Part shown: positions 1 to 42,267 of the stretch, one piece after another
Layout: each line of letters begins with the position of its first letter
Position numbering within the stretch: position 1 is the first letter of the stretch
Assembly (NCBI GenBank): GCA_903825445.1
Contig: CAIKAS010000067.1
Coordinates: 1 to 42,267 of the forward strand
Reading direction: 5' to 3'
DNA length: 42,267 nucleotides
Source of the DNA: an uncultured Acidobacteriia bacterium
GTDB taxonomy: Bacteria > Acidobacteriota > Terriglobia > Bryobacterales > Bryobacteraceae
Made by a program: the position numbers and the translations under genes
The notes under the pieces: generated by a model
The model's input: the letters and a program-made list of their open reading frames with translations, nothing else
What the model was told of the DNA's origin: nothing
The model's database searches: none

Positions 1-35
1 GATACTGCTTGGCGGCCTGGAATTGTTGAAATCGT

Positions 36-43
36 GATAGCAT
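36..43 (+). promoter_or_regulatory. Extended -10 promoter of the aldo/keto reductase
   Basis: TG-A-TAGCAT (TG at 35-36, hexamer 38-43) is an extended -10 box without a recognisable -35. It predicts transcription from about position 50, which places the ATGs at 42 and 45 inside the promoter and favours the ATG at 66. The same box precedes hisS at the other end of the window on the opposite strand. Inferred from sequence only. Confidence 0.45.
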
Positions 44-65
44 GATGCCAAAAGGAATGCCGAAT

Positions 66-962
66 ATGTCCCGTCAGTCCCGAACTTGTTCCAGACGCAA
101 TTTCCTCAGGACCGGACTTGCCGCAGGAGTTCTGACGGGAACTACGACATGGCCGATGAAGGCCGCGCGCGGAACCGCCACCGATTGGGTCACACTCGGA
201 AAATCCGGCGTCAAAGTGACTCGCCTCGCTTTCGGTACAGGCACCAACAGCGGAGCCGTGCAGCGCGCGCTCGGGCAGGATGCCTTCACCAGGCTCGTGC
301 GCCACGCCTACGATAGTGGCATTCGTTTCTTCGAGACATCGGAGACTTACGGACAGATGCATCAAATGCTCGGCGAAGCGCTCAAGGGCATTCCGCGCGA
401 TACTTACCGGCTGATGAGCAAAGTGACCACGCGTGACGGCGTAAATCCGCAGGAAAAGATCGACGAACTCCGCAGGCTCGCCAACACCGAATACTTCGAC
501 GTAATGCTGATGCATTGGCAACACGTAGCCTCGTGGCCCGTAGACACGGTGCGGTGGCAGGATGGCATCCTGGAGGCTCAGCACAAGAAGATCGTGATGA
601 CGCACGGCGCATCCGTACACGGTCTGCCCGCATTGCGCCAGGTGCCGGCCAACCAATGGCTTGAGATTGCCATGATTCGCATGAACCACACCGGCGTCCG
701 GATGGATGCGGAGGATTTCAACGCCGCTTCCTCGCCAGCCAGAGATGAAGTCGTTTCGCATTTGAAGGAAGTTCACTCGCGCGGTCTTGGAGTGATCAGT
801 ATGAAGCTCGCTGGGGAAGGGACGTTTACAAATCGCGAAGACCGCCAGGCGGCAATGAAGTTCGCGTTTAATAACGCCGGCGTTGACTGCGTGACGGTAG
901 GCTACAAAAGCACGGCGGAAATCGACGAAGCGATTGAGAATCTCAATCTGGCGCTGGCGTAG
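66..962 (+). CDS. Tat-exported aldo/keto reductase family protein
   Basis: A 298-residue NADPH-dependent oxidoreductase of the aldo/keto reductase fold (TIM barrel). The N-terminus carries a twin-arginine signal (SRRNFLR, residues 9-15 of this start) followed by a hydrophobic stretch, so the folded enzyme is probably exported. The usual tetrad Asp-Tyr-Lys-His aligns to Glu90, Tyr95, Lys119 and His150: the Asp is replaced by Glu in 'FFETSETYG', the other three are kept. The start at 66 was chosen because AAAGGA (50-55) lies about 10 nt upstream and a -10 box covers the earlier ATGs. Acidobacteria carry many such Tat-linked AKRs; the substrate cannot be told. The gene stands alone before the MarR operon. 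Confidence 0.85.
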   Translation: MSRQSRTCSRRNFLRTGLAAGVLTGTTTWPMKAARGTATDWVTLGKSGVKVTRLAFGTGTNSGAVQRALGQDAFTRLVRHAYDSGIRFFETSETYGQMHQMLGEALKGIPRDTYRLMSKVTTRDGVNPQEKIDELRRLANTEYFDVMLMHWQHVASWPVDTVRWQDGILEAQHKKIVMTHGASVHGLPALRQVPANQWLEIAMIRMNHTGVRMDAEDFNAASSPARDEVVSHLKEVHSRGLGVISMKLAGEGTFTNREDRQAAMKFAFNNAGVDCVTVGYKSTAEIDEAIENLNLALA

Positions 963-1068
963 ACAGCAAACCGTTCTTTTTCAAGCCTTTCACACTTTGG
1001 CGAAATGTTGTTACCCGTCGCGGCGTACCCGCGTGAAGGGGGCGTCGCACCAAATTTCAAAATACCTC

Positions 1069-1097
1069 TTGACGATAGTCGTTATAACGAATAATAT
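1069..1097 (+). promoter_or_regulatory. MarR promoter with palindromic operator in the spacer
   Basis: TTGACG (1069-1074) and TAATAT (1092-1097) are separated by exactly 17 nt, the best -35/-10 pair in the window. The spacer holds a perfect 12-bp palindrome, TCGTTATAACGA (1079-1090). MarR dimers commonly bind such sites between -35 and -10 of their own promoter, so autorepression is the natural reading. The expected transcription start, six to seven nt after the -10, falls on the GTG start codon at 1104. Confidence 0.75.
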
Positions 1098-1103
1098 AGA
1101 GTT

Positions 1104-1613
1104 GTGCCCGGTAAGCTACAGGCGGAACTCAAGCAGACTCGCCCCTTCGCATTAATCGAAGAAGAGGCCATGTTGAATGTCGTTCGCACTGCCGAGGTCC
1201 TTCAGGCGGTCATGGCAGATTTCCTCAAGGATTTCGACCTTTCTCCCGTGCAGTACAACGTCCTTCGCATTCTGCGCGGCGCGGGCGCGGCGGGCGCCAC
1301 TTGTTCGCAGATCGGTGAACGGCTGCTGAACCGCGATCCCGATATCACTCGCCTTCTGGACCGCATGGAAACTCGTGGCCTGATTGCCCGGGAACGGAGC
1401 ACCGAAGACCGCCGTGTAGTGATCACCCGCCTTTCGGGGACAGGTCTGGCGCTTGTAGACCGCATCGATCAGCCGATGCGGACCCTGAGCACGTCGAAAT
1501 TGGGAAAGTTCGGGCGGGACGGGCTGGCGGACTTAATTACCAGTCTCGAACGCATGCGTGAAGCATTTGAATTGGATAACACAGAAACAAGTCAGGAAAG
1601 GAAATTAAAATGA
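1104..1613 (+). CDS. MarR-family transcriptional regulator
   Basis: A 169-residue winged-helix regulator. The N-terminal helix ('PFALIEEEAMLNVVRTAEVLQ') leads into the DNA-binding part (about residues 50-110), with recognition helix around 'RDPDITRLLDRMETRGLI' and the wing at 'RERSTEDRRVVITRL', as in the MarR family. The GTG at 1104 is preferred over the ATG at 1170 because the residues it adds belong to the conserved first helix. There is no Shine-Dalgarno, and the -10 box ends 6 nt upstream, so the mRNA is probably leaderless. The stop overlaps the next gene's start by four bases (ATGA), so the SnoaL-like protein is co-expressed. A small lipophilic or oxidant ligand is typical for the family but not determinable here. 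Confidence 0.9.
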   Translation: MPGKLQAELKQTRPFALIEEEAMLNVVRTAEVLQAVMADFLKDFDLSPVQYNVLRILRGAGAAGATCSQIGERLLNRDPDITRLLDRMETRGLIARERSTEDRRVVITRLSGTGLALVDRIDQPMRTLSTSKLGKFGRDGLADLITSLERMREAFELDNTETSQERKLK

Positions 1614-1963
1614 GCACAGTAGCAGAACTCGATCAGGCATTGAATCAGGCAATTCTCACGGGCAAAGCGCTCGAAGCATTTGAACAATACTACGCCGAAG
1701 ATGTCGTGATGCAGGAGAACTCGGATGAACCGCGCACCGGCAAGGATGCCAACCGGAAGGCGGAAGTGGAATTCTTCTCTTCACTCGCAGAATTTCACGA
1801 AGGCAAGCTGGTTTCGAGTGCCGTGAATGGTCATGTCACGTTTGGCGAATGGTTCATGGATGTCACGTTCAAGAATGGCTTTCGCCTGAAACTGGCGCAG
1901 GTTGCTGTTCGCCGCTGGGAAGACGGCAAAATCGTTCACGAGCGCTTCTACTATCACAAGTAA
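1610..1963 (+). CDS. SnoaL-like / NTF2-fold small protein
   Basis: A 117-residue protein that fits the SnoaL-like polyketide-cyclase/NTF2 fold: an N-terminal helix pair with 'FEQYYAEDVVMQEN', a central 'TGKDANRKAEVEFF', and a C-terminal sheet ending 'WEDGKIVHERFYY'. These cone-shaped domains bind small hydrophobic molecules, sometimes as isomerases or hydrolases, often only as binding proteins. It is translationally coupled to the MarR gene (ATGA overlap) and also has its own Shine-Dalgarno (AGGAAAGGAA, just upstream of 1610). The coupling suggests that it acts on or binds the ligand sensed by the MarR protein; that is inference. Confidence 0.8.
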   Translation: MSTVAELDQALNQAILTGKALEAFEQYYAEDVVMQENSDEPRTGKDANRKAEVEFFSSLAEFHEGKLVSSAVNGHVTFGEWFMDVTFKNGFRLKLAQVAVRRWEDGKIVHERFYYHK

Positions 1964-1995
1964 AACTGGCCCGCGATCCGACATGTGACGGCACC

Positions 1996-2060
1996 GGCGC
2001 GCCCGGCATCAACGCCGGTCGCGCCGTTCCATTTGAGGAGCACACCGTTGCGCCTCAAAT
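1996..2060. repeat. Two tandem hairpins between the SnoaL-like gene and the TPR gene
   Basis: The first inverted repeat is GGCGCG-c-CCGGC (1996-2007) against GCCGG-t-CGCGCC (2014-2025), an 11-bp GC-rich stem with one mismatch and a 6-nt loop. The second is ATTTGAGG (2031-2038) against CCTCAAAT (2053-2060) with a 14-nt loop. There is no U-tract, so neither is a classical terminator. They fill most of the 211-nt gap, in which no gene is visible. They could mark the 3' end of the MarR operon or stabilise its mRNA. Confidence 0.45.
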
Positions 2061-2174
2061 TGGGCGAAAACACCCCGATCGCGCGATATCGCCTACCAGC
2101 CCCGGATCTTCGCTCTTCCAGGTACTCAACAATGACCGTTCCGGGTTGGTCCGCCGCTTGCATCTAGCGCCCGG

Positions 2175-4967
2175 ATGAAAGTCGGAGACATAACCCGCGT
2201 CCTGATTCTCGCCGCTCTCACTGGTGTCTATGGCGGGTCCCAGAACCGGACGGCCTCAATCGTCATTGACTATCCTGCCAACGAGTCGCTGTTTCCCCCC
2301 GACATGGCGGCGCCGACGTTCCTCTGGAGAGATCCTTCTCCCGCTGCGAGTTCATGGCAAATCGATATCGCCTTTACCGATGGCTCCGCCCCGCTCCACG
2401 TCAATTCAAAAGGCGACAAGCTGCAGGTGGGAGAAATTGATCCCCGCTGCATCTCCGCCAATAACAAACTCCCTACGCTTACTGCGGAACAGGCCGCGGA
2501 CCACACATGGAAGCCGGACGATGCCATATGGTCCGCAATCAAACGGCATTCAGTCAACGCCGCAGCGACGATCGTTTTTAGCGGACTGGCAGTCGGTGTC
2601 CGACAGCCTGCGTCGCGCGGGCAAATCCTGCTGCAAACCTCCATCGATCCCGTTGGCGCGCCGATCTTCTATCGCGACGTTCCCCTGATGCCTTCCAAAT
2701 CGGAGGACGGCGTCATCCGCCCATTGGCAGTGAAGGCTATTCCCCTCATCAAATGGCGGCTGCGCGATGTATCCAAACCCGAGAGCCGGGTCCTGCTTGA
2801 GAACATGCCCACCTGCGCCAACTGCCATTCGTTCTCCCGCGACGGCAGCACGCTCGGCATGGACCTCGATGGCCCGGATAACGACAAAGGTCTCTACGCC
2901 CTCACGCCCGTTCAGAAGCAAATGCGCATCGGCACTGAGGATGAGATTTCATGGACGTCATTCAAAGGCGAACTCGGCGGTCAGCTCCGCGAGGGGTTTA
3001 TGTCGCAGGTTTCCCCCAATGGCCACTATGTCGTTACCACAGTCAGGCCACCCGGCTTTAGCGCGAGCCAGTTCTACTACGTCGCGAATTTTGAAGACTA
3101 CCGGTTTCTCCAGGTTTTCTATCCCACGCGCGGCATCCTGGTCTGGTATGACCGGGAACTGAAAACCTTGAAGCCACTGCCGGGAGCCGACGACCCGAAC
3201 ATGGTTCAGGCCAACTCCACCTGGAGCCCGGATGGCAAATACCTTGTCTTCGTCCGCGCGACGGCGAAAAGTCCCGTGCCAACCGATGGAAAGATGGCCA
3301 CTTACGCCACCGACCCCGCCGAGACGCCCATCCAGTACGACCTCTACCGCATTCCGTTCAACGATGGCAAGGGCGGCAGGCCCGAGCGCATTGTTGGCGC
3401 CTCGCAAAACGGCATGAGCAACAGCTTTCCGAAGATTTCACCCGATGGCCGCTGGATTGTCTTCGTGCAGGCGCACAACGGTCTGCTCATGCGCCCCGAT
3501 AGCAAGCTTTATATCGTGCCGGCGGCAGGTGGACAGGCCCGACAGCTCAAATGCAACACGAGTCTCATGAACTCCTGGCACAGCTTCTCGCCTAACGGCC
3601 ACTGGCTCGTATTCTCTTCCAAGAGCCGCACGCCCTACACGCAGATGTTCCTCACGCATATCGATTCGGATGGAAACGATTCGCCAGCCATCCTTATAGA
3701 AAACTCCACCGCCGCCAACCGCGCCGTCAACATCCCGGAATTCGTGAATACCGCAAATGATGCCATCGACCGTATCGATGTACCCGCTACTGACTTTTAC
3801 AGGCAGTTTGAAATTGCATCTGATCTAACCAAAAAGCGTGACTATGCCGCAGCCGTCGGCGAGTGGAATAAAGCCATATCAATGAGTGGAGACGACCCTC
3901 GCGCCCACAACGATCTCGGCGTCAGCCTCGCGGCACTTGGCAACACTCAGGAAGCGATGGCGGAATACCGGCAGGCACTCGTGCTCCGGCCAAACTATCC
4001 CGAAGCGCACGACAACGTCGGTAACCTGCTCGCCGCTGCGGGCCATCTGGATGAGGCAGTTGCCGAATACCGGAAGGCACTCGATGTCGATCCCCGTTCC
4101 GCGGACGCGCACAACAATTTGGGATTCGCCCTGATGAACCAGGGCCATCTCCCCGAGGCGATGGCGCAATTCGAAGCCGCACTCGTCACGCGCCCAGAAT
4201 ATGCGCAGGCGCACAACAACATTGGGAGCGCCCTCGCGGCACAAGGTCATCTGGACGATGCAATTCCCCACTTCCGCCAGGCTGTCGAACTGGAACCTGC
4301 CTATGCCGGCGCTGTCAACAATCTCGGTGCAGCCCTGGCGCGGCAGGGAAAATTCGAAGAAGCCACCGTCTATTTCCGCAAAGCGGTGGATCTCCACCCC
4401 GGGGGTGCCCAGGAAGAAGCCAACCTCGGCCGCGTACTGTTAGCCCAACATCAGCCGGAAGATGCCATCGCGCATCTGCAAAAGGCGCTCACCGCCAGTC
4501 CGGGAACGCCGGATCTGGAAAGCACTTTGGGAATGGCTTTTGCTGACAAGGGCGACATGCCCCAGGCAATCTCGCATTTTGAAAGAGCGCTCGCGCTCAA
4601 TCCCCGCGACCGAGTGGCGCAGGCCAGCCTCGCGCAGGTATGCATTGATGCGAAGGATGCGCAGGGCCTGCGTCGTCTCGCGTGGTTGCTGGCGACTTCC
4701 CCCGATCCCGCAGTTCGAAATGGCGGCGACGCCGTTAACTACGCGCAGCGTGCTGTTGACTTGTCTTCGGCCGGCAACGCGCAGTTACTGGATACCCTCG
4801 CCGCCGCCTTGGCGGAGTCCGGACAGTTCGCGAGAGCGTTGCAGGCGGCCCGCGAAGCCCGAACGCGGGCTACCACGGAGAACCAGCCCTCGCTCGCTTC
4901 GGAAATCGCAAGCCGCATCGCACTATACCAGGCGAACCAGCCCTTCCACGCTCAGGGTGCAAGGTAA
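2175..4967 (+). CDS. Exported protein with one heme motif, PD40 beta-propeller and TPR array
   Basis: A 930-residue multidomain protein. A hydrophobic N-terminus (residues about 8-20) looks like a signal peptide. Residues 30-200 form an unassigned domain opening 'IDYPANESLFPPDMAAPTF'. A c-type heme site CANCH lies at 214-218, within 'CHSFSRDGSTLGMD'. Residues about 250-530 carry WD40-like PD40 (TolB-type) blades: 'WSPDGKYLVFV', 'ISPDGRWIVFV', 'FSPNGHWLVFS'. From about 545 to 830 there are eight or nine TPR units of 34 residues ('AHNNLGFALMNQGHLPEAM' and similar). One heme on a propeller plus TPR suggests a periplasmic scaffold or sensor; no enzyme motif is seen. The start has no good Shine-Dalgarno. 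RidA-like gene follows after 15 nt. Confidence 0.85.
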   Translation: MKVGDITRVLILAALTGVYGGSQNRTASIVIDYPANESLFPPDMAAPTFLWRDPSPAASSWQIDIAFTDGSAPLHVNSKGDKLQVGEIDPRCISANNKLPTLTAEQAADHTWKPDDAIWSAIKRHSVNAAATIVFSGLAVGVRQPASRGQILLQTSIDPVGAPIFYRDVPLMPSKSEDGVIRPLAVKAIPLIKWRLRDVSKPESRVLLENMPTCANCHSFSRDGSTLGMDLDGPDNDKGLYALTPVQKQMRIGTEDEISWTSFKGELGGQLREGFMSQVSPNGHYVVTTVRPPGFSASQFYYVANFEDYRFLQVFYPTRGILVWYDRELKTLKPLPGADDPNMVQANSTWSPDGKYLVFVRATAKSPVPTDGKMATYATDPAETPIQYDLYRIPFNDGKGGRPERIVGASQNGMSNSFPKISPDGRWIVFVQAHNGLLMRPDSKLYIVPAAGGQARQLKCNTSLMNSWHSFSPNGHWLVFSSKSRTPYTQMFLTHIDSDGNDSPAILIENSTAANRAVNIPEFVNTANDAIDRIDVPATDFYRQFEIASDLTKKRDYAAAVGEWNKAISMSGDDPRAHNDLGVSLAALGNTQEAMAEYRQALVLRPNYPEAHDNVGNLLAAAGHLDEAVAEYRKALDVDPRSADAHNNLGFALMNQGHLPEAMAQFEAALVTRPEYAQAHNNIGSALAAQGHLDDAIPHFRQAVELEPAYAGAVNNLGAALARQGKFEEATVYFRKAVDLHPGGAQEEANLGRVLLAQHQPEDAIAHLQKALTASPGTPDLESTLGMAFADKGDMPQAISHFERALALNPRDRVAQASLAQVCIDAKDAQGLRRLAWLLATSPDPAVRNGGDAVNYAQRAVDLSSAGNAQLLDTLAAALAESGQFARALQAAREARTRATTENQPSLASEIASRIALYQANQPFHAQGAR

Positions 4968-4982
4968 CACAACGAAATCGCT

Positions 4983-5495
4983 ATGCTCTCAGAAACAGAA
5001 ATCCTCACTGACATGCCGAATAACGAGGTCGTCCTCCCCGTCACTAAACGCGCAGTGACCAACCTTGGCGCCCTTAATGAGGCCTGGGAGTATCCGAAAC
5101 CCAGTTCATTCTCGCGCGGCATGCGGATCAATCTCAATGGTCTAAGCATCATTTTGATCTCCGGGACAGCCAGCATTGATGAGCAGGGGCAGAGCATTCA
5201 TATCGGCGACTTCCGTGCGCAATTGCGTCGCACCTTCGTCAACATCGCGAAGCTCCTGGAGGCGGAAGGTGCAACATGGCACGATATTGTTCGGACCACC
5301 TGTTACCTCCGCGATATCGACCGCGATTACGCCGCCTTCAACGAAGAGCGCACGGCGTTCTACCGCGAACAGGGCCTCGACCCGCTGCCGGCATCCACGG
5401 GCATACAGGCAATCCTCTGTCGGCCCGAATTGCTGATCGAAATCGAAGCAATCGCCATGTTCCGCACTCCGCCCCCGGTTGGCGATTCTGTCTAA
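4983..5495 (+). CDS. RidA-like (YjgF/YER057c) family protein lacking the catalytic Arg
   Basis: A 170-residue protein whose residues about 45-160 match the RidA fold: 'ISGTASIDEQGQ', 'TFVNIAKLLEAEGATWHDIVRTTCYLRD', and the C-terminal 'LLIEIEAIAM'. RidA proteins are trimeric and hydrolyse reactive enamine/imine intermediates using an Arg (Arg105 in E. coli) near 'PARS'. Here the matching stretch is 'PASTGIQA', with Ser138 in the Arg place, as in the Rid subfamilies thought not to be imine deaminases. About 45 extra N-terminal residues precede the domain, and the ATG at 5013 is an alternative start. Spacing of 15 nt puts it in the same transcript as the TPR gene. The true role is unknown. Confidence 0.85.
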   Translation: MLSETEILTDMPNNEVVLPVTKRAVTNLGALNEAWEYPKPSSFSRGMRINLNGLSIILISGTASIDEQGQSIHIGDFRAQLRRTFVNIAKLLEAEGATWHDIVRTTCYLRDIDRDYAAFNEERTAFYREQGLDPLPASTGIQAILCRPELLIEIEAIAMFRTPPPVGDSV

Positions 5496-5549
5496 GCGCC
5501 CGGCCCGCACTTTCCTGAACTTTGCGCAGTCGCATTGTATCCCGTGCGC

Positions 5550-5558
5550 TGGTAGCAT
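5550..5558 (+). promoter_or_regulatory. Extended -10 promoter of plsC
   Basis: TG-G-TAGCAT (5550-5558) lies 30 nt before the plsC start, in the 93-nt gap after the RidA-like gene. Predicted transcription start is about 5565. No matching -35 is visible. Confidence 0.4.
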
Positions 5559-5588
5559 GAATCGAAGGCCCTCCGCGCCCTCCAACGC

Positions 5589-6353
5589 ATGTTCCAATAC
5601 CTTCGTTCGTTGTGGATCTGGTCCGCCAGCGCCTTTCTCGTCGTCCTCTGGGTGCCCGTCCTGGGTCTGGTCTGGCTGTTCGACGGCCTATCTGGCAAAG
5701 AACAGCGCCTCAGAACCGGCCGCTGGTTCCGGCGTCTCGGCCGCATGGTCACGCGCGTGAATCCATGGAATATCCAGATCACGGGCAGCGAACATATGGA
5801 CACGAACCAGGTCTACGTGATCGTCAGCAATCACCAGTCGCTGGCCGACATCCCGCTGCTTTCACACCTCAAACTGGACACAAAGTGGCTGGCCAAGGTC
5901 GAACTCTTCCGCGTGCCGGTCTTCGGGTGGCTCATGAAGATGGCCGGAGACGTGCCAGTGGACCGCAACGTGCCCCGCCAGGGCGCCAAGGCCATGCTGA
6001 AGTGCGCGAAATACCTCCGTCAGCGTGTGTCCGTAGTGTTTTTCCCCGAAGGCGGCAGGTCGCCCAACGGAGAAGTGCAGCCTTTTAACGAAGGCGCGTT
6101 TCAGCTTGCTATTCGCGAGAAAATCCCGATCCTGCCGCTGGTTGTTGAAGGCACAGGAACGGCGTTGCCCTCCAAGACGTGGCTGTGGGGCCGGACCCGC
6201 AATATCCAGCTTCGGGTATTGGAAGCCATTCCTGTGGAAGGCTGGGGTGTGAAGGAAAGCGGGGCTCTGCGGGACGCCGTAAGGCAAAAAATCGTCGACG
6301 AACTGGATCGGCTGCGCGCGCTTCCGTCAATTCCGGAAAATGCCCGCGGCTAA
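5589..6353 (+). CDS. plsC: 1-acyl-sn-glycerol-3-phosphate acyltransferase
   Basis: A 254-residue membrane acyltransferase of the PlsC/LPLAT family that makes phosphatidic acid from lysophosphatidic acid and an acyl donor. A hydrophobic N-terminal segment (residues about 8-30) anchors it to the inner membrane. Motif I, NHQSLAD, gives the catalytic His82 and Asp87 (H-x4-D). Motif III is 'FPEGGRS' (152-158), where the second Gly stands in place of the usual Thr. Motif IV is the 'ILPLVVEGTG' stretch at 181-190. Length is normal for the family. The gene seems to be transcribed alone from the extended -10 box upstream, and no Shine-Dalgarno stands close to the ATG. Confidence 0.92.
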   Translation: MFQYLRSLWIWSASAFLVVLWVPVLGLVWLFDGLSGKEQRLRTGRWFRRLGRMVTRVNPWNIQITGSEHMDTNQVYVIVSNHQSLADIPLLSHLKLDTKWLAKVELFRVPVFGWLMKMAGDVPVDRNVPRQGAKAMLKCAKYLRQRVSVVFFPEGGRSPNGEVQPFNEGAFQLAIREKIPILPLVVEGTGTALPSKTWLWGRTRNIQLRVLEAIPVEGWGVKESGALRDAVRQKIVDELDRLRALPSIPENARG

Positions 6354-6447
6354 AGCTGCCTGCCCCTCTCTAAATTCACTGACTCGGTACCGATAAGGGC
6401 CATTAGGACACTTTCCGCGCCCGGCGCAAGCCGAACCGCATGTCCTG

Positions 6448-7071
6448 GTGAGCAAGATGCGCCCGAGATATCCTCGCAGATTACCCGACTATCCTTCCCG
6501 AAGGCCTGACTTCGATCGGGCGAACGCGTCCTCAGGCATGGGGGGCGTGGCAGAACTCATCCAGCGCCAGGTTGACGCCCAAATGGAGGCGCTGGAACAA
6601 AAGCTGGTTACCGAAATGGCCGCTCAGGGCCGTGAAATGATCGGGACTGCTACCGCTGTCCTCGCGGACAAGCTTGGTGAGCGGGTGCAGTCGCTGGAAC
6701 GCGATGCGGCGTCGCAGTTGCGAGAGTTATCACGCGTCCAGGAGTCGTCGAGTTTGACCGCCAGTCAAATCGAATCCGCTGTGAACGCCGTGCAGGACCG
6801 GCTAAGCGACGTGATTCCCGCGTCGATCCCCAGGGCATGGGGCCCCTCGCTGGTATCGTCGCAGTCGAGTGCGCCCCGGACCACTCCACCTCCGGTTCGT
6901 TCTCCTCGAAATCAACGCGCCGTAACGCGAAGTTGCTACGCCTGCCCGAAATGCAATTCTTCGGACGTCCGCCCGAGCACGCCCGATGGTTTCTACGAAT
7001 ACTTTCTCGGCCTGTTTTTTGTTCGGCCTGTCCGCTGCCAGCGATGCCTGCGCCGGTTCCTGCGATTTTGA
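6448..7071 (+). CDS. Hypothetical protein with coiled coil and C-terminal zinc ribbon
   Basis: A 207-residue protein of unknown function. Residues 1-30 are rich in Arg and Pro. Residues about 33-125 are predicted helical with heptad-like spacing ('ELIQRQVDAQMEALEQKLV', 'ERVQSLERDAASQLRELS'), so a coiled coil is likely. A Pro/Ser-rich linker (130-160) leads to a zinc-ribbon-like end: CPKC at 166-169 and CQRC at 197-200, with an aromatic, hydrophobic stretch between ('GFYEYFLGLFFVRP'). The start codon could be the GTG at 6448 or the ATG at 6457. It sits upstream of the heptosyltransferase on the same strand, but a promoter-like site lies between. No family name can be given. Confidence 0.6.
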   Translation: MSKMRPRYPRRLPDYPSRRPDFDRANASSGMGGVAELIQRQVDAQMEALEQKLVTEMAAQGREMIGTATAVLADKLGERVQSLERDAASQLRELSRVQESSSLTASQIESAVNAVQDRLSDVIPASIPRAWGPSLVSSQSSAPRTTPPPVRSPRNQRAVTRSCYACPKCNSSDVRPSTPDGFYEYFLGLFFVRPVRCQRCLRRFLRF

Positions 7072-7123
7072 GCGATTTGGCGTTCATCTGACCGCAAATC
7101 CCGCCATCCGCAGTACACTCGCT

Positions 7124-7132
7124 TGGTAGACT
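7124..7132 (+). promoter_or_regulatory. Possible extended -10 promoter of the heptosyltransferase
   Basis: TG-G-TAGACT (7124-7132) ends 5 nt before the in-frame TTG at 7138. If used, the transcript would begin at or near that codon, and the earlier TTG at 7123 would lie in the promoter. A competing TACACT sits at 7114-7119. Weak evidence. Confidence 0.3.
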
Positions 7133-7137
7133 ACAGT

Positions 7138-8094
7138 TTGCCTCGCGACGTCAACAGCATTCTGATCGTCCGTTTGGGCGCGATGGGTGACATCATTCAC
7201 GCCCTGCCCGGTGTTGCCTCGTTGAAACAGAGTTTTCCCGGCGCGCACCTTACCTGGGTCGTCGAATCAAAATGGCAACCACTGCTTGCAGACGGCGGAT
7301 TAGCCGACCGGATTGTTCTGTTTCACCGGCATCAGCCAGCCACCTGGGCCCAAACCCGGCGGGAACTCCGCGAGCGGACGTACGATTTGGCCGTGGATTT
7401 TCAGGGGCTCATCAAGTCGGCTCTTGTTGCCCACTTTGCAAGCCCTGAGCGGATTGTGGGGCTTGGACCTGGCTTTGTCCGTGAACGTCCGGCCAGTTGG
7501 TTCTATTCGACGCGCGTCAAGGCAACGGCCACTCACGTGGTCGATCGGGCAATTGAACTGGCTGCGGGAGCGGGAGCAACTACTAGTCTGCAGACGTTTC
7601 CACTCCCCGCTGGATCGCCCGAGGGCGTGCTGCCGAATCCGCCTTTCGTGCTTGCCAGCCCCTTGGCCGGATGGGTATCGAAGCAATGGCCCCTTGAACA
7701 CTATGAGAGTCTGGCGGAAATGCTCCGAAAGCGCCTCGGAATGCCGCTCGTCCTGAATGGGGCACCAAATTCGCTGCCAAAACTCCCGTGGGCGGTGCGC
7801 CATGAAAGCGGGATCGCAGGCCTGATCGATGCTACAAGGCGCGCGGCGCTGGTTGTCGGTGTCGATAGCGGCCCTCTGCATCTGGCAGCGGCGCTCGGTA
7901 AGGCAGGGGTGGCAATCTTCGGCCCCACCGATCCGGCACGCAATGGTCCTCGTGGCGGCGACTTCCAGGTTTTCCGCGCTCCTGGCGTGGCCACCACTCA
8001 TCACAGAGGAGAAGTGATCGACCTGTCCATGCGGGCTATTCTTCCTGAACAGGTCTTCGACGCGCTCGCCGCCCGGGTGCGATGCCACGCGTAA
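7138..8094 (+). CDS. waaC: Glycosyltransferase family 9, WaaC-like heptosyltransferase
   Basis: About 318 residues, GT-B fold, family GT9. It would transfer L-glycero-D-manno-heptose from ADP-heptose to the Kdo of the lipopolysaccharide core on the cytoplasmic face of the inner membrane. Diagnostic stretches: 'SILIVRLGAMGDIIHALP' at the N-terminus with the conserved Gly-Asp acceptor loop, 'AVDFQGLIKSAL', and the donor-binding 'VGVDSGPLHLAAALGKAGVAI' followed by 'FGPTDPARNGPRG'. The start is uncertain: only TTG codons precede the first conserved residues (7123 or 7138); 7138 is chosen because a -10 box overlaps the other. The gene overlaps the next one by 13 bases, so they form an operon. The acceptor specificity (heptose I against another core sugar) is not certain. 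Confidence 0.85.
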   Translation: MPRDVNSILIVRLGAMGDIIHALPGVASLKQSFPGAHLTWVVESKWQPLLADGGLADRIVLFHRHQPATWAQTRRELRERTYDLAVDFQGLIKSALVAHFASPERIVGLGPGFVRERPASWFYSTRVKATATHVVDRAIELAAGAGATTSLQTFPLPAGSPEGVLPNPPFVLASPLAGWVSKQWPLEHYESLAEMLRKRLGMPLVLNGAPNSLPKLPWAVRHESGIAGLIDATRRAALVVGVDSGPLHLAAALGKAGVAIFGPTDPARNGPRGGDFQVFRAPGVATTHHRGEVIDLSMRAILPEQVFDALAARVRCHA

Positions 8095-8678
8095 TGCCAG
8101 CCCCGCCATCCGAAGCCGCGCAGCGTCGCCATTGGTTTCCTAAGCCTTACGCCGATATGGTGGCACGAATGCGCGTGCCGGCCGGATTCGTGATCCTGGC
8201 CGCGTTCGGTTGGTTCTCCCACCCCACGGCGAGGTCTTTGCTCGTCGGACTTCCCTTTTCGTTTGCCGGGCTGATGCTCCGGGCGTGGGCGGCCGGACAC
8301 CTCGCTAAGAACATGCGTCTGGCCCAATCCGGGCCCTATGCGGCAACCCGCAACCCGCTGTATTTGGGAACACTGATTACCGCATTTGGCTTAGCAGCTG
8401 CCGGGCACAGTCCAGTACTCGCGGTGATTTTCGCGATTATATTCGCCTTGGTTTATCTGCCCGCGATCGAGTTGGAAGAGCAACATCTAACTGTAATACT
8501 GCCGGGGTACCGTGAATTCGCTGCCCGGGTTCCCCTGCTTATGCCGCGTTGGCCGGCAAACTGGGGTTCCGACGCGTTTTCGAGCGCACTTTACAGGAAG
8601 AACCAGGAATATCAGGCGCTCATCGGCTGGGTGGCCGCAGTTGCCTGGTTATTCTTGCGATATCGTGTATTGCGTTAA
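8082..8678 (+). CDS. Isoprenylcysteine carboxyl methyltransferase-like membrane protein
   Basis: A 198-residue polytopic membrane protein of the ICMT/PEMT-type methyltransferase family. After a cytosolic N-terminus there are hydrophobic spans near residues 30-47, 54-70, 98-128 and at the C-terminus (178-193). The SAM-binding signature is visible: 'SGPYAATRNPLYLG' at about 84-97, then 'IELEEQHL..ILPGYREFAARVPLLMP' at about 130-155, which match the conserved N-P-x-Y and E-E elements. Bacterial members methylate unknown small or lipid substrates. The start lies inside the end of the heptosyltransferase gene (13-base overlap), which points to a role in lipid or envelope modification, but this is inference. 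Confidence 0.8.
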   Translation: MPRVMPAPPSEAAQRRHWFPKPYADMVARMRVPAGFVILAAFGWFSHPTARSLLVGLPFSFAGLMLRAWAAGHLAKNMRLAQSGPYAATRNPLYLGTLITAFGLAAAGHSPVLAVIFAIIFALVYLPAIELEEQHLTVILPGYREFAARVPLLMPRWPANWGSDAFSSALYRKNQEYQALIGWVAAVAWLFLRYRVLR

Positions 8679-8711
8679 CTAAATTTGATGTTCCGATAAC
8701 TGACTGTTTTG

Positions 8712-8720
8712 TGGCATAAT
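8712..8720 (+). promoter_or_regulatory. Extended -10 promoter of the matrixin operon, leaderless
   Basis: TG-G-CATAAT (8712-8720) ends 7 nt before the ATG at 8728. The expected transcription start coincides with the start codon, so the mRNA should lack a 5' leader. No Shine-Dalgarno is present. Confidence 0.5.
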
Positions 8721-8727
8721 CCATACC

Positions 8728-9294
8728 ATGTTCCGCAATCTCATAAGATGGGGGGCGCTGCTTGCACCGGCCCTCCTGCTGTTTCAAACCGCTTCTGCCT
8801 CGGATATACCAAGGCTTTCGTTTGACGAGATGACCGACGTTTCTGAAATCGTCGTCTCTGGACACGTCACGCGCACGTGGACGGCCTGGGACGCAGAGCA
8901 CAAGTATATTTGGACGCACTACGAATTGGCGGTCTCAGCGGTCCACAAGGGCGCGGCGGGGCCGACCGTCGATATTGCGGAGCCGGGCGGCGCAGCTGAC
9001 GGAATTGCGATGAGCATTTCAGGTGGCACCGGCTATCGTGTTGGCGAGAGTGTCCTGGTCTTTCTCTCCCGCATGCCGAACGGATATCTGAGAACCTCAG
9101 GTTTCGGCCAGGGCAAGTTCCTGGTGGACGCTAACGGCCAGTTGCAGGGTTCGGCGACCTTGAAGATCGCTGACACCGTTACCGTCGGCAGCAGTGCTTC
9201 TGCTGCGATCCGGTCGCTGGACGGTATGACTGTCAGCCATGTTAACCAGTTGGTATCCGCCCGCGTGCGGATTCACGGAGGAAATGCACAGTGA
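8728..9294 (+). CDS. Secreted hypothetical protein paired with a matrixin protease
   Basis: A 188-residue protein with a clear Sec signal peptide (charged start, hydrophobic core about residues 9-22, cleavage likely after 'TASAS'). The mature part is predicted to be all beta: 'IVVSGHVTRTWTAWD', 'WTHYELAVSAVHKG', 'GYRVGESVLVFLSRMPNGYLRTSGFGQGKFLV'. No catalytic motif or Cys pair is seen. It overlaps the start of the metalloprotease gene by four bases (GTGA), so the two are co-translated, and it may be an inhibitor, chaperone or partner of that protease. No family name is offered. Confidence 0.7.
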   Translation: MFRNLIRWGALLAPALLLFQTASASDIPRLSFDEMTDVSEIVVSGHVTRTWTAWDAEHKYIWTHYELAVSAVHKGAAGPTVDIAEPGGAADGIAMSISGGTGYRVGESVLVFLSRMPNGYLRTSGFGQGKFLVDANGQLQGSATLKIADTVTVGSSASAAIRSLDGMTVSHVNQLVSARVRIHGGNAQ

Positions 9295-11468
9295 AGATCC
9301 TGAGAATCCTGCCCCTCGCTTTGTGCGCACTCCCCTGCGCATTTGGCTATATCGGAGAGACCTTCACAACTACCGGTGCCACTCCGCAAACCATTCAAAT
9401 CACGCACCCCGATTACGCCAGTCTCCAGTTCTATGTCAATACACTGGTCGTCGGCGGGGCCACCAGCAGCCTTGTGGGTGCTGCCTCGCCCGTGATTTCA
9501 ACCAGCAGTAACCCCGTTGCTGCAATAGAAGCCGCTATGGCCAGTTGGAACAACGTGGGAGCCGCCGATATCAGATTCTCCGGTCTCCAGACCACCACCG
9601 TGGGTCACAACTCAGCCGACTGCCTGAACGTGATCAGCATCGCAGCCACTGCGGGAGACCTCGCCGTGCTCGGCGTGACGTCCGGCAGCAATGGCGTGGT
9701 TGGTTTAACTGTGAACAGCTACGTTCAGGGAGCAGGCAGCGTCTGCGGCGGCACCACCAGCGTTCCGGCGGGTTCGATAATTGACTCGGACATCCTCTTG
9801 AATCCTTTGTTCGAGTTTTCCACCGACGGTACCACAGGCACCAAGGACGTGCAGGCCGTTGTCACGCACGAATTAGGCCATGTGCTCGGCATGAATCATT
9901 CCGGTTTGCTCGCGGCCACAATGTACCCTTTTACGGCAAAGCTTCAGCGGCATCTGAGCTGGGATGAAAAGGCGTTTGCCGCCACATATTACCCCTCGGG
10001 CACAAAGTCCCTCGGGACGATCAGCGGCGCCGTGACTTTGGGCTCCGCTCCCGTTGTCTATGGACTCGTCACTCTGACAGATGTTTCCGTGGGTGGTGGC
10101 AAGACCATCGGCACCTTGACCGACGCCAACGGTAACTATTCGGTTCAGGTGCCGACGGGCATCTATAACGTTTATGCCGAACCACTGAATAGTTTCATCG
10201 GCGCCGCCAATATTTATTCCCTCACCAGTACCACAGGCACCCTGAATAGTGCGCTGGCCACTACCAATTTCACGGCGACATTCTCCGGCGGGAATACAAC
10301 CAGTCCGCCAACATTCACCGTAACGGTCGGTTCCACTTCAACTGCTAATATTTCGGTCGTCAGCGGAGCCACTACGCTGGCGGTTCCGTTTTACGGCATC
10401 GGCAAGGCCGGTGCCAGCGGTGATATTTCGACCTTCTCGTCGATCGGTGGCGCCATACCTTTAGTAGCCGGCGCTTCCTACGACATCGCAGTGACGGGTA
10501 CCGGTATTGACTCAACCGTAACGTTCCCTTTTATCGGCACCAACGTTACTTTGGTTGGCTCCCCGCGTGTTGATTCTTCCGGCACTGTCGGAGGCAATCC
10601 GATCATCCGGCAGACTTTGTCGATCGGAAGCCAAACCAATGCCACTATCGGATCGCTCTGGATTGTCAAAGGCTCCAGCATCCTGCCATTAACCGGAATT
10701 CTCGATCTCGAACCGATGGTGCCCACGGTCAATAACATTTTGCCCTTGTATAGCTCGAGTACTTCCATCACCTCGGGCCAGTTCGTCTCCATCTACGGAA
10801 ACAACCTCACCTCCAACACCCGCATATGGAACGCCAGCACGGATTTCACGGGCGGTACAGCTGCCGGGAGTCCCTTACCCACATCACTGGATGGCGTAAC
10901 CGTAACGGTGAACTCGCAGCCGGCAGCCGTATACTTCATCAGCCCGGCTCAGATCAATTTCATCGTGCCGTCTAATCTCACGGCAGGGACCGCCAATATT
11001 GTGGTAGGGAACGGCGGGTCCTCTGCGCCAACTTTTGCTCCCGATGCCATCGCCACCTCGTCGCCGTCGTTTTTCATATATGGGGCGGCCAGCCCTTACT
11101 ACGTGTCGGCCTACAACTTCCCCAGCTATTCGTTGGTTGGGGATCCGGCGGTGCAGAGCGGGTCGGTGAAGGCGCTTCCGAATGGAACCGTCATCATATA
11201 TGCCACCGGCCTCGCGCCTGAAAACGGTGGAGTGGTTGCCTCCGGGTCCACCGCTTTCACCGGCACGGTTACGATCAAGGGGGTGTCGGGGAACAACTCG
11301 TTCACAGCCACCGCGAGTTCCACGACGCTGATCTTTGCGGGCCTCTTCCAGGTCAATATGACGTTGCCGGCGAACGTCCCGTCCGGCAACTACCTGCTCA
11401 CCATGACTACTCCGAATGGTTCGACGGCGAGTTCGGGGATCTCCGTGGTATTGCCCGTCGGGCCGTAA
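9291..11468 (+). CDS. Secreted matrixin-type zinc metalloprotease with TIGR03437-type C-terminus
   Basis: 725 residues starting with GTG and a signal peptide (hydrophobic core about 5-18). The matrixin catalytic domain occupies about 25-240: zinc motif HExxHxxGxxH with His193, Glu194, His197 and His203, and a Met-turn at Met211 ('AATMYPF'). Residues about 245-300 resemble a carboxypeptidase-regulatory-like beta-sandwich ('GTISGAVTLG...TLTDANGNYSVQVPTGIYNVY'). From about 478 to the end the sequence follows the TIGR03437 domain known chiefly from Solibacter ('SITSGQFVSIYGNNL', 'PTSLDGVTVTVNSQPAAVYF', 'ISPAQINFIVP'). It is likely secreted or surface-attached and active on protein. It is coupled to the preceding small secreted protein by a GTGA overlap. 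Confidence 0.88.
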   Translation: MKILRILPLALCALPCAFGYIGETFTTTGATPQTIQITHPDYASLQFYVNTLVVGGATSSLVGAASPVISTSSNPVAAIEAAMASWNNVGAADIRFSGLQTTTVGHNSADCLNVISIAATAGDLAVLGVTSGSNGVVGLTVNSYVQGAGSVCGGTTSVPAGSIIDSDILLNPLFEFSTDGTTGTKDVQAVVTHELGHVLGMNHSGLLAATMYPFTAKLQRHLSWDEKAFAATYYPSGTKSLGTISGAVTLGSAPVVYGLVTLTDVSVGGGKTIGTLTDANGNYSVQVPTGIYNVYAEPLNSFIGAANIYSLTSTTGTLNSALATTNFTATFSGGNTTSPPTFTVTVGSTSTANISVVSGATTLAVPFYGIGKAGASGDISTFSSIGGAIPLVAGASYDIAVTGTGIDSTVTFPFIGTNVTLVGSPRVDSSGTVGGNPIIRQTLSIGSQTNATIGSLWIVKGSSILPLTGILDLEPMVPTVNNILPLYSSSTSITSGQFVSIYGNNLTSNTRIWNASTDFTGGTAAGSPLPTSLDGVTVTVNSQPAAVYFISPAQINFIVPSNLTAGTANIVVGNGGSSAPTFAPDAIATSSPSFFIYGAASPYYVSAYNFPSYSLVGDPAVQSGSVKALPNGTVIIYATGLAPENGGVVASGSTAFTGTVTIKGVSGNNSFTATASSTTLIFAGLFQVNMTLPANVPSGNYLLTMTTPNGSTASSGISVVLPVGP

Positions 11469-11504
11469 ACGCGCATTCCCCGGGTAGTAGCGCTGCCACG
11501 CCGC

Positions 11505-11510
11505 TACAAT
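11505..11510 (+). promoter_or_regulatory. -10 box of tyrS
   Basis: TACAAT (11505-11510) lies 9 nt before the GTG start of tyrS. It predicts a leader of two or three bases or none. No -35 match is seen at 16-18 nt. Confidence 0.4.
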
Positions 11511-11519
11511 GGGAGTTCC

Positions 11520-12749
11520 GTGTCTGCCACCGTTGAAGAGCAACTAACTTACATCCGCAAGGGCCTTGTGGAACTGATTCGCGAGCAGGACCTTCGCGAG
11601 CGCATCTTACTCCGCGCTCGCGAAGGCCGTCCGCTCCGCGTCAAGGCCGGTTTCGATCCGACGGCGCCTGACCTGCACCTCGGCCATACTGTCCTGCTGC
11701 GTAAACTCAAGCATTTTCAGGATCTTGGCCATCAGGTCATCTTCCTGATCGGCGATTCCACCGCCATGATCGGTGACCCAACCGGTCGCAACGCCACACG
11801 TCCCCCGCTGACCCGCGAGGCAATTCTCGCCAATATCGAAACGTACAAAGCGCAGGTATCGAAGATTCTCGACCCCGAAAAGAGCGAGGTTCGTTTCAAC
11901 AGCGACTGGCTCGGGACCATGCGCTATGAGGACATCGTCCGGCTCTGCTCTCGTTACACCGTCGCTCGCCTGCTGGAACGCGACGATTTCGCCAAACGCT
12001 ACAAAGAAGGCGTGGCAATCTCCATGCATGAGTTGCTCTACCCGCTGGCTCAGGGTTACGATTCCGTGGCGCTCGAATGCGACATCGAACTCGGCGGCAC
12101 CGATCAGAAGTTCAATCTTCTTGTAGGGCGCGAACTTCAGAAGGACTATGGCCAGCCGCAGCAAATCGTGGCTACCACTCCCCTGCTCGAAGGGCTGGAC
12201 GGCGAGAAGAAGATGTCGAAGTCGCTCGGCAATTACATCGGCATCACCGAACCAGCCGAAGTGATGTTCCGCAAGATCATGCAGATCAGCGACAGCCTCA
12301 TGTTCCGCTATTACGAGCTCCTCACCGATACCAGCATGACCGAGATCGCCGCCATGCAGGAACGAATCGCCAAAGGGGCGCTGCATCCGATGACGGCCAA
12401 GATGGAACTGGGTCGGCTGATCGTGACCGACTTCCACTCCGCGGCCGATGCAGGTCGCGCCGCAGACGAATTCAACCGTGTCGTGCAGCGGAAAGAAGTT
12501 CCGGCCGATATTCCACTGGTCTCGTTGCCAGATGGCGTACAGGGACCGAACGGCCTTCATGTGGAAAAACTAATTGCGCGCGTCGGGCTTGCCGAGTCCG
12601 TGGCTGACGCAAGTCGCAAACGCAAAGCGGGTGCGATCGAGATCAACGGACTGCGCGTGACGGACTTACTTATTCCCGCCGTTGGCGGAGAGTTATTAAT
12701 CCAGGTAGGGAAAAACTGGCGTCGCGTGACCGTAGGCCAGCCACGCTGA
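11520..12749 (+). CDS. tyrS: Tyrosyl-tRNA synthetase
   Basis: 409 residues, class Ic aminoacyl-tRNA synthetase that charges tRNA(Tyr) with tyrosine in the cytoplasm. The HIGH signature is HLGH at 53-56, in '[16 protein letters not shown]', and the KMSKS loop is at 231-235. The tyrosine-binding region '[25 protein letters not shown]' is intact. The C-terminus holds an S4-like RNA-binding domain ('[18 protein letters not shown]'). Length and motifs match the TyrZ-like bacterial subgroup rather than E. coli TyrS. GTG start without Shine-Dalgarno; a -10 box nearby suggests a nearly leaderless mRNA. The gene converges with the EAL gene, 10 nt apart. Confidence 0.95.
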
Positions 12750-12759
12750 TGCTGACAGT

Positions 12760-13869
12760 CTAGGCCAACGCCAGGCCGACCGTTTCCGGCACGAAAGCTG
12801 GCTCGAATCCCGACGCGTCAGGTGAGGGCTGGATCGCACGAGCAAGGTGTTTCAGATCAAGCGATGTCCCTGCCATTCCGGGCGCGGGGCTTCCGAACAG
12901 ATATCCCTGCATGCAATGAACTTCTGCGTCCCAAAGCGATTCCATGATGGAAACGCGATCCACGTTTTTCGCAATCACGCCGACGCCCAGCCCCTGCGCA
13001 ACTTCGACGAGCCTCCACACTGCGGCGGCCTCGCGCGGCTGGTCCATTCGATGGATCAGGTGTTTGTCCAGCTTGATATAGTCGGGCCGTAGGTCACAAA
13101 CCAGACGGAGGGCATCGGCGCTGGCAGTGACGTCATCCAGTCCGAAACCAATACCCTGCTCACGAAGAAAATCTCCGATTCGGTGAAGATGGTCTACGTC
13201 GGGGTTTCGGGTCGATTCCACCGCTTCAAATACAAAGTTGCCTGGCGACATGCCTGTTTCCTTCAGTGCGTGCAGCGTGTCCTGCATGCAGTGAGTCGGC
13301 CGCTGGATTGTAGACGGAATGAAGTTGATAAAGCAAAGTGAAGCCTCCGGCTGTTCCGCTGCAATGGTGTGTAACGCAAGCTGTCGCGCGTAAGAGTCGA
13401 ACCCCCGAAGATCGCGGCGGGCTGCGGCGGCCATGATCTCCGCTCCCTCCCTGCGATGGCCTTTGGTGACCCGAAGCAGGCATTCCCGCCCGATGGTGCG
13501 CCGCGCTGCAGTGTCAACAATAGGCTGAAACCAGATGGAGAAGGCATCGTCAGTCACGGCCTTCTCGAACCACGACGTCTCGAAAAGCGACCACCAGGCC
13601 TCCAGCCTCGTAGTGACCGGAAATTCGTTGGGGAAGTTCAGTTCGTCCACCACGCTGACAGCATCGCGTACGGGGGCGGAAAGAATACTTCGAAGCAGGG
13701 CAATAACTTGCTCCGGCGCATGGTCATCCTCGCCGGCGGCATCGCTTCCGGATTCGATCACGATCATTTCCCCCTGGGAACAATATGCGATTCCGTGCTT
13801 CTCGAGTGCGCCAACGAGCAGGTCGCGCATCTCCGGTGTTGTCGCGATAAGTTTCAGAGTGGAAGCCAT
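12760..13869 (-). CDS. EAL-domain protein, probably catalytically impaired
   Basis: 369 residues. An N-terminal region of about 105 residues without a named domain precedes an EAL (cyclic-di-GMP phosphodiesterase) domain at about 108-335. Active-site candidates seen are Glu129 (in ECL, a common variant of EAL), Asn182, Glu215, Asp245-Asp246 and Lys266. The motif normally reading A-E-G-V-E is 'AKNVDR': Lys301 replaces the Glu regarded as general base, and loop 6 ('DDVTASADAL') is also degenerate. The protein may bind c-di-GMP without cleaving it. No membrane segment is seen. Start is supported by AAGGA five to six nt upstream. It is transcribed away from the acyl-CoA synthetase gene. Confidence 0.82.
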   Translation of the reverse strand: MASTLKLIATTPEMRDLLVGALEKHGIAYCSQGEMIVIESGSDAAGEDDHAPEQVIALLRSILSAPVRDAVSVVDELNFPNEFPVTTRLEAWWSLFETSWFEKAVTDDAFSIWFQPIVDTAARRTIGRECLLRVTKGHRREGAEIMAAAARRDLRGFDSYARQLALHTIAAEQPEASLCFINFIPSTIQRPTHCMQDTLHALKETGMSPGNFVFEAVESTRNPDVDHLHRIGDFLREQGIGFGLDDVTASADALRLVCDLRPDYIKLDKHLIHRMDQPREAAAVWRLVEVAQGLGVGVIAKNVDRVSIMESLWDAEVHCMQGYLFGSPAPGMAGTSLDLKHLARAIQPSPDASGFEPAFVPETVGLALA

Positions 13870-13951
13870 AATCTTTCCTTGTCTTTCATATCGGCGGGTG
13901 TCAGCGAAAACTCTAGGGTCCGTAAACCGACCCTGCGCAGGGACAAAGCGC

Positions 13952-13960
13952 TGATAAGCT
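13952..13960 (+). promoter_or_regulatory. Extended -10 promoter of the acyl-CoA synthetase
   Basis: TG-A-TAAGCT (13952-13960) lies 14 nt before the ATG at 13975, within the 105-nt gap shared with the divergent EAL gene. It predicts a leader of about 7 nt. No -35 is clear. Confidence 0.35.
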
Positions 13961-13974
13961 GAACCCTTAAGCCA

Positions 13975-15417
13975 ATGAACCTCTGTCAGTTATTCGACCT
14001 CTCCCTGCTCGGGCGCAAAGATACGGTTGGCCTGGAATACGACGGCGTCTCGTACACGTTTGGAGAGATCGATTCCCGCAGCAACCGCCTCGCGCAACTC
14101 CTTGTCGCGCGCGGCCTTGTCCCTGGAGACAGGCTCTGCTGCTACCTCGCCAACTGCGTAGAGATGATTGACCTCTACCTTGCCTGCGTGAAGGCCGGAA
14201 TTATCTTCGTTCCCATTAACATCCTTTACCGCGATCGCGAGATCTCGCACATTCTCAATGACGCCGCTCCACGCGCCGTCGTGTCACAAACGGAGCTCGA
14301 TTGCCCCGTGCCTGTCTGGACTCCATCCGAACTGGCGCAGGCCGCGGCAGGGTTGCCGGACTCGCGCCCGGAGGTTTCCGTCGATGGGGACGCCCCGGCG
14401 GGTATCATCTATACCTCCGGCACAACGGGCGCTTCCAAAGGCGCCGTGCTGACTCACCACAATTTCGCCATCAACGCCACTAATTTGGTTGCCTGCTGGG
14501 GCATCACTGCAGCCGACCGCTTTCTGCTTGCGCTGCCCTTGTTTCATGTCCACGGACTGGGCAACGGCATTCATTGCTGGCTGGTGAGCGGTTGCCGCAT
14601 GCGCTTGCTCGAACGTTTCGATCAGCGCTCGGCAGCTTCGGAGTTCCTGGATTTCCAGCCCACGCTCTTCTTCGGCGTGCCGACGGTTTATGTGCGGATG
14701 CTCGATTTCGACTCTGCAACAGCCAGTCGCATAGGCAGCGCCGCGCGCCTGTTTGTGTCGGGTTCTGCACCTTTGCCTGCCGAAGTATTGCGCGATTTTG
14801 AAAAGCTCTATGGTCACACCATTCTGGAGCGTTACGGCATGAGCGAAACTCTCATGAATATGAGCAATCCGTACGCGGGCGAACGAACCGCCGGTACCGT
14901 GGGCTTGCCCCTTCCCGGCATTTCGGCACGGTTGCTGAACGCGGCCGGTGAACCGGTGGCGGAGGGTGAAACCGGTGAGATTTATCTCCGAGGTCCCAAC
15001 ATATTCGCGGGCTACTGGCGCCGGGAAGAAGCCACAAAGGAGGCGTTTCGGGACGGCTGGTTCCGCACCGGAGATCTTGCCACACGCTCGCCCGACGGTT
15101 ATTACACCCTCTGCGGCCGTAAGAGCGACCTGATTATTTCAGGCGGCTTCAATATCTATCCGCGTGAGATCGAGGAATTCCTGCAGGAGCAACCCGAGAT
15201 TTCGGAGGCGGCAGTGAAGGGCGTGGCTGATCGGGCAAGGGGCGAAGTCCCGGTAGCCTATGTGGTTGTTCAGTCTGCCTTCGACGCCGACGGGATAGAA
15301 GCGCGTTGCCGGGCATCGCTGGCGTCATTCAAGATTCCGCGACGGTTTGTCGTCGTGGATACTCTGCCACGCAATGCGCTCGGAAAGGTCCAGAAACATT
15401 TACTGCCCGAAGGTTAA
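13975..15417 (+). CDS. AMP-forming acyl-CoA synthetase, MatB-like
   Basis: 480 residues, ANL superfamily. It activates a carboxylic acid through an acyl-adenylate to the CoA thioester. The P-loop-like motif 'YTSGTTGASKG' is at 146-156. 'LERYGMSETLMNMSNPYAGERTAGTVGLPLPGI', split here as the A5 region (about 284-316), closely follows malonyl/methylmalonyl-CoA synthetases (MatB). 'GWFRTGDLA' and the hinge 'GRKSDLIISGGFNIYP' follow, and the catalytic A10 Lys is Lys471 in 'NALGKVQK'. Dicarboxylate use is therefore likely but not proven; medium-chain acids are the alternative. It lies 269 nt upstream of a hydrolase/CoA-transferase/carrier operon on the same strand, so it may serve the same pathway. 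Confidence 0.88.
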   Translation: MNLCQLFDLSLLGRKDTVGLEYDGVSYTFGEIDSRSNRLAQLLVARGLVPGDRLCCYLANCVEMIDLYLACVKAGIIFVPINILYRDREISHILNDAAPRAVVSQTELDCPVPVWTPSELAQAAAGLPDSRPEVSVDGDAPAGIIYTSGTTGASKGAVLTHHNFAINATNLVACWGITAADRFLLALPLFHVHGLGNGIHCWLVSGCRMRLLERFDQRSAASEFLDFQPTLFFGVPTVYVRMLDFDSATASRIGSAARLFVSGSAPLPAEVLRDFEKLYGHTILERYGMSETLMNMSNPYAGERTAGTVGLPLPGISARLLNAAGEPVAEGETGEIYLRGPNIFAGYWRREEATKEAFRDGWFRTGDLATRSPDGYYTLCGRKSDLIISGGFNIYPREIEEFLQEQPEISEAAVKGVADRARGEVPVAYVVVQSAFDADGIEARCRASLASFKIPRRFVVVDTLPRNALGKVQKHLLPEG

Positions 15418-15509
15418 TGAAGTTCACTGATGGAGGTATAGATCTGCTCCCGGGTGGCGGGAACGAATACGATCCATGCCAGCGCCGCGAACATCCCTCG
15501 CGTCTTCAC
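15414..15509 (-). CDS. Possible 31-residue membrane peptide
   Basis: A short minus-strand reading frame starting with GTG: a basic start (MKTRG), a hydrophobic stretch of about 12 residues ('MFAALAWIVFVPA'), then 'TREQIYTSISELH'. Third codon positions are mostly G or C, as in real genes of this window. It lies in the 269-nt gap between the acyl-CoA synthetase and hydrolase genes and overlaps the stop codon of the former. No Shine-Dalgarno or promoter is clear, so chance is quite possible. Confidence 0.2.
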   Translation of the reverse strand: MKTRGMFAALAWIVFVPATREQIYTSISELH

Positions 15510-15686
15510 ATCAGTGAGACACCGACAGCTGACGAAAAGTAACTACCCAATACAAGGGTAATATCGGTTGCGTTACGCAAGGCCTCTCGCCATGCTGAAT
15601 GCCGCTTAGCTTCTTGCCGCATCCGTGTCAAGTCTGTGTTTATCCATGGTCAAAAGGCAAACCCTCGCGGTACGCTGGATGACGAC

Positions 15687-17675
15687 ATGAAAATGTTCCC
15701 GATAATGGTGGCTGCGGGTTTGTTCGCATACCTCCAACCTGCACACGCGCGCGTAATGCGCGCGGTCGTGGAACATTCGGAAACCGTCGGTGCGTATGTG
15801 AAGCAGACCGGCCACTTCTTCGGTGAGCTCGATCCGAATCTCCCGATGAACGCGATTATCAACGATATCCGGCTCGCGCCGCGTAACGGTCGCGGACGCG
15901 TCGAGTATTCTGCCACATTCACCTTGATGTATCCATCGGACGTCACCAAAATCGGGGGCGTCTTGATGTATGAAGTGCCCAATCGCGGCAACTCCCCGCT
16001 CAATGCGCGCATTCCCGAAGACGGTCTGAGCGCCGGCTATGCGATGCTCAGCAGCGGCTGGCAGGGGGATTTGAGTCCCCAAGCCAACCTGGAGACACTG
16101 ACAGTCCCCGTGGCAAAAAATGCCGATGGGTCGGCCATTACGGGCCCTGTGATGGCGAGCCTGATGAATCTGCCGGCGGGGAGCACTACGGCATCACTCA
16201 TGAACGGCTACGCGGCGCTCCGATATCAGCGCCCCGCGACGCTCGACACCCCGAAAGCGCAGTTGACCCGGCAATTCTCCGACGATGGCGAAGCGATTCC
16301 GATCGCGGCGAAGGATTGGGCCTTTGCCGATTGTTCGAAGACTCCCTTCCCGGGCGAGCCCGATGCCACGAAGATCTGCCTGCGTGGTGGCTTTCAGTCT
16401 GACCAGATGTATCGCGTCGTCTACACCGCAAAGGATCCGCTGGTGTTGGGAATCGGCGCCGCAGCCACCCGTGACATCATCTCTTTCTTTCGTTACGCAT
16501 CAAGGGATGATTTGGGAACGGTGAATCCATTGGCTGGAAAGCTCCGCTACTCGGTAGGCTTCGGCACTTCGCAGTCCGGCAACTTCATCAAGTCATTTCT
16601 GAACCTCGGATTCAATCAGGACGAAGAGAAGCGCATCGTTTGGGATGGTGTAAATCCGAATATCGCCGCGCGCCAGACGCCGCTCAATTTCCGGTTTGCG
16701 ATTCCAGGGGGCGCGGCGAGCCTCTACGAGCCGGGCAGCGAGGGCGTGCTCTGGTGGAGCGATTACCCCGATCAGGAGCGCGGGCGCCCCCCTGCCGGGT
16801 TGCTCGACCGCTGCACGGCGACGAAGACCTGCCCGAAGATTGTCGAAACGTTTGGAGCGACCGAGTTCTGGGGCTTGCGAATGTCGCCTGGGCTTGTGGG
16901 GACGCGAGCCGATGCCGATATTCCGCTGCCGACAAGCGTACGGCGTTATTACTTCCCTGGCGTTACGCATGGCGGAGGGCGCGGCGGTTTTCAGGTGATT
17001 GCGCGCGATGCCATCGGCCGCGGTTGCGCGCTGCCGGATAATCCGAATTCGACTGCGGAAGCGATGCGGGCTTTGCGTCGCGCGCTGATCGATTGGGTCG
17101 TGAAGAACGTCGCGCCGCCCGATAGTAAGTACCCGATGTTGGCCCGCGGCGAGTTAGCCTTTCCGGTACACACGGCCATGGGTTTTCCAGTGATTCCCGG
17201 CGCGCCGTTGCCGGACAATTTGATCAATACTTTCTTCGATTACGACCTGGGACCGGGTTTCCTCTATAACGATCTTTCCGGCGAAATCTCGATGGAGCCC
17301 CCGCTGGTCAAACGCACCATTCCGATGCTTGTGCCGAAGACAGATGCCGATGGCAATGAGGTTGGCGGCATACCGTCGGTATTGCATCAGGCTCCTCTCG
17401 GAACCTATCTCGGATGGAATATAGCAGCGAGCGGATATCTGAAAGGGCGCGGCTGCGGATTTTCCGGCGGCATGATCCCGTTTGCGCGTACCAAAACCGA
17501 GAGGGAGATGACAGGCGATCCGCGGCCATCCCTCGAAGAACGTTACGGCACCCACGAGAACTATGTAGCGAAAGTGAAGGCGGCTGCCGCCCAGCTGGTG
17601 CGGGAGAGGTTCTTATTGCAGGACGATGCGGATCGGCTCGTGAGAGAGGCCGATGCCAGCGGTGTGCTGAAATGA
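15687..17675 (+). CDS. Secreted alpha/beta-hydrolase-domain protein
   Basis: 662 residues. The start at 15687 is preferred to an upstream GTG because it begins a proper signal peptide (hydrophobic core about residues 5-15, 'YLQPAHA' before cleavage). The protein resembles the large 'alpha/beta hydrolase domain' family (PF20091-like) common in Acidobacteria and Proteobacteria. The nucleophile elbow is probably G-T-S-Q-S with Ser295; 'VTHGGG' offers a catalytic His and 'FGATEFWGLR' an acid. It is likely a periplasmic or outer esterase of unknown substrate. It overlaps the CoA-transferase gene by four bases (ATGA), the first step of a three-gene operon. Confidence 0.82.
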   Translation: MKMFPIMVAAGLFAYLQPAHARVMRAVVEHSETVGAYVKQTGHFFGELDPNLPMNAIINDIRLAPRNGRGRVEYSATFTLMYPSDVTKIGGVLMYEVPNRGNSPLNARIPEDGLSAGYAMLSSGWQGDLSPQANLETLTVPVAKNADGSAITGPVMASLMNLPAGSTTASLMNGYAALRYQRPATLDTPKAQLTRQFSDDGEAIPIAAKDWAFADCSKTPFPGEPDATKICLRGGFQSDQMYRVVYTAKDPLVLGIGAAATRDIISFFRYASRDDLGTVNPLAGKLRYSVGFGTSQSGNFIKSFLNLGFNQDEEKRIVWDGVNPNIAARQTPLNFRFAIPGGAASLYEPGSEGVLWWSDYPDQERGRPPAGLLDRCTATKTCPKIVETFGATEFWGLRMSPGLVGTRADADIPLPTSVRRYYFPGVTHGGGRGGFQVIARDAIGRGCALPDNPNSTAEAMRALRRALIDWVVKNVAPPDSKYPMLARGELAFPVHTAMGFPVIPGAPLPDNLINTFFDYDLGPGFLYNDLSGEISMEPPLVKRTIPMLVPKTDADGNEVGGIPSVLHQAPLGTYLGWNIAASGYLKGRGCGFSGGMIPFARTKTEREMTGDPRPSLEERYGTHENYVAKVKAAAAQLVRERFLLQDDADRLVREADASGVLK

Positions 17676-18865
17676 AGCCCCTTGATGGAATCCGCGTTCT
17701 GGATTTCAGCCACGCCCTGGCTGGCCCTTACTGCACTCTATTGCTGGCCGATTACGGCGCGGACGTCTGCAAGCTCGAAGCGCGCGAAGGAGACATGGCG
17801 CGCGGCTGGGGACCTCCCTTCGCCGGCGGAATCTCCAGCGTTTTTCTTGGACTGAATCGCGGCAAGCGAGGGATCGCTATCGATCTGAAGCAGGCTGAAG
17901 GCCGCGAGTTGTGCCAGCGGCTCATCGATCAGATGGATGTCCTCGTGGAGAACTTCCGGCCTGGCTCAATGGAGCGGCTTGGGTTGGGTTATGCGCAGGT
18001 ACGCGAGCGCAATCCACGGCTCGTTTATTGCTCCATCTCGGGCTACGGTCAGGCGGGGCCGTCGCGCGATGAAGCCGCCATGGATCTTGTAGTCCAGAGT
18101 TCCAGCGGATTGCTCAGTATCACCGGCACGCCCGAAGGCGAATCCGCGCGATGCGGTTACGGAGTCACCGATGTCACGGCCGGGCTGTTCTCAGTGATCG
18201 GCATTCTCCTGGCTCTGCGCGCGCGTGAAAAGACCGGTCGCGGGCAGTACGTCGATGTGGCGATGCTCGATTGCATGATTTCCACCATGAGTTCCAACTA
18301 CATGAGCTACCTGGGGTCGGGCGTCGTGCCGCAGCCGATGGGGACTGCATTTCCGACGGTCGTGCCGTATCGCGCGTTCCACGCGGCGGACCGTTCTATT
18401 TCGATTGCAGTGGGCAGCGAGAAATTGTGGGGCGCGTTTTGCCGCGCCATCGGACGGCCCGAAATCGAAAAGCTTCCCGAATTCGAGAGCAATGCAAGGC
18501 GCATTCAAAATCGCGTGCCTCTGGAAGCGCTGCTGGCCGAAGTGTTCGCCCAGCGTCCTGCGGCCGAATGGCTGGAGCGGCTACAGGCCGCCGGAATTCC
18601 CAGTTCACTGGTGCGCAACTTCGAAGAAGTCGCCAACGATCCGCAATGCGAACTACGCGAGATGTTTCCGCTGATGCAACATGCGATTGCCGGTGCGCAT
18701 CGCGTCACGGGCACGCCGGTGAAACTCTCGGAAACGCCCGGAGGACCTGGAACTCCGGCGCCGCTCAAGGGTGAGCACACGCGATCGGTGGCGCAGACCC
18801 ACTTTGGACTAGACGATGCCGCGGTTGACGATCTCCTTGCCCGCGGCATAATCTTCGAAGACTGA
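17672..18865 (+). CDS. CaiB/BaiF (class III) CoA-transferase
   Basis: 397 residues, family III CoA-transferase, which moves CoA from a donor thioester (often succinyl-CoA) to an organic acid. The N-terminus 'GIRVLDFSHALAGPYCTLLLADYGADVCKLE' is typical, as is 'NFRPGSMERLGLGY'. The catalytic Asp138 is in 'DEAAMDLVVQSSSGL'. The C-terminal half keeps the small-domain and return strands of the family. The start at 17672 is set by the ATGA overlap with the hydrolase gene. The citrate-type carrier gene begins 2 nt after the stop. Together they suggest that an acid released outside and imported is activated by this enzyme. Substrates in the family include oxalate, carnitine, mesaconate and itaconate; this one is unknown. 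Confidence 0.9.
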   Translation: MKPLDGIRVLDFSHALAGPYCTLLLADYGADVCKLEAREGDMARGWGPPFAGGISSVFLGLNRGKRGIAIDLKQAEGRELCQRLIDQMDVLVENFRPGSMERLGLGYAQVRERNPRLVYCSISGYGQAGPSRDEAAMDLVVQSSSGLLSITGTPEGESARCGYGVTDVTAGLFSVIGILLALRAREKTGRGQYVDVAMLDCMISTMSSNYMSYLGSGVVPQPMGTAFPTVVPYRAFHAADRSISIAVGSEKLWGAFCRAIGRPEIEKLPEFESNARRIQNRVPLEALLAEVFAQRPAAEWLERLQAAGIPSSLVRNFEEVANDPQCELREMFPLMQHAIAGAHRVTGTPVKLSETPGGPGTPAPLKGEHTRSVAQTHFGLDDAAVDDLLARGIIFED

Positions 18866-18867
18866 AC

Positions 18868-20145
18868 ATGCTCGCGCTGCTCGGAACTCTTACGATCGTC
18901 ATTCTGCTGACGGCGATTCTCACGAAACGCATGTCGCCATTGTCGGCGCTGATTGCAATTCCGGGACTGGCGTCCTTGATCGGTGGCTTTGGCGTGAAGA
19001 CCGCCGGGTTCATGCTCCACGGCATTCAGGGCGTGGCCGGCGTGGCGGGAATGTTCGTTTTCGCGATTCTGTTTTTCGGCATCATGACGGATGCTGGAAT
19101 GCTGAATCCGATCATCGACGGAATCCTCCGCGCAGTAGGCAGCAATCCCACGCGCATTGTAATGGGAACAGCGTTGCTGGCCTTACTGGTGCATCTCGAC
19201 GGCTCCGGCGCGGTAACGTTTCTGGTGACGGTGCCGGTGATGTTGCCGCTGTATGACAGGCTCGGCATCGATAAGCGCGTCCTGGCGTGTGCGGCCTCCC
19301 TGGCTGCAGGTGTGAATTTCCTCCCGTGGACTGGCCCGATGATTCGCGCTTCGGCATCCCTGCATCTTCCGGTGGCGGCAATTTTCGATCCGCTGATTCC
19401 GGTACAGCTTGCGGGTCTGGCATTTGTCTTTGCGATTACCTGGTGGCTGGGCCGAAAGGAATCCCGACGGTTGGGTTTCGATGTGGCGGCCCGTCAGTCC
19501 GATAGCTCCGCGCCGGTACGGCCGCGCCCCGCGCGCTTCGCGGTCAATCTGCTTTTGACCGTCGCGATCGTCGCCGGGATGACGGCGTTCAAGCTGGAGC
19601 CGGTCGCCGTGTTTATGGTGGGTGTCGTCCTGGCGCTTCAGATCAATTACCCCGGCTTGGATGCCCAACGGGAACGGATCAATGCTCACGCACAGGCCGC
19701 GCTGATGATGGCTGGCATTCTCTTCGCCGCGGGCGCATTCACAGGCATCATGAAGGATTCCGGCATGCTCGACGCGATGGCGAAATCCGCCATTCGTTTC
19801 GCCCCGCCAGGAGCGGGCAGGCATTTGCCGTTTGTGTTGGGCCTGGTGTCAATGCCGCTCAGCGTTCTGTTTGACCCCGACTCGTTCTATTTCGGAGTCT
19901 TGCCGGTGCTCACACAGACGGCAGCGAAATTTGGCGTAGCGCCCGTTCAGATGGCGCAGGCGGCCATGGTCGGAATGCATACCACTGGTTTCCCCGTCAG
20001 CCCCCTGACGCCGGCCCCGTTCTTGCTCGTCGGACTCGCGGGAATTGAGTTCCGCGACCATCAGAAATTCACGCTGCCTTTTTTACTGGCAGCCTCCGTC
20101 TGCATGACACTGGTCTGCGTGACGATCGGAATCTTCCCCGTCTGA
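18868..20145 (+). CDS. CitMHS-family organic acid:cation symporter
   Basis: 425 residues and about eleven or twelve hydrophobic segments across the whole length. It matches the CitMHS family (Bacillus CitM/CitH): 'FFGIMTDAGMLNPIIDGIL', then 'LLVHLDGSGAVTFLVTVPVMLPLYDRLGI', and a second repeat 'GAFTGIMKDSGMLDAMAKS' with 'FDPDSFYFGVLPV'. Such carriers import citrate or related di/tricarboxylates, usually as metal complexes with protons. Its 2-nt distance from the CoA-transferase means tight co-expression. It is the last gene of the operon and converges with kimA (8 nt apart). Substrate other than citrate is possible given its partners. Confidence 0.88.
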   Translation: MLALLGTLTIVILLTAILTKRMSPLSALIAIPGLASLIGGFGVKTAGFMLHGIQGVAGVAGMFVFAILFFGIMTDAGMLNPIIDGILRAVGSNPTRIVMGTALLALLVHLDGSGAVTFLVTVPVMLPLYDRLGIDKRVLACAASLAAGVNFLPWTGPMIRASASLHLPVAAIFDPLIPVQLAGLAFVFAITWWLGRKESRRLGFDVAARQSDSSAPVRPRPARFAVNLLLTVAIVAGMTAFKLEPVAVFMVGVVLALQINYPGLDAQRERINAHAQAALMMAGILFAAGAFTGIMKDSGMLDAMAKSAIRFAPPGAGRHLPFVLGLVSMPLSVLFDPDSFYFGVLPVLTQTAAKFGVAPVQMAQAAMVGMHTTGFPVSPLTPAPFLLVGLAGIEFRDHQKFTLPFLLAASVCMTLVCVTIGIFPV

Positions 20146-20153
20146 CTGGGAAT

Positions 20154-22424
20154 CTACTCGCTACTGTCAGTAAGTTCCGCCGCTGGATTCGCCTGATGCT
20201 CATGAACGATCCCGAGTACTTCGTCCAGCAGCGGGCCGGTGTCAGCCGTTCTGACGTCGTTCTGCAACCTCCGCAGCGCAAGACTCACCACGTCGCGATG
20301 CCGCAGCTCACTGCCGGCTCCGCGCTCCACCAGTTCCAGCCATAACTGGTGGTTGAGTTCCACATCTTCCGGCCAGAGCCGTGGCGGATGCGGCCCAAGG
20401 TTAAAGTACATCGATTGTCCGCCACTCGCGGAAATAATTTCGAGCGAGAGCGAGGGCCGCGGCGCCTGTAGTTTCTCCCATGCCGCGCCCACCACCTGTC
20501 CCTGTTGTGCCGGAGTCAAAGTGCTCGAGGGCGCCGCCACAATGCGTGAACTTTGCAGCATGGCTGCGGTCTGAACCAGAGCGGTTGCCGGGTCGGATCC
20601 CGGTACCGTGAGCAGCTTCACCGTCTTGCCCGCTTTTTCTGCGACTGCCACTACTCGCGAGAATAGTATGGTTTCCGAATGCGCGAAAACCTGGTCGGGA
20701 TCCAGCCCGTGTTCACCCGATTCCGCCTGTCCCACTACTCGAACGGTGAGGACGACGATGTCCTGACGCCGTGTATCGGTCTTCGACAATGCGCGAATCA
20801 GATGCTCCAGATGGTTGGGGTTGCGCGCGGCCACGATGATGTTGCCCGGCCGGACGTTCATCACGCCCACGGAAATCTCATCGCTGGCCTGTAGCTGGAA
20901 CTGCTCTTCCTCATGGCCCGCATGCGAAATCACGGCATTGTGCCGCTTGTTGTAACGCTCGGATAATTCGAAGATCAGGAAGAACGTCAGCGTGAAGGAT
21001 AAGCCGGAGATCGTGGCTATCTTTTTGGTTAGTACGTTGATGATCGCGAGCGCAAATAGTGCCAGCGTGATCAGGATCAGGCCCAGAGGAATTTCGGTAT
21101 TGCCGATCTTGAAGTTCATCGGCACTTTCCACTCGCGGGCATTTGGCATTTTGTAACGCAGAACGAGTACGGAGAGCGATTTCATCGCGAAACTCCAAAC
21201 TACACCGAACGCGTAAGCTTCTCCCAGCATGCCGACGTCGCCCATGCTGACCACGATAGTGACGAGTTGCAGAATGGCAACCAGATTAATGATCCGGCTG
21301 GTGGTGCCAAATCTACGGTGCGGCTTGCGGAACCACGGCGTCAACACGCCGTCTTCCGCCACGCGGTTCATTACGCCATTGGAGCCGATCAGCGCGGTAT
21401 TCACGGCGCCGGCCAGAATCAACACGCCAACCAGCACCACGAAGCCATGGAAAGCCAGCTTTGCGCCCATGGGGCCCGAAAGGAACATCGAGAGGCCGCC
21501 GATAAGGTTATCCAGATACTTCTGGCGTTCCATATCCGGGATGAGCATGACGGCAAAGAATGAAACCAGCGACGTGAAGACCATGCTGTAGATGAAGATC
21601 ACAAAGCCGGCGCGTTCCAGATTCTTTAGCTTCGGAGACGCGATCTCGCGATTGACCTGCGCCAGGCTCTCTTCGCCGCTCATAGCCAGCAATGAATGGC
21701 CAAGGCCAACCAATATCGCAACGGCGGGGATGGCCGTGACGCCACTTCCCTTCAGCCATCCCAGCGCGTCGGGGCCGAACTTAATGTTGCTCATGGACGG
21801 AAACGGCACCGGTTGATAGCCCTTGCTGAGGATGGTGAACAGGCACCAGACAATCAGCATGACAACCATCACCGTTGTGACCTGCATGATCCGGAGGGCC
21901 TTTTCGCTCGATTCTTCGATGCCAATGATGTTTTTTCGCCAGAAATACAGAGTGACAAGCACCGAAAATCCCGCCGCGAAGTGGGGCTGGTCCACCGGTG
22001 CGTAAGAAAGGTGGAAGTAAGTGATTGACTCATTCACCAGTCCCGCCAGGTATAGTCCCGCGCTCACCGCGCTGATTGGACCAGTCAACACATAGTCGAA
22101 CATGAGCGCCGATACGGAAAACTTCGCCAGCGTCGCGCCCATCGCTTCATGCACCACGCGGTAGACGCCGCCACGGACAAACATGCTGCAGCTCTCGATA
22201 TAGATAGCGCGTACGGCATACGAGAACAGCATGATGCCGAGGATGAACCAGGGGGCCGATTTGCCAATCGCCGTCTCGGCAATGCCGCCAACGTAGTAAG
22301 CGGAAGACGCGAGATCACTCAGAACAATTGCGGCGGCGCGCCAGAAAGAAATGAACGACAGCATCACTGTCGTAGCGACAACGACCTTAGTCGCAGTCGA
22401 GCCGGAAGGCTTCGATATGTCCAT
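20154..22424 (-). CDS. kimA: KimA-type potassium importer (APC superfamily)
   Basis: 756 residues: about twelve membrane helices (roughly 20-520) and a long cytosolic C-terminal part with universal-stress-like segments ('IIVAARNPNHLEHLIRALSKTD', 'IVVLTVRVVG'). KimA (formerly YdaO) of B. subtilis is a high-affinity K+/H+ symporter inhibited by c-di-AMP. From memory of that protein, its K+-site residues Asp36, Tyr43, Tyr118, Thr121, Ser125, Thr230 and Glu233 align here with Asp37, Tyr44, Tyr111, Thr114, Ser118, Ser249 and Glu252. The C-terminal part is about 150 residues longer than in B. subtilis. The start at 22424 has GGAG seven nt upstream. A ydaO-type riboswitch precedes the gene, independently supporting the K+ role over an amino acid permease. 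Confidence 0.87.
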   Translation of the reverse strand: MDISKPSGSTATKVVVATTVMLSFISFWRAAAIVLSDLASSAYYVGGIAETAIGKSAPWFILGIMLFSYAVRAIYIESCSMFVRGGVYRVVHEAMGATLAKFSVSALMFDYVLTGPISAVSAGLYLAGLVNESITYFHLSYAPVDQPHFAAGFSVLVTLYFWRKNIIGIEESSEKALRIMQVTTVMVVMLIVWCLFTILSKGYQPVPFPSMSNIKFGPDALGWLKGSGVTAIPAVAILVGLGHSLLAMSGEESLAQVNREIASPKLKNLERAGFVIFIYSMVFTSLVSFFAVMLIPDMERQKYLDNLIGGLSMFLSGPMGAKLAFHGFVVLVGVLILAGAVNTALIGSNGVMNRVAEDGVLTPWFRKPHRRFGTTSRIINLVAILQLVTIVVSMGDVGMLGEAYAFGVVWSFAMKSLSVLVLRYKMPNAREWKVPMNFKIGNTEIPLGLILITLALFALAIINVLTKKIATISGLSFTLTFFLIFELSERYNKRHNAVISHAGHEEEQFQLQASDEISVGVMNVRPGNIIVAARNPNHLEHLIRALSKTDTRRQDIVVLTVRVVGQAESGEHGLDPDQVFAHSETILFSRVVAVAEKAGKTVKLLTVPGSDPATALVQTAAMLQSSRIVAAPSSTLTPAQQGQVVGAAWEKLQAPRPSLSLEIISASGGQSMYFNLGPHPPRLWPEDVELNHQLWLELVERGAGSELRHRDVVSLALRRLQNDVRTADTGPLLDEVLGIVHEHQANPAAELTDSSE

Positions 22425-22431
22425 TGAATGA

Positions 22432-22457
22432 CTCCGATTTGACTCCCGTTGCGGGAG
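22432..22457 (-). promoter_or_regulatory. Expression platform candidate: hairpin and kimA ribosome binding site
   Basis: On the minus strand, CTCCCG-caa-CGGGAG (22457-22443) forms a 6-bp hairpin just after the aptamer. The kimA Shine-Dalgarno GGAG (22435-22432) follows 7 nt later. The CTCC arm could pair either with its own hairpin partner or with the Shine-Dalgarno, which would let ligand binding control translation. There is no U-tract, so a terminator is less likely. Confidence 0.5.
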
Positions 22458-22473
22458 CACTGCTCTCAAATTT

Positions 22474-22588
22474 GGCCTGCGGGGTTAGCTGACGGGCTGG
22501 AGCTTGAAAGTACTCTGTCCTTGCGGACTACGCCCCCACTGCTTGGTTCCCCCGCTTCAACATGAAGAGTGACATGTTGAATTCGGCA
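22474..22588 (-). ncRNA. ydaO-type c-di-AMP riboswitch aptamer
   Basis: Read on the minus strand the leader of kimA has the ydaO/yuaA architecture known from Thermoanaerobacter tengcongensis. In order: GCCGAA (opening P1 strand, about 22587), a variable hairpin TTCAACATG/CATGTTGAA (arms 22581-22573 and 22564-22556), GCGGGG (22555-22550) followed by GAACC, a GGGGG run, a small TCC-GCAA-GGA hairpin (22527-22518), CCCGTCAGCTAA (22496-22485), CCCCGC (22484-22479, pairing with GCGGGG), and AGGC closing P1. The GAACC and CAGCTAA blocks are the ligand-binding core. In known cases c-di-AMP binding turns expression off, which fits control of K+ import. Confidence 0.92.
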
Positions 22589-22595
22589 CTTGGGT

Positions 22596-22603
22596 AGTTT
22601 AAC
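22596..22603 (-). promoter_or_regulatory. Extended -10 promoter of the riboswitch-kimA transcript
   Basis: Minus strand TG-T-TAAACT (hexamer 22601-22596). The predicted start, about 22589, falls directly before the first aptamer strand, which supports both calls. No good -35 is present. Confidence 0.55.
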
Positions 22604-22625
22604 ATGCAAAACACGCACACACTAT

Positions 22626-22658
22626 AAAAACGGCATCAGGCCTGAGAGCCCGATGCCG
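22626..22658 (-). terminator. Rho-independent terminator of the porin gene
   Basis: Minus strand: CGGCATC (22658-22652) pairs with GATGCCG (22637-22631), with inner GGC/GCC pairs, followed by TTTTT (22630-22626). It lies about 27 nt after the porin stop codon and separates it from the kimA promoter. Confidence 0.88.
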
Positions 22659-22684
22659 CTTGTCAAATCGCCAATCGTACAACT

Positions 22685-23860
22685 CTACTTCCAGGGGCCG
22701 AATGTTGCGATCATCGCCAGCGTCAGCGTTGTCTCGCCTCGAGCGCTGTTCGGCGTTTTGCCGACATTGAAGAACAGCTCGTTCGAATAGTCGTGACGCG
22801 CTTCCAGACGAGTCGTCAGAATGCTGTTGAGTTTGTATTCACCCGTCAGCGTTCCTTCCATCAGATTCTGCGCGAGTCCTGTTTCGAACCCCTGTCCGTC
22901 CTTGAAGTATTCGGCGCGGGCGGCAAGGGCTGCTTTCTTGCTCACCTGACCACGAACCGCGAAGGCCAGACCTTCCCAATTGGCGGAGCCACCGCCGACT
23001 GGATTGTGATTGTTGCCGTAGTCGCCGTTGATGTAGAAGCTGACTTTGTCGTTGGGCGCAACCTGAAGGGTGGTGTCGATCAGATTCCTGTTTCCGCCGG
23101 ACGGCTGTGTGCCGATAACCGGGTTGTTCGGGCCGACGTAGTAGTTGGTGTTCCAGGTATAAATACCTTTGACGACGCCGAGCGTTACGCCGATATTCGT
23201 GAACTTATGGTCGCCCATCGTTGTGTTCCACGGATTCACCAACTGGAAGCCGATAGTGACCACTTTGTTGATTGGCGTGGTTGTTTTCAGGCCGAAGTGG
23301 TAATAGGGGATCGCCCAGGCGAAGAGCAGCGAACGGCTGTAGTTCCAGTTGGAGCCGCTTTCAATTACTTCGGCTCCGGCCGATGTAACGAAAGTTCCGA
23401 AGTCGATTTCAGTGCCATGCCAGTTCTTCGGCTTGGCGATAGCGTACATCTGTTCGAAATAACGAAGTGCTTTGTGCTGGACCGCCGCCGGGTCGGCCGC
23501 GTGAATAAGGCGCATGGTTTCACCGAAACCCGCGTCCACGTGAACGCCGAAGACCGCGTCCGATTTGTCGATTGTGAATTTCGCGAGGCTTAATTCCGGT
23601 TGGCCATTGTTAATATCGAAATTCTGCAGCTGATCGGCGATATTGCTCGGATGATTCGTATTATCCGTGATGTAGCCATCTGCCAGACCGCTGAACACCC
23701 AGCCGCCATACTTGGGTGGCGGTGCCGGAGGCGTCGCGGGCGCCGGTGCCGGTGTTGCCGCCGCCGGTGCACTTGCAGCTGGAGCCTGATCGTCGGGGTC
23801 ATCCGCGTACACCAGTCCGGTGAACGAAAGCAGCGCCAGTAGGCAAATTGAAACTCTCAT
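22685..23860 (-). CDS. BBP2-type outer membrane beta-barrel porin
   Basis: 391 residues. Start at 23860 has AAGGAG seven nt upstream and opens a signal peptide (hydrophobic core about 4-16, cleavage after 'VYA'). A Pro/Ala-rich linker (about 20-50) precedes the barrel. The barrel part fits the putative OmpL-like beta-barrel porin-2 family: alternating strands such as 'GGWVFSGLADGYIT', 'TIGFQLVNPW', 'LTTRLEARHDYS', and a final aromatic residue region 'MIATFGPWK'. Many short strands rich in Asn, Gly and Tyr are visible. It would be an outer membrane channel for small solutes. It has its own promoter and terminator, and the kimA gene lies downstream. Confidence 0.85.
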   Translation of the reverse strand: MRVSICLLALLSFTGLVYADDPDDQAPAASAPAAATPAPAPATPPAPPPKYGGWVFSGLADGYITDNTNHPSNIADQLQNFDINNGQPELSLAKFTIDKSDAVFGVHVDAGFGETMRLIHAADPAAVQHKALRYFEQMYAIAKPKNWHGTEIDFGTFVTSAGAEVIESGSNWNYSRSLLFAWAIPYYHFGLKTTTPINKVVTIGFQLVNPWNTTMGDHKFTNIGVTLGVVKGIYTWNTNYYVGPNNPVIGTQPSGGNRNLIDTTLQVAPNDKVSFYINGDYGNNHNPVGGGSANWEGLAFAVRGQVSKKAALAARAEYFKDGQGFETGLAQNLMEGTLTGEYKLNSILTTRLEARHDYSNELFFNVGKTPNSARGETTLTLAMIATFGPWK

Positions 23861-23961
23861 GTGATTTCTCCTTGGGTTTGGTTGACATGAGACGGACACG
23901 CTTACACGGTGCATCCGGACCTCAAGTAGCCAGTTTACGGGTCGTGGAAGCACATGCGAAA

Positions 23962-24008
23962 TCGATAGTTTTTATTTGGCAGATGTCAATTACGTATCAA
24001 GCGATACG
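23962..24008 (-). promoter_or_regulatory. Promoter of the porin gene with upstream palindrome
   Basis: Minus strand TTGACA (23989-23984) is a perfect -35; TATCGA (23967-23962) at 16 nt is a fair -10. Directly upstream, CGTATC-aagc-GATACG (23993-24008) is a perfect 6-bp inverted repeat with a 4-nt spacer and could bind an activator. The rest of the 209-nt gap (23861-24069) shows nothing. Confidence 0.5.
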
Positions 24009-24069
24009 CAGTCTTTAGTTGGAGAAGCAGGCGGGGAGAGGATAGCGGTACCTGCCCGTAATCAGTAAG

Positions 24070-25299
24070 TTAAGCGTTATGAACAGTTTCTGGGGATGCC
24101 TCAATCTTGGCGCGGCTGCGGAACAGCACGGCAACGATTAACAGAATCACCAGCGCTCCCAGAGAGGAACTCGCCCAAAAGTGCTTCCAGTCGCGAACCG
24201 CATTCGCCCCGGATCCGGTCGTGAAGAAGTCCAGCGCACTGCCTGATATCAGTGAACCGGCGTACATGCCGACACCATAAGTGATGAAGGTGATGAAACC
24301 TTGCGCGGCGCTGCGCAGATGGGCCGGCGCCTGCTGATCCGTGTAAAGTTGCCCCGTCATAAAAAAGAAGTCGTAGCAAACACCGTGCAGCAGGATGGCG
24401 ACATAGAACATCCACACTCCTGGTCCTGCATCGCCGTGCGCGAGAAGCGCGTACCGAATCGCCCACGCGGCGAGTCCCATGACCAGGATTCCCTTGACGC
24501 TCATGCGGCGCAATACCCACGGCATAATCAGCATCATGCCGACCTCGGACGCTTGTCCCAGCGTCATCTTGCCGGCCGCGTTCACTACGTGAACGTCGTT
24601 CAGGTAATCGTTCGTGAAAGAGAAATAAAACGTCAGCGGGATGCAGGCCAGCACCGAAGCGATCGCGAAGACAAAAAACGACTTATCTTTCAGCATGACA
24701 AGCGCATCCAGACCCAAAACACGGCGGACACTGAAAGGTTCACCCTTCGCCTGCGGCGGAGTGTGCGGCAACATCAGGCTAAATAAGCCCATCACAACCG
24801 AGACGCCGGCCGCCAGAAGAAAAGGCGTCGCGGATTTCTCTACCGCCATTGCGCCCACTATAAGGCCGATAGCGATCCAGCCGAGCGTGCCGAAGACGCG
24901 GATGAGCGGGAAATCACGCCCCGGGTCTTTAATGTGTTGCAGAGTGAGCGAATTGGTCAGCGCGATAGTGGGGAAATAGCAGAGGCAATAAGCCAGCAGC
25001 AACGCGTAAACAGCTCCAAAAGACTGCACGCCAGCCACCTGCCACAAGAGGATAGCGCCGATGAAGTGTAACGCCGCCAGTACGCGCTCGGTGGAGAAGT
25101 AACGATCGGCGATCAGACCGACGAAAAACGGCGAAATCATCGATGCCAATGCAGTAGTGCCGAATACCGCGCCCGCCTGCGTTCCGGTGAAGTGCAGCGT
25201 GCTCGTCAGATAGGTGCTGAGAGTGACATACCACGCGCCCCAAATGAAGTAATTCAGGAACATCATGGCGCTCAGGCGCGCGCGGATCGAAAAGGGCAT
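24070..25299 (-). CDS. Nucleoside:H+ symporter family MFS transporter
   Basis: 409 residues, twelve predicted membrane helices, major facilitator superfamily. It resembles the NupG/XapB nucleoside:proton symporters: N-terminal 'MFLNYFIWGAWYVTLSTYL', 'GTTALASMISPFFVGLIADRYFSTERVL', 'RVFGTLGWIAIGL', and 'LRSAAQGFITFITYGVGMYAGS' near the C-terminus. It would import ribo- or deoxyribonucleosides across the inner membrane. No nucleoside catabolic genes lie nearby, so the exact substrate is open. The ATG is 7 nt after a -10 box, and there is no Shine-Dalgarno, so a leaderless mRNA is likely. Confidence 0.88.
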   Translation of the reverse strand: MPFSIRARLSAMMFLNYFIWGAWYVTLSTYLTSTLHFTGTQAGAVFGTTALASMISPFFVGLIADRYFSTERVLAALHFIGAILLWQVAGVQSFGAVYALLLAYCLCYFPTIALTNSLTLQHIKDPGRDFPLIRVFGTLGWIAIGLIVGAMAVEKSATPFLLAAGVSVVMGLFSLMLPHTPPQAKGEPFSVRRVLGLDALVMLKDKSFFVFAIASVLACIPLTFYFSFTNDYLNDVHVVNAAGKMTLGQASEVGMMLIMPWVLRRMSVKGILVMGLAAWAIRYALLAHGDAGPGVWMFYVAILLHGVCYDFFFMTGQLYTDQQAPAHLRSAAQGFITFITYGVGMYAGSLISGSALDFFTTGSGANAVRDWKHFWASSSLGALVILLIVAVLFRSRAKIEASPETVHNA

Positions 25300-25306
25300 G
25301 AAGAGA

Positions 25307-25335
25307 ATTCTATCCCGTCGTGTACGGCGTCACAA
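25307..25335 (-). promoter_or_regulatory. Promoter of the nucleoside symporter gene, leaderless
   Basis: Minus strand TTGTGA (25335-25330), 17-nt spacer, TAGAAT (25312-25307), then 7 nt to the ATG at 25299. The transcription start should coincide with the start codon. Confidence 0.65.
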
Positions 25336-25349
25336 CACAACTCAAAACG

Positions 25350-25389
25350 AAAAATCCCCGCCGACTGGCTGGACAGGCAGTCGGCGGGG
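25350..25389 (-). terminator. Rho-independent terminator of the diheme cytochrome gene
   Basis: A perfect 12-bp GC-rich stem, CCCCGCCGACTG (25356-25367) against CAGTCGGCGGGG (25378-25389), with a 10-nt loop. On the minus strand it is followed by ATTTTT, and it lies 20 nt after the cytochrome stop codon. It also overlaps the region just upstream of the symporter promoter. Confidence 0.9.
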
Positions 25390-25408
25390 ATCCGAGTTCA
25401 AACGGACG

Positions 25409-25831
25409 CTAGCGGCCTGGGCCGCCTGCGGGAGGCGGTCCACCGGGACCGGGGCCACCAGGCCCGCGACCGGCTGGCGGTGCGGCGGGTTTCTGCTCAC
25501 CGTGATGACACGTGTAACAGGTGACCTTCTGCTCTCCGTTGAATTGCGTATCGTTGATGTTCTTGACCATCGCCATCATCTTCCGTGCAGTCACCTTTTG
25601 AGGTTTCTCGTCACTCGCTCTGTCTTCCATGTTGTGGCAGAAATCGCAACGGACGCCGAGGCCTGCCGGAATGCTGAACATTACGCCCATATAGGTATCC
25701 TGCGTGAGCACCTTTAGGTTCTTGGCAGGAGGCATGCCGCGCCCTGGACCTCCGGGACCTCCTGGCGGGGGAGCCTGCGCAAACGCGAGACTCGCGCTGG
25801 CGAATAGTACGGTAATAAGGATTCGACGCAT
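25409..25831 (-). CDS. Diheme c-type cytochrome, reaction-centre-cytochrome-like
   Basis: 140 residues with a signal peptide (hydrophobic core about 4-17). Two heme sites, CDFCH (62-66) and CYTCH (105-109), lie in a pattern known from photosynthetic-reaction-centre cytochrome c domains (PF02276-like) that are abundant in non-phototrophic Acidobacteria: 'NLKVL', 'VMFSIPAGLGVRCDFCH', 'TARKMMAMVKNIN'. Met residues near 48-51 and 85-88 may be axial ligands. Both ends of the mature protein are Gly/Pro-rich low complexity (20-36 and 115-140). It would be a periplasmic electron carrier. It is transcribed away from the SpoIIE-type phosphatase, which shares the same kind of low-complexity sequence. 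Confidence 0.85.
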   Translation of the reverse strand: MRRILITVLFASASLAFAQAPPPGGPGGPGRGMPPAKNLKVLTQDTYMGVMFSIPAGLGVRCDFCHNMEDRASDEKPQKVTARKMMAMVKNINDTQFNGEQKVTCYTCHHGEQKPAAPPAGRGPGGPGPGGPPPAGGPGR

Positions 25832-25837
25832 GGGTAC

Positions 25838-25843
25838 AGTCTA
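25838..25843 (-). promoter_or_regulatory. -10 box of the diheme cytochrome gene, leaderless
   Basis: Minus strand TAGACT (25843-25838) followed by 6 nt and the ATG at 25831. No Shine-Dalgarno and no clear -35 at 16-18 nt. A TTGACA at 25880-25875 is too far upstream to pair with it. Confidence 0.45.
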
Positions 25844-25980
25844 CCGTAAACGAGCCCCAGAGGTTGTAAAGGGCTGTCAATCATAAAACTTCACACGCAA
25901 ACAGCTACTCGATGCGATACGCTGTACCTGTCACCGGTATTTCCGTCGGATTGAGGCGGAACACGCTGAAAATACGAACT

Positions 25981-27654
25981 ATGGCTGGCCAAAAAAAACT
26001 GGCAGGATATGTGTGGGTGAAGCTTTCGATCGTCTTCGGGCTGTTGCTGGGCTTCCTGCTGCTGGGCCAGACTATCGTCACCTACCGTTTCGTCCTCCGG
26101 GGTATGGTGCGTCAGGAAGCGCAAAACGAGGCCGATCGCAGGGTGCTCTCCCTGGCCCGCGCTTCGCGGCTCACGGGATCCCGCGACCTTGCGACACTCA
26201 CGCCCGTCATCGACGAACTAATTAAGGAAGCCCCCGAGAAAATCGCCTGGATGCGCATCCTGAGCCCTGATGGTAGGGTGCTTGCCTCAGGGGGGAGCCT
26301 CGGTACCGTGCCGCAGTGGACCACGGAGACGCTTCGTGCTGCCACCGGACGAGGGGCGCCACAAGACATTCGGACCATTGAAGCGGGTGATGTTCTGATC
26401 GCCATCAGCCCTCTGCGTTCAGGAGGTGGATTTGGGCGAAATGGTGGGGGACCGCCAGATGGTGGCCGCGGTGGACCTCCGCCCGATTTCTTTCGCGGTG
26501 CACCTCCGGAAGGGGCCACCGGCGGGAGGGGAATTGTTGCGACTCCAAACGACCAGAACGCCCCAGGTCCGTTTTCCGCCACTGGCGCCAGTGGCGGAGA
26601 GGCACGGCCAACACCTGCGGGCGCGTCGGGCCAGCCTCAGGTGCAGCGTGGACCTGGGTCCGGTGAACCGCGTGGTCCGGGACGCGGCCCCGGCGGCCCC
26701 TATGTCGAAACGGCCATTTATCTTGACGGTGTCTCTGTCAGTTTTGCGCCGCTGCTGTTACCACTCGGCGTAGGCTCGACGGCTGCGATCGCTTTGCTTG
26801 CCGCAGTTGTCATCATCGGTCTCCGCTTCCCGCATTACCTCAACAGCAAGCAATATGAAGAAGAACTGGCACTTGCCCGGCGGGTGCAGCATGACCTGTT
26901 CCCACGAGAGGGCGTCTCGACAGGCAACATGGAATTTGCCGCGCGATTCATTCCCTCGCGTCAGGTAGGCGGAGACCTCTACGACATCTTTGAAACCGAC
27001 GATGGCGGCGTTGCTATGGTTCTTGGTGACGTTTCCGGCAAAGGACTTTCGGCCGCGCTGCTTATGGGTGTCGTGCAGGGTGCAATTCGCACGTCGAGCG
27101 ACGCCGGGCTGGCAGAACGGCATGAGTACGCTGCCGAGCGCCTGAATCATCTGCTTTGCGTCAAAACGGCCCGCGAGCGTTTCGTCAGTCTCTTTTGGTG
27201 CTATCTCAATAAGGAAGGCGACCGCCTCAGTTACATCAATGCGGGGCATTTGCCTGCGCTGCTGGTGCGCGAGCGCTTCGGCCGCCCGGATGTCTGGCGT
27301 CTTGAGCAGGGTGGCGGGCCGGTACTGGGTGTGCTGCCGACTGCTCGCTATAAGCCAGCCGAGGTAGATATAGAACCCGGAGATTTGCTGGTAGTGTTTT
27401 CCGACGGCGTCTCCGAAGCCACTAACGCAGCGGGAGACGAATTCGGAGAAGAAGGCATCATCGAATCGGTGAAACGCGAATTCCAGAAATCGGCCAGTGG
27501 CGTTTGCGAGGGCATTCTGAGCGACGTACGCGCCTTTCTGGGCGATGAACTTCCCCACGACGATCAGACGCTGATGGTCGTGAAGCTCGAACGCGTGGGA
27601 AACCACAAGCCAGCCAGTCGCGCCGAAGATGTTGCAGTTCCTGCCATGACATGA
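25981..27654 (+). CDS. Membrane-bound PP2C/SpoIIE-type serine phosphatase
   Basis: 557 residues from the ATG at 25981 (an in-frame ATG at 25912 would add 23). A first membrane helix (about 10-33) and a second (about 260-283) enclose an extracytoplasmic sensor region; its second half (about 145-245) is Gly/Pro/Arg-rich low complexity. The cytosolic SpoIIE/RsbU-type phosphatase domain follows ('LARRVQHDLFP' linker helix). Metal ligands are visible in 'VGGDLYDIFE', 'VLGDVSGKGLSAALLMG', 'VVFSDGVSEA' and 'HDDQTLMVV'. RsbU-like enzymes dephosphorylate anti-sigma-factor antagonists. No partner STAS or kinase gene is near. The signal sensed is unknown. Confidence 0.85.
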   Translation: MAGQKKLAGYVWVKLSIVFGLLLGFLLLGQTIVTYRFVLRGMVRQEAQNEADRRVLSLARASRLTGSRDLATLTPVIDELIKEAPEKIAWMRILSPDGRVLASGGSLGTVPQWTTETLRAATGRGAPQDIRTIEAGDVLIAISPLRSGGGFGRNGGGPPDGGRGGPPPDFFRGAPPEGATGGRGIVATPNDQNAPGPFSATGASGGEARPTPAGASGQPQVQRGPGSGEPRGPGRGPGGPYVETAIYLDGVSVSFAPLLLPLGVGSTAAIALLAAVVIIGLRFPHYLNSKQYEEELALARRVQHDLFPREGVSTGNMEFAARFIPSRQVGGDLYDIFETDDGGVAMVLGDVSGKGLSAALLMGVVQGAIRTSSDAGLAERHEYAAERLNHLLCVKTARERFVSLFWCYLNKEGDRLSYINAGHLPALLVRERFGRPDVWRLEQGGGPVLGVLPTARYKPAEVDIEPGDLLVVFSDGVSEATNAAGDEFGEEGIIESVKREFQKSASGVCEGILSDVRAFLGDELPHDDQTLMVVKLERVGNHKPASRAEDVAVPAMT

Positions 27655-27720
27655 GGCACCACGACGCGCCATGACACGCCTCGTTCCCTCGTGTTCAGGT
27701 CAGTGTGGTAGTTCTGAGAT

Positions 27721-29529
27721 TTGCCCTCCGAAACTACGCGTCCGGTTCTCATCTTCGATGGCGATTGTTCCTTTTGCCGCGCTTGGGTTGATTTCTGGCG
27801 CAGTCTGACTGGCGATAGTCTCGAATACCTCCCTTTTCAGCAAGCCGCAGAACGTTTTCCCGACCTCTCGATCGAAGAATGCCGCAAGGCCGTCCAGCTA
27901 GTCACTCCGGAAGGCCGCTTCCCTGGCGCGGAGGGTATTTGCCGCTTTCTCGCTGGCGTGCCCGGTTATGGCTGGCTCTTTTGGTGCCATCGATTCCTCC
28001 CGGGCTTTCCCGCCCTGGCGGCGTTGGTCTATCGGTTCATCGCGAATCATCGTAGCCCTGCGTGGCGCTTCACGCGCGCGTTGTGGGGCAGTACCGTCCG
28101 GCTTTCCACTTACAACATTGCCGCCGAAGTCTTCTCTCGCTCACTCGCCCTGATCTATCTGATTGCCTTCGTGTCCTTTGGATTACAGGTGCGAGGACTC
28201 ATTGGCGCGGAAGGAATTCTTCCAGCCAGAGAATTCCTCAATGCAGTGCACCGGAGCTTAGGAAGCGCTGGGATCTGGCGTTTGCCGACGCTCTTCTGGT
28301 GGGGCAACGCCGACTTGACGCTGCTGTCGATCACCTGGGGTGGAGTAGCGCTCTCACTCGTCTCGCTCCTCACAAGAGCTCACAGCCGATGGCAACGCTT
28401 CGTCTTCATCATCCTGTGGCTGTACTATCTCTCGATCGTGAATGCCGGCCAGATCTTCATGGGGTATCAATGGGACTGGCTGTTGCTCGAAGCAGGGTTT
28501 CTGGCCATCTTTCTCCAGCCCGTGAAATCGCGCATCTGGTTATACCGCTGGCTTCTATTTCGGCTCATGTTCGAATCTGGTCTGGTGAAACTCCTGAGCC
28601 ATGACCCCTCCTGGCACAGCTTCACCGCGCTCAACTTCCATTACGAGACGCAGCCGATCCCCACGCCGCTCGCCTGGTATATGCACCTGCTGCCCGATTG
28701 GTTCCAGAAGCTCTCGGTTGGCGGGGTATTCGCGGTCGAACTGGTGCTGCCGTTTCTTATGTTCGGCCCGCGCCGGATGAAACAGGTTGCGGGTATCGCC
28801 ACCATCGCGTTCCAATGCCTGATCATCGCCACAGGCAACTATACTTTTTTCAATCTGTTGACCATCGCGCTCTGTCTGTTCCTGTTTGACGACTCATTCT
28901 TCGCTCGCGCAGGCAACCGATTGAGCCTCGGGCGTTTGAATGCTGCCCCCAACGTGACCACCGCGCCGAATCGTTACGTTACGGCAGTCATATGGTCACT
29001 AGTCGCCTTTCTCTCGGCTGTGGAAGTCGGCAACACGGCGGGAAAAGTCCCCCCGGCCATCGAGAACATCGCGAGCCAGATATCGCAGTTTGGCATCGTC
29101 AATCACTACGGACTCTTTGCCGTAATGACCACGGAACGCATGGAAATACAAGTCGAGGCCTCGCAGGATGGTGAGCGCTGGGAGCCTTATCTGTTCCGTT
29201 ACAAGCCCGGTCCACTGAGCCGCCGCCTGCCTTGGGTCGAGCCGTACCAGCCGAGGCTTGATTGGCAAATGTGGTTCGCCGCTCTCAGCCGGCCGCAGGA
29301 CAATCCGTGGTTTATCCACATGCTGGTGGGCTTGCTGCGCGGGTCACAGCCCATCGGCGATCTGTTCGAGCAGCGGCCCTATTCAGGCGCTTTGCCGAAG
29401 TTCGTCCGCGCCACTATTTACGAATACCACTTCACCTCCTGGGGCGAGCGGCAGAAGACAGGCAACTACTGGAAACGTGAGATAAAGGGGTTGTATTTTC
29501 CCCCTGCGGGCCTTCGTACGACACAATAG
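27721..29529 (+). CDS. DUF393 thiol-disulfide domain fused to lipase maturation factor-like membrane domain
   Basis: 602 residues with a TTG start. Residues about 8-115 form a DUF393 (DCC) domain with the redox-type motif 'FDGDCSFC' (Cys16 and Cys19) and 'LPFQ'. The rest resembles the lipase maturation factor family (LMF1): multiple membrane helices from about 140 to 440 ('SLALIYLIAFVSFGLQVRGLIG', 'FMGYQWDWLLLEAGFLAIFL'), then a soluble tail with 'ERMEIQVEASQDGERWEPYLFRYKPG' and 'RLDWQMWFAAL'. LMF1 aids folding and disulfide formation of dimeric lipases in animals. Joining it to a CxxC domain suggests oxidative folding of an exported protein. TAGTTC six nt before the TTG hints at a leaderless start. 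pgm follows 13 nt downstream. Confidence 0.82.
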   Translation: MPSETTRPVLIFDGDCSFCRAWVDFWRSLTGDSLEYLPFQQAAERFPDLSIEECRKAVQLVTPEGRFPGAEGICRFLAGVPGYGWLFWCHRFLPGFPALAALVYRFIANHRSPAWRFTRALWGSTVRLSTYNIAAEVFSRSLALIYLIAFVSFGLQVRGLIGAEGILPAREFLNAVHRSLGSAGIWRLPTLFWWGNADLTLLSITWGGVALSLVSLLTRAHSRWQRFVFIILWLYYLSIVNAGQIFMGYQWDWLLLEAGFLAIFLQPVKSRIWLYRWLLFRLMFESGLVKLLSHDPSWHSFTALNFHYETQPIPTPLAWYMHLLPDWFQKLSVGGVFAVELVLPFLMFGPRRMKQVAGIATIAFQCLIIATGNYTFFNLLTIALCLFLFDDSFFARAGNRLSLGRLNAAPNVTTAPNRYVTAVIWSLVAFLSAVEVGNTAGKVPPAIENIASQISQFGIVNHYGLFAVMTTERMEIQVEASQDGERWEPYLFRYKPGPLSRRLPWVEPYQPRLDWQMWFAALSRPQDNPWFIHMLVGLLRGSQPIGDLFEQRPYSGALPKFVRATIYEYHFTSWGERQKTGNYWKREIKGLYFPPAGLRTTQ

Positions 29530-29542
29530 AGTCTTCCAGCCT

Positions 29543-31186
29543 ATGTCCCTGCATAAACTCGCGGGTCAGCCCGCACCCGCAGATATCCTGATCGACGTCG
29601 CGAAACTGGAGGCCGAGTATTTTTCGCGCCAGCCCGACACTGCGAATAAGGAACAACTGGTCAGCTTCGGAACCAGCGGACATCGCGGGACTCCCGCGAA
29701 TTCCACCTTCACCGAACAACACATCCTCGCGATCACGCAGGCGATCTGCGAATACAGGCAAGACAGCGGGGCTACAGGGCCATTGTTCATCGGCAAAGAT
29801 ACGCACGCTCTTTCGGGAGTCGCCCAGCAGACCGCCCTCGAAGTATTGGCAGCCAATGGCGTCGATGTCGTGATTCAGCAGGGCAACGGCTTTACGCCTA
29901 CCCCCGTAATTTCGCGGGCCATCATCGAATTCAATCGTGGCCGGCTGGCTGGCCTTGCCGATGGCATTGTGATCACGCCCTCGCACAATCCGCCCGAAGA
30001 TGGCGGTTTCAAATACAATCCATCGAATGGTGGCCCGGCTGGAGGAGATGTGACCGGCGCGATTCAGAATCGGGCCAACGAGTTGTTGCGAGCTGGGAAT
30101 CGCGACGTGAAGCGAGTGCCCTGTGCTGACGCCATGCGCGCTTCCACCACTCGCGAGCAGGATTACGTCGCCGGTTACGTGGACGATCTGTCCAGCGTGA
30201 TCGACATGGAAGCCATCCGCAAGGCTGGCGTGAAGATCGGCATCGATCCACTCGGTGGCGCGTCACTCGCGTATTGGCAGCCGATCGCCGATCGCTACGG
30301 CCTGAACATCGATGTGGTCAACAAGAAGGTGGATCCGCAATTCGCCTTCATGACACTCGATCATGACGGCAAGATCCGCATGGATTGCTCAAGTCCTTAC
30401 GCCATGGCGGGGCTCGTGAAGCTGAAGGACGATTTTGCGATTGCCTGGGGTTGCGATCCGGATTCCGACCGTCACGGCATCGTGACACCCAGCTCGGGAC
30501 TCCTCGAACCGAATGCTTATCTCGCAGTGGCTATTCACTATCTGTTGACGCATCGTCCGGAATGGCCCGCGAGCGCGGTCATCGGCAAGACGCTGGTGAG
30601 CAGTTCCTTGATCGACTGGGTAGTCGCGAGCCTCGGCCGCCAGTTGTTTGAGGTGCCAGTTGGCTTTAAGTGGTTTGCGGGCGGCCTGTTCGATGGGACA
30701 TGCTGCTTCGGTGGCGAAGAGAGCGCTGGCGCGAGTTTCCTGCGTCGCGACGGCACCGTGTGGTCGACCGATAAGGATGGTTTAATACTCGGCCTGCTCG
30801 CTGCGGAGATCACGGCTGTGACCGGGAAAGATCCCGGCGACTACTATCGCGACTTAACGGCAAAACTCGGCAGAGTCTGGAGCAAGCGAGTCGATTCACC
30901 GGCGAGCGCACCGCGTCGTGAGCGGCTCAAGAATCTCGCCCCGGCCGATTTCACGGCCACAACGCTTGCGGGCGATACTGTGACGACGAAGCTGAACAGT
31001 GCCAAGGGCTCACCACTGAGCGGACTGAAAGTGATGACGGAGAAAGGCTGGTTCGCGCTGCGGCCTTCGGGTACGGAGAATATCTACAAGGTCTACGCGG
31101 AAAGCTTTGTCAGTGCGGAACATCTTCAGCGGATCATCGACGATGCGCAGGGGTTTGTTGAATTGACCTTGAAGGGGATCGCGTAA
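29543..31186 (+). CDS. pgm: Phosphoglucomutase (alpha-D-glucose phosphate-specific)
   Basis: 547 residues, the usual length of bacterial Pgm (E. coli 546). It interconverts glucose 1-phosphate and glucose 6-phosphate in the cytoplasm, supplying sugar nucleotides and glycogen. The phosphoserine loop is 'TPSHNPPEDGGFKYNP' with Ser147. Metal-binding 'DPDSDRHGI', sugar-binding 'GGEESAGASF', and phosphate-binding 'RPSGTENIYK' are all intact. It lies 13 nt after the LMF-like gene, so likely the same transcript, although a TAGAGT box sits 10 nt before the ATG. The stop codon overlaps the start of a short ParD-like frame by one base. Confidence 0.95.
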   Translation: MSLHKLAGQPAPADILIDVAKLEAEYFSRQPDTANKEQLVSFGTSGHRGTPANSTFTEQHILAITQAICEYRQDSGATGPLFIGKDTHALSGVAQQTALEVLAANGVDVVIQQGNGFTPTPVISRAIIEFNRGRLAGLADGIVITPSHNPPEDGGFKYNPSNGGPAGGDVTGAIQNRANELLRAGNRDVKRVPCADAMRASTTREQDYVAGYVDDLSSVIDMEAIRKAGVKIGIDPLGGASLAYWQPIADRYGLNIDVVNKKVDPQFAFMTLDHDGKIRMDCSSPYAMAGLVKLKDDFAIAWGCDPDSDRHGIVTPSSGLLEPNAYLAVAIHYLLTHRPEWPASAVIGKTLVSSSLIDWVVASLGRQLFEVPVGFKWFAGGLFDGTCCFGGEESAGASFLRRDGTVWSTDKDGLILGLLAAEITAVTGKDPGDYYRDLTAKLGRVWSKRVDSPASAPRRERLKNLAPADFTATTLAGDTVTTKLNSAKGSPLSGLKVMTEKGWFALRPSGTENIYKVYAESFVSAEHLQRIIDDAQGFVELTLKGIA

Positions 31187-31374
31187 TGAAAGCACAGCCG
31201 CCCGCGGCCGACAGTGCGAAATGTGAGCTGCCGGAAGTGGACGTGAAGCTCGCTCGCCTGCGAACGGCAATAGATGAAGGTGACGCAAGCGGGATAGCCG
31301 ACGGCGACTCCTTCAATCGGGCACGAGAAGAGCTCAGTCTGCTGTCTCGACTAACCTCTCCCCGCCATTCGTAG
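31186..31374 (+). CDS. Short ParD-antitoxin-like C-terminal fragment
   Basis: 62 residues, start overlapping the pgm stop (TAATG). Residues about 21-50, 'KLARLRTAIDEGDASGIADG' and on to 'REEL', resemble the toxin-binding C-terminal helix of ParD antitoxins ('LRAAI.EG..SG.A...F...R'). The ribbon-helix-helix DNA-binding part that normally precedes it is absent; residues 1-20 are unrelated. No ParE toxin gene follows. The last 24 bases overlap the end of the convergent formiminotransferase gene. It could be a decayed antitoxin, an orphan immunity peptide, or a chance similarity. Confidence 0.5.
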   Translation: MKAQPPAADSAKCELPEVDVKLARLRTAIDEGDASGIADGDSFNRAREELSLLSRLTSPRHS

Positions 31375-32226
31375 CCGCCCCTCCAGTACCAGTTCCGGTC
31401 GCAAATTCAACCACCGCAAATCATGGCCTGCGGACAGTTTCAGCGCCGCCTCCGGAATCATCCCGATTAATTCACTCCCAGCCACGCGGATCCCGCGTCT
31501 CCCGCAGAGTCGGCAAACAGCGTCGAACACAACATGCAGCGGTGTCCGATGGAAGTCGACCAGATTGATCGAAACCTGGACATTGGCACGTGAAAGCAGC
31601 GGCAGACCCAGCGCCTTCACCGCCGGCAAACCTCCGTTCGACTCCCGAATCTCCCGCGCAATATCCTGCGCCGCAGCCAGATCGTCGGTATCGAGAATAA
31701 TATTCCAGGCGACCAGAAATTCCCGCGCCCCTACGACGCACCAGCCTGCCGTCGGGTGCGAATGATCGCCGATATCCGGGGCCAGTATCCCCGCCCTCGC
31801 GCCCTTCCGAACCTTCTCCAGCCGTACACACTCCGGCCGCAGCGCCGCCGCTTCGTACAAATAGACAGGCACATGTAGTTCCCGCCAGATCCGTTCCCCT
31901 GCCTCGCGCGCCAAGGCGGCACACTCAGCCAGCGTACTGCCTTCTATCGGCACGAAAGGCACAACGTCCGCCGCGCCCAATCTCGGATGCACGCCCGTGT
32001 GCTTCGTGAGATCGATTCGTGCCACCGCCGTCGCCACCACCGCCAGTGCCGCATCCGCAACCGCGCGCGGCTCACCGGCAAACGTCAGCACCGTGCGGTT
32101 GTGATCCACATCCGACGTCGAATCCAGCAGCATAACGCCAGCCACGCCCGTGACGGATCGCTCCAGTGCCGCCACCACCACCCGATCACGGCCTTCCGAG
32201 AAATTCGGCACGCACTCAATCGTCAA
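31351..32226 (-). CDS. ftcD: Glutamate formiminotransferase, stand-alone
   Basis: 291 residues. It transfers the formimino group from formiminoglutamate to tetrahydrofolate in histidine breakdown, or in reverse a formyl group to glutamate. The N-terminus 'ECVPNFSEGRD' and catalytic His80 in 'KHTGVHPRLGAAD' are typical, and 'VQVSINLVDF' with 'ELIGMIPEAAL' follow in the C-terminal half. The cyclodeaminase domain found in the mammalian fusion is missing, as in most bacteria. The TTG start (32226) overlaps the SDR stop by four bases, so the two are coupled. No other histidine-utilisation gene lies in the window. Confidence 0.92.
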   Translation of the reverse strand: MTIECVPNFSEGRDRVVVAALERSVTGVAGVMLLDSTSDVDHNRTVLTFAGEPRAVADAALAVVATAVARIDLTKHTGVHPRLGAADVVPFVPIEGSTLAECAALAREAGERIWRELHVPVYLYEAAALRPECVRLEKVRKGARAGILAPDIGDHSHPTAGWCVVGAREFLVAWNIILDTDDLAAAQDIAREIRESNGGLPAVKALGLPLLSRANVQVSINLVDFHRTPLHVVFDAVCRLCGRRGIRVAGSELIGMIPEAALKLSAGHDLRWLNLRPELVLEGRLRMAGRG

Positions 32227-33017
32227 ACGCGCTTGTCCTTTCCGGGCTTCCCGATACGGCGCTTGATCCCGTGCGAAAGGTGTCGCATCAATGCCGCGCC
32301 AATCTTATAAATCGTTCCGGGAATCACAATGACTTCGCCGCGCTCCAGACCCCGCAGCGATTCCTCCACCACCGCATCCGCCTGCATCCACAGGAAGCCC
32401 GGGATATTGTTGCGGTCCACACCCAGCGTGTCGTGAAATTCGCTCATCGTGAAGCCGGGGCAGAGAGCCTGCACTTTCACTTTTGAGCCAATTCCATGCA
32501 GTTCCATATCCAGCCCCTGCGTGAACGCATTCATCCACGCCTTCGTAGCGCAGTAACTGACATTGCCCTCGGTCTGCCCAAACGCCGCGACAGAAGATAC
32601 GTTGATCACCGCGCCGGTCCCCCCGCGTGGCACCATGAGTCCAAGAGCCGCGTGCGTCAATCGCATCGCAGCCATGACATGCAGCTTATGCATCTGCTCC
32701 TGGCCATGCAGATCGGCCTCCCAGAATCGTTTCATTGTGCCGAAGCCGGCGTTGTTGACCAGCATCTCCAGGCGTGCGCAGTTGCGAATCGCGCTCTCGG
32801 TCGCCTGCAGGCCTTCCTCCGTGGTCAGATCGGCAGTAACCACCTCAGCGTGAACCGCGGGAGCAAGTTCCGCCGCCAGCGAGTGTAGCTTTTCAGTGCG
32901 TCGGGCCACCAGAATCAGGTCGAAGCCACGGGCAGCCAGCTTGCGCGCGAACGTTTCGCCGATCCCGCTGGACGCGCCGGTGATCAGCACCACTGGTCGA
33001 TTGTCAGAAGTTTTCAC
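32223..33017 (-). CDS. Short-chain dehydrogenase/reductase
   Basis: 264 residues, classical SDR with Rossmann fold. The cofactor motif is 'TGASSGIG' near the N-terminus and 'VARRTEKL' suggests NADP(H). 'NNAGFG', the catalytic Ser in 'NVSSVAAFG' and the Tyr/Lys pair in 'VSYCATKAW' are present. It resembles DltE/YqjQ-type SDRs of unknown substrate. Three start codons are possible (GTG 33023, TTG 33020, GTG 33017); the last is chosen because it lies exactly 7 nt after an extended -10 box and gives the natural start MKTSDN. Its stop overlaps the TTG of the formiminotransferase gene. Confidence 0.88.
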   Translation of the reverse strand: MKTSDNRPVVLITGASSGIGETFARKLAARGFDLILVARRTEKLHSLAAELAPAVHAEVVTADLTTEEGLQATESAIRNCARLEMLVNNAGFGTMKRFWEADLHGQEQMHKLHVMAAMRLTHAALGLMVPRGGTGAVINVSSVAAFGQTEGNVSYCATKAWMNAFTQGLDMELHGIGSKVKVQALCPGFTMSEFHDTLGVDRNNIPGFLWMQADAVVEESLRGLERGEVIVIPGTIYKIGAALMRHLSHGIKRRIGKPGKDKRV

Positions 33018-33024
33018 CAACACG

Positions 33025-33033
33025 ACGATAGCA
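33025..33033 (-). promoter_or_regulatory. Extended -10 promoter of the SDR-ftcD operon, leaderless
   Basis: Minus strand TG-C-TATCGT (33033-33025), then 7 nt to the GTG at 33017. The start of transcription should be the start codon. Confidence 0.5.
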
Positions 33034-33058
33034 GTTTCGCGCCGCCTGAGCAGCCTCC

Positions 33059-33067
33059 TGATAAGAT
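33059..33067 (+). promoter_or_regulatory. Extended -10 promoter of the pentaheme cytochrome gene
   Basis: TG-A-TAAGAT (33059-33067), 17 nt before the ATG at 33085. It is back to back with the SDR promoter in a 67-nt gap. Confidence 0.4.
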
Positions 33068-33084
33068 GACGCAGTCACTCGGCA

Positions 33085-33576
33085 ATGTTCCGGTCCAGCC
33101 TGAAATACTGCACCCTGCTACTCACGCTGTTTGCGGCGTATGCCCAAATTCCTGGCCCCGCGCAGCCCATCCCGTTCAGTCACAAGCTTCACGCGGAAGC
33201 AAAGTTGACCTGTAGTACCTGCCACTCAGATCCTCAGAAATTCGGCGATTCCATCGAAATCCCCGACGCGCCGAAGTGCCTGGAATGCCATGCATGGTCA
33301 CAGAATCCCACACCGACCCGAGCCACCCTCCTCTCCTACGTGGAAAAGAAGCAGGCAATTCCCTGGGTCCGGGTCTTCTCACTACGCGACTTCGTTTTCT
33401 TCGATCACCGTTATCACCTGATGAACGGCGCGGAGTGCGAGGGATGTCACGGCCCCATCAGCACCGAGGACGTAGTTGCCGATCAGCTCAACACCACGAA
33501 GATGACCTTCTGCCAGCCGTGTCACGTGAAAACCCGTGCTTTGACAGGCTGCACCACGTGCCACAACCAGCGCTGA
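33085..33576 (+). CDS. Pentaheme c-type cytochrome (cytochrome c3/c7-like)
   Basis: 163 residues with a signal peptide (hydrophobic core about 7-19). Five CxxCH heme sites are visible: CSTCH 43-47, CLECH 65-69, CEGCH 118-122, CQPCH 143-147 and CTTCH 156-160. Extra His residues in 'FSHKLHAEA' and 'FFDHRYHLMNG' are spaced as distal ligands of bis-His hemes, the usual arrangement in cytochrome c3/c7-like proteins. A non-heme stretch (75-112) separates the second and third sites. It would be a periplasmic electron carrier; its redox partner is unknown. It lies divergent from the SDR gene and converges with the ankyrin gene. Confidence 0.9.
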   Translation: MFRSSLKYCTLLLTLFAAYAQIPGPAQPIPFSHKLHAEAKLTCSTCHSDPQKFGDSIEIPDAPKCLECHAWSQNPTPTRATLLSYVEKKQAIPWVRVFSLRDFVFFDHRYHLMNGAECEGCHGPISTEDVVADQLNTTKMTFCQPCHVKTRALTGCTTCHNQR

Positions 33577-33609
33577 AATGTGCGTCAGTGATGTGAATCA
33601 ATAATGCGA

Positions 33610-34995
33610 TTAGCGGTGAGGATCCACCAGCGGCGTCCTGCCCGCCGCCTTCAGCATATTCACCATCAGCGTCACCGCCGTGTCAATCGGCAGCCCGTTC
33701 GCGATTTGAATCGCTGTCTGGCCCCGGGCATTCTTCACGTCAACGTCCACGCCCTTGTCCGCCAAAAACTGGATCACTTCGCAGATCGAAGCCTGCGGAA
33801 CCAGCCCGCCCGTGCCACTGACTGAGGCATGGACGGCGTTATTCCCTGTCTTATTGGTCGCGAGAACAGTCTTGGGGTCTGGGTCCAGTTCGTAAGCATA
33901 CTTCACCACTTCCACGTGGCCGCTGCCCGCTGCCGACATCAGCAGAGTGGTATCGTCCTGCGCTTTGAGCTTTGGATCCGCTCCGCCTGCCACGAGCGCT
34001 TTCATCGCTTCGAGCTTGCCTGCTTTGGCGGCTACCATCAGGGGCGTCTGCTGTCCCACCGGACCGCCGCGTCCACCACCTCCGCCAGCTGCCGCGCCCC
34101 TGCCGGCAGCCGCTACCATCGCGGTCTTTGCATTCGGGTCAGCGCCTTTCGCCAGCAGCTGTTTTACAAGATCCACGTTCCCTGCCTGCGATGCCGAATG
34201 CAGCGGCGTCGTGCCGCCACGGTCCGCCACCGTGGGTTTGGCGCCAGTGTCCAGCAGCGCCCCAACAGCAGCCGGCTGACCCAGGTTTGACGCGATCAGA
34301 ATCGGCGTGCTGCCATCCGGCAATGCTTTGTTGGGGTCGGCTCCCGCCGCCACCAGAATTCGAATCGTCTCCGCGTCACCTTTCTCCGCGGCGAACATCA
34401 CCGGCGTGAAGTTGCCCTTCGAAACCGCGTTCACATCCGCGCCATGTTCCACCAGAACCTTCACCACCGCCGGCCGGCCTTGCGCCGCAGCCCACATCAG
34501 GGCGTTCTGGCCGCGGGCCGGATCGGTAATTGTTGTATCCGCCCCGTGAGCCAGCAATTGCCGGACAGCATCAGTCTGCCCGTTGCCTGCGCAAATCATC
34601 AGCGCTGTCTCGCCATTCCATCGTGCCGCCTTCGCATTGGCTCCGGCGTCCAGAAGTTTCTTCACCAGCACGCTGTCTCCGTTGGCGCATGCGAGAGTCA
34701 GCGGGCTCTCACCGTAGTCGTTTGCCGTGTCCGGCTTCGCGCCCGCGGTAAGCAGCAACTGCGCCATCTCGTCGTCGGCCCGTTCGGCCGCCCAGGCGAG
34801 CGGCGTTGCCCCCCCTGGCGTGCTGGCGTTGACGTCCACCTTTTCTTTCAGCAGAGCGATGACAGCCTTTTTATCGCCCGCCTTAGCCGCATTCACAAGG
34901 CGGAGATCCGCCGCCAACAGCAGGGAGGCGATGGTCATCGCGGCCAGGACGGGGAGCACTGCGCGCCGAATCAAAACTGATTGTCGTTGGGACAT
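33610..34995 (-). CDS. Exported ankyrin-repeat protein
   Basis: 461 residues. A basic N-terminus and hydrophobic segment (about 12-28) form a signal peptide or anchor. About eleven ankyrin repeats of 33 residues follow, e.g. 'GATPLAWAAERADDEMAQLLL', 'GESPLTLACANGDSVLVKKLL', 'GTTPLHSASQAGNVDLVKQLL'. A Gly/Ala/Arg-rich insert interrupts the array near residues 296-318. No enzymatic domain is visible, so it is probably a periplasmic binding scaffold. GGAG and AAGG lie before the ATG. It is divergent from the DUF1592-DUF1552 operon and shares a 111-nt control region with it. Confidence 0.9.
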   Translation of the reverse strand: MSQRQSVLIRRAVLPVLAAMTIASLLLAADLRLVNAAKAGDKKAVIALLKEKVDVNASTPGGATPLAWAAERADDEMAQLLLTAGAKPDTANDYGESPLTLACANGDSVLVKKLLDAGANAKAARWNGETALMICAGNGQTDAVRQLLAHGADTTITDPARGQNALMWAAAQGRPAVVKVLVEHGADVNAVSKGNFTPVMFAAEKGDAETIRILVAAGADPNKALPDGSTPILIASNLGQPAAVGALLDTGAKPTVADRGGTTPLHSASQAGNVDLVKQLLAKGADPNAKTAMVAAAGRGAAAGGGGGRGGPVGQQTPLMVAAKAGKLEAMKALVAGGADPKLKAQDDTTLLMSAAGSGHVEVVKYAYELDPDPKTVLATNKTGNNAVHASVSGTGGLVPQASICEVIQFLADKGVDVDVKNARGQTAIQIANGLPIDTAVTLMVNMLKAAGRTPLVDPHR

Positions 34996-35055
34996 AAACC
35001 TTCACTCCTGCCCGCCCGATACGCTTGCATTCGCCGGGCGCGCCTGATACGTTTA

Positions 35056-35078
35056 GTATGACTGAAATGTCAGCATAC
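35056..35078. promoter_or_regulatory. Inverted repeat between the ankyrin gene and the DUF1592 operon
   Basis: Arms GTATG-a-CTGA (35056-35065) and TCAG-CATAC (35070-35078) form a near-perfect dyad with a single unpaired A and a 4-nt centre. It covers the -35 region for the DUF1592 -10 box and lies about 60 nt before the ankyrin start. A shared operator for both directions is likely, but no regulator gene is adjacent. Confidence 0.5.
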
Positions 35079-35087
35079 AGCATCGGG

Positions 35088-35093
35088 TAGAAT
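35088..35093 (+). promoter_or_regulatory. -10 box of the DUF1592-DUF1552 operon
   Basis: TAGAAT (35088-35093), 13 nt before the ATG at 35107. It overlaps the region just before the GTG at 35095, which argues against that codon as the start. Confidence 0.45.
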
Positions 35094-35106
35094 AGTGACC
35101 AGGTCC

Positions 35107-37479
35107 ATGCAGCCCTCCGCTCTACGAATCTCCGCCGTACGCACCACGTTTGGCCTAGGCCTGATCACTGCCCTCGCGGTGTTTGCGCAGCAACGTCCGC
35201 CTGCCCAGGCTGCGTCAAAGCCTGCGGCACCTGCGGTAACGGACGCCGCATCCCAACAGGCGCTTGTGGATCAGTACTGCATCATGTGTCACAGTGAGGG
35301 GCTGAAAACTGCCGGCGTCGTCCTCGAAGGCGCTCACATCGATCGCGTTGGTGAAAACACCGCCCTCTGGGAAAAAGTTCTCCGCAAATTCGGCACAGGT
35401 CAAATGCCCCCGCCGGGCATGCCGCGTCCCGACGCTGATACTGCCGCAAAATTCACTTCGTGGCTGGAAACGCAACTCAATGCCAACGCAGTCGCCCATC
35501 CGAATCCCGGTGCTCCGGCCATCCACAGGCTGAATCGGCTGGAATACGGCAATACGATCCGCGATCTGCTCGGGCTGGAAGTGGACGTCAACTCGCTGCT
35601 TCCGGGCGACGATTCCGGCTACGGTTTCGATAACATCGCCGACGTCTTGTCTGTATCGCCGGTCTTGTTAGAAAAATATATGTCGGCCGCGCGCAAGATC
35701 AGCCGCACGGCCGTCGGCGCTATGGATATTCCCGCCGAGGAATCGGAATTTCTGGTTCCCTTCGGCACACCCACCAACGTTCGTGTCAGCGACGATCTGC
35801 CGCTCGGCTCCCGCGGCGGCTATGCGATCCATTACAACTTCCCGGTCGATGCCGAATACACAATTCGCGTCACTACGAACAACGGCGGCGACCGTGGCGC
35901 CAAGATCGACACGCGCATTCCGGTGAAGGCCGGGCCGCAGGTGATCGGTGTATCTTACGGCAGCGAGTCTCCCATGCCTGAGGCCACGGGTGGCGGCGGC
36001 CGCGGCGGTGCTGGCGGCGCGGGTGCCGGTCCCGGAGGCCCACCGCAGAAGCTTGACCTTCGGATGAATGACGTTCGGGTGAAGTTGCTCGATCCTCCTG
36101 CTGGCGGCCAGCGTAACGTTTTCAGTATTTCCATAATCGGACCATATAATCCGACCGGCCCTGGTGACACGCCGAGCCGCAAAAAGATTTTTGTCTGCAC
36201 GCCGTCTGCGCCAACTCAGGATGAAGCCTGTGCCCGCCAGATCCTCACAAATCTGGCGCATCACGCTTACCGGCGGTCGGTGACCTCCGCTGACGTCTCC
36301 CCGCTGCTCGGCTTCTATCAGCGTGGCCGCCAGGGCGGTGGCAGTTTTGATAAGGGCATCGAATCCGCGCTTCGTGCATTGCTGGTCTCGCCGAATTTCC
36401 TTTTCCGCGAAGAGCAGGATCCCGCCGGCGTCAAGCCCGGCTCCGTCTATAAGCTCACCGATTTCGAACTGGCATCGCGCCTCTCCTACTTCCTGTGGAG
36501 CAGCATGCCGGACGATGAACTCCTGGACCTCGCGCAGAAAGGCCGCCTGCATGACAGCGTCGTGATGGATCAGCAGGTCCGCAGAATGCTGGCTGACTCG
36601 AAGTCCAGTTCGCTTGTGTCCAACTTTGCAGGCCAGTGGCTCTTCCTGCGCAATGTGGAATCTGACAAGAAAGACAAAGACGCCTTCCCGGATTACGATC
36701 AGAGCCTCCGCAATGCCTTCAAGACCGAGACCGAGATGCTGTTCAACAGCGTCCTCCAGGCCGATGGCAGCCTGCTCGATCTCCTTCGCGCCAACTATAC
36801 ATATGTCAACGACCGGTTGGCAAAACACTACGATATTCCCAATGTGTACGGCCCCGCGTTTCGCAAAATAACCCTGACCGATCCGAATCGCTTCGGTCTG
36901 CTTGGCCAGGGCAGCCTCCTCACAGTGACGTCGTTGCCCAATCGCACTTCAGTGGTGCAGCGTGGCAAGTGGATTCTGGAAAATCTGCTGGGAGCGCCCC
37001 CCCCTCCGCCACCTCCCGGCGCGGCAGATGGCTTCAGCGCGCACGGCTCGGCCGGGCATTTGACTCTGCGCCAGGCGATGGAGCAGCACCGCGCTGATCC
37101 GAACTGCGCGGTCTGCCACACCCGTATGGACCCGCTGGGCTTCGCGCTTGAGAACTATAATGGTATTGGGAAGTGGCGTGTTATCGACGATACAGGCGCC
37201 AAAATCGATGCCAGCGCGACCTTGCCCGATGGGACTAAGTTTGACGGTCCGGCTGGCCTGACGAATTTGCTGCTGACAGGCAAGAAGGTCGATTTCGTGA
37301 ATACTTTCACTACGAAGCTGATGACATACGCTTTGGGCCGGGGAGTCGAGTCATTCGACCAGCCGGTGATTCGTTCGGTTACCAGGGATGCCGCGCGGGA
37401 CGATTACCGCATGTCTACCCTTATTTTAGGCGTGATACACAGTGCCCCGTTCCAAACGAGAAGGGCTGCGGAAGATTAA
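35107..37479 (+). CDS. Planctomycete-type cytochrome with DUF1587/1595/1592/1588/1585 domains
   Basis: 790 residues with a signal peptide (hydrophobic core about 12-24). An N-terminal c-type heme domain has CIMCH at 58-62 with 'GQMPPPGMPRP' as Met loop. DUF1587 follows ('IHRLNRLEYGNTIRDLLGL', 'YGFDNIADVLSVSPVLLEKY'), then a carbohydrate-binding-like segment broken by a Gly-rich run (about 296-315). DUF1595 and DUF1592 follow ('LTDFELASRLSYFLWSSMPD'), then DUF1588 with a second heme site CAVCH (667-671) in 'CHTRMDPLGFALENYN', and DUF1585 at the end. Members are known mainly from Planctomycetes and Acidobacteria and have no proven reaction. The ATG at 35107 fits the -10 box best. The DUF1552 gene begins 19 nt after the stop. 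Confidence 0.92.
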   Translation: MQPSALRISAVRTTFGLGLITALAVFAQQRPPAQAASKPAAPAVTDAASQQALVDQYCIMCHSEGLKTAGVVLEGAHIDRVGENTALWEKVLRKFGTGQMPPPGMPRPDADTAAKFTSWLETQLNANAVAHPNPGAPAIHRLNRLEYGNTIRDLLGLEVDVNSLLPGDDSGYGFDNIADVLSVSPVLLEKYMSAARKISRTAVGAMDIPAEESEFLVPFGTPTNVRVSDDLPLGSRGGYAIHYNFPVDAEYTIRVTTNNGGDRGAKIDTRIPVKAGPQVIGVSYGSESPMPEATGGGGRGGAGGAGAGPGGPPQKLDLRMNDVRVKLLDPPAGGQRNVFSISIIGPYNPTGPGDTPSRKKIFVCTPSAPTQDEACARQILTNLAHHAYRRSVTSADVSPLLGFYQRGRQGGGSFDKGIESALRALLVSPNFLFREEQDPAGVKPGSVYKLTDFELASRLSYFLWSSMPDDELLDLAQKGRLHDSVVMDQQVRRMLADSKSSSLVSNFAGQWLFLRNVESDKKDKDAFPDYDQSLRNAFKTETEMLFNSVLQADGSLLDLLRANYTYVNDRLAKHYDIPNVYGPAFRKITLTDPNRFGLLGQGSLLTVTSLPNRTSVVQRGKWILENLLGAPPPPPPPGAADGFSAHGSAGHLTLRQAMEQHRADPNCAVCHTRMDPLGFALENYNGIGKWRVIDDTGAKIDASATLPDGTKFDGPAGLTNLLLTGKKVDFVNTFTTKLMTYALGRGVESFDQPVIRSVTRDAARDDYRMSTLILGVIHSAPFQTRRAAED

Positions 37480-37498
37480 TTAAGGAGACTCGGCCACC

Positions 37499-38866
37499 AT
37501 GTTCCTGACTAAGAAAGCTATCGCTCGCCGGACGTTTTTGAAGGGCCTCGCGGGCACCACCATCGCTCTGCCGTTGCTGGATTCCATGATTCCCGCAATG
37601 ATGAACGCGGCCGAAGCCGCCATGTCGAAAGCGCCTGTGCGCCTTGGTTTTTCGTACGTGCCGAACGGCATTATCAACCTCAACGGTGAGTGGAAGCCGA
37701 AAACGGTAGGAGCGGGCTTTGAGTTCGCGTCCACCATGAAGCCTCTCGAAGCCTATCGGGAGCACGTGCTCGTTCTCAGCGGCCTTATGCAGAACGGCGG
37801 TCGCGCGCTTGGCGATGGCGGTGGCGATCACGCGCGCGCCGGAGCCAGCTGGCTGACCGGCGTCCATCCGAAGAAAACCGAAGGCGCGGATATTCACTCC
37901 GGCATCTCGGCGGATCAGATTGCCGCGAAAGAGTTTGGCAAGCAGACGCAGATTGCCTCCATGGAAATCGGCCTCGAAGCGGCTGGCCTGGCTGGCGGTT
38001 GCGATTCCGGTTATAGTTGCGCCTACACCAACACGGTTGCCTGGCGCTCGCCCACCACGCCGCTGCCGGTCGAAGTTAACCCCCGCGCCGTGTTTGAACG
38101 CCTCTTTGGCGATGGCCAGAGTACGGACCCGAAGGCCCGCCTCGCTCGCATGAAGGAAGACAGCAGCATTCTCGACTTCATGATGGAAGACGTCTCCAGA
38201 ATGAAGACCGGTCTCGGCGCCCGCGATAAGAACAAGCTGGCCGAATACCTGGATGCAATTCGCGATATCGAGCGGCGCATCCAGCTGGCTGAAGCGCAGG
38301 ACAGCAAATTCAAAATGCCCCTCCTGGGCAAACCGGGCGGCATTCCGGACGATTTCAGCGAACATGCCAAACTGATGATCGACCTTCAGGTGATTGCGTT
38401 CCAGACGGATCTCACCCGCGTCGGCACGTTCATGATCGCGCGTGAAGGCAGCAACCGCAGCTACAAGCAGATCGAAGTTCCCGATGGCCACCACTCCGTC
38501 ACGCACCACCAGCAGGATGCGGACAAGATCGCCAAGACCATCAAGATCAACGAATTCCACGTCAAGACCTTCGCCTATTACGTCGACAAGATGAAGAACA
38601 CGCCGGATGGCGATGGCAGCTTGCTCGATCACTCCATGTTGCTCTACGGCAGCAGCATCAACGACGGTAACAAGCACACCCACGACGATCTGCCGCTGGT
38701 GCTGGTAGGCGGCGCGAACGGCCAGATCAAGGGTGGCCGTCACATTGCTTATCCGAACGAAACGCCGATGAACAACCTGCTGATCACCATGCTGGATAAA
38801 GCGGGCGTGAAGACCGACAATTTCGGTGACGCAACCGGCGCCATCGATCACCTGTCCGACGTCTAA
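37499..38866 (+). CDS. Tat-exported DUF1552 protein
   Basis: 455 residues with a twin-arginine signal ('ARRTFLKGLAG', residues 9-19, then a hydrophobic stretch to about 30). The body matches DUF1552 (PF07586-like): 'RLGFSYVPNGIINLNGEWKP', 'VLSGLMQNGGRALGDGGGDHARAGASWLTGVHP', 'GCDSGYSCAYTNTVAWRS', and 'LLYGSSINDGNKHTHDDLPLVLVG'. The fold is thought to be sulfatase/DUF1501-like, and His/Asp residues in the last two stretches could bind metal; the reaction is unknown. AGGAG lies 12-13 nt upstream of the ATG. The gene nearly always accompanies DUF1592-type cytochromes, as here, so they likely form one exported redox pair. Confidence 0.92.
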   Translation: MFLTKKAIARRTFLKGLAGTTIALPLLDSMIPAMMNAAEAAMSKAPVRLGFSYVPNGIINLNGEWKPKTVGAGFEFASTMKPLEAYREHVLVLSGLMQNGGRALGDGGGDHARAGASWLTGVHPKKTEGADIHSGISADQIAAKEFGKQTQIASMEIGLEAAGLAGGCDSGYSCAYTNTVAWRSPTTPLPVEVNPRAVFERLFGDGQSTDPKARLARMKEDSSILDFMMEDVSRMKTGLGARDKNKLAEYLDAIRDIERRIQLAEAQDSKFKMPLLGKPGGIPDDFSEHAKLMIDLQVIAFQTDLTRVGTFMIAREGSNRSYKQIEVPDGHHSVTHHQQDADKIAKTIKINEFHVKTFAYYVDKMKNTPDGDGSLLDHSMLLYGSSINDGNKHTHDDLPLVLVGGANGQIKGGRHIAYPNETPMNNLLITMLDKAGVKTDNFGDATGAIDHLSDV

Positions 38867-38886
38867 TCCTCGCTCTCAGTAAAATC

Positions 38887-38925
38887 AAAAGGGCTGCTAA
38901 CCACCTCGGTCAGCAGCCCTTTTTT
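38887..38925. terminator. Bidirectional Rho-independent terminator
   Basis: AAAAGGGCTGCT (38887-38898) pairs with AGCAGCCCTTTT (38912-38923), followed by further T. It ends the DUF1552 operon on the plus strand. Read on the minus strand the same stem follows the aspS stop codon and runs into CCCTTTTGATTTT, so it can serve both directions. Confidence 0.9.
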
Positions 38926-38940
38926 CAATTTGTGGAGTAT

Positions 38941-40734
38941 TTACTCGGCCGTCTTCTTCACCGGCGGTTCCACAATCCGGATATGCAGTTCGCGCAGTTG
39001 TTCCGGCCGCACCGTATTCGGCGCGTTCATCATCATGTCTTCCGCGTTCTGATTCATCGGGAACATAATCACTTCGCGAATGTTCGGCTCATCCGCCAGC
39101 AACATGACGATTCGATCCACGCCAGGCGCAATGCCACCGTGCGGCGGCGCGCCGTACTTGAGCGCGTTAATCAGCGCCTTGAACCGCGAATTGACTTCAT
39201 CGCGCTGATACCCGGCTAGCTCAAACGCCCGGTACATAATCTCCGGCTGATGGTTCCGGATCGCACCCGACGACAACTCATACCCGTTGCAAACGATATC
39301 GTATTGGAAAGCTTTGATCGTCAACGGGTCCTGATTGTTCAGCGCATCGAGGCCCCCCTGCGGCATCGAGAACGGATTATGGCTGAACGCCACGTTGCCG
39401 TTATCGTCCGTCTCATACATCGGGAAATCGACAATCCAGCAGCACTTATAAACGTTCTCTTCAATCAGCCCCAACTGCCTGCCCAGGTTGTCGCGCAGAC
39501 CGCTCAGGATCTTACACATCTTCGCGACGTCGGTATCGGCCAGGATAATGACCGCATCGCCCACACCCGCGCCCGATTCGCTCTTCAGTTGCGCCGATGC
39601 CTCCGGCGTCAGGAATTTCGCGACAGGCCCCTTCAGTGACCCATCCGCTTCCACCGTCAGCCACGCCAGCCCAGCCGCGCCGCCGGACTTCGCCTGCTCT
39701 TCCAGCTTGTCGAAGAATGTGCGCGACTTGCCCGCGCCACCCGGAATATTGATCACCCGCACCACTTTGCCCGCGAACGCCCGGAACGTGGATTCCTTGA
39801 ACATCGCGCTCAGATCGATAATCACCAGCGGGTTCCGCAGATCCGGCTTGTCCGACCCGTACTTCATCATGGCCTCGGAATACGGAATGCGTGGAAACGG
39901 CGCGGAAGTGATCGGACGATCCGGCCTGAACTCCGTGAACACGCCCGTCAGCAGTGATTCCACGGCGCGGAACACGTCGTCCTGCGTCACAAAGCTCATC
40001 TCCAGATCCAGCTGGTAAAACTCGCCCGGCGAACGATCCGCGCGCGAATCCTCGTCGCGATAACACGGCGCAATCTGGAAGTATCGGTCGAAACCCGACA
40101 CCATGATCAGCTGCTTGAACATCTGCGGCGCCTGCGGCAGCGCATAGAACTTACCCGGATGCCGGCGCGATGGCACCAGAAAATCGCGAGCGCCTTCAGG
40201 ACTGGACGCCGTCAGCGTCGGTGTCTGATACTCCACAAAACCCAGGTCCACCATGCGGCGTCGAATGCTGGCAATGATCTTCGAGCGCAGCAAAATATTC
40301 GCATGCATCTTCGACTTCCGAAGATCCAGGAAGCGATACGTCAGGCGCAGGTCTTCCGGCACCGCGGTCTCCGGAAACACGCTGAACGGCACAGGCTCGG
40401 TGGAACCCAACAGTTCGGCTTCCGTCACACGCACTTCAATCTCGCCCGTCACCATGCCCGGATTCACCGCGCCCGCATCGCGCGCCACCACCGTGCCATC
40501 CACGCGAATAACCGTCTCCTTTGGCAAGCTCGAAAGCAGGTCGTAAGACGACGTGCCCGGCGCAATGATGATCTGCGTCACGCCGTAGTGATCCGCCAGA
40601 TCGATAAAGTAGACGCCGCCGTGATCTCTGCGATTTCGCAGCCAGCCCGAAAGCCGCACGGTGCTGCCGGTGTGCGCGCTTCTAAGCTCGCCGCATGTAT
40701 GTGTTCGGTACTTGTGTATTTCGCCAGACTGCAT
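38941..40734 (-). CDS. aspS: Aspartyl-tRNA synthetase, predicted non-discriminating
   Basis: 597 residues, bacterial class IIb AspRS: N-terminal OB-fold anticodon-binding domain (about 1-105), catalytic domain with motif 2 '[18 protein letters not shown]' and motif 3 '[14 protein letters not shown]', and the bacterial GAD insertion between them (about 290-420). Two positions that separate enzyme types in Pseudomonas aeruginosa, His31 and Gly81, align with His38 ('RRDHGG') and Gly88 here, with identical spacing of 50; discriminating E. coli AspRS has Leu and Lys. It probably charges both tRNA(Asp) and tRNA(Asn), with GatCAB converting the latter. It is 21 nt downstream of hisS in one operon. 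Confidence 0.95.
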
Positions 40735-40755
40735 GGTCGATTCCTGTGTCCTGTC

Positions 40756-42009
40756 TTAATCCGTCGCGCGCCGTCGAGGCGCAAATTTCGCAAAAATCTC
40801 TTCCCGCGTCACGCGGTGCTGCTCGGTCGATTGCATGTCCTTCAGCGAATACACGCCCGCCGCAATTTCATCGTCGCCCAAAATCAGCGCATATCGCGCG
40901 CCTGACTTATTCGCCAGTTCCATAGCCCGCTTCAGCTTCAGGCCCGCCGCCACTTCCACGGCAATTCCGGCGCGTCGCAAATCCCGCGCCAGCACGCCCG
41001 CATGCTGCAGCGCCGCATCGCCCAGATGCGCGATAAACACATCCAGCCCCGCTTCTTCATTTTGAGGCACGGTCATCACCAGCCGGTCCTCGCCGATCGA
41101 AAACCCGATTCCCGGCGAATGCACATTCGACCCCAGCGATTCCGCCAGCCCGTCATATCGCCCGCCGCCCAGCACTGAATTCTGCGCGCCCAGATCGCCG
41201 TGCGTCACTTCAAACGTCGTCCGCATGTAGTAATCGAGCCCGCGCACCAGCCGCGGCTTTACTTCGAACGGAATCCCGCGATCCGTCAGGTATCCGCGCA
41301 CCTTCTCGAAATGCGGCGCACAAATTCCGCACAGGCTGTCCAATATAGATGGCAACTGCCCAATCAGCGCCTGATCTTCCGGTACCTTGCAATCCAGCAC
41401 CCGAAGTGGATTCGTTTCCGCGCGCCGCTGGCAATCCGTGCACAACTGCGCCGCCACAGGTTTTAGCGCGGCCCGCAGCTTTTCCACAAACTGAGGCCGA
41501 CAATCCTGACAACCCACAGAATTGATCAGCAGCGTGAAACCGCTCAACCCGGTGCGTGTCAGCATTTCCGACACCATCTCGATCACTTCGGCATCAACAA
41601 ACGGCGAATCCGACCCGATCGCCTCCGCGCCAATCTGAAAAAACTGCCGGTAGCGGCCCTTCTGCGGACGCTCGCGCCGAAACATCGGGCCAATGTAATA
41701 GAGTTTTTGCACACCCGGCCTCTGATCCAGCCGATGCTCGATATAAGCGCGAATTACCGACGCCGTATTCTCCGGCCGCAATACCAGCCGCGAACCGTCG
41801 CGATCTTCAAACGCATACATCTCTTTGGAGACGATATCCGTGTCCGCCCCCACGCCGCGAGCGAAAAGCTGTTCTTCTTCCAAAATCGGCGTGCGGATTT
41901 CCTGGTAGTTGTACGCTCGGAAGACTTCCCGTGCAATACGTTCTACCCGGTTCCACACAGCGGTGTCCGGAGGCAATAAGTCCCGGGTTCCTTTTACGGC
42001 TCGAATCAT
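40756..42009 (-). CDS. hisS: Histidyl-tRNA synthetase
   Basis: 417 residues, class IIa HisRS. Motif 1 region 'GTRDLLPPD', substrate loop 'RLVLRPENTASV' (Glu80 and Thr82 kept, Asn81 in place of the common Gly), motif 2 'FRRERPQKGRYRQF', and the HisA stretch 'LVRGLDYYMRTTFE' with catalytic Arg are all present. The C-terminal anticodon-binding domain begins about residue 325. The insertion domain has several Cys pairs (CQDC, CTDC, CGIC plus 'LDCK'), which could hold a zinc ion. ATG start without a Shine-Dalgarno; promoter TGATAGCAT lies 20 nt upstream. It is the first gene of the hisS-aspS operon. Confidence 0.95.
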   Translation of the reverse strand: MIRAVKGTRDLLPPDTAVWNRVERIAREVFRAYNYQEIRTPILEEEQLFARGVGADTDIVSKEMYAFEDRDGSRLVLRPENTASVIRAYIEHRLDQRPGVQKLYYIGPMFRRERPQKGRYRQFFQIGAEAIGSDSPFVDAEVIEMVSEMLTRTGLSGFTLLINSVGCQDCRPQFVEKLRAALKPVAAQLCTDCQRRAETNPLRVLDCKVPEDQALIGQLPSILDSLCGICAPHFEKVRGYLTDRGIPFEVKPRLVRGLDYYMRTTFEVTHGDLGAQNSVLGGGRYDGLAESLGSNVHSPGIGFSIGEDRLVMTVPQNEEAGLDVFIAHLGDAALQHAGVLARDLRRAGIAVEVAAGLKLKRAMELANKSGARYALILGDDEIAAGVYSLKDMQSTEQHRVTREEIFAKFAPRRRATD

Positions 42010-42029
42010 TACAGGAGGGGGAATTTTTC

Positions 42030-42038
42030 ATGCTATCA
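42030..42038 (-). promoter_or_regulatory. Extended -10 promoter of hisS-aspS
   Basis: Minus strand TG-A-TAGCAT (42038-42030), 20 nt before the hisS ATG, giving a leader of about 13 nt. It is identical to the box before the first gene of the window. The rest of the 217-nt gap up to 42226 shows no T-box or other leader structure that I recognise. Confidence 0.5.
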
Positions 42039-42226
42039 CGCGGCGGCGAACAAGCTTGGCTGATATGCGCGAACGTACCAGCTCGTCGCAGTCGGAGTTT
42101 GAGCGGGCCGTGCAGTCCGTTCCCGTCGATCTTCGATTTTTATCTATATTCCCTGTCAACAACATACGAATTTGGCCACATTTTCCCGCACCCCGCGCAT
42201 GCTCTGCTGATACTGAGGACACCCCC

Positions 42227-42267
42227 ATGGCATCAGACGCTCAACACGCAGCAAACATCGAAAACGC
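42227..42267 (+). CDS. Start of an unidentified gene, cut by the window end
   Basis: ATG at 42227 with GAGGA 7-8 nt upstream, opening M-A-S-D-A-Q-H-A-A-N-I-E-N. Thirteen codons are too few to name a product. It is divergent from hisS. Confidence 0.4.
   Translation, partial: MASDAQHAANIEN

Follow-up and report, generated by a model that had tools for sequence, protein, structure and literature searches.

The window analysed here, 42,267 nucleotides from an uncultured Acidobacteriia bacterium of the family Bryobacteraceae, carries on its minus strand a c-di-AMP riboswitch aptamer of the ydaO/yuaA class followed by a gene for an APC-superfamily permease, whose start codon is the first ATG in frame downstream of the aptamer (Table 1). 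A porin gene lies upstream, and the hairpin behind it likely separates that gene from the riboswitch transcript.

Table 1. Features of the riboswitch and permease locus, in window coordinates.
Feature	Position	Strand	Basis or remark
Hairpin plus T-run behind the upstream porin gene, a likely terminator	22624..22659	-	by eye; missed by consensus scan
TGTTAAACT, possible extended -10 box immediately 5' to the aptamer	22596..22604	-	sequence; box recurrence in relatives
c-di-AMP (ydaO/yuaA) riboswitch aptamer, RF00379	22458..22598	-	cmscan 69.1 bits, full model
Pseudoknot 5' strand CTTTCAA, in an aptamer hairpin loop	22504..22510	-	pairs with 22463-22469
Pseudoknot 3' strand TTGAGAG	22463..22469	-	pairs with 22504-22510
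Hairpin GCTCCCG-CAA-CGGGAGT between pseudoknot strand and Shine-Dalgarno, T-run absent 3'	22442..22458	-	-10.6 kcal/mol, z -3.6
Shine-Dalgarno GGAG, 7 nt before the ATG	22432..22435	-	sequence
Permease of the APC superfamily, 756 aa, resembling KimA in fold, with a USP-like domain at the C-terminus	20154..22424	-	Pfam PF13520; Foldseek

The RNA belongs convincingly to RF00379 and is an ordinary member of that family. When the whole window is scanned with the Rfam covariance models, the match spans positions 1-134 of the 134-position model with an E-value of 3.9e-14 and a score far above the gathering cut-off of 38 bits, and it is the sole Rfam match even when the E-value limit is raised to 1. 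The initial annotation had named a ydaO/yuaA riboswitch here, and that claim is borne out by this match, by a second site in the assembly and by sites in at least 35 of 151 related genomes, a lower bound because stricter filters were used. The ordered sequence blocks it had pointed to can be read on the minus strand as GCCGAA (22587-22582), a variable hairpin (22581-22556), GCGGGG (22555-22550) and CCCGTCAGCTAACCCCGCAGGC (22496-22475). The interval it had given, 22474-22603, takes in these blocks but misses the 3' pseudoknot strand, which is part of the aptamer. In plain minimum free energy folding the aptamer only modestly beats its shuffles (z -1.93, with 14 of 200 shuffles equally good), so the evidence for it is the covariance match and conservation rather than stability. 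The aptamer presumably binds c-di-AMP.

An extended -10 box ending just before the aptamer had also been proposed. A consensus sigma-70 scan finds nothing, but a box of the form ATG[C/T]TAA recurs at the aptamer 5' end: 12 of 36 sites have it there, whereas none of 936 control stretches taken from farther upstream does. Some of these controls come from short loci and sample one stretch repeatedly. Because of this recurrence, and despite the negative scan, a promoter at the aptamer 5' end is plausible.

The same set of leaders served for the analyses of the pseudoknot, the hairpin, Shine-Dalgarno accessibility and T-runs; it skips eight of 36 leaders, whose start offset falls outside 10-60 nt, and omits L070, L073, L076 and L080, in which the core was not recognised. 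In the window, the pseudoknot CUUUCAA/UUGAGAG is paired at 7 of 7 positions, in a segment identical to that of one relative (L061). Across 40 distinct segments, counting identical ones once and leaving out two leaders with no recognisable 5' strand, 271 of 280 cells are paired, compared with 262.3 +/- 1.8 after the partners are re-dealt; only 1 of 2000 re-dealings matches the observed pairing. The strands were found by similarity to the consensus, which affects the real and the re-dealt sets alike. Covariation of the pseudoknot is therefore supported by this comparison, and the class construct printed in PMC5393176, seen in part, has the same arrangement, CUCCUUCG with CGAAGGAG, as read from its printed sequence.

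Downstream of the pseudoknot, a hairpin recurs in the short stretch leading to the Shine-Dalgarno sequence. This stretch folds below the shuffle-mean energy in 37 of 40 distinct leaders, with z of -2.0 or lower in 26, and averages -9.1 kcal/mol against -4.9 for the shuffles (Wilcoxon p 9e-8, for sequences that are not independent); six leaders with no recognised Shine-Dalgarno were left out, and L065, where it was set too early, is counted among the three failures. The stem sequences vary from relative to relative at a constant position, with 0-9 nt separating the end of the hairpin from the Shine-Dalgarno. In one relative, represented by two entries for the same place (L059/L106), the Shine-Dalgarno overlaps the pseudoknot strand itself.

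Given that no terminator was found and that 37 of 40 leaders have this hairpin between the pseudoknot strand and the Shine-Dalgarno, translational control of the permease by the riboswitch is likely. A terminator after the aptamer was considered and rejected: the consensus scan lists none there, and a run of four T follows the hairpin in 0 of 37 leaders. The silence of the scan is weak evidence by itself, because the same scan missed the upstream hairpin whose T-run is seen by eye. Control might instead be transcriptional, through Rho-dependent or non-canonical termination; the prototype ydaO switch works by termination (PMC9960051, in excerpt), and a hairpin 3' of the aptamer in nearly all leaders would suit such a mechanism. 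The missing T-runs, the empty scan and the closeness of the hairpin to the Shine-Dalgarno argue against it, as does a class member from Streptomyces coelicolor reported to be terminator-less and Rho-independent (cited in the accessible part of PMC9960051), and we regard a transcriptional switch as unlikely. A ydaO-class OFF switch with no terminator, likely acting on translation, has been tested in Corynebacterium glutamicum upstream of nlpC (same source, likewise in excerpt).

How a translational block might work is less clear from folding. One might look for an anti-Shine-Dalgarno strand within the aptamer, and this candidate was rejected: across 43 leaders, duplicates included, the Shine-Dalgarno is unpaired with a mean probability of 0.42 in full leaders and 0.46 in the platform alone, with no consistent sign of sequestration. 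In the window leader alone it pairs with the P1 strand with a probability of 0.44. Within the genus, 10 of 15 sites have ACUCUU as the loop of the variable hairpin, a sequence able to pair with the Shine-Dalgarno; the latter does not vary among these leaders, so this pairing gives no covariation. Because folding gives no consistent anti-Shine-Dalgarno, we infer that any block of the ribosome would be steric.

The organism appears able to make the ligand, as had been predicted. Its genome holds one gene with a DAC domain, CdaA-like by sequence (TIGR00159, 231.1 bits against a cut-off of 188.8), with a gene for a YbbR-domain protein directly after it; the DGA and RHR motifs, which we take to be cyclase motifs, are visible in the protein. 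A search of the genome for a PgpH-type HD phosphodiesterase found none. Within the assembly (6.27 Mb, 96% complete, 9.2% contaminated), a second RF00379 site (56.4 bits) lies before a paralogous permease that is 56% identical to that of the window and stands head-to-head with cca. Contamination might be the source of this second riboswitch; against it speaks that no close cca match turned up in the assembly outside this contig, the other cca hit being 28% over part of the protein.

Of 36 RF00379 sites among relatives, 32 precede members of the window's permease family (over 50% identity; five of these assignments rest on alignments under 400 residues), and the remaining four precede other APC permeases, one of them a true KimA (L043, in genome G115, which belongs to a different acidobacterial family within the class). 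At E<=1e-150, a profile of the permease finds the window's permease family in 107 of the 151 related genomes, and the cyclase domain is found in 115. The latter is present in 33 of 35 riboswitch genomes, counting a weak match of 31.9 bits in G084, compared with 82 of 116 others (Fisher p 0.003, uncorrected for kinship). The two riboswitch genomes with no cyclase domain are 74% and 88% complete. Such p-values overstate the case, because relatives are not independent.

Other arrangements were also seen in these genomes. Several, including G006, G020, G033, G036 and G043, have a second DAC-domain match in longer frames (~380-450 aa) beside the usual one. In family f3, of the same order, the cyclase domain occurs in three genomes and is absent in 14 listed, and neither the 107 permease genomes nor the 35 riboswitch genomes include any from f3; part of this family may have lost c-di-AMP signalling. 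Tandem paralogous permeases, in which one member resembles the window's permease and the other its paralogue, occur in L071, L058, L077 and others, and in L071 and L058 the pair shares one riboswitch and adjoins cca. In the window's assembly the two permeases lie apart, each with its own riboswitch, which may reflect a duplicated leader or some other event. Five neighbour proteins of the window copy, compared with the relatives' loci (mostly 2-8 kb), gave a single hit, a 27% porin match in L149, so the surroundings of the window copy are not common to the relatives compared.

The initial annotation called the permease a KimA potassium importer. By sequence this does not hold: the PDB offers no match at E<=10 with phmmer or at E<=0.01 with a 26-member profile, whereas the L043 protein, used as a positive control, matches KimA at 1.3e-154. 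The window permease aligns with that KimA weakly, at 23% identity (BLASTP, E 6e-6 for a single comparison). Its sole Pfam match is PF13520 (AA_permease_2; 169.7 bits, residues 25-483), its C-terminal tail has no Pfam match, and an NCBIfam search with the permease, a PDB sequence search with the tail and a plasmid search gave nothing useful. By fold, the top Foldseek match of the structure model (pLDDT 70.7, pTM 0.55) is KimA with c-di-AMP, 8b70 (E 2.1e-14, TM 0.46/0.60, rmsd 17.8 over 674 columns), with Na-Cl and Na-K-Cl cotransporters ranking closely behind. The KimA residues that bind K+ are Asp36, Tyr43, Thr230 and Tyr377 (PMC10284832, seen in part). In the profile alignment to L043 these positions fall on D37, Y44, S249 (a conservative change) and Y404, each in 26 of 26 rows, where the Y44 assignment requires closing a one-residue gap in the first helix by hand (the alignment as printed gives Y43, with 13 Y and 13 F of 26). 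Since KimA is the nearest solved fold and its K+-site positions are conserved, the permease is likely a KimA-like K+ importer.

It is also possible that the same riboswitch governs a transporter for an amino acid or another osmolyte, with c-di-AMP limiting osmolyte uptake rather than that of K+. The Pfam label is that of an amino acid permease, and amino-acid transporters superpose more tightly than KimA on the membrane part (BASC, rmsd 3.9, TMt 0.80). Three riboswitches of family f10 (L039, L049 and L053, in G117, G132 and G125) stand before permeases of 535 aa; identity to the first of these is 83-85%, and L039, the one that was scanned, scores with models for amino-acid transporters; amino acid transporters are also listed among ydaO-associated genes in the part of PMC7266159 available to us. 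Weighing on the other side are the rank of KimA as best fold match, the invariant D/Y/S/Y positions, the true KimA under the same riboswitch class in L043, and the genome itself, in which Kup was not found. We take the osmolyte reading seriously, as possible and yet on the unlikely side, and continue with K+ as the probable substrate. The resemblance of the permease fold to cation-chloride cotransporters, some of which export K+, raises a further alternative, namely an ON switch by which c-di-AMP would increase expression of an exporter-like cotransporter. Two points speak against it: the pseudoknot strand is near the Shine-Dalgarno, overlapping it in L059/L106, and c-di-AMP riboswitches are described as OFF switches in the literature as far as our excerpts extend; we consider this alternative very unlikely.

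Control by c-di-AMP at the protein level as well had been suggested, and here the evidence is divided. Folded alone, the C-terminal domain, residues 507-756, gives a model (pLDDT 85.8) that recovers a USP fold, and its top match is the c-di-AMP-bound KdpD USP of Staphylococcus aureus, 7ji4 (E 4.7e-5, TMq 0.36), followed by small margins by a cAMP-bound USP, a Csa3 protein and the tails of NCC/KCC cotransporters. On the other hand, the motif by which KdpD-USP binds c-di-AMP, (A/G/C)-X-S-X-S-X2-N-(Y/F) (PMC8214093, PMC4686210, both in excerpt), is absent from the alignment of the permease family, where the matching strand and loop read LVAVRNPxxLxHL by eye. Nor is Arg337, a c-di-AMP contact of KimA, conserved: the window has P363, and the 26 rows hold 18 D, 6 P, 1 I and 1 E.

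We surveyed aptamer loss in 79 named permease relatives, from the best 80 of at least 507 places. Of these 79, 76 carry Acidobacteriota names (L079, L090 and L109 have others), in keeping with the acidobacterial host that had been proposed. Among the 77 with enough upstream DNA, the aptamer core motif, allowing up to three mismatches, is found in 28 and is absent in 49, of which L076 and L080 still score with RF00379 (53.7 and 51.9 bits). By eye, L078 retains the 5' half only, L083 and L086 retain the promoter-like box and the first hairpin, and in L116 the box adjoins the pseudoknot strand; in these four and in L156 the aptamer appears partly deleted or eroded, with the promoter-like box and the permease gene kept. 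A box ATG[CT]TA[AC] lies within 160 nt in 9 of 20 loci chosen from these 49 and searched for it (L078, L079, L081, L082, L083, L086, L090, L112 and L116), and the cyclase is present in all eight tested genomes of these loci (all nine except that of L112). The genome of L090 has an RF00379 site elsewhere. The cyclase test covered 17 genomes chosen from the 49 core-less loci, plus those of the degenerate L076 and L080; a DAC match is absent in 4 of the 17 (L098, L100, L101 and L143). Some relatives have thus lost or eroded the aptamer and yet kept both permease gene and cyclase. Given such remnants before the same gene, in L076 and L080 as well as in L078, L083, L086 and L116, one might ask whether the window's aptamer is itself a relic, recognisable but no longer working. 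Its full-length, high-scoring match, its completely paired pseudoknot, the second intact copy in the assembly and the presence of the cyclase make this most improbable.

The model we favour, and think somewhat probable, is that a ydaO-class c-di-AMP riboswitch turns off a KimA-like K+ importer of the APC superfamily. When K+ is ample, CdaA would make c-di-AMP, by analogy with other bacteria. Two c-di-AMP molecules would then fold the aptamer and lock the 3' pseudoknot, and with only a short hairpin linking the pseudoknot strand to the Shine-Dalgarno, the folded RNA body would abut the ribosome site and block initiation. A drop in c-di-AMP would let the pseudoknot open and the importer be made. 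We speculate further that Bryobacterales and their relatives import K+ through USP-tailed permeases distinct from KimA and doubly controlled by c-di-AMP, via the mRNA riboswitch and the USP tail. Translation would be gated by pseudoknot strand, hairpin and Shine-Dalgarno in a new layout, and repeated aptamer loss would have freed the gene in sister lineages; taken as a whole, this wider picture is quite doubtful. The circuit linking c-di-AMP and K+ is known mainly from Gram-positive bacteria, and our model would extend it to a large, little-studied soil phylum. It names a permease family and a cyclase that can be tested, and the natural variants, with the aptamer lost, eroded or doubled, suit the study of how riboswitch control is gained and lost. 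Within the limited portion of the literature covered, we found no mention of Acidobacteria with a c-di-AMP riboswitch (ydaO) or a diadenylate cyclase, and an earlier mention is possible.

Among known systems, the RF00379 leader of Bacillus subtilis kimA is like the window's in its full aptamer, conserved blocks and 3' pseudoknot, its KimA-like permease and the cyclase in the genome. It differs in that here no terminator was found, the pseudoknot strand, hairpin and Shine-Dalgarno follow one another in the layout described above, and the host is acidobacterial. The C. glutamicum nlpC riboswitch is a ydaO-class RNA that lacks a canonical terminator and has translation as its likely target; it controls a cell-wall peptidase, and the likeness comes from its description in the available part of PMC9960051. 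B. subtilis KimA (6s3k, 8b70, 8b71) is the best-ranked fold match of the whole protein and shares the K+-site D, Y, T/S and Y, yet it has 607 residues to the permease's 756, and the permease lacks a sequence match in the PDB, has a USP-like tail and does not conserve Arg337. The S. aureus KdpD USP with c-di-AMP (7ji4) is the best fold match of that tail, which differs in having no c-di-AMP motif and in matching other USPs and the NCC/KCC tails nearly as well. By these computational comparisons, the locus departs from the textbook case in two ways: its target is a USP-tailed permease related to KimA by fold only, and its expression platform has a terminator-less layout.
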